Virus record (IMG/VR): IMGVR_UViG_3300004192_000001 | Coordinates: 1 to 39,826 of that record | Origin: a virus | DNA: 39,826 nt | Reading direction: 5' to 3' (one strand) | In this document: positions 1 through 39,826 of the stretch, piece by piece | How positions within the stretch are numbered: position 1 is the stretch's first letter | Layout of the letters: each line of letters opens with the position of its first letter | The notes under the pieces: generated by a model | Database searches by the model: none | The model's input: the letters and a program-made list of their open reading frames with translations, nothing else | What the model was told of the DNA's origin: nothing | Position numbers and translations under genes: made by a program

Positions 1-60
1 CCCGACGCCGCCGCGATTTTGACGCGGCAGTGAAAATTTCGGTAACGTAAACCGGCCGTC
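1..60. repeat. 60-bp terminal direct repeat, left copy (candidate att core or circular-contig overlap)
   Basis: This stretch is identical base for base to the last 60 bases of the window. It contains a 6-bp hairpin, GCCGCG (10-15) and CGCGGC (23-28), around ATTTTGA. It lies beyond the 3' end of the leftward tail-spike gene, so on a circle it falls between the late operon and the integrase operon, where attP normally sits. I do not see a tRNA 3' end in it. It may be attL of a prophage, or simply the overlap left when a circular genome was linearised. Confidence 0.9.
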
Positions 61-168
61 TCATCAAAACGCTTGAATATCAGTCGCTTACGCGCAGGTG
101 ACTGCGGATTGAATGCCGCTTTTCGGCAGACGCTCCGGCACCGACCTGCCCTGTAACGGGTGATGGGT
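61..168. other. non-coding stretch beyond the late operon
   Basis: These 108 bases lie between the terminal repeat and the stop codon of the tail-spike gene. The only structure I see is a weak 5-bp hairpin, TGCCG-CTTTT-CGGCA, near 115-129. No convincing rho-independent terminator is visible. No copy of the CGCCAGTG repeat found at the other end is present. Confidence 0.4.
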
Positions 169-1644
169 TCAGGCGGCTAGAATTGAGGCCGCGTAACCAT
201 TGGCGGGCGTGTCGGCTCCGCTGACCATGGCCAAGGCGCCCGCCTCATTCGGATGTGTGCTGTCGCCCTGATACCAGTTGGTATCGGCCGCATCCGTAGA
301 CGTATCGAACAGCGTCCCGCTGGCGCCGCTTGTGATCAGCGGCAGCTCGACCAGCTTCAGCTTGCCATCATAGGTCTGGCCGGTGCCGGCGAGCGTGTCC
401 GTGAGGAATGTCGCGCTGCGCAACAGGGTCCGAAGATCGGAGATGGCCGTCATCAGTGAGGGCGAAGAAGCGATGTTGATGGCCTGCCGGACCTCCCAAC
501 CGCGCTGAAGATAGCCGGTCGAGGCCGTGTTCAGGACCGGCACGATGTCCGCATACATCTGAGCGCCGGTTCGCGTCGACGCATCGTTCCGACCGATCTG
601 CGGGGCGACCACGTTCCGGCCGGCGAGCAGGTTGTCGAACATGGTGTTGGCGGCGTCCCGTCGCGTGATCAGCGCGGAGATCGTCGCACCTGACGTACCC
701 ATGTTGATGACCCGCCAGGACGGTGGCAGGGCGTAGGAGGCCCCCGGCTCGGTCAGCCTCATGCTCATCTGGTTGCCGATCGTGACCGCAACGGTACCCT
801 GTGTGATGCTGTCGCCTTCGAGCACGAGCTGATTGGTGATCTGCGGAATATTCCAGTTGGCCACCATCTCGGCCACGCGGGCGTCAACCTCAGCATTCGT
901 CAGGACGCCGACGAAGACGGCCATCTCGTAGATGTCCGCGAGAAGCCATGTGCCCGAGGCGCCAGGCGAGAAGGGGTTTCGGCCGATTTCGAAGCCGGTG
1001 ATGCCGGTGAGAGAGCCCGCAGATTGCACCACGTTGCCGGCGTCATTATTGATGTAGAGCCTTTGGCCGCCGCTCGCGGTCGGTCTGGAGGCCACTGCGA
1101 TAACCTGAAGCTGTGAGCCGACAATCAGCTTTGCCTTGTTGGTCGCATCCGTAGCGGCGGACGTCGTCGTGCCACGGAGGTACGGCGGAACGCTGGACGA
1201 GATCGAGGTGTTGATCACCGTCCCCTGCGTGTTGACCGCGGTCCCGGCCGCAGCGTTGCCGAGGCCGAAGAAATTCCCTGTCATGGCGCGGTGTTGGCGC
1301 ACGACCGCCAGGACAGTGATCCCCCGCTGGTCCGCCGCGAAGGCGGTCGCGCCGTTCAGATACTCCGCGCCGTTGAAGCGCCAGAACTTGCGGCCGGGCG
1401 TGTCCGCATACTGGAATGGGCCGGCGCCGGCAGCCCCTTCGGTCAGCGCGGCCAGCCCCCGGATATCAGGGCAGGCCGTAACCCTGCCGCCGGAGAGCGT
1501 CGCACTCTGGCTGTTCGGGTGATAGTGGATCGTCGGAGCGACGCCGAAGACGGTTGCCGACGAGCCAGGCGCCGCAGGGCCGGCCCCACCACCCGTGCCA
1601 AGGCCGAGGCCCAATCCAAGGCCGATGGACTGACGCAGTCTCAT
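169..1644 (-). CDS. tail spike with LamG-like fold and SGNH/GDSL esterase domain
   Basis: The 491-residue protein is probably a receptor-binding tail spike that deacetylates or de-esterifies surface polysaccharide. Residues 5-30 form a Gly/Leu-rich stretch (GLGLGLGLG). Residues about 80-265 resemble a concanavalin/LamG-like beta sandwich (GRKFWRFNG, YINNDAGN). Residues about 273-470 form an SGNH hydrolase: block I GDSIT (277-281, nucleophile Ser279), Gly block INMGTSGAT, block III GRND (351-354), and block V DSTHPN with Asp461 and His464. All four conserved positions are present, so activity is likely. It is the last gene of the late operon, starting in an ATGA overlap with the upstream small gene. 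The N terminus is presumably the virion-attachment part. The substrate is unknown. Confidence 0.85.
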   Translation of the reverse strand: MRLRQSIGLGLGLGLGTGGGAGPAAPGSSATVFGVAPTIHYHPNSQSATLSGGRVTACPDIRGLAALTEGAAGAGPFQYADTPGRKFWRFNGAEYLNGATAFAADQRGITVLAVVRQHRAMTGNFFGLGNAAAGTAVNTQGTVINTSISSSVPPYLRGTTTSAATDATNKAKLIVGSQLQVIAVASRPTASGGQRLYINNDAGNVVQSAGSLTGITGFEIGRNPFSPGASGTWLLADIYEMAVFVGVLTNAEVDARVAEMVANWNIPQITNQLVLEGDSITQGTVAVTIGNQMSMRLTEPGASYALPPSWRVINMGTSGATISALITRRDAANTMFDNLLAGRNVVAPQIGRNDASTRTGAQMYADIVPVLNTASTGYLQRGWEVRQAINIASSPSLMTAISDLRTLLRSATFLTDTLAGTGQTYDGKLKLVELPLITSGASGTLFDTSTDAADTNWYQGDSTHPNEAGALAMVSGADTPANGYAASILAA

Positions 1645-1880
1645 CGCATGGCCGAGACAACGGCGGTTGCGGTCGTGCCGGCCGAGAGGACGCCGACGAT
1701 CTCAAAGCCATGGAGCACGTTCGCGCCGACCACGACGGGGACCGACAGGTTTCCGCCCGGCATCTTCAGCATGACGTTTCCCTCAACCGTGCAGGAGATG
1801 AAGACGCCGCTTTGGCCGGCCCTGGCGATATCGGCAGCATCTGGCACGATCTGGACCGGCGTCGTGTATTTGGCTGTCAT
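1641..1880 (-). CDS. small late protein, possible spike-associated protein
   Basis: This 79-residue protein has no family I recognise with confidence. It is rich in beta-branched residues (VQIVPDAADIARAG, FISCTVEGNVMLKMPGG), which suggests a small beta protein. It sits between the lysis cassette and the tail spike and overlaps the spike start by ATGA. It has a good ribosome site (AGGAGAAAGCC before ATG). Small proteins in this position often form the base on which a spike or fibre sits, but that is inference from position only. Confidence 0.7.
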   Translation of the reverse strand: MTAKYTTPVQIVPDAADIARAGQSGVFISCTVEGNVMLKMPGGNLSVPVVVGANVLHGFEIVGVLSAGTTATAVVSAMR

Positions 1881-1894
1881 GGCTTTCTCCTGGG

Positions 1895-2209
1895 TCAGGG
1901 GTTGTTGCTTGAGCGCTGGCGCTCGAACCTGTCGTCGAGCTTGTTGACTGCTGCCGTCAGGCCGCCGAGCGTGACGTTCTGAACCTCGATCTTGCCGGCG
2001 AGCGTCGCGAGCGCGGCCGCATCCAGCCCGCGTTGCGCAGTGAGCTGCGCAAGCTGGTTCTCGTGCCGCTCGATCTTGCCTTCGGCCACGGTCATGCGGG
2101 TGTCCATCTTCCCCCAGGCCAGGATGATTGCGGCCAGGATGGCTAGAAGGCTGAAGCCCTGCGTCGCCATGGAGAGCTTGTTGCCAAGCGTGATCTGCGG
2201 CTGCGCCAC
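1895..2209 (-). CDS. membrane-anchored coiled-coil protein of the lysis cassette (holin candidate)
   Basis: I place the start at a GTG one base after the stop of the preceding lipoprotein gene (TGA-C-GTG), giving 104 residues. The reading frame stays open upstream to 2380, but that part is the shadow of the spanin genes. Residues about 17-32 form a hydrophobic segment (FSLLAILAAIILAWG). The rest is a charged coiled coil (KIERHENQLAQL, VNKLDDRFERQ). The layout of one membrane helix followed by a coiled coil is common among phage small membrane proteins. With no other holin in the cassette, this is the best candidate, but it could equally be an accessory lysis protein. Confidence 0.6.
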   Translation of the reverse strand: MAQPQITLGNKLSMATQGFSLLAILAAIILAWGKMDTRMTVAEGKIERHENQLAQLTAQRGLDAAALATLAGKIEVQNVTLGGLTAAVNKLDDRFERQRSSNNP

Positions 2210-2210
2210 G

Positions 2211-2423
2211 TCATCGTCCCTTCGGTCGTGTCCAGCATCCGATTGCAACGCCCGCCTCGAAGACTTCATCGACCTGCCAGTCGTCGGCCGCGAGCGCCAG
2301 TTCATTGCCCAGCGCCCGGCACTGCCCGGACACATTGGCCGGTCGCACGGTCCCAAGACATCCCGCCGCGCTCGCGGCAAGCCCGCACGCCAGCGCGAGC
2401 TTCAGCACCCTTGTCCGCCGCAT
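2211..2423 (-). CDS. Rz1-like outer-membrane lipoprotein (o-spanin)
   Basis: The 70-residue protein starts MRRTRVLKLALACGL, with a hydrophobic signal segment and a lipobox-like SAAGC (Cys22). Lipidation there would anchor a mature peptide of about 49 residues in the outer membrane. Its first 122 bases overlap the end of the inner spanin gene in a different frame, which is the typical Rz/Rz1 nesting. It is not notably proline-rich, unlike lambda Rz1, so the call rests on lipobox, size and overlap. Together with the neighbouring inner-membrane protein it would fuse the two membranes in the last step of lysis. Confidence 0.65.
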   Translation of the reverse strand: MRRTRVLKLALACGLAASAAGCLGTVRPANVSGQCRALGNELALAADDWQVDEVFEAGVAIGCWTRPKGR

Positions 2424-2559
2424 CGCGGTTCTCCTGGTTGACGGTTTCAGTGGCCTTGGTGACGCGCGAGGAGGCGACCAGGTCGGACACCTTCCAGATG
2501 AAGCCGACCAGGCCAGCGAGACCGGCCAGGACCAGGACGAGGCGGATGTTCGCGCTCAT
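2302..2559 (-). CDS. Rz-like inner-membrane spanin (i-spanin)
   Basis: The 85-residue protein has an N-terminal membrane segment at residues about 6-24 (LVLVLAGLAGLVGFIW), then a charged helical region (VTKATETVNQENRDAADKGA), then two Cys residues in the tail (ACRERGGMSW and TGQC). It overlaps the endolysin stop by ATGA, and its 3' part is overlapped by the lipoprotein gene. This matches the Rz subunit of a two-component spanin, though it is short for the family. Position directly after the endolysin supports the call. Another small membrane lysis protein is possible. Confidence 0.6.
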   Translation of the reverse strand: MSANIRLVLVLAGLAGLVGFIWKVSDLVASSRVTKATETVNQENRDAADKGAEARAGVRACRERGGMSWDRATGQCVRAVPGAGQ

Positions 2560-3416
2560 GCCGCCGCTTTCCGGTTCACTGTCAGGTAGCCGTTCTTCCA
2601 GGCCCAGAGGACGCCGGCGACAAGGACGAGCGCGAAGGCGGCGAGGGCCCAGGGATTACTGATCGCGCCCAGCAGCGTGACGCCCAGGCCGACACCGCCG
2701 GCGGCCGTGAGGTTGCCGCCGCTCGCGGGCACGTCGTCGGGCTTGGCCGCCTCCGGCCGCACGTCGGCCGGCTGCGCTACCATCTCGTTGGCGGCTGTCA
2801 GCGCGTCATGGAAGGCCTTGTAATGGGTCGCGATCAGCTTGGCCTTGTCGCCGCCGCCATTGATGATCGCCCGCGCGCCCACCGGATCCGCCACGCCGTT
2901 CATCGGGAAGTAGCGCTCGAAGGTTTCCGGCCGGCCATCCTTTCCACGCCGGAACAGGCCTCGCGCCATGCCGCGCAGCAGGATCTCGGCCGAGATCTTC
3001 GGCTCCATCGCCCGGCCGGGATTGTTGACCAGGTCGACGCCAATCATGTCGCCGGCCTTGCGATAGTTCGCCTCATGCGTCAGGCCGGAGAGGCCGCGCG
3101 CGAAATAGCCGTCACGCCAATACGGCTCGCGGACCAGGCGCAGCGCGCCATGGTTTGGCTTCGCCCATTCGGCATCGAGCCGCGCGATCGTCTGCGCGTC
3201 GCTCTTGCCGTGGGCCTCGCGGATCGGCTGCATGGTGCCTCCGACCTCATGAAAGGCCGTCGCCAGCGCATAGGCCAACCAGCGTAGATCGATCAGCCGC
3301 AGCCGGTCCCAGGCGTCGAGGATGGTTTCCATCCCTTCGACCTGGGCGGTGGAGAGCCTGCCGCCGAAGGGCGCGCGGCGGGCATAAGCGAAAAACGTCG
3401 TGCGGTTGATCGTCAT
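2556..3416 (-). CDS. endolysin, GH19/chitinase-like lysozyme with C-terminal membrane segment
   Basis: The protein cleaves peptidoglycan at lysis. I chose the ATG at 3416 (MTINRTTFFA, 286 residues) because it follows a strong GGAAAGGGAAG site and leaves a 16-base gap after the tail-fibre stop. An in-frame upstream Met would overlap that gene. Residues 1-200 look like a GH19-type lysozyme: HEVGGT with His56 and Glu57, PIRE with Glu67, and a C-terminal INGGGDKAKLI...YKAF block. After a Pro/Ala linker, residues about 255-275 form a membrane segment (NPWALAAFALVLVAGVLWAW). A membrane tail on the C-terminal side is unusual for a soluble endolysin and suggests tethering to the inner membrane. Confidence 0.8.
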   Translation of the reverse strand: MTINRTTFFAYARRAPFGGRLSTAQVEGMETILDAWDRLRLIDLRWLAYALATAFHEVGGTMQPIREAHGKSDAQTIARLDAEWAKPNHGALRLVREPYWRDGYFARGLSGLTHEANYRKAGDMIGVDLVNNPGRAMEPKISAEILLRGMARGLFRRGKDGRPETFERYFPMNGVADPVGARAIINGGGDKAKLIATHYKAFHDALTAANEMVAQPADVRPEAAKPDDVPASGGNLTAAGGVGLGVTLLGAISNPWALAAFALVLVAGVLWAWKNGYLTVNRKAAA

Positions 3417-3432
3417 GGCTTCCCTTTCCGCC

Positions 3433-5376
3433 TCAGGCGACATCACGAATGCGGAATTGCGGGGCGACGATCACGGTCACGGTCGCGCCGGTGTTGTTGT
3501 AAATTCGGTAGGCTGTGCCATCCCAGCCGACGGACCACTTGCCGGCGCCCGGCGCGACCGTGCCGTTGATGTAGTTTCCGCTGGTCGAGGTCCCTGTCGC
3601 CGTGCAGGCCTGAATGCCGGCGCCACCAACAAGCACCTTCATCACATCGCCGGTTTCCTGCAGCGCGATCAGGTATTCACCCGATCCGACCGGCAGCAAC
3701 CGGTTGGCGCCGTTCGCCAGCGAGAAGGAGAGGTTGGAGACGTCTGTCAGCCACTCGTCGGCACGCAGAAGCGCCACCGCCATTCCACGCACGTCATGGA
3801 CGATTTTGACGTTTGGGCCATAGAGGCCGAGCGCATTGTCGCGCGACCAGGCCGAGGAGCGGATTGCCAGCGGCGCGCTTGCATCGATCCCGTACAGCAG
3901 ATTGTCGGCGATGACCGTCGCCTCGCTGTCGTACCAGTTGATGGTGGTGTCGAGGATATTCGCGCCATGCCCGGCATTGTTGCGAAGCTGGGCAATGGTC
4001 GCGACCACATCGCCGTTCCGCCAATTGAGGATGACGAGGCCCGAGCCGACGGTCGTCGATGCACACCACGGCACCTCAAGCACCTTGCCGACCGGGTTCG
4101 ACACGCTGTCATCCACCCAGACGGCGGCTGTCTTGTTGCTGTCGAAAATCGCGGTGCGGAGGAAGACCTGCTGGTTGCCGACCCCCGACGCGGATGTGTC
4201 GATGATGCAACCGAACTCATTGTAGAGCTGGCGCAGGCCCTCGCCATAGATGCCGGAGCAGTCGGAGATCAGGAGGCCGACGCCCGAGCCATGTCCGCCA
4301 ACGAGCTGGCCGGCGATACGGGAATTGCCGCAGTGGCCCTCGATCACCTGCAGCATGGCGAGATTTGTCGCCCTGGTCGCGAAGACCGACTTATGCAGGT
4401 CGAGATAGGAGCAGCGATCGAAGACCGCGCCATTCGCCAACCTGAAGTTTCCGTCACCAATGCGGAGATCGAAATCGACTTCAGCCACGCGCGTCATGCG
4501 CAGCGCATTGCCGGCTGTCAGCGCCGTAGCGCTGGTCAAGGTGAAGCGGCGCAGCCCGATATTGCTTGTCGGCGTGCCGGCGTCGCCGATGGGGAGAAGA
4601 TCGGTCGCCGTGTCGGGGCCGTTATAGATCAGGCGCGATCGCGGGCCGCGACCGTCGATGACGAAGTCATTCGCGACGACAGGGTCCAGGGGCTGACTGA
4701 AGTAAAACCGACCGCGCGGGATGAGCCCGCGCCCCTCGATGGCCGCTTCGCGAAAAAAGCGATTGATCGCCTCGGTATTGTCGACAAGTGGGTTGTCGCG
4801 AACACCACCCGCATCGAACATGTCATAGGTCTCGCCGATCTTCTGCCCGACCGTGCGCGGAGTCGAGCCGGGCGGCGAGGCCGTCCAATTCATGATGCCG
4901 CCATTCGGAAGTTGCTGGATCAGGCCATCTATCCGCGCGCTGTTTGTCTCGATATCCGAGCGGTTCGCGTTGGTATCCCCGCGCAGACCCTCGATCAGCC
5001 CGAGATTGAGCTCCGCCCTGCGCCGCATCTCGGCGGAGCGCATGGCTTCGAAATCGGCCTGGTCCTCGTGCAACCGCTCGCTATAGCGGCTGTCGTCGCG
5101 GAACTGCTGTTGCTGCGTCGCCGGGGTCTTGCGTTCGATCTCCAACATGCCGGGCACGTCGGGAAGCGCCAGCGGCAGCACCGTGGCGATACGCGTGTCC
5201 GCCGCCAGCGCAACGTCGAAATGCACGCCGAGGCTGAGAACGAGCCGATTGCCGGAGGCATCGCGGTGAGCCACGCGGATATGGTTGCGGCTCGCGGCCG
5301 GAAAGCCCGGCGCGAAGGAGGTTTCAACCCCCGTCCAGGCGCGCTCGGCGTAACAGGCTTCGGTGGAGACGGTCAC
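3433..5376 (-). CDS. tail fibre: T7-type attachment domain plus pectate-lyase-like beta-helix
   Basis: The 647-residue protein is probably the main host-recognition fibre. Residues 1 to about 110 resemble the T7 gp17 N-terminal attachment domain (FAPGFPAASRNHIRVAH, LALPDVPGMLEIERKT). Residues about 88-165 are a charged helical, coiled-coil stretch (QQQQFRDDSRYSERLHEDQ). From about 180 the sequence reads like a pectate-lyase-type beta-helix: FDAGGVRDN...VDNTEAINRFF, then RGLIPRGRFYFSQPL, followed by many short turns. Enzyme activity is possible but no catalytic residues stand out. It starts in an ATGA overlap with the ejection protein upstream and is followed by the lysis cassette. The phage thus carries two different adhesins, this one and the SGNH spike. 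Confidence 0.85.
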   Translation of the reverse strand: MTVSTEACYAERAWTGVETSFAPGFPAASRNHIRVAHRDASGNRLVLSLGVHFDVALAADTRIATVLPLALPDVPGMLEIERKTPATQQQQFRDDSRYSERLHEDQADFEAMRSAEMRRRAELNLGLIEGLRGDTNANRSDIETNSARIDGLIQQLPNGGIMNWTASPPGSTPRTVGQKIGETYDMFDAGGVRDNPLVDNTEAINRFFREAAIEGRGLIPRGRFYFSQPLDPVVANDFVIDGRGPRSRLIYNGPDTATDLLPIGDAGTPTSNIGLRRFTLTSATALTAGNALRMTRVAEVDFDLRIGDGNFRLANGAVFDRCSYLDLHKSVFATRATNLAMLQVIEGHCGNSRIAGQLVGGHGSGVGLLISDCSGIYGEGLRQLYNEFGCIIDTSASGVGNQQVFLRTAIFDSNKTAAVWVDDSVSNPVGKVLEVPWCASTTVGSGLVILNWRNGDVVATIAQLRNNAGHGANILDTTINWYDSEATVIADNLLYGIDASAPLAIRSSAWSRDNALGLYGPNVKIVHDVRGMAVALLRADEWLTDVSNLSFSLANGANRLLPVGSGEYLIALQETGDVMKVLVGGAGIQACTATGTSTSGNYINGTVAPGAGKWSVGWDGTAYRIYNNTGATVTVIVAPQFRIRDVA

Positions 5377-7976
5377 GGTTGGCCTCCGAAATCAGGCATG
5401 CGGTCGGGAGTGGTGGAGCCGGGACGCAGCCAGAAGCGCTGGCCCCAATCACGCTGGGCGAGGTCTTCCATGCGCCGGAAGCGATCGGGCGCGCGGGGGT
5501 CGATCATCAGCGCCATCTGGTCGACGACGGCGCGCTGGAAGGCGAGCCGGCCGTACCAGAGCGAGGAGCCCGGCAGCAGTCCGGCACCCAAGTAGAGGGC
5601 GTCGCCGGCGAAATGCGTCTCCTCGCCCTTGCCGGCGCGCTGGAGGTTGCCGAGGACGAACTTGGCCACCTTCTCGGCCGCGCCGAACTGCGCGCCGGCA
5701 AAGGTCGCGGCCAGGCTCGTGCCGTTGCGGCTCATGTCCTGGCCGAGGAAGTCCCCGAAGATGCCTAAGCCCCCGCCCTGAAGCAGGGCCGAGGCATAGG
5801 CGCGCTGGCCCTTCGCCGTCGTCGGATCCAGGCTGTAAGGGTCCTTGCCGTTGGCGACCTGCTTGGCCTGCATCGCGACCAGGCCGAGCGCCCACATGGC
5901 GCTGAAGCTGATCGCGGCGTGGCCGAGGCGCGAGCCGTCCCAGCCGCGCGCCATGGCGCGGGCGAAATGCATGGTCACGAAGGTGATCGGAAAGGCCTTG
6001 TAGAGCCCGAAGGCGCGGCGCACCTCGCCTTCGACCGAGCCCGGCCGGCTCTCGCCATAGAGCAGCGCCCGCGTCATCGGGTCCGTCTCTATCACGGCAT
6101 AATCCATTTCCGTGTCGATCAGGCGCTTGAGCTTGTCGGCCGCCCGGCCGGCCGTCTCGCCACCCTGGGCACGGACATCCATCGGCCGCAGGAGAAAGGC
6201 GTTCGGCCGGTCCTCATGCAGCGGCGTCTGGCGGATCACGTCCCAGTCGCTGGCCTGGATGCCGTAGCGGCCGAGGCTCTCGCGCAGCTTGGGATCGAGC
6301 TCGGCAAAGCTCTTGCTGGCCTCGCGCGCATGCAGGGCCATGGTCTCCAGGCCGAAGGCGTTGCGCAGCGCCGCCGACCAGCGGCGCAGGCCGGAGGCGC
6401 GCACGGTCGCGCCCGCGAGCTGCCCGGCCTTGCCGGCGCGGATCGTCTCGCCGGCGAAGCGATCGACGCCATGCACGCCGGCGGCGATGCTGTCGGCGAT
6501 CAGCCCGTGCTGGGCGGCGCGGATCTCGGAGCCGGCCTCGCCGAGGTCGCGGATGGCGCGGCCGATCAATCCCATCACCGGCATGCCGTTGAAGCGTGCC
6601 GCCATAGCAAGCGTCGCCTGGTCGGAGATCGAGGAGATGATCGCCGACCCCATCTGCGAGGCGACCAGCCAGGAGCGCATGTCGCCGGAGAGATGCGCGA
6701 GATTGGTATCCACCGGCACGTCCGCCCTGCCGGTGACATGCGCCCAGGTCGTCTCGAAGGCCTTGCGCTGGCGGTTCAGCCGGTTTTCATGCGCCCGGTT
6801 CTGCTTCAGCGCGGCCCTCTCGGCCGCCGCATCCGCGCCCTCGCCGGCCGTGACGGTGCCGTTCTTCAGCTCCAGGTCAAACAGGGAGAGGATGTAGCGC
6901 TTCAGCCCTTCCGGGTTCGGGCCGAGGGTGCGCAACATGGCGATGTCCTCGCTCATGCTGGCGATGTGGCTCATCAGCGTGTCGAAGACGCCATCATGCG
7001 TGCCGAACTCACGCGCCGCCGCGAGCCAGCTCTCGGCATCCTTCAGCACCAGCACACGGGCATCGCGCCGGGTGTTGGCCAGCATCTCGCCGCCGGTGAA
7101 GGCCGAGCTCGGCGGACCTTCGACCCAGCCGGCGACGGCGCTGTCATGGATGCCACCCATCACCTTGTCGAAGCCGGCATCGTCGAGCGGCCGGCCCGTG
7201 GCGAAGTCGAGCACCTCGCCGCGCGCATTGAGCTCGCGCATGCGGGCGATGAAATCCGCCTTGCTGACGGCCGCGACCTTGCCACGATCCAGCGTCGGGT
7301 TCGGCATCCTCCAATTCTTGCGCTCCGGCACTGCGCCGCCGGCCTTGTTGAATTGGCCGCGCAGGTCCTCGGCGACATCGGTCCAGGCCTTGGCCAGGAG
7401 GCGGCCTTCCGGGGTCGCGGCCGCGTCGTTGTAGAGCGCGCCGAGTATGTCGAGCTCGCGCGCCGTCTCGCGCTTCAGGCCGAGCATCTTGGGCCGCAGC
7501 GCCTCGATGCCGGCGGCGAAGGCGGCATGGGCCTCGCCCTTGATGGTGCGGGCTAGGTAGTGGACGTTCCCCCAGGTCGCGACCTCATGCGGATCGCGCC
7601 AGAACAGGGAGCGCACCGCCGGCCAGAGCGTCGACTTGCGTTCGTCGGCGAGCAGCGCCGGGGCCTTCGAGCCGAAGCCGAAATCGCCCGGTGTGGCCCG
7701 CAGCGCCTTCACGGCCGCGCCATAATCCTTGACCGCGTTCAGCGTGCCGAGCTGGGCCTCAACCGAACGGATGGCAAGATCGGCGCGGCGCGCGGCGGCC
7801 CGCGTCGCATCATCGGCGATGTTCAGCGCGATATAGGTGAGCGGCGTCTCGGCTGCGCCGCGCGCGCCTTCCAGAGCCGCCTGGCGCTCCTCGATCCAAT
7901 AGGCCAGCCGGTCGGCCGCCTCGCGTGAGACGAGCCCGGCCTCGGCCTTGCCGAACAGGCAGGAGAGCACGCTCAT
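5373..7976 (-). CDS. large internal virion / DNA-ejection protein
   Basis: The 867-residue protein is the last of a run of large Ala-rich, helical proteins placed where T7 encodes gp14-gp16. It has a long helical N-terminal half (AADRLAYWIEERQAALEGARG, AQLGTLNAVKDYGAAVKAL) and hydrophobic segments in its C-terminal third (AISFSAMWALGLVAMQAKQ, GLGIFGDFLGQ). Proteins of this type leave the capsid and form a conduit across the envelope. No enzymatic domain is obvious. Its start overlaps the preceding stop by ATGA. The call rests on size, composition and operon position. Confidence 0.75.
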   Translation of the reverse strand: MSVLSCLFGKAEAGLVSREAADRLAYWIEERQAALEGARGAAETPLTYIALNIADDATRAAARRADLAIRSVEAQLGTLNAVKDYGAAVKALRATPGDFGFGSKAPALLADERKSTLWPAVRSLFWRDPHEVATWGNVHYLARTIKGEAHAAFAAGIEALRPKMLGLKRETARELDILGALYNDAAATPEGRLLAKAWTDVAEDLRGQFNKAGGAVPERKNWRMPNPTLDRGKVAAVSKADFIARMRELNARGEVLDFATGRPLDDAGFDKVMGGIHDSAVAGWVEGPPSSAFTGGEMLANTRRDARVLVLKDAESWLAAAREFGTHDGVFDTLMSHIASMSEDIAMLRTLGPNPEGLKRYILSLFDLELKNGTVTAGEGADAAAERAALKQNRAHENRLNRQRKAFETTWAHVTGRADVPVDTNLAHLSGDMRSWLVASQMGSAIISSISDQATLAMAARFNGMPVMGLIGRAIRDLGEAGSEIRAAQHGLIADSIAAGVHGVDRFAGETIRAGKAGQLAGATVRASGLRRWSAALRNAFGLETMALHAREASKSFAELDPKLRESLGRYGIQASDWDVIRQTPLHEDRPNAFLLRPMDVRAQGGETAGRAADKLKRLIDTEMDYAVIETDPMTRALLYGESRPGSVEGEVRRAFGLYKAFPITFVTMHFARAMARGWDGSRLGHAAISFSAMWALGLVAMQAKQVANGKDPYSLDPTTAKGQRAYASALLQGGGLGIFGDFLGQDMSRNGTSLAATFAGAQFGAAEKVAKFVLGNLQRAGKGEETHFAGDALYLGAGLLPGSSLWYGRLAFQRAVVDQMALMIDPRAPDRFRRMEDLAQRDWGQRFWLRPGSTTPDRMPDFGGQP

Positions 7977-10150
7977 CGTGCGCCCTCCCCGCCGCCTTGC
8001 CCCAGGCAGGCCTTCAGTGCGTCGGCGGCCTCGGCATCGGCGCGGATGGCGTCGAGCTCGGCGCGCAACGAGACATCGCCGCCGTCCAGGTGCACGGTGA
8101 TATCGCCGCCGGCGGCCGCCATCGCGCGGTCGAGATCGGCGAGGCGCGCGCGGAAGGCAGCGGGATCTTCGGTGGCTGCCGCCAGCCGGCCGAGGGCCGC
8201 TAGTGGCGCGTCGCCTTCGCGTCCGCCCTGGCCTGCGCCATCTTCGCCAAGCTGCGGAATTTCGTCGCCCGCGCGCGCAGGTCCTCGGCGATCAGCCGGT
8301 CGGGCTGCGTCTTCGCCGCCGCTTCGAGCTGCGCCGCGATCTGAAGATGTCTCTCGGGCGGAAACCGCATCGTCAATGTCCCACCCCGGAATGTCGTCGA
8401 GGATATCGCGCACTGCCGGGACAGGCGCATCATCTCCCAATTCACGCATGATCGCAACGCGCTCCAGCGCGTCGCCCCAGTCGCTCTCGACGCCGCGCAC
8501 GATCAGCTCGGCCGCCGCGTCGACATCATCGGCATGGACTGAGAGGTCATGCCCCTCCTCGGCCGCGCGGGCGCGAATGTTCTCTGCCTCGGCCGCGATC
8601 TCGTCACGCCAGCGCTGGTCGGTATCAGCGTCGGCCGACGCGTTGCGCTCGCCGGCCGCGACCTGGTCACGCTGCCGATAGGTCGGCCGCTTGTGCCGGA
8701 ACTCGGCGTCGAGCGCCTCGTAGAGCTCGGCCGTGATGTCGCGCGAGGGCGCGTCCGCCGGCTGCGGCGGCAGATAGCCCTCCTCGATCAGCATAGGCTC
8801 CAGCCGGTCGATGGCATGGCCATTGCGGCGCGCCACGGGGCCGACGCCCGGCACGAAGGCCTTGTCGAAGCCGGCGGAGCGCGCATCGGCATCGAGGCGG
8901 ATCCCGCCATTCATGGCGATGAAGCGCGCCAGCGAGACCGGGCGCAGCGGGCGATCGGATCGACGGCGGGCGGGCGCTGGGGGCGGAGTGACTTCCCCGG
9001 CCTCGCCCGCCGTCTCACGCTGCGCGTCGGAGGCACCGCGCAGGCGTGTCTCAAGGTCTTCAAGCTTCCGGTCGAAGCCGGAGAGGATCTCGCGTGTGCT
9101 CGCCTCCATCCGCGTCTGCATCTCGTCGAGCGCCTCGGCATGGACCGCCTTGCCGGCCGAGCTCGGATCGGGCGAGAGGCCATCCACCAGCTGGTCGCGC
9201 TCGACGATGCGCGCAGCAGCATCGAGATCCTCGGGAGCAACCTCGCGCAGGGCGGCCGGCATCGCGCCGGGCTCGACACGCGCCGGCGCAGCCTCTGCCA
9301 TGGCCGGCACGTCGGCGGCGCGCGCTGCGACGGGCTCCAGTGATGGTGCGTCTAGACGCGGGCTCGCAGAGGCCGAAGGAGACTCCACGCCCGGCCGGGC
9401 TGCAACACCGTCGCTCGGCGCGGCGGCGCGGCGCATGAGCCAGCCACCGGCCCGGAACAGGCCAGCCAGTCCGGCATTGCCGATGCCGGCTTCCAGCACG
9501 TTGCCGAGCGCCCGGCCGAAGCCTGCCTCAAGGCCAAGCTCGGCGCGGCCGGCTTCGATCATCGGTTCCTGAAGCGCCTGGACGGAGACGCCGAGGCCGA
9601 ACTCGCGAGCGAGCATGTTCAGCACGGGGCCGCGCGCCGGGCCCCCGACGAACATGGTGCCGAGATTGACCGGGTCGAGCCCCTGCCGGGTCGCGCCGGC
9701 CAGGAAGCCGACAGCATGGCCGGACAGGCCATAGGTGCGATCGGCGATGTCGGCGGCCTGCCGCTCCGTCTCCGCCGCCTTGGCGCGGGCGCGGGCCGGA
9801 ATATCGAGATAGGGCTTGATCTTCTCCTGCTGCTCCGGCGTCAGGCCGGTCGTCAGGTCGGCGAGCTCGCGGGCCTGATCCTGCAAGGTCGCACCGGCAT
9901 AGCCATCGGCTCGCAGGCGCTTGCCCTGGCTTTCGGCGAGCGCGGACAGGGATTGGCCGGAGACGGTTTCGACCTGGTCGCGCAATTCGCGATGGGCATC
10001 GGCCCAGGGCGCGCCGACACCGAAGGCGGTATCGAGCCCGGCCGCGTCCCAGCTCGCTTTCCAGATCTCGCCGAAGGTGGCGGGATTGGCGGCAAGCGGC
10101 CCGCGCGCGGCGGCATCGCGTTCGGCAGCGAAGGCGTTATCCCAGCTCAT
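7973..10150 (-). CDS. internal virion / DNA-ejection protein
   Basis: The 725-residue protein lies between two other large virion proteins and is joined to both by ATGA overlaps. The N-terminal part has helical stretches and a Gly/Ala-rich, partly hydrophobic region (YGLSGHAVGFLAGATRQGL, GNAGLAGLFRAGGWLM) that may insert in a membrane. Residues about 230-310 are low-complexity Pro/Ala, and the C-terminal half is highly charged with helical repeats. I recognise no catalytic domain. By position it corresponds to one of the T7 core proteins. A copy of the 12-bp palindrome GCGTCTAGACGC lies in its coding region. Confidence 0.7.
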   Translation of the reverse strand: MSWDNAFAAERDAAARGPLAANPATFGEIWKASWDAAGLDTAFGVGAPWADAHRELRDQVETVSGQSLSALAESQGKRLRADGYAGATLQDQARELADLTTGLTPEQQEKIKPYLDIPARARAKAAETERQAADIADRTYGLSGHAVGFLAGATRQGLDPVNLGTMFVGGPARGPVLNMLAREFGLGVSVQALQEPMIEAGRAELGLEAGFGRALGNVLEAGIGNAGLAGLFRAGGWLMRRAAAPSDGVAARPGVESPSASASPRLDAPSLEPVAARAADVPAMAEAAPARVEPGAMPAALREVAPEDLDAAARIVERDQLVDGLSPDPSSAGKAVHAEALDEMQTRMEASTREILSGFDRKLEDLETRLRGASDAQRETAGEAGEVTPPPAPARRRSDRPLRPVSLARFIAMNGGIRLDADARSAGFDKAFVPGVGPVARRNGHAIDRLEPMLIEEGYLPPQPADAPSRDITAELYEALDAEFRHKRPTYRQRDQVAAGERNASADADTDQRWRDEIAAEAENIRARAAEEGHDLSVHADDVDAAAELIVRGVESDWGDALERVAIMRELGDDAPVPAVRDILDDIPGWDIDDAVSARETSSDRGAARSGGEDAARPADRRGPARAGDEIPQLGEDGAGQGGREGDAPLAALGRLAAATEDPAAFRARLADLDRAMAAAGGDITVHLDGGDVSLRAELDAIRADAEAADALKACLGQGGGEGAR
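9348..9359. repeat. 12-bp palindrome GCGTCTAGACGC, copy 1
   Basis: This is a perfect palindrome, one of four identical copies in the window (others at 26430, 27481 and 36656). This copy lies inside an ejection-protein gene, where it encodes RLDA on the minus strand. CTAG is rare in this sequence, so finding four identical 12-mers around it is striking. Confidence 0.85.
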
Positions 10151-13092
10151 GGCTTCGCCTTCCGCAGACGTTCGAGCTCGGCACGGGTCGCAACCAGGTC
10201 GCGCTCGATGCGCGAGCGGATCTGGCCGCCAAGGATGCTCTCGGGCGACGGCGCGCGGGCCTTGGCGTAGCTGTCCTGTTCATCCAGCAGGTCGGCGAGG
10301 CGCTGCTCGGCGATCTCGATCGAACGGGCCGTCTCGCCGGCGGCGCTGCCATAGGGGCCGCGCTCGGCCGGCTGCGGGAAGGCGCGATCCTGCCAGTCAG
10401 GCCGATCCGGGCGCTTGAGCCCGCCCCGGATCAGGCCGGAAGCCACGGCCTGGTCGCGATCGCTCGCGCCCCAGCCGGCATCGGCCCGCTTGATCGCAGG
10501 CGTCAGGTCGATGACGAGCGGCTTGCCCTTGGCATCGAGCACGGCGGCATCCTGCCCGTTCGGGCCTGGCAGGGTGACGCGGTAACGGCCATCGCCATAG
10601 CCATCCGGGCGGAGACGCCCCTGCGCGCGCAGGAACTCGATATCGACCGGCTTGCCATCGCGGCCGGTCGGCTGGCCGCCGATATCATCGATCGAGAGCG
10701 ACCCAATGGCCTGCTCGAAACGCGCCGCCGGCACACCCTGCGGCAATGGCACCTTGACGCCGTTGATCTTGGCGAGCTTGCCGGTGACGCTCTCGATCGC
10801 CTGTTCCATCGCCTTCGGGTCGGAGGCATCGAACAGGGCACCCTTGCCGTCGCGATCGGCGACATAGACGGCCAGCGATGCGTCGATCATCTCGGCCTGG
10901 ACAGCGGGCGGAAAGACCGAGCCGCCGAGTGTCCGGCCCAGCGCCGTCTTCAGGTCCGCCGCCTTGCCGTCATCGACGCCGGCCTGTTTCATCAGCGCCG
11001 CGCCGCGCGCGACCTTCTGCCCCAGCGCAGGGTCGCGCGCGGCCAGCCGGCCGGCGATGATCGTCAGCTTGTCGGCCCCCAGCTGCGTCATCGCGGCCTC
11101 ATAAGCCGCATCGGACATCGAGCGCGCCGCCGTCTCGGCGAAGCGGAAGCGCTCATCGGGATTGGCGTGGTCGAAGCCGTTCTTGTAGGCCGCGACCTCT
11201 TGCGGCTTGAACGGCTTGATATCCGCGCCATAGCGCCCGGCCGCGATCTCGGCCTGCTGGCCACGCTGGTTCAGCGCCTCGCCCATATTGGGCGCGGCGA
11301 GCTGCGCCGGCATGGCGATGACCGGCGCGCCCGAGCGTTCGAGGAGGCCGACAGGATTGGTGTTGCGCTCGCGGGCGACCGTCTCCGCCACGGTCTGCAT
11401 GGCGTCGAAGCGCTCGCGCTCCTCCTGCGTCACATGCGGCGCGGCGGCCATGCGGGCGCGCTCCGAGGCGAGCGCCGCCTCCAAGCGTGCCGGCGAGGCA
11501 TTGTAGGCTTCCTTGATCGCAGGAGCGATGCGCTCGACATAGTCGAGCTCGCGGAGAGACTTCGCGCTGGCCGCGTCGCCGCCGGCGGCGGCCTGGGTCA
11601 AGGTGGCACGGGTCTGCGCGACCAGCTGCGGATCCTGGGCGAAGCCCTGCTTGAACGCAGCCGTGATCGAGCCGGCATCGTCACGAGCCACGCTGGCCAG
11701 TGCATCGCGAACGCGCTTCTGGGCCGCAAGATCGCTATCGAGCTCGGTCCCAACCGCCGTCGCGGCCTGGAATACGGCGGACTGGCCGAGGCGCGGGGTG
11801 CGAGCCGGATCAGCGCCGAGGCGCCTGAACATGTCCGCGACGTAATCCTTCGTCTTCTTGCCCGGATTGTCCCTCGTTCCGTCCTGGACGCTATCAGGGA
11901 TGACGCTGATGAAATCCGAGACCGAGTAGCCCGGCCCGAACTTCTCCAGGGCGGAGTTGTGCCATTTGTCGGCATTGCCGGAGCCGGCATGGTAGGCGGC
12001 GAAGGCTGGGCCGAGGCGGCCCTCATAGCGGGTCGCGAGATCGCCCATATGCTTCACGGCCATCTGGCGCGCGAGCAGAGGCCGCGACTTGAGCGTGGCG
12101 CGGACGCTCGCGTCATCCTGGCCGTCGAAGATGGCGATGCCCATCTGCTTGCCGATCATGCGGGCGGTATCCGGCATGATCTGGGTCAGGCCGGCAGCGC
12201 CCTTGGGGCTAACGGCATCGGGGTTGCCCGAGCTCTCCTGCGGGATCAGCGCCTTGTCGATGACGGCCGGCATGTGGCGGAGATCGGTAACGCGGCCGAC
12301 CATGGCCATGCCGCGCGCCGGGTCGAAACGGGCGGCGTTCTTCGCCTCCTCCGTGAACAGCGTCGACGCGGCGGCCTGCGCCTGCTGGAGCCGCGCTTGC
12401 CGCTCCTGCGGCGTGAGCGAGGTGAAGCGTTGCGGATCCTCCAGCGCGATCGCGGCCGCCTGCGGGTTCTCCGCAATCGCCTTGACGGCATCAGTATCGT
12501 CCACCGTGCGCGAGAAGGCGGATTTGCGTGTCTGCGCGGCCTGGCGCGTGATCCAACCCTTGTTCGCGGCATCGTCGACCTGGTCGTTATAGCTGGTGGT
12601 GATGGCCGCGCGCTCTGTCGACGAGCCGGCCCGCGAGACCTTCGTCAGCGCGATCGGCTGCTGAGCGTCGAGATCGGCATTGACCGCGTCGCTCTGCTTG
12701 CGCAGGGCCTGGCCGCGATACTGCGATTGCGAGGATGTGCCATAGCGGGTGAGCTGGGTTTCCAGCTGGGCGCGCTGCGTCGGATCCGAGACGTTGCCGA
12801 GCGCCTTCTGGCGGATCTTCAGTTCTTCATCCGCGTAGCGCTGGGCCGCCGTCGCCGGGTCCTGGTCGTTCTCGTAGCGCTTGTCGAGCTCGGCGGTCTC
12901 GGTCAGGTAGCCCGTTGTGGCGCGAGCCTTCGCGGCCGCGCCCTGCGCCTCCTGGAGAGCGTTGCCAATGCCGGCGACCGCCTGGCCGACTCGCACCGCG
13001 CCGGCCGCCGTCGCGCTGCCGTCGTCGAGCTGCGGCAGAGCCTGCGGGCCGGGCGTCGGGGCGCGGGAGGTGATGGTCTCGAACCCGGCCAT
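10147..13092 (-). CDS. internal virion protein with lytic transglycosylase (SLT) domain
   Basis: I place the start at 13092 (MAGFETI, 981 residues), where ATG overlaps the previous stop as TGATG. The first 270 residues are helical and Gln/Ala-rich. Residues about 275-385 form an SLT-type transglycosylase domain: LIPQESSGNPDAVSPKGA with the expected catalytic Glu286 in the ES motif, then GLTQIMPDTA, and AAYHAGSGN further on. The remaining 600 residues are long helical stretches. In T7 the equivalent activity is in gp16 and locally opens peptidoglycan for DNA entry. This gene is first of the three large ejection proteins. Confidence 0.88.
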   Translation of the reverse strand: MAGFETITSRAPTPGPQALPQLDDGSATAAGAVRVGQAVAGIGNALQEAQGAAAKARATTGYLTETAELDKRYENDQDPATAAQRYADEELKIRQKALGNVSDPTQRAQLETQLTRYGTSSQSQYRGQALRKQSDAVNADLDAQQPIALTKVSRAGSSTERAAITTSYNDQVDDAANKGWITRQAAQTRKSAFSRTVDDTDAVKAIAENPQAAAIALEDPQRFTSLTPQERQARLQQAQAAASTLFTEEAKNAARFDPARGMAMVGRVTDLRHMPAVIDKALIPQESSGNPDAVSPKGAAGLTQIMPDTARMIGKQMGIAIFDGQDDASVRATLKSRPLLARQMAVKHMGDLATRYEGRLGPAFAAYHAGSGNADKWHNSALEKFGPGYSVSDFISVIPDSVQDGTRDNPGKKTKDYVADMFRRLGADPARTPRLGQSAVFQAATAVGTELDSDLAAQKRVRDALASVARDDAGSITAAFKQGFAQDPQLVAQTRATLTQAAAGGDAASAKSLRELDYVERIAPAIKEAYNASPARLEAALASERARMAAAPHVTQEERERFDAMQTVAETVARERNTNPVGLLERSGAPVIAMPAQLAAPNMGEALNQRGQQAEIAAGRYGADIKPFKPQEVAAYKNGFDHANPDERFRFAETAARSMSDAAYEAAMTQLGADKLTIIAGRLAARDPALGQKVARGAALMKQAGVDDGKAADLKTALGRTLGGSVFPPAVQAEMIDASLAVYVADRDGKGALFDASDPKAMEQAIESVTGKLAKINGVKVPLPQGVPAARFEQAIGSLSIDDIGGQPTGRDGKPVDIEFLRAQGRLRPDGYGDGRYRVTLPGPNGQDAAVLDAKGKPLVIDLTPAIKRADAGWGASDRDQAVASGLIRGGLKRPDRPDWQDRAFPQPAERGPYGSAAGETARSIEIAEQRLADLLDEQDSYAKARAPSPESILGGQIRSRIERDLVATRAELERLRKAKP

Positions 13093-13634
13093 CAGAACCT
13101 CCACCAATCGCTGGAGGTGCCGCCGACGACCGCGCCCGTGGCGCTGCCTCCCGCACTGCCGCCGGACGGCATGGCCTTCATGGCGAAGGGCGATATGGAC
13201 GAGAGCATGGAGGAAGCCGCGCCGAGGAAGGCCCCACGCTTGGCGTCTGCCGCCTTGCCGAGGGAGCCTGCGGCGGACCAGAGCTGCTGCGCGCTGGACT
13301 GGAGCCCGCTGGCGCGGGTCAGCAGCGCATCCGTCTCGCCCTGCGCGGCCGAAAGGCCCTGCACGACCAGCGGCGAGCCATAGGCCGGATCGATATCGCG
13401 CGCCGTCACGCTCGCCACCTGGTTATTCAGGACCTGGTCCGTGCGCTCCCGCACGCGGCTTTCCTCGAATGCGCCGCGCTGGAGCTCCATGTCCGCATTG
13501 CGCTGCGCCATCCAGGCCTGCATGCGGGCGGCCCTGGCCGAGCCGCGACCGGCCATGAGCTGACCGCCGGCCGAAAGAGCGCCGCCGCCGATCGACGTCA
13601 CAGCCGCCAAAGCCGTCATCGGATCGACGCACAT
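13092..13634 (-). CDS. gp14-like internal virion protein
   Basis: The 180-residue protein begins MCVDPMTALAAVTSIGGGAL, a short membrane-like N terminus typical of small core proteins such as T7 gp14. This is followed by a helical region with Arg/Gln (ARAARMQAWMAQRNADMELQ) and a Gly/Ser-rich end. It sits between the nozzle and the transglycosylase-bearing ejection protein, with TGATG overlaps on both sides. The conserved order nozzle, small core protein, large core proteins supports the call. Confidence 0.75.
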   Translation of the reverse strand: MCVDPMTALAAVTSIGGGALSAGGQLMAGRGSARAARMQAWMAQRNADMELQRGAFEESRVRERTDQVLNNQVASVTARDIDPAYGSPLVVQGLSAAQGETDALLTRASGLQSSAQQLWSAAGSLGKAADAKRGAFLGAASSMLSSISPFAMKAMPSGGSAGGSATGAVVGGTSSDWWRF

Positions 13635-15826
13635 CAGCCCCTCCTCACATCGATGTCGGGAGAGACCCCGGAGAGGGTGAAGGGCAGCGGCGCGGAGCCG
13701 TAGATCTCGATATCGAGCTCGTCTGCGGTCGCGGAGGCCGGGGAAAGCCGGACAGGCCCGTCATTCAGCCGAAGCGGCTGATTGGACGGGCCTGTGCCGC
13801 CGGTCGGGAAGATGCGTTCGGGCTGTTCGCCATTGACGCGCACGAAGCCGCCGGCACTCTCGACGGTCTCCAGCAACACCTTGTTGGCGCGCTTGCCGTC
13901 GATCTTGCTGGAGCCCGAAGGTGTATCGATCTCGGGCGGCAGGAGGCGGATACGCCACTCGATCGGCAGGCCGACGCAGCCTGCCTTCGCTGGCGTCGAC
14001 AGCGTGATCTTGCCGCCGGTCACAACCGTGTTCGGCTGCGCCGCGCCGTCGGCGAAGACGGAGACCGTCTTGCCTTCGAGATGGCCGAGGCCGGTAATCT
14101 CGGAGACGGGCGACGGGAAATCGAAGGGCAGGCCACAATCGACGAACCAGGCGCCCTCGGCGGTCGGCGCATCCTCATCGATCGCTTCGAAGAAGGGCTT
14201 GAGCTGCTCGATATAGCGCCGGGTCACCCCGTTGATCGTCCGCCGGGTGACGAGCCAGAGCTCATCATCCACCGCCTCCTGGCCGGGAATGACCGCGATG
14301 TTCTCGACGAAGGCACCAGGCATCGGCTGGCGGCTCCAGCCGACGACTTCCTGGTCGGGCCGGAACGTCAGGGACAACAGCGAACCGTCCTGGCAGGCGA
14401 TCCAGACCAGGCGGTGCGGCGCGCGCTGATAGGCGAGATCGCGCGCCTTCCCGCGCAGGATCCGGCGCGAGAACTCGCTCGGCTGCTTGATCGTCAGCCC
14501 TTCGGCCAGAGGATCGAACTCGCCGAAGACGATGTCGCGGCGGCTGTTGGTGATCCAGATCACGCCGCCATCGACCATCACAGGGCGGTGCGGAGCCGAA
14601 CTCTCCTTCTTGTTGATGATCGGCCGCATGTTGGCGATCGTCAGCGCATCGAAGATATTGGGACCGCGAATGATCCATTCCGAACCCGAGCAGCCGACCA
14701 CGATGATGCCGCTCGCCTGCATCCATTCGATGTTGGGCAGCTCGCCATCCGGGGGCGACAGGCGCACGGTCAGGGCGCTGTTCTCGGTGGTATCGATCTC
14801 GAAATCGTAGAAATCGCCGGGCCGTGTCGCCCAGAACAGATCACCGCGGGCGAAGCAGAGCCGCTGGTCGAGATAGGTGATGCGGGTGGGAAAGCCGCGC
14901 GTCGGGACGAGCGACCAGGAGCCCTCGTACCAACGCTTCGTCGGCGCGGAGACGACCGATGACGGCAGTTCGCCACTGACGACGACATAGCCCGCCGTCG
15001 TGCTGGTGATCGTGCCGTTGAGCTTCACATAGCCGTAGCCCGGATGAACAAAGGTCCAGGCGGTGTTGCCAGAGCCGGCAACCTGGACGCCTTCCAGATG
15101 GATCGGCGGGTTGGGGCCGCTGTCACCTCCGCCGGCGCGATAGACCCGACCTTGCCAACGCCTCTGCTCGCCGGCGGTGACGGTCTCGTTCGCCTTCCAC
15201 AAGGGGATGCTGTCGAGCGAGCTTTCGTCCAGACGCCAGATCGTATCGAAATGCCCGGCTTGGAAGATCGGAGCCGAAGCGGTGAGCGTGCCGGCACCCG
15301 TCGCAGCATTCGCCTGGAGCGTGACCTCCGAGACATTCATGGGTTCGAGCGGCGGCTTCTCCGGCTCGTAATTGTCCAAGGTCCAGTTGGCATGACCGAG
15401 GCGCTTGATGCGCCGCGTGCGGTGGCCGGGCGCGGTGACGAAGATCGTATCGGTGACCGACTGCCAGCGCAGATCTGGCAGGTTCCCGTCAGACCAGGGA
15501 TGCGGGAGCTCATAGGGCACGCCCGGCGCGCTCTCGACGATGCCGCCATTGCGATAGAAGCGGATGAAGCCCGCGTTGAGCACGAGCATGTAGGCATCCG
15601 CTTTGGAGAAGCGGAACGGTAACAGCCCGGCCACACGCCCTTCATTGCGCAGCTCGGCGACGAAGCGCGTGCCGGAGCGGCGCTTGAGACCGCCCTCGAC
15701 CATGACGACCACGTTCTCGCCACGCCTCACCGCGATCTGGCGCTTGGCGAGATCCCGCCTGGCCCAGAGCTCCTTCGAGACCTCGCCGGCGGCAAAGGAG
15801 AGCTGGCTGTTGAGGACGGAGCCCAT
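13634..15826 (-). CDS. tail nozzle / tail tubular protein B-like
   Basis: The 730-residue protein begins LNSQLSFAAGEVSKELWARRDLAK, then RRGENVVVMVEGGLKRRSGTRFV. This is the common opening of podoviral nozzle or tail-hub proteins (F-x-GE-x(n)-R-x-DLAKY, then GG-x-RRPGT-x-F). The rest is beta-rich, with propeller-like repeats (FYDFEIDTTENSALTVRLSP, IVVGCSGSEWIIRG). It assembles below the adaptor to extend the tail channel. It overlaps its neighbours by TGATG, and the adaptor immediately precedes it as in T7 (gp11-gp12). Confidence 0.85.
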   Translation of the reverse strand: MGSVLNSQLSFAAGEVSKELWARRDLAKRQIAVRRGENVVVMVEGGLKRRSGTRFVAELRNEGRVAGLLPFRFSKADAYMLVLNAGFIRFYRNGGIVESAPGVPYELPHPWSDGNLPDLRWQSVTDTIFVTAPGHRTRRIKRLGHANWTLDNYEPEKPPLEPMNVSEVTLQANAATGAGTLTASAPIFQAGHFDTIWRLDESSLDSIPLWKANETVTAGEQRRWQGRVYRAGGGDSGPNPPIHLEGVQVAGSGNTAWTFVHPGYGYVKLNGTITSTTAGYVVVSGELPSSVVSAPTKRWYEGSWSLVPTRGFPTRITYLDQRLCFARGDLFWATRPGDFYDFEIDTTENSALTVRLSPPDGELPNIEWMQASGIIVVGCSGSEWIIRGPNIFDALTIANMRPIINKKESSAPHRPVMVDGGVIWITNSRRDIVFGEFDPLAEGLTIKQPSEFSRRILRGKARDLAYQRAPHRLVWIACQDGSLLSLTFRPDQEVVGWSRQPMPGAFVENIAVIPGQEAVDDELWLVTRRTINGVTRRYIEQLKPFFEAIDEDAPTAEGAWFVDCGLPFDFPSPVSEITGLGHLEGKTVSVFADGAAQPNTVVTGGKITLSTPAKAGCVGLPIEWRIRLLPPEIDTPSGSSKIDGKRANKVLLETVESAGGFVRVNGEQPERIFPTGGTGPSNQPLRLNDGPVRLSPASATADELDIEIYGSAPLPFTLSGVSPDIDVRRG

Positions 15827-16443
15827 CAGCGCGCACCCCGGCGGCGGGCCGCGATCCAGCTCGTATCGCGCGGCAGCTCCTGGCGCGCGCCCTCCTGGCC
15901 ATCGCGACGCTTCGCCGTGGTCAGGCGGGCCTTGGCCTTGTCTTCCATGCGGTCCTGGTCGGACTTGTCGCGCGATACGACAGCCGCCAGGCCCTCGGCC
16001 AGACGGGCCGCGAAGGTGGAGACGAATTTCGGCGACCAGACGCCGACATTCACGATGCGCCAGGTGGCGGTGACCTTCGGGGCGCGCCGGCGGGCGAGGA
16101 GCACGCGCTGCTGCGGCGAAGTCGGGTCAGACGGGTTCGCCGGCGCGACCACCTTCCAGTCGTTCGGGCCGCAGCCTTCTACGGCCGTGATCTGGAGACA
16201 GTCGGCATCGAGGCCGTGGCGATACCAGCCATCCGCATCAGCCCCGAGGCTTTCGGCCGCCGGGGTGAATTCGACCTCAGCGAAATTCCAAGTGTGATCG
16301 CAGAGCAGATCATCGCGCGTGGTGGCGAAGATGGCCTTCGCCGACCGCGCGCGATGGGTTTCGTCGTCGAGCGAGACGATCGGCGGTTCCCCGAGCAGGG
16401 AAACCAGCGCCAGATTGGCGACCTCCGTCTCGCTCGCAGCCAT
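15826..16443 (-). CDS. adaptor / tail tubular protein A-like (T7 gp11 type)
   Basis: The 205-residue protein starts with the characteristic ETEVANLALVSLLGEPPI, then SLDDETHRARSAKAIF and DDLLCDHTWNFAE. These match the gp11 pattern in which a helical N terminus packs against the portal. The length fits the family. It joins the portal dodecamer to the nozzle. The C-terminal 45 residues are strongly basic (RMEDKAKARLTTAKRR). It lies directly before the nozzle gene with a one-base overlap. Confidence 0.88.
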   Translation of the reverse strand: MAASETEVANLALVSLLGEPPIVSLDDETHRARSAKAIFATTRDDLLCDHTWNFAEVEFTPAAESLGADADGWYRHGLDADCLQITAVEGCGPNDWKVVAPANPSDPTSPQQRVLLARRRAPKVTATWRIVNVGVWSPKFVSTFAARLAEGLAAVVSRDKSDQDRMEDKAKARLTTAKRRDGQEGARQELPRDTSWIAARRRGAR

Positions 16444-16907
16444 CAGAGCTTGCCGACCCAGGGCTGATAGATGTGGACCGTGCCGGCAGCGCCGGCATCC
16501 ACCTTCAGCGTCGCGACCACGGTGAACTGCCGCGCCGGATCTCGCGCCAGCCCGAGCAACTGCCAGAGCGGCTTAATCAGGTTCGGCGTGGTGACGACAG
16601 CAACCGGGCTCTTGGTGCCGGCGGAGCTCAGATTGAGCCCGTCCGCCAGCATGTCGGGATCCTCCAGGATGCCGATGTCGAAATCGGTCAGGCCGGTGAT
16701 CGCGGTATGGGTGACGAGCCCGTTCGGCAGCAGGATCGCGTGCGACGGGATCTTGCCGATGAGCAGCTGGGAGGTGGCGCTGTCGCCGTTCGCGATGGCG
16801 AAGGAGGCGAGCAGCGCGCGAACGGGATTGCCGAGGAAGATCGCCTCCGGCAGGAGGCGGCTGTCAGGAGCCTGGTAGCCCTGACCGTATTTGGTGACGA
16901 CGGCCAT
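16443..16907 (-). CDS. small structural protein between capsid and adaptor genes
   Basis: The 154-residue protein has no motif I can name. It is beta-rich (AILLPNGLVTHTAITGLTDFDIG, RQFTVVATLKVDAGAAGTVHIYQPW). Its place between the major capsid protein and the adaptor suggests a capsid decoration, head fibre or head-completion protein. It overlaps the adaptor start by one base and lies 66 bases after the capsid gene. Function is inferred from position only. Confidence 0.75.
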   Translation of the reverse strand: MAVVTKYGQGYQAPDSRLLPEAIFLGNPVRALLASFAIANGDSATSQLLIGKIPSHAILLPNGLVTHTAITGLTDFDIGILEDPDMLADGLNLSSAGTKSPVAVVTTPNLIKPLWQLLGLARDPARQFTVVATLKVDAGAAGTVHIYQPWVGKL

Positions 16908-16973
16908 TGCGGCCCTCCATGGTTCAGGTTTCCGGGGAGAGGGCGGCGCGCGCGAACGCTGCGCCGGCCGGGA

Positions 16974-17912
16974 TTACTCGCGCGGGACGCCGGCGGTGAT
17001 GTCGCAGCGGATGTCGATGACCTTGACGTCCTCGGAGCGGGTCGCGCCGGCCCAGAGCTCCATGTACGGATGCAGCCGGTACTTCTTCTGGACGTTGCGC
17101 TCGATCTGCGTTGTCAGCGGATCGAACTCGCCATAGTGCATGCCCGATTTGCACCACATCGGAATGCGGTGGATCGTAGTCGAGCCATCGACGAATTTCG
17201 GGCGCTGGTAGCGGACGAACTCCACGCCGAAGAAGGAGATGACCTTTTTGCTGCTGTCGTCGACGATCGTCTTCTCGCGATAGTCCTTCGACAGCAGCAT
17301 GGCCTGATTGTAGAAATTCTCCTCCTCGTCGGAGGCGATCGCGCAGAAGATCTGCTCGCTCTCGATATCGACTTCGTTCTTGACGAAGAGCGTGCGGCCG
17401 CGGGCGACCTTGGCGAAGGTCAGGCCGCTATTGGCGGCGACGCCCATCGGGACGAAGTTGACCGGCACCAGGTTGATATTGGCGTCGGCGGCATAGGCTT
17501 CCGTCTGGGTGCCGTCCTTGCCGACGATGCGCGGAGCGAAGAAGGCATCGCCGCAGATCATGTCCTTGCCGCGCGCCATGGTGGCCGCGCCGGTCTGTAC
17601 GTAGGGGGACTGCAACGCGATATGCGTCTTGATCCCATCTTCCTTCTCGATGAGGCGGCCCCACTCGACCTGCGTCGGAGCCATCCAGACCTGTTCGCTC
17701 TTCGGCTCGATGTGAGGGGTGTCGCCGCCGCGCGCGCCGTTGATGATCGGCTCGTCAGCGCCAAACAGGTCGATGACCTTGGCCTGGCGACCGGACATGC
17801 CGGACTGGTAGGTGAAGCGATCCGGGAACTTGGCGACCTTCTGCTGGACCGCGAGCTGGACGTTTTCCTGATAGGTGAGGCGATGGGCCTCGGTGATCTG
17901 CTCCAATGCCAT
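16974..17912 (-). CDS. major capsid protein
   Basis: The 312-residue protein is the likely HK97-fold shell subunit. The N-terminal helix (AHRLTYQENVQLAVQQKVAKF) leads to an extended-loop-like region (GGDTPHIEPKSEQVWMAPTQVEWGRLIEKED). Later blocks (GRTLFVKNEVDIESEQIFCAIASDEEE, FFGVEFVRYQRPKF, TRSEDVKVIDIRCD) read like the P and A domains. It follows the scaffolding gene after one intervening gene and a 243-base spacer with a strong hairpin. It has its own ribosome site (AGGAGCTCTCC before ATG). Length, residue composition and genome position agree with podoviral capsid proteins. Confidence 0.88.
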   Translation of the reverse strand: MALEQITEAHRLTYQENVQLAVQQKVAKFPDRFTYQSGMSGRQAKVIDLFGADEPIINGARGGDTPHIEPKSEQVWMAPTQVEWGRLIEKEDGIKTHIALQSPYVQTGAATMARGKDMICGDAFFAPRIVGKDGTQTEAYAADANINLVPVNFVPMGVAANSGLTFAKVARGRTLFVKNEVDIESEQIFCAIASDEEENFYNQAMLLSKDYREKTIVDDSSKKVISFFGVEFVRYQRPKFVDGSTTIHRIPMWCKSGMHYGEFDPLTTQIERNVQKKYRLHPYMELWAGATRSEDVKVIDIRCDITAGVPRE

Positions 17913-18155
17913 GGAGAGCTCCTGGGCGAAACGATGAACGGATTGGGTTCAGGTTTCGGCCAGGGTGGCGGCCGGGGCGGTCCCCGGCGGGCAAGGCCTA
18001 TCGATTTAACGTCCGCGTTCGACGGCCTGGCTTTCAGGCTAGCAGGCGGGCAACGCTCGGACAGCGAAGGTGCGGCCAGTCAAGGGTGAGGCAAATCACC
18101 CGTCCGATCTCCCCGACGCTGATCTTGCGTCGGGGATTTTGTCAAGAGTCCCGCG
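17913..18155. other. intergenic leader upstream of the capsid gene
   Basis: This is the longest gap inside the late operon, 243 bases. It carries a 9-bp hairpin (18111-18135) and no open frame that looks real. Capsid protein is needed in large excess, so a promoter or RNA processing signal here would make sense, but I could not identify clear promoter boxes. Confidence 0.5.
18111..18135. terminator. strong hairpin between late genes, partial terminator or RNA-processing element
   Basis: CCCCGACGC (18111-18119) and GCGTCGGGG (18127-18135) pair perfectly around a 7-base loop. The ATTTT run follows on the plus strand, so as an intrinsic terminator it would work better rightward. In the leftward late transcript the hairpin has no U-tract. 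There it could stall polymerase, protect the capsid mRNA 5' end or be an RNase III site. Confidence 0.55.
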
Positions 18156-18680
18156 TCAGGCCGGGCTCAACTGGATAAACTGGCCCTTCGGCACGAACAC
18201 GTCCGGGCTCGCCGAGGAGATATCGCCGGCTCCGATGAAGCGGCCATCTTCGAACATGAAGGCCCAGCCGCGCGAGAACACCAGCCCGTCCGGGATGGCG
18301 GAATGATCCTGCTCGGCGAAGCGGTCGCGACCGTGCGGGCTGTAGCTGCCGCCGGCGGCCTCGGCCGGCGTATCCTCGCGCCAGTCCGCCAGGAAGCCGC
18401 TGATCGCAGCCGCCGCATCGGCATCCGGCATGACAGCGCGGGCGCGACGCGGGGCGGGATCATTGGCCGGCGGATCGCCAGCCGCCGCGCTCTGCGCCGG
18501 GGCATCGTTCGCCTGCGCCGACTGTTCGCCGATCTCGCCCGGCTGCAAGGCCGGATCGCCGGGCGCGTCGGGGGCCGGCGGGGCATTCTCGCCGCCGGCC
18601 GCGACCACGACCGGATCGGGCGTGGCCGACGGCGCATCGGCCGGGGTCTCGGCCTTCACGGCCGGCTTCTGCTTCGACAT
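18156..18680 (-). CDS. Pro/Ala-rich late protein with compact C-terminal domain
   Basis: I chose the ATG at 18680 (MSKQKPAVKAE, 174 residues) because AGAGGAGG lies at the right distance upstream. Residues 1 to about 90 are low-complexity Pro/Ala/Asp (PVVVAAGGENAPPAPDAPG). The last 50 residues look folded (GLVFSRGWAFMFEDGRFIGAGD, DVFVPKGQFIQLS). The gene sits between scaffold and capsid. A flexible linker plus a small domain would fit a minor head or decoration protein. I do not recognise the family. Confidence 0.75.
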   Translation of the reverse strand: MSKQKPAVKAETPADAPSATPDPVVVAAGGENAPPAPDAPGDPALQPGEIGEQSAQANDAPAQSAAAGDPPANDPAPRRARAVMPDADAAAAISGFLADWREDTPAEAAGGSYSPHGRDRFAEQDHSAIPDGLVFSRGWAFMFEDGRFIGAGDISSASPDVFVPKGQFIQLSPA

Positions 18681-18709
18681 GTCATGCCCTCCTCTGCTGG
18701 GGCGGTGGA

Positions 18710-19648
18710 TCAACGCGGCTTGGCGACCTTCGCGATCTCCTCGAGGAGGCGATTGCGCTTGTCGTTGAACTCGGTATGGCGGGCATCGCGCGGGTCCATC
18801 AGGGCCTTCATGAAGCCTGGATCGTTCTGAAGCTGGTTGAGCTCGGCCCGCAGCGTCGTCTCCGATTTGCCGCCGAGCTGGCCGCCTCCGCCGGGCAGGA
18901 CGAGCCGCTCCTCGCCGAACGCCTTGCCGATCTCTGCGAACATCTTGACGACGCCAGGCGAGCCCATGACCTCCGACAGCATGGCCATGTCCATGCCCTC
19001 CGGCGCGAAATGGCGGAAGGCTCGCTCGCCGAGCGCCTTGTTGGCGTCATAAGCGCTGCCCCATTCGGTGCGGAGCGTGGCTTCCGTTTTCCGATCATCC
19101 TCGGCATAAGCGCTGGTGAGCGCTTCGAACTCCGCGAAGGATTTCGCCATGGTGCGTTCTAGCAGCGGCCCAGCCAACGCCGGCGGAACCCTGAGTTCAT
19201 GGGCAGCGTCGACAAACGCCGTCTCCAGACCTTCATTGTAGGGGTAGCCCTGCGGGGCCTTGGCTTTCGGGGTTTCGAGCTTGTAGTCCGCCCGGTTCTC
19301 TGTCCAGCCGATCTCCTTCCAGCCGTCCCAGGCGGCGAGATTGGCCGGGTCCGGCTTCTGCAGGACATTGCGATCCGTCACCGCCTTGTGCGCGTGCATC
19401 CCGGATTTCAGCGCTTCGGCCAGCGACGGCGCATTGCGCGAGGCGTAGAAATTCGCCGTGTCCTGGTCCAGGCCGAGATCCGCCTTGGCCCACCAGGGAT
19501 CGCCGCCGCCCTGCTGCTGGCCACCGCCTTGCTGACCGCTTCCCTGCTGACCGCCGCCCTGGCCGCCGGCGGCCGCGGCTGCGGCAGCTGCGGCCGCATC
19601 GCCACCCTGCTGGCCGCCGCCGGCGCCAGCCTGTCCCTGCTCACTCAT
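18710..19648 (-). CDS. capsid assembly scaffolding protein
   Basis: The 312-residue protein opens with a Gly/Gln/Ala-rich disordered stretch (residues 5-50). A helical core follows, with motifs usual in podoviral scaffolds (WWAKADLGLDQDTANFYASRN, LAAWDGWKEIGW, GYPYNEGLETAFVD). The C terminus is charged (RHTEFNDKRNRLLEEIAKVAK), as expected for the part that binds capsid subunits. The order portal, scaffold, capsid supports the call. It is needed for prohead assembly and is released before packaging. Confidence 0.85.
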   Translation of the reverse strand: MSEQGQAGAGGGQQGGDAAAAAAAAAAGGQGGGQQGSGQQGGGQQQGGGDPWWAKADLGLDQDTANFYASRNAPSLAEALKSGMHAHKAVTDRNVLQKPDPANLAAWDGWKEIGWTENRADYKLETPKAKAPQGYPYNEGLETAFVDAAHELRVPPALAGPLLERTMAKSFAEFEALTSAYAEDDRKTEATLRTEWGSAYDANKALGERAFRHFAPEGMDMAMLSEVMGSPGVVKMFAEIGKAFGEERLVLPGGGGQLGGKSETTLRAELNQLQNDPGFMKALMDPRDARHTEFNDKRNRLLEEIAKVAKPR

Positions 19649-19649
19649 C

Positions 19650-19946
19650 TCAGCTCCTCCGATCGTGGGGTCTCTCGATCAGGCCGTAGGCGTCGGCCGG
19701 ATCCATCTTCGCGAGCTTGAAAACCTCAAGCGCGAACTGGCGGCGGCCCTCGGCGATCGCGTCATCGCGCGATGTCAGGGCCTGGTTGTAATCGACGGTG
19801 AACAGGTTGCCGCGCAGGGCGATATCGGCCATGAGCTCGCGGTTCTGGCCCATGGCCTGATAGCCGTCGATGACGCGCTGCGCGTTGCCGGTGCTCGGCC
19901 AATAGGTCGCGAACCACCGCCGGAAAGCATCCCTCATACCGCTCAT
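19650..19946 (-). CDS. Bbp19-like small virion protein
   Basis: The 98-residue protein (FRRWFATYWPSTGNAQRVIDG, ELMADIALRGNLFTVDYNQ) resembles the small Bbp19-type proteins encoded between portal and scaffold in BPP-1-like and related temperate podoviruses. It overlaps the portal gene by ATGA. Its role in the virion is not established. The family assignment is from memory of its pattern and position. Confidence 0.65.
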   Translation of the reverse strand: MSGMRDAFRRWFATYWPSTGNAQRVIDGYQAMGQNRELMADIALRGNLFTVDYNQALTSRDDAIAEGRRQFALEVFKLAKMDPADAYGLIERPHDRRS

Positions 19947-21538
19947 AGCTGCCGTTCCTTCGCCAGGGAGCCGGCCTGCTGGGCATGAGCCGCCTCGGCC
20001 GCGATCGACACGGCCTGGCCGGTCTGCTCCAGGGCGACGGCCTGTTCCTGCGCCTGGGCACGGGCGGCGCGGCGCTTCTGGATATCCTCCGGCGAGCGCA
20101 TCGCGCCGGGAGCCGCGCCGAAGCCGTCATGGACGATGCCAAGCGTGCCGTCGATATCGAGCACATCCAGCGCCTCGGGGTCGACCTGGCCGAGCTGCAT
20201 CGCGACATTGGCGAACTGGAGCGTGGCGCGGGCGGTCGAAACCTGCTGGAGCTTGGCCAGCGGCGACTGGTAGATGACCTGGAGCTTCGCCTGGCGCTGC
20301 ACGAACTCGGGCGGCGGCGGCGGGAGCTGGCCGGCGCGACCGAGGATGCCGAGGCGGCGGGCGATGAAGCCGGACAGCATCCGCATGACGCGCATCAAGC
20401 CCGGCCCCATCTGGCGCAGACGCTCCTGCTCGTAGCCCATATATTCGGTCGCGGTCATCTGCGGGCGCTGCATCATCAGCATCTGCGAGAAGTAGAATGC
20501 CTCGCGAATGGCCTCGCGCCGCTGCTTCGACTGGTCCAGCGAGAGCTGGAGATTGCCGGCCGTGTTGAGCGGCACGAGCAATTGCTTGCCCTGCTCGGTG
20601 AGCGTGCCGCTCAGAACGGCGTTCGGCACCACGTCCGAGACGTTCACGACACTGTCGTCATGCGCCAGCAGCGTCGGCTCGGCCGCTTTCTGCGCCGCCA
20701 CCAGATGCGACCGCTCCATCTCCTGCAGCATGTTGACATCGGCTCGGGCGATATGGCCGGGACCGATCGCATAGGGCGACGTGCTGCGCTTCTTCCAGCG
20801 GATGGTGTGGAAGGGCAGCTCGTAATAGCCGCCAAGCCGCTCCAGGCTCTTCAGGTCCGGCGAGCAATAGACCGAACAGAAACGGCCGAACTCCGGCCCG
20901 ATCCGGCCCTGGACATGGTTGGGGTTCTGCCAGACGCCCTGGACGATCTTGTAGGTGCGATCGTCCATCACATCCGCGACATTGCCCCACCAGCCCTTGA
21001 TCTGCCGGCCCTTGAGCTCGAATTCGCGGTGGAAGCGGTCGATCTCGCCATGAGCGTCGACATCCCAGAAGCACTGGCCGAGCGGCAAGGCACGGTCGAC
21101 GATGCGGCCCTTGCCGAGCTCCTCCTCCTGCATCAGCGTGCCCTGGCCGAACACGCCGGTATCGGCATAGACGGGCGCGATCTCCTCATAGAACGACGAC
21201 ACCGCCGGGCCGAGCGAGGACAGCCCCAGCGACGTGGTCGAGTAGAGCCAGGCCTTCATCGGTTGCCAGGCATTGAAATCGGGATCTTCCGTGCCGAGCT
21301 CGATCCAGCGGTTTGCCGGATTGGTGAGCTGCCCGAAGATGCCCGCCTGGAAATTGTCGACCGCGTAGAGCTGCGTGCTGTCGAACAGCTCGTCATAGCG
21401 CGTCCGCCTTGTCTCGCCGTTGCGGATCGACTGGTCCGGGGCCATGAGGCGGGCGTTGTCGTCCCAGTCGCCCTCCTCCAGCTGGCGCACCGTCCGCATG
21501 TCCTCATGGCGGCGGATGACGCTGTCGCGGTCGAGCAT
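19943..21538 (-). CDS. portal (head-to-tail connector) protein
   Basis: The 531-residue protein matches the T7-type head-tail connecting protein pattern: RHEDMRTVRQLEEGDWDDNARLM at the start, YDELFDSTQLYAVDNFQAGIFG, then a long central wing and stem. It ends in a Gln/Ala-rich C terminus (KRRAARAQAQEQAVALEQTG). It forms the dodecameric ring through which DNA enters and leaves the capsid. Length is normal for the family. The Bbp19-like gene follows with an ATGA overlap. Confidence 0.9.
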   Translation of the reverse strand: MLDRDSVIRRHEDMRTVRQLEEGDWDDNARLMAPDQSIRNGETRRTRYDELFDSTQLYAVDNFQAGIFGQLTNPANRWIELGTEDPDFNAWQPMKAWLYSTTSLGLSSLGPAVSSFYEEIAPVYADTGVFGQGTLMQEEELGKGRIVDRALPLGQCFWDVDAHGEIDRFHREFELKGRQIKGWWGNVADVMDDRTYKIVQGVWQNPNHVQGRIGPEFGRFCSVYCSPDLKSLERLGGYYELPFHTIRWKKRSTSPYAIGPGHIARADVNMLQEMERSHLVAAQKAAEPTLLAHDDSVVNVSDVVPNAVLSGTLTEQGKQLLVPLNTAGNLQLSLDQSKQRREAIREAFYFSQMLMMQRPQMTATEYMGYEQERLRQMGPGLMRVMRMLSGFIARRLGILGRAGQLPPPPPEFVQRQAKLQVIYQSPLAKLQQVSTARATLQFANVAMQLGQVDPEALDVLDIDGTLGIVHDGFGAAPGAMRSPEDIQKRRAARAQAQEQAVALEQTGQAVSIAAEAAHAQQAGSLAKERQL

Positions 21539-21539
21539 C

Positions 21540-21806
21540 TCAGGCCCCCATCAGCTTCTTGAAGCCGAGCTGCGGCGCGGACATGTCACCGCGCCCGCCG
21601 AAAGCGATGGTGGAAGCCGCTCCGCGCCGGCCAAGCAGACGCTTCAGCGCATTGTCCGAGGACTGGCGGGCGGGCTCGCTGTCCTGCGCCGGACGCATCG
21701 CCTCGCGGATGGCTTCGTCCGCCTTGGTCTGGCGCTCGGCGGCGGCGATCTGGGCTACGCGCTCGGTGCGCCCAGATAACATCTTGCTGATAGCCTTGAA
21801 GCACAT
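21540..21806 (-). CDS. small late protein with MCF N terminus
   Basis: I chose the ATG at 21806 (MCFKAISKMLSGRTERV, 88 residues) because AAAGGAGGCC precedes it and the previous gene stops 2 bases upstream. The longer open frame upstream is a shadow of the acetyltransferase. A short Cys-containing start followed by a charged helical body is a common pattern for small proteins encoded just before portal in podoviruses. No function is known to me. Confidence 0.7.
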   Translation of the reverse strand: MCFKAISKMLSGRTERVAQIAAAERQTKADEAIREAMRPAQDSEPARQSSDNALKRLLGRRGAASTIAFGGRGDMSAPQLGFKKLMGA

Positions 21807-21808
21807 CG

Positions 21809-22291
21809 TCAGGCCTCCTTTCGCGGGAACCAGGCGCAATGGACGAAATCCTCGCCGTTCTTGCCGAGGGCGCGCGCTACGCCCTCCTCGACGAAGCCGA
21901 GACGCGCGAGCCAACGACGGGAAACGGCATGCTCGACATGGGCCTGGCATTCGAGCCGGCGCAGGTTCGGCGCGCAGACGAGCGGCAGGAAGCGGCGCAG
22001 CACATAGCGATGGGCGGCCGGCGCGATCTCGCCCCAGCGATCGGTCGCGATCATCAGCCCGGTGCCGACGCCGGGCGACTTCAGCCAGACGCCGAGCAGT
22101 GCGACCGGCTCGCCATCAGCGGTGCAGAGCGCTTCGAGACGGATCATCATCGGCCGCGAAAGCTCGATATCGGCGACCAGGTCCGCCGGCTCATCGGTCC
22201 AGCGGCCGGCATAGACCTCGCGCCGATCGGCCTCGCGCATGAAGGTGACGACGAAATGCACATCGGCTTCGCTGGCGGGCAGCACGATCAT
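21809..22291 (-). CDS. GNAT-family acetyltransferase-like protein
   Basis: I chose the ATG at 22291 (MIVLPASEADVHFVVTFM, 160 residues), which overlaps the TerL stop by ATGA. The pattern is that of a GNAT fold: the middle strand region (PVALLGVWLKSPGVGTGLMIAT) and a clear C-terminal motif (HAVSRRWLARLGFVEEG). The acetyl-CoA loop is degenerate, so activity is uncertain. GNAT proteins next to the terminase recur in podoviruses. They may modify a host or virion protein or serve structurally. Confidence 0.75.
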   Translation of the reverse strand: MIVLPASEADVHFVVTFMREADRREVYAGRWTDEPADLVADIELSRPMMIRLEALCTADGEPVALLGVWLKSPGVGTGLMIATDRWGEIAPAAHRYVLRRFLPLVCAPNLRRLECQAHVEHAVSRRWLARLGFVEEGVARALGKNGEDFVHCAWFPRKEA

Positions 22292-23847
22292 GTGTAGCTC
22301 CGCGTGATCGGGTTGAACCGGGGCGCGGGCTTCGGCTTGCCGCCCTTGCCGGTGCGGCGCTCCTCGCGCTCGCGAATGCGCTCGGACTTGCGGACGCGGG
22401 CCAGTTCCGTGCCCGTCATCATCGCGGCGTATTCCGCCGCCTCCATGATATGGCTGTCCGGGTTCTTGACCGCGCCGCCGCGATCGTTCGTGCCGTGCGT
22501 CGTGCGATACTGGTAGGTGCCGGCCATGGCGCGGCGGATCGTCGGGCAATGGGTGGCGTCGACCGTGAGCTTGCGCCGGCCATCCTTGATCTTCGAGCGG
22601 ATCGGCGCGTGCCGGCTTTCGGGATCGTTGGTCGGCGCTAGCTTGATATCCGTCACCTTGACGCCGAGCTCTGCCGCCAGGCGCGAGCGCATCGAGCCGA
22701 GCTTCGTATCAGCACCGGCATCCATCGCCGGGTCGCACATGAAATGGAACTCGCAGCCGGCGAAGCGCGGCTGGGCCATAACCACCTTCATCTTCTCGGC
22801 CAGGTCGAACTCATCGCCGCGATCGACGACTGCTTCCGCCAGGATATTCAGGTGGCTGTCGCCGAGCTCCTGCTCGAAGGCTGCGGCCGGGGTCAGGCCG
22901 CCATCGATGCCGACTAGGACGGGCAGGATCGGATAGGCCTTCAGCGGCTCGTGCGAGACGTGCACGTCATCGTCGAAATCGGCGTAGATCACGTCCGTTT
23001 CGCGGTTGTATCCGGGCTTGTGGTGGACCTTGATCTTGATCCACCAGGGGCGGTGCCGGTTGGCCTCCACCATCGCGTGGTAATAGGCGCGGCCGACCGC
23101 CTTCAGGTTCTCCGCGTCCGGCTCCAGCCCGCCCGGTTGCTTGAAGTGCAGATAGCCTTCCGGCTTCTGCGGCCCCCAGAAATCGCGATAGACCCAACTG
23201 TCCGGCGCGGGGGCGTTGGCATCGCCGAAGATCGCGCCATAGGGGATCGCCTCGTCATCGGGGAGGCCGATCTCGCCCCGGTTCGGGAAGCGGCCCACGG
23301 TGCGGCCGAGATTGACGAAGAGGTCCTCGCGCAGCGTCGGCATCTCGTTCAGGTAGGCGTCCGTCGCCTCCGTGCCGCCGAGGCTATCCGGATCCGCATC
23401 GTCGCCCCAGGCGAGGAAGTTGACCTCCATGAAGATCGGCCCCCAGCCATCGTCGAAGGAGAGCTCGAACTTGCCCGGCCTCGGCGACGAGCCGGTCATC
23501 TTCGCGCCCAGGCGATCGGGATCGAGGATCTTGCACCAGCTGGGGACCGTGGTTTGCCAGATGTCCTTGTAGGTCGAGCGATAGACATTCAGCCGGTAGT
23601 GGCGCGGCGCGCCCTTCAGGCGCTTGCCGTTGTGCAGCATCGGTGGCTGCTGCATCGCCGCCCGCAGCGCGCGCTTGACGCAGGCCGTCGTCTTGCCGGA
23701 GCCGACCGGGCCGGAGAGCAGATCCCGCGTGCCGCGCGACATGATGAAAGCATCGGAAACGCCACCGGCGCTCTCCAAGAGCGACGCGCCCGCGCCGTAG
23801 CTGCGCAGGGCTTCGTCGAGTGTGCCATAGCGAAGCGCGAGGCTCAT
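22288..23847 (-). CDS. terL: terminase large subunit (packaging ATPase/nuclease)
   Basis: I chose the ATG at 23847 (MSLALRYGTLD, 519 residues), where GGAGGAGGGCG precedes it and it overlaps the TerS stop. Walker A is GPVGSGKT (46-53). A Walker-B-like segment (ATDAYLNEM) follows. The C-terminal nuclease half shows LVGIDGGLTP and CDPAMDAG as likely metal-binding Asp motifs. The C terminus is basic (RIREREERRTGKGGKPKP). The protein drives DNA into the prohead through the portal and cuts concatemers. Length and order (TerS, TerL) fit the family. Confidence 0.9.
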   Translation of the reverse strand: MSLALRYGTLDEALRSYGAGASLLESAGGVSDAFIMSRGTRDLLSGPVGSGKTTACVKRALRAAMQQPPMLHNGKRLKGAPRHYRLNVYRSTYKDIWQTTVPSWCKILDPDRLGAKMTGSSPRPGKFELSFDDGWGPIFMEVNFLAWGDDADPDSLGGTEATDAYLNEMPTLREDLFVNLGRTVGRFPNRGEIGLPDDEAIPYGAIFGDANAPAPDSWVYRDFWGPQKPEGYLHFKQPGGLEPDAENLKAVGRAYYHAMVEANRHRPWWIKIKVHHKPGYNRETDVIYADFDDDVHVSHEPLKAYPILPVLVGIDGGLTPAAAFEQELGDSHLNILAEAVVDRGDEFDLAEKMKVVMAQPRFAGCEFHFMCDPAMDAGADTKLGSMRSRLAAELGVKVTDIKLAPTNDPESRHAPIRSKIKDGRRKLTVDATHCPTIRRAMAGTYQYRTTHGTNDRGGAVKNPDSHIMEAAEYAAMMTGTELARVRKSERIREREERRTGKGGKPKPAPRFNPITRSYT

Positions 23848-24389
23848 TCGCCCTCCTCCGCCGTGGCTTCGATCGTCTCCGGGGTCTGACCGTTGAACCA
23901 GGTCGCCCAAGGCGCGCCGCCGTTCGCGTTGCCGACCTGGCCGCCGATCGCCAATGCGACGAAGGGCACCGGACGACCCTGATCGTCCACGGGCTGCATG
24001 CGGGCCATGAAGTAGGGCGCAAGCTCCATGCGGATTTTCTGCTGGCGATCGAAGGCCTCGGCCACCGTGCAGCCCAGGCGCTTGGCGAGCTCTTCCGGTT
24101 CGAGCATCGCCCAGCGCGCCATGGCCTCCTGCGGCGTACCGCCGAGGAGATGGACGATCCATTGCTTGAGCTCGCGGGTCGCGAGGTTCTGCGCTCCCTT
24201 CGGACGGCCAGCCTTGCCGGTCCGCTCGACCTCGGCGGCAAGCTTCCCGTCATTCCAGCTCAGTCGCTCGGCCGAAGGGCGCTGCGACATCGCCAACATG
24301 TCGAGCTGCTCACCCTCGGCCGGCAGCGCGCCCTGCGCCTGAGCCAGCAGGCCTGCGACCGCGCCGGCAGTTCCGTGCTGGTCAGCCAT
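23844..24389 (-). CDS. terS: terminase small subunit
   Basis: I chose the ATG at 24389 (MADQHGTAGAV, 181 residues). It has GGGGAGG upstream, and the open frame beyond it is low-quality translation of the non-coding leader. The middle (GRPKGAQNLATRELKQWIVHL) resembles the DNA-recognition region of a small terminase. LGCTVAEAFDRQQKIRMELAPYFM is helical and may oligomerise. It is the first gene of the late operon and overlaps TerL by ATGA. It would recognise the packaging site, for which the hairpins at 24573-24632 are a candidate. Confidence 0.8.
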   Translation of the reverse strand: MADQHGTAGAVAGLLAQAQGALPAEGEQLDMLAMSQRPSAERLSWNDGKLAAEVERTGKAGRPKGAQNLATRELKQWIVHLLGGTPQEAMARWAMLEPEELAKRLGCTVAEAFDRQQKIRMELAPYFMARMQPVDDQGRPVPFVALAIGGQVGNANGGAPWATWFNGQTPETIEATAEEGE

Positions 24390-24572
24390 CCCGAACCTCC
24401 CCGGAACCCATGGTTTCCAGGACGTCTGTCTTCGCCGGCCCTGTTCCCGGAGCCCCGGAGCCCCTGGCCCCACCGCCCCACCGATCCGCGTTTTCGCCCC
24501 TTCCATCAGGGAAGGCCGGGAGGCCCGGCACAGGCGCGCCAAAGCGGGCGGCGAAGAGGGGGCGGGTCGCGG

Positions 24573-24632
24573 CCGGGGGTACGCCCCCCGGCAGGGGGTG
24601 GGGGGGTGCCTTTTGTGGCGACGCCACCCCCC
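24573..24632. other. cluster of G/C hairpins upstream of terS, candidate cos/packaging site
   Basis: CCGGGGG (24573-24579) pairs with CCCCCGG (24585-24591) around TACGC. Next to it GGGGGGTG (24601-24608) pairs with CACCCCCC (24625-24632), with an inner GTGGC/GCCAC pair (24615-24619 and 24623-24627). This lies about 180-240 bases before the terS start. G-rich dyads just upstream of the terminase genes are typical of cos regions in proteobacterial prophages. That role is inference. Confidence 0.4.
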
Positions 24633-24968
24633 ATGCTGACGAGGCATTTACGATGGATCGCGCGCTAAGCCGTTGATATCGCACAGCATGACTGGCGACT
24701 GGCGGCCGATTTGCTGGCGACAAGGGCCGAAAGCGGCCCGTTTCGCCCTGGTCGAGCGCCCTCGCCTGCCCCTGGTCGAGCACCTCGCGCGCCCGCAGCG
24801 AGGCCGACGCACTCACACCCAACACCCCATTTCCGACCGTTCCGGCGCTACGGAGCTCCGCGACGGCCAAGCCCTTGAATATCCGAGGATATTTAATCGC
24901 CTGCGGCGCTGCGGAGCCGATCGAGCAGGGATGATCCGCAACAGGCCCGCTTGCCGCCGTCGCGCGGC

Positions 24969-25270
24969 GTTGCAATGGGCGTTGCAGGTAAATCATTGAA
25001 ATATATATAGATTTATCATCTGCAACACTTGCAACACTTGCAACAGGCCCGAGCCCGCGCGTAGATGCGCCCGCTCTCGCCCGCTCCCGCCTTCGCATGT
25101 GCCTACGCGAGGCAAGGCGGCGTTGCAGGTGTTGCAACCGTTGCAGCGCCGAATAATCGAGCGATTGCAACGCCTTACGCTGCAACACACTGCGCAACAC
25201 CCCTGCAACACCTGATGGCCCGAACCCAGTAAGCGCGCGCGATCCAATCGCGTGGCCAAACAGGGTTGCA
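24969..25270. repeat. iteron-like array of GTTGCA/TGCAAC motifs
   Basis: About a dozen copies of GTTGCA or its complement occur in 300 bases. TGCAAC-type copies repeat with 9-bp period at 25021, 25030 and 25039. GTTGCA-type copies repeat with the same period at 25122, 25131 and 25140, in the opposite orientation. Singles lie at 24969, 24981, 25166, 25181, 25204 and 25265. The spacing and clustering resemble replication-origin iterons or a dense protein-binding array. No credible gene covers the region. Confidence 0.7.
24988..25020. other. A+T-rich tract inside the iteron array (candidate unwinding element)
   Basis: This 33-base stretch is almost all A/T, including ATATATATA, in an otherwise GC-rich region. 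It is flanked by GTTGCA motifs on both sides. An easily melted element beside iterons is the usual layout of a replication origin. That reading is inference. Confidence 0.55.
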
Positions 25271-25313
25271 GGGAGGCAGGGCCGAAGCGGCATGCAGCGC
25301 GATCCATAGGAAG

Positions 25314-25356
25314 TGTGAACTTTCACACGCGCATCTGATTTGCGCCCGCCTGTCAA
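25314..25356 (-). promoter_or_regulatory. leftward promoter/operator module, copy 1 (faces the late operon)
   Basis: On the minus strand this reads TTGAC, 9 variable bases, CAAATCAGAT, then CGTGTGAAAGTTCACA. The operator on the plus strand is GTGTGAA-CT-TTCACAC (25313-25328), a 7-bp inverted repeat. The same elements with identical spacing occur at 35631-35673 next to the Cro-like gene. TTGAC would be a -35 box; a clear -10 box is not visible. The module points toward terS, 0.9 kb away, across the iteron region. Confidence 0.65.
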
Positions 25357-25383
25357 TATGTGCGCGCGAGCCTGGAGCGCGCC

Positions 25384-25403
25384 TTGTCCACAGCCTATCC
25401 ACT
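25384..25403. promoter_or_regulatory. DnaA-box-like pair
   Basis: TTGTCCACA (25384-25392) differs from the DnaA consensus TTATNCACA at one position. CTATCCACT (25395-25403) is a weaker second match on the same strand, directly adjacent. Their location between the iteron array and ardC supports a replication role, though short matches can occur by chance. Confidence 0.4.
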
Positions 25404-25551
25404 GCGAAACGCCACTTAGGTGAGCATTATCAGGTGCTTATGAAATATGTGAATATCATGTGATAATTCACTTGCATTTGTTTTGGCGCATGTGCAATAA
25501 CTCTCCTCACGGCGTTGGCAGACGCCGCCCCACGCACCCGGAGAGATCACC
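25404..25551 (+). promoter_or_regulatory. A+T-rich promoter region of the antirestriction gene
   Basis: The stretch 25420-25500 is A+T-rich compared with the surroundings. It contains TGTGAA (25448-25453) and the partial palindrome GTGATAATTCAC (25460-25471), both similar to the repressor operator half-site. TTGCAT (25473-25478) followed 17 bases later by CAATAA is a possible weak promoter for ardC. The ribosome site GGAGAGATCACC leads into the ATG at 25552. Confidence 0.5.
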
Positions 25552-26553
25552 ATGGCCCGCAATCTTCACGCCGAATGCACCGCCCGCATCCTCGCCAAGC
25601 TGAAAGCTGGCGTCGCGCCGTGGCGTCAGTCCTGGAGCAGCAAAGGGACCGGGGCCATGCCCCGCAACGCCGCGACGGGCCGCGCCTATTCCGGGATCAA
25701 CGTGCCGCTGCTGTGGTGCGAGCAGCAGGATCGCGGCTTCGCCTCGGCCGGCTGGCTGACGTTCAAGCAGGCCCTGGAAGCCGGCGGCTCAGTCCGCAAG
25801 GGCGAGAAGGGCAGCCAGGTCATCTTCGTCAGCACGATCGAGCGCGAGGACGAGGAAACCGGCAAGCTGCGCCGCATCCCCTTCCTCAAGGCCTACACCG
25901 TGTTCAACGTCGAGCAGTGCGACGGCCTGCCGGCCTCGATGTCGCCGGCGGCCGAGCCGATCAACCCGCATCGCCGTGACGAGCTCGCCGAGGAGTTCCT
26001 GGCCGCGACTGGCGCGCGGATCCGCCACGGCGAAGGCCGCGCCTACTGGCATCGGGTCCAGGACATCATCAACCTGCCCATCTTCGCCAGCTTCGTCTCG
26101 GCCGATGCCTATTACGGCACCGCCTTCCATGAGCTCGCGCACTGGACGGGCGCGGAACACCGCCTGAACCGCACCAAGGGCAAGCGCTTCGGCGATCAGG
26201 AATACACCTACGAGGAGCTCGTCGCCGAGCTCGCCGCCGCCTTCCTCTCGGCCGAGTTCGGCTATGACAACGACGACGACGCGGCGTCCTACCTCGATGG
26301 CTGGATCAAGTTCCTGACGGACCATGAGACGGCGTTCATGGCCGCCGCCAGCGACGCCAGCAAGGCGGTTGCCTATCTCCGCGAGATCGCCCTGGTCGAG
26401 CAGCCAATCGCCCTGGTCGAAGTGTCCCCGCGTCTAGACGCAGCCATTCAGGAGGTGCAGGAGCGCCGCTTCCGTCGCCGGCCCGCACAGTCCTTCGATA
26501 CCTCGGCGCTGCCCCTGTTCGGCGACCAGCGCCACCAGCTGGAACTGTTCTGA
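25552..26553 (+). CDS. ardC: ArdC-type antirestriction protein (ssDNA-binding domain plus zincin)
   Basis: The 333-residue protein has the two-part ArdC/TraC architecture. The N-terminal part (residues 1-125: AKLKAGVAPWRQSWSS, ATGRAYSGINVPLLW, GGSVRKGEKGSQVIF) is the ssDNA-binding domain. The C-terminal part (about 140-300) is a metallopeptidase-like domain with HELAHWTG, in which His193, Glu194 and His197 form the HExxH site, and YTYEELVAELAAAF, which likely supplies the third ligand. ArdC proteins protect incoming DNA from host restriction. It is first in a short rightward unit next to the presumed origin, so it could be made early. The 12-bp palindrome GCGTCTAGACGC occurs within its 3' part. 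Confidence 0.9.
   Translation: MARNLHAECTARILAKLKAGVAPWRQSWSSKGTGAMPRNAATGRAYSGINVPLLWCEQQDRGFASAGWLTFKQALEAGGSVRKGEKGSQVIFVSTIEREDEETGKLRRIPFLKAYTVFNVEQCDGLPASMSPAAEPINPHRRDELAEEFLAATGARIRHGEGRAYWHRVQDIINLPIFASFVSADAYYGTAFHELAHWTGAEHRLNRTKGKRFGDQEYTYEELVAELAAAFLSAEFGYDNDDDAASYLDGWIKFLTDHETAFMAAASDASKAVAYLREIALVEQPIALVEVSPRLDAAIQEVQERRFRRRPAQSFDTSALPLFGDQRHQLELF
26430..26441. repeat. 12-bp palindrome GCGTCTAGACGC, copy 2
   Basis: Identical to the copies at 9348, 27481 and 36656. It lies near the 3' end of ardC, encoding RLDA on the plus strand. Copy 1 encodes RLDA too but on the minus strand of an unrelated gene. Confidence 0.85.
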
Positions 26554-26561
26554 AACGAAGC

Positions 26562-26587
26562 GCCCGGCCGCTGGCAGGCGGCCGGGC
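26562..26587 (+). terminator. strong hairpin after ardC, terminator-like
   Basis: GCCCGGCCGC (26562-26571) and GCGGCCGGGC (26578-26587) form a perfect 10-bp stem with a 6-base loop, starting 8 bases after the ardC stop. There is no U-tract behind it. It may stabilise the ardC mRNA or reduce read-through into the next small gene. Confidence 0.6.
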
Positions 26588-26647
26588 ATGACACCGCCGG
26601 CGCACCCGGAGAGGCTGACGCCGACGACATCGAGGAGGGTGTAACAG

Positions 26648-26851
26648 ATGCATGGGGTTTTCATAGGGGACCGCCGCATAGGGACCGTGGCCAAGTTCAT
26701 CGGTAACAAGCCGGCCGAGCGCTGGGTTGCCTATTCGATCCATCCGCAGCCTGGCGCGGCCGATCCGCACCAGGGCGAGCGCAAAGGCTTCCCCCGCCAG
26801 CGCGACGCCATGACCTGGCTGCAAACGAGAGACGCAGAGGAAGCCCACTGA
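26648..26851 (+). CDS. small hypothetical protein
   Basis: The 67-residue protein (MHGVFIGDRRIGTVAKFIGN...RWVAYSIHPQPG...DAMTWLQTRDAEEAH) has a good ribosome site (GAGGAGGGTGTAACAG before ATG). The next gene starts in a TGATG overlap with its stop. It looks like a small compact alpha/beta protein. I recognise no family. It follows ardC after a hairpin and may belong to the same unit. Confidence 0.6.
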   Translation: MHGVFIGDRRIGTVAKFIGNKPAERWVAYSIHPQPGAADPHQGERKGFPRQRDAMTWLQTRDAEEAH

Positions 26852-27069
26852 TGGCCCGCCCGCAGAAATACGATGCCGCCATGCCGCGCGATCGCGCGAC
26901 CATGGCCCGCCAGGCGCGCGAGCAGCTGAAGGCGCGCGGCGGCCGCCTGCTCTCGATCCAGCTTGAGCGTGAGGCCGTGCAGGACTTGGAGGCGATCCGC
27001 CTGGAGGGCGAGAGCGACGCGAGCGTGATCGCGCGTGCCCTGCGTCGGGTGCAGGGCCTGGATTTCTAA
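26851..27069 (+). CDS. small basic protein, possible ribbon-helix-helix DNA-binding protein
   Basis: The 72-residue protein ends in GGRLLSIQLEREAVQDLEAIRL and SDASVIARALRRVQGLDF. A short beta strand followed by two helices is the ribbon-helix-helix pattern of small repressors. The first 35 residues are basic. The start overlaps the previous stop by one base. Regulation of the local unit is plausible but unproven. It ends 4 bases before the stop of the convergent secreted-protein gene. Confidence 0.6.
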   Translation: MARPQKYDAAMPRDRATMARQAREQLKARGGRLLSIQLEREAVQDLEAIRLEGESDASVIARALRRVQGLDF

Positions 27070-27073
27070 GGCG

Positions 27074-27433
27074 TCAGCGCGCCGCCTTGCAGAACCATTC
27101 GCGGGGGATCGCGCGGCCGGCTTCCTGACAGCCGATCGATGTCCCGTCCGGGATATCCCCGTTCAACTGGAGCGTGATACTGTCTTCGCCGCAGGCCCCT
27201 TGCGCGCAGGTCAACACCCCGCTCCAGAGGCCGTTCTGATAGCGCGGCTCGGCGACTGCCGCCGAGAACTTCCCGTCATTGCAGCGCAGGCGGATGACGA
27301 AGCGGCCGAGCTCGGAATGGAAGCGCCGCCATTCCTGCTGGCAGACCAGGTTGTCGGGCGCGGGCTGGATCATGGCTTGCCCCCAAGCCGGCCCGGCCAT
27401 CACCAGCAGCCCCGCCAAGATCGCCCTGCGCAT
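27074..27433 (-). CDS. secreted small protein (moron-like)
   Basis: I chose the ATG at 27433 (MRRAILAGLLVMAGPAWGQA, 119 residues) because GGGAGGCGACGG lies just upstream. Residues 1-19 form a signal peptide with likely cleavage after AWG or GQA. The mature part holds several Cys residues (NLVCQQEW, LRCNDG, VLTCAQGACGED, IGCQEAG, EWFCKAAR) that could form disulphides in the periplasm. The gene stands alone, opposite to its neighbours. This is the usual setting of a moron, a gene expressed from the prophage that changes host properties. I recognise no family. Confidence 0.65.
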   Translation of the reverse strand: MRRAILAGLLVMAGPAWGQAMIQPAPDNLVCQQEWRRFHSELGRFVIRLRCNDGKFSAAVAEPRYQNGLWSGVLTCAQGACGEDSITLQLNGDIPDGTSIGCQEAGRAIPREWFCKAAR

Positions 27434-27480
27434 CCGTCGCCTCCCGCCAGCGGCGCGGATCATGTCGCGGGCTGTTGGCC

Positions 27481-27492
27481 GCGTCTAGACGC
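27481..27492. repeat. 12-bp palindrome GCGTCTAGACGC, copy 3 (intergenic)
   Basis: This is the only copy outside coding sequence. Here the symmetry extends to 16 bp (CC before, GG after). It lies in the 126-base gap between two divergent genes and ends 4 bases before a TTGACC promoter box, a position typical of an activator or operator. Confidence 0.85.
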
Positions 27493-27496
27493 GGGC

Positions 27497-27526
27497 TTGA
27501 CCGCACCCGTGATTCTGTTCCTATGT
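27497..27526 (+). promoter_or_regulatory. putative promoter of the 27560 gene
   Basis: TTGACC (27497-27502) is followed after 18 bases by CTATGT (27521-27526), about 34 bases before the start codon. The -35 box is good and the -10 box is moderate. The 12-bp palindrome lies directly upstream. Confidence 0.45.
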
Positions 27527-27559
27527 TCTGCCTTCGTTCCTATCAAGCGAGGGCGGGAC

Positions 27560-27847
27560 ATGGGCAACAAGATCGGCCGCGAATGGACTGTGGAGAGCGT
27601 TTCGCCGGAAGGCGCAATCGAGCTCATGGCCTCGTCCGGCAATGTCTATGTGGCGAAGGCCGCCTATGCCGAGGCGATGAAGCACAGGCCCGGCCGCATC
27701 GTGCGCTTTGTCCATGGCGCGCAGATCATGGACAAGCGCATGGGCTGGCAATGCGAGTACTGGCTGGAAAAGCCAGAGGAATGCGGCTGCGCGGCCTGCG
27801 TCGCCGGCCGCAGCCAAGGCGCGATCCGCGAAACCTCCGACCGCTAG
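27560..27847 (+). CDS. small hypothetical protein with C-terminal Cys motif
   Basis: The 95-residue protein starts at MGNKIGREWTVESVSPEG after GAGGGCGGGAC. Its C-terminal part has clustered cysteines (GWQCEYWLEKPEECGCAACVAG), which could bind a metal. The first half looks like a small beta domain (NVYVAKAAYAEAMKHRPGR). Its stop codon shares the tetranucleotide CTAG (27844-27847) with the stop of the convergent gene. Function unknown. Confidence 0.6.
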   Translation: MGNKIGREWTVESVSPEGAIELMASSGNVYVAKAAYAEAMKHRPGRIVRFVHGAQIMDKRMGWQCEYWLEKPEECGCAACVAGRSQGAIRETSDR

Positions 27848-28593
27848 GCCAAAGCGGCCCTGACAGTCTCGATCGAGACGCCGAGCTGGCGGGCGATCGC
27901 GGCCGGGCTGTTGTTGGCAGCTCGCATCGCTTTGATGGCGCGCAGCTGCGCCGCCGGCGACGGCGCGGCCCAGGCCGGTTCGCTTGGCAGCGGCTTCTCA
28001 TCCTCGCGCTTCAGGATCGCGCTCGCCTGGTTGACGATGACGAGCTGCCCCTTCGCCGTCTCGCGCAGCTCGGCCACCTCGGCGCGGAGCTTGTCGCGCT
28101 CGGCTTCGGCGTTCCAGCATTTCCGCGAGAGCTCCGCCTGGTCCACTTTCCCCTGCCGGATCGTGTCGGCCTGGTCGAGCAGCATGCGATCTTTGCCGGC
28201 GACAACGCTGACCATGTGCTCGACCTGGTCCATCGCCTCGGCCGCCGCCGCCTTCGCCACGTCGCGATCGCCTTCGAGCTCGCGGCACCTGCGCCAGAGA
28301 TCGGCACGCGCATCCTCGGCCTTGGCCAGCTGCGCCCTCGCCTCCGCCAGCTGCTGGGCAAGATCGTCCTCGATGGCATCGGCCATGTCGCCGGCGGCCG
28401 CGACCTGCGCGGCGGCCGTTTTTCCTGTGCACTTGGCGATATAGGCGTCCTCGAACAGGCCTTGGGCCACGCGCTGCGGCGTCTGGCCGGATTGGCGGCC
28501 CATTTTGATCAGCTTCGAGAACACTGCATTGCTGAGGGAAAGCGCGACGCTGCGCTTCCCCTCCTCCGCGTCGCGATCCGGCCAGCGGCTCAT
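27844..28593 (-). CDS. coiled-coil protein with putative DNA-binding domains at both ends
   Basis: I chose the ATG at 28593 (MSRWPDRDAEEGKRS, 249 residues), which overlaps the preceding stop by ATGA. Residues about 12-54 read as ribbon-helix-helix (KRSVALSLSNAVFSKLIK, GQTPQRVAQGLFEDAYIAK). Residues about 75-180 are a long coiled coil (DLAQQLAEARAQLAKAEDAR, NAEAERDKLRAEVAEL). Residues about 215-249 form a resolvase-like helix-turn-helix (NNSPAAIARQLGVSIETVRA). This is the last gene of the early leftward operon. The bipolar layout suggests DNA bridging, a partition-like role or origin binding. No such family name comes to mind with certainty. Confidence 0.7.
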   Translation of the reverse strand: MSRWPDRDAEEGKRSVALSLSNAVFSKLIKMGRQSGQTPQRVAQGLFEDAYIAKCTGKTAAAQVAAAGDMADAIEDDLAQQLAEARAQLAKAEDARADLWRRCRELEGDRDVAKAAAAEAMDQVEHMVSVVAGKDRMLLDQADTIRQGKVDQAELSRKCWNAEAERDKLRAEVAELRETAKGQLVIVNQASAILKREDEKPLPSEPAWAAPSPAAQLRAIKAMRAANNSPAAIARQLGVSIETVRAALA

Positions 28594-28865
28594 GGCTGTG
28601 GCTCCGGGCGCAGGCCGAGCGCAACCAGCATCGCGTCTGCCTGGCCCACGGCCCAACGTGCGCGCACGGCCTGGGCTTCCGGCTTGGTGAGATCGCAACG
28701 TGGATCATCCAAGACGGCATCGCGTGGATAAGGGAGCCATGTGCCGATCCCGGCCAGCGCCTGGCCGGCGAGCCAGGCGCGGAGCTCGGAAAGGTCGCAC
28801 GGCTCTCCCGCCGCCGCCTTCGCCTCGGCCGCTGTAGCGGCCACGAATAGGGTCTTCTGCTTCAT
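28590..28865 (-). CDS. small hypothetical early protein
   Basis: I chose the ATG at 28865 (MKQKTLFVAATAAEAKAAA, 91 residues) because GAGGGGGCG precedes it. The longer frame upstream mirrors the Ser-rich gene. The sequence (PCDLSELRAWLAGQALAGIGTW, ALGLRPEPQP) looks helical and compact. It lies between the Ser-rich protein and the coiled-coil protein, with an ATGA overlap to the latter. I recognise no family. Confidence 0.6.
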   Translation of the reverse strand: MKQKTLFVAATAAEAKAAAGEPCDLSELRAWLAGQALAGIGTWLPYPRDAVLDDPRCDLTKPEAQAVRARWAVGQADAMLVALGLRPEPQP

Positions 28866-28875
28866 GGTCGCCCCC

Positions 28876-29223
28876 TCAATCGCAACTGCCGCCCGAGGAG
28901 CCGCCGCTGTCGCTGCTGCTCGACGAGCTGCTGTCATAGGAACTGGAGCGGCTGTCGGACGAGCTCGCGCCGCCACAAGAGCGCGGGCTGTCATAGGCTC
29001 CCGTCTGGAAGGGCGAGAACGGGCTGATCGGGTTCAGCGGGTGGAGCGGATGCGCAACGCTGGAAAAGTCGTCGATCAGGGGCGAAGGGCTTGCGACGGG
29101 TCGATTGCGCAGCATGCTCTCCTGCCGCCACCGCTCGCGCGTCGCCTCTTCCTCTCGCCGCCGCGTCCGTTCAAATTCCTCGCGGCGCTCGCGCGCCCGT
29201 CTCACCAAGCCGAAAGGCCACAT
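28876..29223 (-). CDS. basic-helix / Ser-rich early protein
   Basis: The 115-residue protein starts MWPFGLVRRARERREEFERTR, a strongly charged helix. A Pro-rich linker follows (HPLHPLNPISPFSPF), then a C-terminal tail of almost only Ser, Asp and Gly. The tail ends CD after GGSCGG-like glycines. A hydrophobic MWPF start and a serine tail recur in small phage proteins of unknown role. The ribosome site is AGGGGGCG, 5 bases before ATG. It may be a disordered adaptor, with no function assignable. Confidence 0.6.
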   Translation of the reverse strand: MWPFGLVRRARERREEFERTRRREEEATRERWRQESMLRNRPVASPSPLIDDFSSVAHPLHPLNPISPFSPFQTGAYDSPRSCGGASSSDSRSSSYDSSSSSSSDSGGSSGGSCD

Positions 29224-29232
29224 AATCGCCCC

Positions 29233-29517
29233 CTAATGCTTCTTCCGAGGCCAGGCCCCGGTCAGGCCTTCGCTCTGGAGCCCGGCCGAGATGAAATCGG
29301 CCGCGAGGTTCGTCAGGTGCTCCGTCGAGAGCCGCGCCGTGGCGAAGACGCGGCCGGCGCGGTCCATGAAAAGCATGCGCGGCTGGCCGCAGCAGCCGCA
29401 CACCGTCATCTGGACCGAGCTGGCGGTGATCACGCCGCCGAACTCGCGATCGCGCGAGATCTGGTCGAGCAAGGTCGTGGTCTCGAACTTGCCGGTTTCC
29501 TCCTGGGCGATCCCCAT
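29233..29517 (-). CDS. small protein with Cys-x-Cys-Cys motif
   Basis: I chose the ATG at 29517 (MGIAQEETGKFETTTLLDQ, 94 residues), directly after the stop of the Tad2-like gene. The middle part contains TVCGCCGQPRMLFMDRAGRV, which may bind zinc. The end is helical (LTNLAADFISAGLQSEGL). Its place next to the Tad2-like protein raises the possibility of a further anti-defence role, but I have no family to support that. Confidence 0.6.
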   Translation of the reverse strand: MGIAQEETGKFETTTLLDQISRDREFGGVITASSVQMTVCGCCGQPRMLFMDRAGRVFATARLSTEHLTNLAADFISAGLQSEGLTGAWPRKKH

Positions 29518-29521
29518 GACC

Positions 29522-30025
29522 TCAGCACCCCGCCGGAGCGAGGCCGACGACCCAGTCATCGGCGAGCATGTCGGTTTGCGAGGCCGCCCAGGGCACGACC
29601 TCGCCTTGCGCCGTCTTCATGTCGATATGGGCGTGGTAATCGATCGGCGTTCCCTCGGGATAGATGCCGAGGAGCGGCGCGTGGTTCACCGTGAAGCGGG
29701 AACCGGGGACCAGGAACAGGAACATGCCCTTCCCGTTCCAGCCCCTGCGAGAAACGCGATGGCCCATCTTGAGGGCCTCGATGGCGAGCCCGAAGCTCAG
29801 GCCATCCGCCGGACGGTAAGCGGCGTCCGCCTGGGCCTTGGGAGACCAGGAGATGTAACCCTGGTGGCGCGGATCGTTCGGCTTCCCGCCGTCCGTATAC
29901 TCGACCAGGTAGCCGAGATCCGCGCCGTCTTCGTTGGCCGGCAGCGTCCAGCCCCGATAGTCGTTATATTCCTGCCGGCTCATCGGCCGCAGCTTCACCA
30001 GCTTCGTCCCGATATAGGTTCCCAT
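29522..30025 (-). CDS. Tad2-like (DUF2829) anti-Thoeris protein with N-terminal extra domain
   Basis: The 167-residue protein has two domains. Residues 1 to about 71 (YIGTKLVKLRPMSRQEYNDYRG, LGYLVEYTDGGKPN, GYISWSPK) form a small domain often found fused to DUF2829. Residues about 77-160 match DUF2829 closely: FGLAIEALKMGHRVSRRGWNG, FLFLVPGSRF, IDYHAHIDMKTAQGEVVPW and ASQTDMLADDW. DUF2829 is the Tad2 family, which blocks Thoeris defence by sequestering the cyclic ADP-ribose signal made by ThsB. Not all DUF2829 members have been tested, so activity here is inferred. The gene follows the helicase in the early operon, suiting expression soon after infection or induction. Confidence 0.85.
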   Translation of the reverse strand: MGTYIGTKLVKLRPMSRQEYNDYRGWTLPANEDGADLGYLVEYTDGGKPNDPRHQGYISWSPKAQADAAYRPADGLSFGLAIEALKMGHRVSRRGWNGKGMFLFLVPGSRFTVNHAPLLGIYPEGTPIDYHAHIDMKTAQGEVVPWAASQTDMLADDWVVGLAPAGC

Positions 30026-30026
30026 C

Positions 30027-32129
30027 TCACTCCTCCTCCATCCGCAGGAAGATTTTCGCCGGCAGGGACCATCCCCGTCCGATCCCGAGCTTCCTGGTGT
30101 TGATCTTGCGGCCGAGCTGGTGGCCGTCCGGGCCGCGCGCCGTGCACAGGCGCTGCATGGCCTGCTGCCAGCCGGAGAGCGCCGCGCCGGGCTTCGTGCC
30201 CCAGGGCGAGCCGTCGAGCAGATGGGCGATGCCGGCTGATTGATTGGGCAGCGTCACCCAGGCATCATCCTTGAGGCCCTCGACGAAGACACCATGGGCA
30301 TGGAGCGCGGCGGCGTAGCTGTGCGGCGTCGCGCCCTCTGCGCTGAGCTCCACCATCCCGGCCGCGCCGGCGACAAGCGCGCCGATCGTCATCTGGTTGC
30401 CACCCCGGAAGGCCACGACCGTCTTCGTGATCAGCCAGTTTAGGAACTGCTGCGAGGTGGTTTCGTCCTTCGGCTGGTGGCTCTTGTCGAAGGGCGCGCA
30501 GTTCAGGCCGATGTCGTCGCCCTGGATCTCGTCATGTCGAACCATGTCGGCCATGGCCAGCAGGCCGCCGAGCTGCTCGCCGCCGCGCCCGTCATGGCCG
30601 AGCTCGGCGAGCGCGATCGCGTAGCTTTCCAGCGTCGCGTCCCAGCGCTCCCAATTGTCCAGGATGCGCCGTTGCAGCATCGTGCCGAACGCGGCCCAGC
30701 GCGCCGCCTCGATCTTCGGCTTCTTCGATCCCTTGGGCAGCGGCGCGAGCGGCAGGATGGTGATGCGCGTCAGGTCCTGGCCGAACAGCGGCGGGATAAC
30801 GATCGAGGAGAGCAGGAACGAGGACCTGGCCGTGAAGCCGCGCCATTTCTTCGGGTCGTTCGATCCGCGCAGGATGTTGCCGCCGGAGCTCGACTGGCGG
30901 ACGAGCTCCACCATGCCTTTCATCTTCTGGCTGTTCGGATCGGCCTCGGCTTCGTCGATGCCGGCGGCCTTCGACGAGTAGCCCACGCTCTGGTAGATGC
31001 CGGCCGCCGTGGCGTCGGACGATGTCACCAGGAGCGCGCCCATCACGGCCGCGATGAGCTTCTGCAGGGTGGACTTGCCGGTCGCGGCCTCTCCGGTGAG
31101 CCAGATCATCGGCCGCCAGTCGAGCGCGCCGCCGACCAGGGCGGAGCAGATCCAGCCGAGCAGGAGGATGGACGAGATGCGGTGCTTCGTGCCGTTGAAC
31201 GGGACATAGCTGCCCGCCTCGGGGTTGAACTCGAATTCACCAGCCCAATTCCAGCTGTCGAGCAGGTCCAGGAAGGCGTCGAGTTCCTGGAGGAAGTGGC
31301 GCTTCTGCCGGCGCGCCTCCTCATCGTCCTCCGAGATTTCGAAGGGCTTCGGCAGCGGCGCGTCGCCGGGATAGACGTGCTCGCCGATGAAGCCGGGCTT
31401 TTGCCAGCGTGCCCCGTCAAAGACCTGGTCGCCGCCGTGGAGGATCAGCTCGCCCTTGGTCCCGCGCCAGGCGCCGACGCCGCGCAGGCGTGAGGCGGGG
31501 TCGAACGGGCCGCGCTTCCCGCAAGCGTCAATCAGGCTGTCGGCCGTGCGCGCCGCGTCCCAGTTCGTCTGTTCGTGGGTCTGTTCCTTGAACTTGGGCA
31601 CGAAGCCCCACAGCCAATCGATCCGGCCGGCAAAGAGCCCGCGCAGCGCCTCGGCCGAGTGGCTGTCCATCACGCGGAACTGGCGATTGACCGAGAGATA
31701 GAAATGCAAGCCGTCATTCTCGCCGAGCGGCGTGACCGGGCAGTCCTTCGGCAGCGGCTTGATCGGGTTTTTCTTGAGCTTGTATTTGGCCGGTTCGTCT
31801 TCGTCGCCGGCGGGCGGCACGAAGGGCGGCGCGCCACCGTCATCACCGCCCCCGCCGGCCGGTGCGGGCTCAGGCTCGGGCGGTCCGTAGATCAGGTCTT
31901 CGACCTCCTCCAGGGTCCAGCGCGGCGTGCAGGCGCGGCCGACTGCGAGCGCCAGCTTCATCTTGCCGCGCGCGAAGGCGCTGCGGATCGCTTCGGCGTC
32001 TTTCTCCCGTTCGGCCTGCGCCTTCCCGTTGGCCTCGCGCTGCTTCACCGCCTGCTCGGCCTGGTCGAAGGCATCGGCCATCGGCGCGAGGAAGGGCGCG
32101 AGGGGCTGCATGGGGGTCGGCTCGCTCAT
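30027..32129 (-). CDS. replicative helicase / primase-helicase-type ATPase
   Basis: The 700-residue protein is probably the replicative helicase. An N-terminal charged and Pro/Gly-rich part (1-125) leads to the ATPase core: Walker A GEAATGKST (346-354) within MIWLTGEAATGKSTLQK, and a likely Walker B GIDEAEAD (390-397). ARSSFLLSSIVIPPLF lies further on, where DUF927-like or superfamily 3-like phage helicases have a sensor region. It lies in the same operon as a Toprim primase that lacks a helicase domain, so the two may act as a pair. No DNA polymerase gene is present. The start overlaps the preceding stop by ATGA. Confidence 0.8.
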   Translation of the reverse strand: MSEPTPMQPLAPFLAPMADAFDQAEQAVKQREANGKAQAEREKDAEAIRSAFARGKMKLALAVGRACTPRWTLEEVEDLIYGPPEPEPAPAGGGGDDGGAPPFVPPAGDEDEPAKYKLKKNPIKPLPKDCPVTPLGENDGLHFYLSVNRQFRVMDSHSAEALRGLFAGRIDWLWGFVPKFKEQTHEQTNWDAARTADSLIDACGKRGPFDPASRLRGVGAWRGTKGELILHGGDQVFDGARWQKPGFIGEHVYPGDAPLPKPFEISEDDEEARRQKRHFLQELDAFLDLLDSWNWAGEFEFNPEAGSYVPFNGTKHRISSILLLGWICSALVGGALDWRPMIWLTGEAATGKSTLQKLIAAVMGALLVTSSDATAAGIYQSVGYSSKAAGIDEAEADPNSQKMKGMVELVRQSSSGGNILRGSNDPKKWRGFTARSSFLLSSIVIPPLFGQDLTRITILPLAPLPKGSKKPKIEAARWAAFGTMLQRRILDNWERWDATLESYAIALAELGHDGRGGEQLGGLLAMADMVRHDEIQGDDIGLNCAPFDKSHQPKDETTSQQFLNWLITKTVVAFRGGNQMTIGALVAGAAGMVELSAEGATPHSYAAALHAHGVFVEGLKDDAWVTLPNQSAGIAHLLDGSPWGTKPGAALSGWQQAMQRLCTARGPDGHQLGRKINTRKLGIGRGWSLPAKIFLRMEEE

Positions 32130-32415
32130 AGGCCCAGGCCCTCGGCCGGTTCGAGGGTGGGTTGACAGGTGGCCAGCAGGCGGCGCAGCTCCGCGTCATA
32201 CTCCCAGACAGGGATGACGCCCGAGATTTCGATCGCGGCCAGGATGGCATGGGCGGCCTTCTGGCAGCGGCAGTCCGGCGCAAGCGAGGCCTCGCAAAAG
32301 CCGTCCGTCCATTTCATGCCGCAGAGGTAGCGGGCGATATCATGTTGCGCCCGCGCGCGGTGCTTCGCCCGCATGGCGGGCGGCATCATCGACAGCGCGG
32401 GCTTGGGCAGGCCTG

Positions 32416-32419
<4 letters not shown>
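32126..32419 (-). CDS. small Cys-containing early protein
   Basis: The 97-residue protein (MTGLPKPALSMMPPAMRAKHR) has CGMKWTDGFCEASLAPDCRCQ, with four Cys that might bind zinc, followed by a helical C terminus. It starts in an ATGA overlap with the Gp37/Gp68-type gene and ends in one with the helicase gene. I recognise no family. Confidence 0.6.
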
Positions 32420-33230
<811 letters not shown>

Positions 33231-33231
<1 letters not shown>

Positions 33232-34310
33232 CAGGCGACGCCCCTCTGCTCGGCCTGGCGCTTGAGCGCGACCAGCCAGTCGTTGAAATCCTTGATGCCC
33301 TCGGGCGGGCGGATGATCTGGAAGGGGATGCCGCGCTCCTCGAGACGCGCGCAGGCGCGCGCGAAGGCGCGGATCGCGTCCGGCTTCGTGTCGTTGTCGG
33401 CGATCAAGAACAGGCCTCCGATCTGGGGCGGCAGGACGATATGGCCGAGGTTGTCGACGGAGACGGCGGCGAGCACGCGCAGGGCCGGCTTGATCAGCGC
33501 GGCCGACCAGCCGTTCTCGCAGCCTTCCGAGACGCCGATCCACTCGCCCTCGGGCGCGTTCTTCAGCGGCTTGCCGGAGGCTCCGCGGTTGAGCGGGATA
33601 TGTCCGCCCCGGAACTCGCCCCAGCTCATCTTCGCATCGACGAGCGCGGCCTTGGTCACGCGCCCGTCAGGGTGACCCTGCAACCAGGTTCGGTGAACCG
33701 CGAGCTGCTGGCCATTCTCGGCATGGTTGATCGGCAGCAGCATCGCCGGCAGCTCCACGCCGCCGGCCTCGCGGTTCCAGACATGGGCATGGAAGCGCGG
33801 CGCGCGCGGCGGCTGCGGCAGCTGTGACAGGTCGATCGCGCGGCCGAGCAGGTAGCGCTCCACCATCGAGCCGGGCCAGAGATCGCCGGCGAGATAGAGC
33901 CCCTTGGCCTTCTTCCGCGTCTTCTCGGCATCGGAGAGCCAGCGCGCCTCGGCCTCCTCGCGCGCCTTCTTCGCCTTCCATTCCTGGCGGCGCAGCTCCT
34001 CGGCCGTCAGCGAGCCTAGGCCGAGCCATTTCAACGCCTCGGGTATGGCGGCGCGCACATCGCCGTCGCAGCGCCCGGCCGCGATCAGGGTGATGATGTC
34101 GCCTTTTGCGTTGCCTGCGAAATCCTTCCACCACCCGGCCTTGTCGCCTTCACGGCGGATCGACAGGCTTTCGCCCGGCGAGCCATGGATGTCCCCCATC
34201 ACCCATTCCCGCCCCTTGATACGGGCATTGGGAAAAAGCTGCGGCACCAGCGTATCGATGCGCTCGATCAGCTTGGCCTTAATCAGGTCGATGGAGACGG
34301 CGTGGCTCAT
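33231..34310 (-). CDS. Toprim-domain DNA primase
   Basis: The 359-residue protein begins with a primase-like part (GWWKDFAGNAKGDIITLIAA at 59-78). It carries a charged helical linker (EELRRQEWKAKKAREEAEAR) and ends in a Toprim domain: GVSEGCENGWSAAL (Glu262), LFLIADND (300-307), KDFNDWL (340-346). No classical Cys zinc-binding module is visible at the N terminus. It would synthesise RNA primers during phage replication, paired with the helicase encoded 1.1 kb downstream. The start overlaps the upstream stop by ATGA. Confidence 0.87.
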
Positions 34311-34636
34311 GCCCGCCCCGCGCCGCCTGTTGCGCCGCGCAAGACGCGCCGTGCACGGCCCTCAAGCCGAGAGCGCATGGCGTCGGGATGGTCAGAGCCG
34401 TAGCTCCTTTCCGCCTCCTCCTGCGTCAGCTTGCACAGGAAGAAGATCTCGGCGGCGCGCATCTTCGCCACGTCCGCGCCAGCCCGACGGTAGACATCGA
34501 GGCGCTTCGCCGTCTTGCCCATATGCATGTCGAACGGCGCGCGCATATGGACGCGGCGCAGCTCCTTCGGCATCGCGTCGAAGCGGCGGAACATCAGCAC
34601 CGGGTCTTCATAGACCCCGAAGGACGCGTTCCTCAT
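34307..34636 (-). CDS. small early protein, paralogue of the next upstream gene (DUF6525-like)
   Basis: I chose the ATG at 34636 (MRNASFGVYEDPVLMF, 109 residues), which overlaps the upstream stop by ATGA. Motifs FDAMPKELR, MRAPFDMHMG, then RSYGSDHPDAMRSRLEGR match those of the neighbouring 34633-34941 protein (FDRLPRDIR, IAPYKLCVG, RTYGPEHPDARRSRLRRR) in the same order. The FDxLPxxLR pattern resembles DUF6525. A duplication of a small helical gene is likely. Function unknown. Confidence 0.65.
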   Translation of the reverse strand: MRNASFGVYEDPVLMFRRFDAMPKELRRVHMRAPFDMHMGKTAKRLDVYRRAGADVAKMRAAEIFFLCKLTQEEAERSYGSDHPDAMRSRLEGRARRVLRGATGGAGRA

Positions 34637-34941
34637 GCGCGCGGCTCCCGCCGGCGGCGCAGGCGCGAGCGCCGAGCGTCGGGATGCTCCGGCCCATAGG
34701 TGCGCAGCGCGCCCTCCATGATGAGTTCGCAGCACTCCTCGACCAGGGCGCGCCGGTAGCTGGCGACGCTCCCGCCATCGCAAAGTTCCTTCAGGAGGCG
34801 ACGGCGGCGCTCGCCGACGCAGAGCTTGTAGGGGGCGATGTCGATGATCTCGCGGATATCGCGCGGCAGGCGGTCGAAATCCCGCCAGCCGCCCGCGCCG
34901 TCCGTCTCGTAGTAGCGGCCGAAATTCTGGTTGCTGGCCAT
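34633..34941 (-). CDS. small early protein, paralogue of the next downstream gene (DUF6525-like)
   Basis: The 102-residue protein (MASNQNFGRYYETDGAGGW) shares order and spacing of FDRLPRDIR, IAPYKLCVG and TYGPEHPDARRSRLR with the gene that follows. It differs mainly in the middle helix (SVASYRRALVEECCELIMEG). The start forms TAATG with the upstream stop. It reads as an all-helical, basic-ended protein that might contact DNA. The DUF6525 likeness is tentative. Confidence 0.65.
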   Translation of the reverse strand: MASNQNFGRYYETDGAGGWRDFDRLPRDIREIIDIAPYKLCVGERRRRLLKELCDGGSVASYRRALVEECCELIMEGALRTYGPEHPDARRSRLRRRREPRA

Positions 34942-35237
34942 TACGCCGCCCCCTCCTTCGGCGCGGCCGGGTCGGGCGCGTCCATCAAGGCGAGCGCCGC
35001 GCAGAACAGGTCGCGGCAGCGCGTGTCCCCGTCGATCACCATCTTGACCAGGATCGGGTTCTGCATGTCGCGGAGGGCGTTCAACAGCTGGACCTGGTCG
35101 CGCACCAGCGTCCGACCTGGACTGAAATCCACCGGCTCTTGCGTGATGAACGCGTTGGGCACAGCGCCCGGCCGGAACCGGGTCAGCTGCACCACCGTCG
35201 TTCCACCGGGATAGGAGAGGCGCACTTCATGTCGCAT
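34941..35237 (-). CDS. small hypothetical early protein
   Basis: The 98-residue protein (MRHEVRLSYPGGTTVVQLTRF, NALRDMQNPILVKMVIDGD) has a beta-strand start and a helical end. The ribosome site is GAGG, 6 bases before ATG. It is the second gene of the early operon, after the Cro-like gene and a hairpin. I recognise no family. Confidence 0.6.
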   Translation of the reverse strand: MRHEVRLSYPGGTTVVQLTRFRPGAVPNAFITQEPVDFSPGRTLVRDQVQLLNALRDMQNPILVKMVIDGDTRCRDLFCAALALMDAPDPAAPKEGAA

Positions 35238-35264
35238 GGCGAACCTCGGACAAAGAAAGGGGAG

Positions 35265-35303
35265 CCCGCCCGGCTGGAAAATGGCGAAAACCTGCCGGGC
35301 GGG
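35265..35303 (-). terminator. long hairpin between the Cro-like gene and the early operon
   Basis: CCCGCCCGGC (35265-35274) and GCCGGGCGGG (35294-35303) form a perfect 10-bp stem with a 19-base loop. On the minus strand the stem is followed by CTCCCCTTTCTTTG, a pyrimidine tract. It could act as a leaky terminator or attenuation site controlling early-operon expression. Confidence 0.5.
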
Positions 35304-35340
35304 AGACGCGACGCAACGGAAAGCAACGAAACGGGGAGGC

Positions 35341-35613
35341 TCAGGCCGCCTGGCTGGGGGCGTTGGCGGCGGCCTTCGCGCTCTCGATCGCGGCCGTGGG
35401 GTGCAGCCGCGCGAGATGGGTGAGGACGGAGAGTTCTTCCGCTACGAGCTCGCCCATCACGTCGCGCTCGACGCGCTCGGACATCTGGCGGGTGCCGCGT
35501 ACATGGTTGCCGATGGTCGCCTGGTCGCAGCCGGCGCGCTCCGCCAGCGTCTTCACCGGCAGACGCAGCCGGGATAACCGTTCGCCCAGCTCTTGCGCTT
35601 CCTGCTCCGGCAT
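35341..35613 (-). CDS. Cro-like helix-turn-helix regulator
   Basis: The protein is a small HTH regulator: LPVKTLAERAGCDQATIGNHVRGT reads as helix-turn-helix. I chose the ATG at 35613 (MPEQEAQELGERL, 90 residues), since GGAGAT lies 10 bases upstream. An in-frame ATG at 35631 has no ribosome site and would give a leaderless start touching the operator. It is divergent from the LexA-fold repressor and heads the leftward early operon, the usual position of Cro. Its promoter/operator lies immediately upstream (35631-35673). Confidence 0.8.
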   Translation of the reverse strand: MPEQEAQELGERLSRLRLPVKTLAERAGCDQATIGNHVRGTRQMSERVERDVMGELVAEELSVLTHLARLHPTAAIESAKAAANAPSQAA

Positions 35614-35630
35614 GTGATTTACGATCTCCA

Positions 35631-35673
35631 TGTGAACTTTCACACGTCGATCTGATTTGCCCGGTTGCGTCAA
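35631..35673 (-). promoter_or_regulatory. leftward promoter/operator module, copy 2 (immunity region)
   Basis: On the minus strand this reads TTGAC, 9 variable bases, CAAATCAGAT, then CGTGTGAAAGTTCACA, matching the module at 25314-25356 with identical spacing (33 of 43 bases). The operator TGTGAACTTTCACA (35631-35644) has 6-bp arms and overlaps the expected transcription start of the Cro-like gene. Further half-sites (TTCACAC at 35728-35734, TGTGAT at 35675-35680) lie toward the repressor gene. Confidence 0.7.
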
Positions 35674-35747
35674 GTGTGATGTTTCAAATTGCTCACAGCC
35701 CTGCTGCACCGCAGCGTCCGCCCGTGTTTCACACGGAGCGGAAGCCT

Positions 35748-36440
35748 ATGCAGACGCATGCCGAGCAGGTGAAGAAGGCCCGCAAGGAGAAACTGCGGGC
35801 CGCGCAGCTGGCCTATCTGGATTTTGTCGAGCGCGAGCGCGAGCTCACGCCAACGGAGATCGCCCGGCTTATCGAGCGAGATCCATCCACCTTGACCAGG
35901 TTCAAGAACAAGGCCGGCTATAACGGCACGCTATCGCCCGTCATCATCGAGATGATCGAGCAGGCCTCGGGCATCCCGGCCCCGGCCGAGGCCCACGGCA
36001 AGCGCGCCCGGAGCGCGCACATCCAGGAGGTGCCGAGCGCGCCGCCGCAAGGCTTTTCCGAGCATGAAGGCGAGCCCTACACCGCCCCATTGGGCGATCC
36101 GATGGCCAATCTCGTCACCGCCGCCGTCGCCGGCCGTATCCATGTCGCGCCCTGGACCTTGAAGGTGCGCGCCCTGGAGGACGAGGGCTACATGCCCGGC
36201 GATATCCTGATCGTGGACCTCAACGCCCAGCCCGAGGCCGGCGATATCGTCGTCGCCCAGCTCTACGATTTCGAGCGGCCGGGGCGCACCAAGACCGTGT
36301 TCCGCCTCTACCATCCGCCCTTCCTGGTCGGGGCCAGCAAGGACGACGACGGGCGCGTGCCGAAGCTCATCGACAACACGGTCGGCATCAAGGGCGTTGT
36401 CGAGGTTGCGATCAGGAGGCCGCGCCGCCAGCGCGTGTGA
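35748..36440 (+). CDS. LexA-fold repressor lacking the catalytic dyad (CI-like)
   Basis: I chose the ATG at 35748 (MQTHAEQVKKARK, 230 residues) because GGAGCGGAAG precedes it. The N-terminal part holds an HTH (TPTEIARLIERDPSTLTRFKNK, 34-55). The C-terminal part has the LexA/S24 fold signature: GYMPGDILIVDLNAQPEAGDIV (147-168) and TKTVFRLYHPPFLVG (181-195). Aligning GYMPGD with LexA GIMDGD places Ala142 where the nucleophile Ser should be and Phe185 where the Lys of TVKRL should be. It should therefore bind DNA and dimerise but not self-cleave. It probably holds lysogeny through the TGTGAA-CT-TTCACA operators. Confidence 0.85.
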   Translation: MQTHAEQVKKARKEKLRAAQLAYLDFVERERELTPTEIARLIERDPSTLTRFKNKAGYNGTLSPVIIEMIEQASGIPAPAEAHGKRARSAHIQEVPSAPPQGFSEHEGEPYTAPLGDPMANLVTAAVAGRIHVAPWTLKVRALEDEGYMPGDILIVDLNAQPEAGDIVVAQLYDFERPGRTKTVFRLYHPPFLVGASKDDDGRVPKLIDNTVGIKGVVEVAIRRPRRQRV

Positions 36441-36595
36441 ATTATCCACCGGCCTCGCTGCGGTCGCGAAAAGTTTACAGCCGCCTTAATGCGGATCATC
36501 ACATGAAAATTCATATTTCGGTTTGAATTTTCACATGCACATGTTACCCCATCCGCAGCCGCTGATTTGCAGCGGCGTGGAGAGGGAGCGTGTTG
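36441..36595 (+). promoter_or_regulatory. regulatory region of the rightward integrase operon
   Basis: The gap contains TTATCCACC (36448-36456 region, DnaA-box-like). It also holds a perfect 10-bp inverted repeat, TGAAAATTCA (36504-36513) and TGAATTTTCA (36524-36533), with a 10-base spacer. The right arm continues into TTCACATG, similar to the repressor half-site. The tract is A+T-rich and likely holds the promoter of the small-gene/integrase operon. GAGAGGGAG precedes the ATG at 36596. Confidence 0.55.
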
Positions 36596-37027
36596 ATGCA
36601 CCAAGCTCGTATCGAGTTCCCGGTTAAGCCCGTCCCGGTGGCCTTCCCTGAGCCTGCGTCTAGACGCGCGCTCGCCGCGCGCCTGGCAGTGGCCGCCCGG
36701 CCCCGGCACGACTATCGCTGCCTGGAATGCGATGGCGCGTTTCAGAGCGTCGAGCGGCATGCCGAGTTCTGCTGCACCAAATGCCGCAAGGACTGGAACA
36801 ACCGGAGGGCAGCGCGCGGGGCCGAGATCTACGACCTGTTCATGGCGCTGCGCTTCGAGCGTGGCCCGGCCAAGCTGGCGCAGGTCTGGACGCTGCTCTG
36901 CGCGGTAGCTTCGGCCTATCGGGATGCCGACAAGGCCAAGCGGGACGGCCGCCGCAGCTGGCGCAGGCTGCGCAATGCCATCGCCGACATCCCCATGGCC
37001 TATGGCAGCGCGGGAGACGGCCGATGA
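36596..37027 (+). CDS. zinc-finger-like protein
   Basis: I chose the ATG at 36596 (MHQARIEFPVKP, 143 residues) over the in-frame GTG at 36590 because of ribosome-site spacing. Residues about 40-70 hold CLECDGAFQSVERHAEFCCTKC, a C-x2-C...C-x2-C layout of a zinc ribbon or treble clef, followed by RKDWNNRRAARGAEIYD. This pattern recurs in small proteins of alphaproteobacterial phages. The remainder is helical and basic. It opens the operon that ends with the integrase, and its coding region contains the fourth 12-bp palindrome. A DNA-binding role is likely, but the target is unknown. Confidence 0.7.
   Translation: MHQARIEFPVKPVPVAFPEPASRRALAARLAVAARPRHDYRCLECDGAFQSVERHAEFCCTKCRKDWNNRRAARGAEIYDLFMALRFERGPAKLAQVWTLLCAVASAYRDADKAKRDGRRSWRRLRNAIADIPMAYGSAGDGR
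36656..36667. repeat. 12-bp palindrome GCGTCTAGACGC, copy 4
   Basis: Identical to the copies at 9348, 26430 and 27481. It lies in the 5' part of the zinc-finger-like gene, in a different reading frame from copies 1 and 2 (here it encodes part of ASRRA). Protein-level conservation therefore cannot explain the repeat. Confidence 0.85.
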
Positions 37028-37344
37028 GGGCGCGTCACCCCCAGGGCGACGGCCCGTCGATCAAGCAGCGTTATGCGCTGGTCGCGGCCAAGAGCGGCAA
37101 GCTCTTCCAGACGCGCGACGGCCTGCGCTTCCGCGAGGCCAGCCACCGGACGTTGCCGGTGCGGACGTTCGGCCCGGCGATCGTCAAGGCCTGCCTCAAG
37201 CTCGGCTGGGTTCAGGAGATGGACCAGGGCGACGGCAGCACCCGCATCATGACGACGCTCGCCGGCGACGCCGCGCTGGCCAGGAAGATGCGCCGGGTCA
37301 TCCCGAACGCCTTTCCCTCCGGCCAGCGCGAGGCGCTGCGATGA
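37024..37344 (+). CDS. small hypothetical protein of the integrase operon
   Basis: The 106-residue protein starts at an ATGA overlap with the upstream gene (MRARHPQGDGPSIKQRYAL). It reads as a winged-helix-like small domain (VRTFGPAIVKACLKLGWVQEM, GSTRIMTTLAGDAALARKM), with strands and helices in the right order, but I would not assign DNA binding on that alone. It overlaps the next gene by ATGA. Confidence 0.65.
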   Translation: MRARHPQGDGPSIKQRYALVAAKSGKLFQTRDGLRFREASHRTLPVRTFGPAIVKACLKLGWVQEMDQGDGSTRIMTTLAGDAALARKMRRVIPNAFPSGQREALR

Positions 37345-37526
37345 GCGGGCCGCATTTCCGCAAGATCGTCTCCCGCATGGTCGACGATGAGGCCCCCGTG
37401 ATGCGCGCCTTCTGGCGCAGCCGCTACGGCGCGGCGACGCCGGCCGAGGCACAGGATCCGCGCCCCTTCGCCGTGGTCCTGAAGGAGCGCGAGGCAGCTA
37501 CCCCCCGGCGGGAGGCGCGGTCATGA
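37341..37526 (+). CDS. small hypothetical protein
   Basis: The 61-residue protein (MSGPHFRKIVSRMVDDEAPV, RAFWRSRYG) starts in an ATGA overlap and ends in another. It is helical, basic and without a motif I recognise. The tight overlaps support translation. Confidence 0.55.
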   Translation: MSGPHFRKIVSRMVDDEAPVMRAFWRSRYGAATPAEAQDPRPFAVVLKEREAATPRREARS

Positions 37527-37675
37527 ACATCGGCTTCTCGATCGAGGAACGCTGGCAGCTGATCGAGGCGCGCTTCGTCCCGGCCAACGTCATCCTGCTC
37601 TGGCTGGAGGAGGAGGACTTCCGCCGCTACGTCGCCGACAGGCTCGGCGGCCAGGTGCCGGAGGGCCGGTCATGA
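37523..37675 (+). CDS. very small hypothetical protein
   Basis: The 50-residue protein reads MNIGFSIEERWQLIEARF, then VPANVILLWLEEEDFRRYVA. It starts in ATGA after GGGAGGCGCGG and ends in ATGA with the membrane-protein gene. It is an acidic helical protein. Its coupled position is the main evidence that it is real. Confidence 0.5.
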   Translation: MNIGFSIEERWQLIEARFVPANVILLWLEEEDFRRYVADRLGGQVPEGRS

Positions 37676-37851
37676 GCATCTGGTTTCACGTCGGCATGAC
37701 GCTCGTCTTCCTGCTGCTGGCCGGCTTCTGCCTGGTCGCCACGCTCGCGCACCATGAGGAGGGCGAGAGCGGCCAGGTCGTCGTCAGCGGCTCCTACACG
37801 ATCCTGATGGCGGCGCTCGCCGTCGCCGCCCTGATGCAGGTACTGCCATGA
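37672..37851 (+). CDS. small membrane protein with two predicted segments
   Basis: The 59-residue protein starts MSIWFHVGMTLVFLLLAGFC, with a first membrane segment at about 5-25. A short charged loop (HHEEGESGQ) follows, then a second segment (TILMAALAVAALMQVLP). It is coupled to both neighbours by ATGA. A membrane protein produced from the integrase/lysogeny operon might act in superinfection exclusion, but that is only a guess from location. Confidence 0.55.
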   Translation: MSIWFHVGMTLVFLLLAGFCLVATLAHHEEGESGQVVVSGSYTILMAALAVAALMQVLP

Positions 37852-38117
37852 GCGCGGCCGCACCCCGACAAATTGGCGATCCGTCCGCGCCGTGGTGGAC
37901 CTATGCTGATATCGCCGCCCGTGTCGGCCTCGGCGTCCGTACGCTCCAGGAGCGCATGCCCGAATGGGAGCGATGCGGCTTTCCCGCGCCCCTGCCCTAC
38001 AGCAAGCGCGAGAAGCGCTGGCATACCCCGGCCGCGCTGGCCTGGCTCGAACGCTTCGAGACCGCCCATCATGCGCGGGCCGTCCAGCTCGCGGTGATCG
38101 AGGGCGGACGCCGCTGA
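37848..38117 (+). CDS. AlpA/excisionase-like winged-helix protein
   Basis: The 89-residue protein contains WTYADIAARVGLGVRTLQERM (17-37), a helix-turn-helix of the MerR/AlpA/Xis type, and a following strand region (PYSKREKRWHTPAALAWLERF). It lies directly before the integrase, as expected for a recombination directionality factor. A gap of 56 bases with a strong hairpin separates the two genes. It could alternatively be a transcriptional activator of the integrase, as AlpA is. Confidence 0.7.
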   Translation: MSAAAPRQIGDPSAPWWTYADIAARVGLGVRTLQERMPEWERCGFPAPLPYSKREKRWHTPAALAWLERFETAHHARAVQLAVIEGGRR

Positions 38118-38128
38118 CTTGTGATGCC

Positions 38129-38153
38129 CCGGCCACGCGCTTAGCGTGGCCGG
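38129..38153 (+). terminator. hairpin in the integrase leader
   Basis: CCGGCCACGC (38129-38138) and GCGTGGCCGG (38144-38153) form a perfect 10-bp stem with a 5-base loop. No U-tract follows. The ribosome site GGAGG begins about 7 bases later, so the structure may limit integrase transcription or translation relative to the upstream genes. Confidence 0.6.
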
Positions 38154-38173
38154 CGGCCCCGGAGGAACCCGAC

Positions 38174-39424
38174 ATGGCTGGCAAGAAGAAGGTCGCTAAG
38201 GCGGCCGCCGATGTTCCGCGCCTGCATCGCAACGAATGGGGCGTGTGGCACTGGAAGCCTGAGAAGCGCCTGCGCCCCGCTTTCGGCGGCAAGAGCCTCG
38301 GCCGCGACGAGCGCGAGGCGATCAGTCAGGCCGTCAAGTTCAACCGCGATGTCGAGATCCACCTGGCCAAGCTCGCACCCGCCTCGGTCGAGAAGCCGCC
38401 TCGGCCGATCAGGCGCAAGGCCGAGCTCACCTTCAGCCAGCTCGCCAACCTCTGGCGGCTGGGCGACGACGGCAAGGGCTCGGACCATTGGCAGGGCTTG
38501 CGCGAGCGCACGCACCGCCAGTTCCGCTATGTCTTGAAGGTCCTGGAGGCCGAGTTCGGGGATGAGGTCGCGTGTCTCATCGACCGCGTCCGCGTCAAGC
38601 GCTGGCTGGATCCGCTGAAGCGTCGCACACCGTCAGGGGCACGCAGCTATTGCGTCGTGGCCCGCGCACTGTTCGCCTGGGCGATGGATAACGGGCACTT
38701 GCCGCGTGGCGACAACCCGTTCGGCAAGCAGCGCTTGCCCTCGGTCAAGAAGCGCCCGCGCTTCTTCAGCTTCGAGGACATCAAGCACCTGGTCGCGGTA
38801 GCGGATGGCAGGGTCGCGCCGCCGGCGGGCACCAAGGACCAGGAGAACTGGCGGCCCTGCCCTTCGATCGGCACGGCCCTGGTCCTGGCATTCTCCTGCG
38901 TTCAGCGCATCACCGACGTTCTCCAGCTCGGCACGCGCGACCTGGTCACGCGCCGGGGCGTGCAGCGGCTCGTCTTCACCCAGTCGAAAGGCCAGCGGAA
39001 GGGGCAGGATTTCGAGCTGGAGGGCGGCGTCAGGATCGATGCCCGCTTGCCGCCCCTCGCCGCCGATCGGCTCAAGGCCGCGCCGCCGCTCGCGCCCAAG
39101 CGGATGAACTGGCAACCGCTCGTCGTCAGCGAAACCAGCCTCGCGACCTATTCGGACTTGGTCGCCTCGATACGCTTCGCCGCCGTGCGCCAGCGGGCGA
39201 TCGCCTGCGATCCGCAGCGCTGGGGTCATCTTGCCGGCATGCAGATGCGCGACTGCCGCCGCTCCGGCTTCATCCACCTGCGCAAGCTCGGCCTCACCGT
39301 CGAGCAGATCGTGAACCTCTCCGGCCATACGCTGGAGGCCGGCTACGCGATCCTGGAGCACTACCTGCCGAAGACGGCCGACGAGGCCGACGCGGTCGCG
39401 ATGATGATGACGGGAGAGCTGTGA
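38174..39424 (+). CDS. int: tyrosine recombinase (phage integrase)
   Basis: I chose the ATG at 38174 (MAGKKKVAKAAAD, 416 residues), since GGAGGAACC lies just upstream. The open frame before it is a shadow of the Xis-like gene. The core-binding domain spans about 82-180 (AELTFSQLANLWRLG, RSYCVVARALFAWAMDNG). The catalytic domain shows Arg245 in QRITDVLQL, DCRRSGFIHL with Arg363, SGHTLEAG with His385, and Tyr397 in EHYLP. The protein integrates and excises the phage at attP. Arm-type sites are expected near it: the CGCCAGTG repeats at 39704-39741 are candidates. The stop overlaps the next small gene. Confidence 0.9.
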   Translation: MAGKKKVAKAAADVPRLHRNEWGVWHWKPEKRLRPAFGGKSLGRDEREAISQAVKFNRDVEIHLAKLAPASVEKPPRPIRRKAELTFSQLANLWRLGDDGKGSDHWQGLRERTHRQFRYVLKVLEAEFGDEVACLIDRVRVKRWLDPLKRRTPSGARSYCVVARALFAWAMDNGHLPRGDNPFGKQRLPSVKKRPRFFSFEDIKHLVAVADGRVAPPAGTKDQENWRPCPSIGTALVLAFSCVQRITDVLQLGTRDLVTRRGVQRLVFTQSKGQRKGQDFELEGGVRIDARLPPLAADRLKAAPPLAPKRMNWQPLVVSETSLATYSDLVASIRFAAVRQRAIACDPQRWGHLAGMQMRDCRRSGFIHLRKLGLTVEQIVNLSGHTLEAGYAILEHYLPKTADEADAVAMMMTGEL

Positions 39425-39687
39425 TGGTCGATTGGAACCGAGACGCCGAAGCCGCCGCGATCCGTAATCTCAGCGTCGCGGTGGGGAGACTTCAAGAGGC
39501 AGCAGCACTAGCCGGTCTTCAGAAGATCGATCTCCAATTGACAGGCGCAGACGATCATATGCGCTTGCGCTTCATCTCCAGCGCCCTTGAAGGCGTCCGC
39601 ATCGACCATCGACGCCAGGGCGAGGACACGCTTGCCGGCGCGCGGATCTACCCCGCGCACGCACGTCCGAACAAGACCGGAACATGA
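39424..39687 (+). CDS. small hypothetical protein after the integrase
   Basis: The 87-residue protein (MVDWNRDAEAAAIRNLSVAV) starts at ATG 39424, which shares a base with the integrase stop; an in-frame GTG at 39421 is also possible. GGGAGAG precedes it. The sequence is helical at first, then beta-like (RLRFISSALEGVRIDHRR, ARIYPAHARPN). I recognise no family. It is the last gene before the att region. Confidence 0.6.
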   Translation: MVDWNRDAEAAAIRNLSVAVGRLQEAAALAGLQKIDLQLTGADDHMRLRFISSALEGVRIDHRRQGEDTLAGARIYPAHARPNKTGT

Positions 39688-39691
39688 ACAA

Positions 39692-39741
39692 ACTGGCGGC
39701 TGTCGCCAGTGCTGTCGCCAGTGCATTTTCAGCCGCCAGTG
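39692..39741. repeat. CGCCAGTG repeats beside the integrase, candidate arm-type sites
   Basis: Three direct copies of CGCCAGTG occur at 39704-39711, 39716-39723 and 39734-39741. An inverted ACTGGCG at 39692-39698 forms a 7-bp dyad with the first copy. The copies lie 26-75 bases before the terminal repeat. Clustered short repeats between integrase and att core are typical of integrase or excisionase arm sites. Confidence 0.6.
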
Positions 39742-39766
39742 TTCTCCTGATGTCCCAGCCGATAAG

Positions 39767-39826
39767 CCCGACGCCGCCGCGATTTTGACGCGGCAGTGAA
39801 AATTTCGGTAACGTAAACCGGCCGTC
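39767..39826. repeat. 60-bp terminal direct repeat, right copy (candidate att core or circular-contig overlap)
   Basis: Identical to positions 1-60, including the GCCGCG/CGCGGC hairpin (39776-39794). It lies 80 bases after the last gene of the integrase operon and just beyond the CGCCAGTG repeats, the position expected for the core of attP or attR. The unique genome length, counting the repeat once, is 39766 bases. Confidence 0.9.

Follow-up and report, generated by a model that had tools for sequence, protein, structure and literature searches.

Sponges have so far been described as separate single-domain families. Within the Tad2 family, which acts against Thoeris, the characterised proteins consist of one domain; binding of cyclic dinucleotides is ascribed to a long insertion (review, PMC12043709), and 3'3'-cGAMP is not a ligand of SPO1 Tad2 (PMC11722364). 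The family PF13876 (Phage_gp49_66) corresponds to the anti-CBASS sponge Acb4 (anti-CBASS 4; PMC11722364), and phage proteins with the RyR domain PF02026 degrade or sequester cADPR signals (PMC13232231). Phages and conjugative elements are known to encode polyvalent proteins, in which several anti-defence domains share one polypeptide (Iyer et al. 2017, PMC5512222), and this principle applies to the proteins described below; the polyvalent proteins, however, are large, injected and peptidase/ArdC-N based, and that paper does not contain the terms RyR, gp49 or DUF2829.

The window, that is, the whole stretch of 39,826 nucleotides that was analysed, is a complete virus record. It encodes a protein in which a Tad2-like domain is preceded by a second domain, here called the Y-domain. 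Whereas the characterised Tad2 proteins have a single domain, the window protein thus adds 72 N-terminal residues.

The gene and its setting in the virus record

The first-pass annotation had proposed an open reading frame at 29522..30025, giving no strand. The reading frame is real and lies on the minus strand, with an ATG start codon, 167 codons for amino acids and a ribosome-binding site graded strong (GGAGGAGGAG at 30039-30030). The TGA of the upstream gene occupies 30029-30027, and the ATG of the Y-Tad2 gene follows immediately. The features of the locus are as follows.

29522..30025, minus strand: coding sequence of the Y-domain + Tad2 protein, 167 aa (ORF list, Pfam, PHROG)
29810..30025, minus strand: Y-domain, residues 1-72, beta-alpha-beta-beta-alpha (AlphaFold, conserved columns)
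29546..29800, minus strand: Tad2-like domain, residues 76-160, with the motifs RRGWNGKGMF and PWAASQTDMLADDW (Pfam PF11195, fold)
30030..30039, minus strand: ribosome-binding site GGAGGAGGAG, directly 5' of the Y-Tad2 ATG (read in the sequence)
30027..32129, minus strand: upstream gene for a P-loop protein (GEAATGKST) of 700 aa (motif recognised by eye)
33231..34310, minus strand: Toprim primase gene of the same-strand cluster (Pfam PF13362, PF23639)
29233..29517, minus strand: small downstream open reading frame with a likely ATG start at 29517 (ORF list, sequence reading)

An early operon of a temperate podovirus had been suggested as the setting of the gene, and the gene content agrees with this, as the gene belongs to a replication/early cluster that includes the primase. 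The designation as a temperate podovirus is reasonable because an integrase is encoded in the window alongside a T7-like portal/head-tail adaptor, tail proteins and an internal virion protein that includes an endolysin domain. The 700-aa P-loop protein encoded 5' of Y-Tad2 gave no match in Pfam; judged by its motif, it is probably the phage replication helicase. A gene of the DUF5131 (phage Gp37/Gp68-type) family at 32416-33543 (minus strand), the real start of which is probably internal, clusters on the same strand with the primase and Y-Tad2 genes. Elsewhere in the window, an ArdC-type antirestriction protein (ArdcN + MPTase-PolyVal) encoded at 25552-26553 (plus strand) is a second likely anti-defence gene.

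The Tad2 domain and the Y-domain

The assignment of the C-terminal ~85 residues to Tad2/DUF2829 is borne out by both profile and fold. The Pfam family PF11195 (Tad2-like, formerly DUF2829) matches residues 77-160 with an E-value of 1.6e-25 and a score of 89.9 bits (cut-off, 25). An AlphaFold model of the full protein, computed with 67 relatives, reached a pLDDT of 91.4. Superposition on known Tad2 structures gave Z of 10-12 for the C-terminal domain, whereas unrelated entries scored about 4 or lower. The best match (VIA Z) was ModTad2-hisADPR (9eib) at 11.7, followed by SptTad2 (8wjd) at 11.6, 8v3e at 11.3 and 8smf at 10.5. Loss of the pocket residues had been named as an outcome that would speak against the assignment; at the level of motifs, in alignments to solved Tad2 chains, both the GWNGKGM loop and the W..S..D.LA.DW motif (beta4-alpha3) are kept. 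The C-terminal 85 residues are therefore alike SPO1 Tad2, ModTad2, SptTad2 and HgmTad2 in profile, fold and motifs.

In length, the domain resembles SPO1 Tad2 and ModTad2: the matched region comprises 84 residues here, compared to 83-84 in these two proteins, 95 in SptTad2 and 101 in HgmTad2. Judged by this matched-region length, the long insertion between the central strands that marks the cyclic dinucleotide-binding HgmTad2/SptTad2 subgroup is absent from the window protein. In view of the short domain, the tie between cyclic dinucleotide binding and the long insertion, and the failure of SPO1 Tad2 to bind 3'3'-cGAMP, an ADP-ribose-type signal would be a likelier ligand than cyclic dinucleotides.

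The separate N-terminal domain of ~70 residues that had been proposed is recovered in the full-length model, and it folds with a pLDDT of 96.7 when modelled as an isolated piece. It has the motif YIGTK..YN..RGW..P..E...GYLVEY.DGG..N....GYISWSPK..A..AY; G38, W60, P62, Y43, Y57 and Y70 are conserved columns. For these ~72 residues, no sequence relative was found in Pfam, NCBIfam or the PDB. When the model was compared to PDB structures, the best entries were chromodomains at weak scores: Rhino (4quf) gave Z 3.1 with 2.7 A over 44 residues, the CBX family gave Z 2.4-3.0, and the Foldseek E-values were above 2. A chromodomain-like resemblance of the model at Z ~3 is not treated as homology. Solo Y proteins of ~73 aa are present in several phages.

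The Y-domain and its partners in other phages

The additional domain is no peculiarity of this phage: Y+Tad2 is an ordinary and widespread architecture. PHROG 872 covers residues 1-160, i.e., both domains (E 3.9e-58), and tblastn with the window protein matched 385 phage records, 90 of them over at least 80% of its length, so that the arrangement is not a chance reading frame. These relatives include phage N4 gp49, Kapi1, IME10 and Vibrio phages. In a scan of viral contigs limited to 600 candidates, at least 594 relatives were confirmed; a scan of genomes gave 176, and 194 distinct Y+Tad2 reading frames were collected in the survey.

Escherichia phage N4, a member of the Schitoviridae and thus of another family than the window phage, shares the full-length order of Y followed by Tad2 in gp49 (47% identity over 95%). 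In its record (EF056009, locus L012), the gene labelled gp49 encodes Y+Tad2, and PF13876, Pfam's 'N4 Gp49' family, matches the gene labelled gp48 directly before it; gp48 also matches Acb4 9e4w with an E-value of 9e-4. N4 therefore carries adjacent Acb4-family and Tad2-family genes, whereas no Acb4 gene was found in the window: PF13876 is absent from the window protein in Pfam, and no open reading frame of the window matches a local Acb4 profile.

The interest lies in the promiscuity of the Y-domain across signal blockers rather than in Y+Tad2 as such. Queries with the Y-domain only gave 128 unique reading frames, of which 101 also contain Tad2, Acb4 or the Acb2/Tad1 hairpin, 18 contain crAss001_48 only, four have other partners and five have Y alone (one of the five being cut by a contig end); these proportions favour Tad2 because the scans started from the window's own Y-domain. 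The Y-domain is mostly N-terminal in the fusions, and Acb4, Tad2 and RyR each also occur without it. Acb4 is fused before or after relatives of the Y-domain and is a frequent neighbouring gene; of 29 fusion proteins selected for a Pfam check, 11 were confirmed to have PF13876, as were all 33 neighbouring genes tested. The Acb2/Tad1 hairpin (PF24729) is joined to Y in two loci (L297 and L407), where it scores just over the Pfam cut-off. Through a Foldseek match in viral models, Yersinia phage TG1 gp208 was found to consist of Y (41 bits) and RyR (PF02026), the domain of RyDEP and other phage RyR proteins, which the window protein lacks. Robust Y+RyR fusions come from one T4-like lineage, and the other cases score weakly.

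Several other domains accompany the Y-domain. crAss001_48 (PF21825), a probable helical hairpin of ~60 residues, is its second commonest partner (L103, L134, L139, L161, L005, L043, L099 and others) and may be considered a candidate signal blocker. An unnamed 'DYAWAWHCNIAM' domain is fused or adjacent to Y/Tad2 proteins in L002, L111 and L114, as is an unnamed 'HLPxxLQxVSKP' domain in L004, L005, L065, L188 and L239. The latter, a Vibrio partner, had been considered as Acb2-like, an idea that was dropped for want of Pfam or Acb2 support.

Several blockers can share one polypeptide. A single 418-aa protein (L064:2998-4251) contains Y, Tad2, Acb4 (PF13876) and crAss001_48, with all three Pfam models over the cut-off, and is by its domain content a candidate dual blocker of Thoeris and CBASS. 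Acb4 and RyR are joined in this order in L359, L345, L324, L330, L353 and L346 and in reverse in L350; L377 has RyR, then Acb4, with fragments of Y. Pfam confirmed these Acb4/RyR fusions for L359, L345, L324, L353, L350 and L377. An insertion of RyR within the Y-domain of L377 is not claimed, since the E-value for the first half of Y is 0.59. Acb4+Tad2 without a Y-domain is found in Psychrobacter phenylpyruvicus (L232:5743-6273).

In the same proteins, pairwise identity averages 62% for the Y-domain and 48% for Tad2 (56% without its insert). The similarities of the two domains across pairs are uncorrelated (rho 0.01, for loci picked by overall similarity and hence biased), as would be expected with module exchange. 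On the tree of Y-domains, 39 partner changes were counted (minimum 7, shuffled mean 56); how many fusions arose independently is uncertain because this tree, built on 71 columns with few supported branches, is poorly resolved. Acb4 neighbours were found for 25 of 132 Y+Tad2 genes and for one of 23 genes with Tad2 alone, a difference that is not significant (p 0.13). ThsB-TIR genes, counted in 10 of 30 genomes carrying relatives and in one of 14 controls with no matched background, were not used as evidence.

No report of the Y-domain module was found in the open papers searched, which cover the literature in part, so that an earlier description elsewhere is possible. Term searches of Iyer et al. 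2022 and of the RyDEP and Acb4 papers gave no mention of the Y fusions.

Possible roles of the Y-domain

Collectively, we consider it rather probable that the Tad2 domain sequesters an ADP-ribose signal made by TIR proteins and that the Y-domain is a portable accessory anti-defence module, most likely with a binding activity of its own. The gene would then encode a two-domain counter-defence protein. Its Tad2 domain would assemble like known Tad2, a homotetramer in which the protomers share the ligand pockets, and sequester a gcADPR- or His-ADPR-type signal, as opposed to a cyclic dinucleotide, whereby the Thoeris effector of the host would stay off. The Y-domain, a self-folding and strongly conserved module that phages join to Tad2, Acb4, the Acb2/Tad1 hairpin or RyR, would most likely add a second binding activity, directed at another signal or at a host or phage partner, and thereby widen or direct the sponge. 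Such an active role, rather than that of a passive linker, is favoured by the existence of solo Y proteins and by the range of four blockers to which Y is fused. That the extra domain contributes a second anti-defence activity had been suggested from the window alone, next to a changed ligand range or oligomer state; the fusions to Acb4, the Acb2/Tad1 hairpin and RyR lend this part of the earlier proposal indirect support, by guilt by association, and an identical pattern would be expected of a domain that serves solubility, stability or assembly. A bolder form of the proposal is offered tentatively: the Y-domain could be a hitherto unnoticed anti-defence domain that binds a ligand of its own, be it a nucleotide immune signal or part of a signalling defence system, and that is shuffled with Tad2, Acb4, the Acb2/Tad1 hairpin, RyR and crAss001_48 into polyvalent blockers, so that one polypeptide might defeat both Thoeris and CBASS.

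It is rather unlikely that the Y-domain is purely structural, stabilising, solubilising or oligomerising the joined sponge while binding neither signal nor partner. As the sponges are obligate oligomers (tetramers or hexamers; PMC12043709, PMC11722364), one general assembly module could be useful to each of these families, and the N-terminal location in most fusions is in keeping with this; yet the domain also exists as ~73-aa solo proteins in several phages and is more conserved than Tad2 itself, and Acb4, Tad2 and RyR each also occur without it. It appears doubtful that the Y-domain is a chromo/SH3-like adaptor which, by attaching to nucleic acid, a peptide or a defence protein of the host, recruits the sponge to the source of the signal. 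The highly conserved aromatic residues fit such a function, but chromodomains, the sole resemblance in the PDB (4quf, Z 3.1; CBX family, Z 2.4-3.0), lie within the chance range at Z ~3 and Foldseek E >2. That the Tad2-like domain itself serves another function than that of an anti-Thoeris sponge seems improbable. In phage records, some relatives bear the label 'anti-CRISPR protein', the deposited name of HgmTad2 is AcrIIA7, and no functional test of any relative with a Y-domain was found in the literature searched. However, the structures in the AcrIIA7 entries 8kbj and 8kbk contain bound cADPR and cGG, from which it could be deduced that the AcrIIA7 label and the sponge activity belong to one family, and the fold and motifs of the window protein match those of proteins solved with gcADPR and His-ADPR.

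Returning to the accessory-module reading, the role of the Y-domain can be addressed in a standard system, since phage N4 infects E. coli K-12 and carries Y+Tad2. The Y fusions tie Tad2, Acb4, the Acb2/Tad1 hairpin and RyR into one modular set, in which Y and crAss001_48 are recurrent companions. These two domains become testable anti-defence candidates, the fusions suggest dual anti-Thoeris/anti-CBASS proteins, and fusion to the Y-domain may serve as a search handle for further signal blockers.
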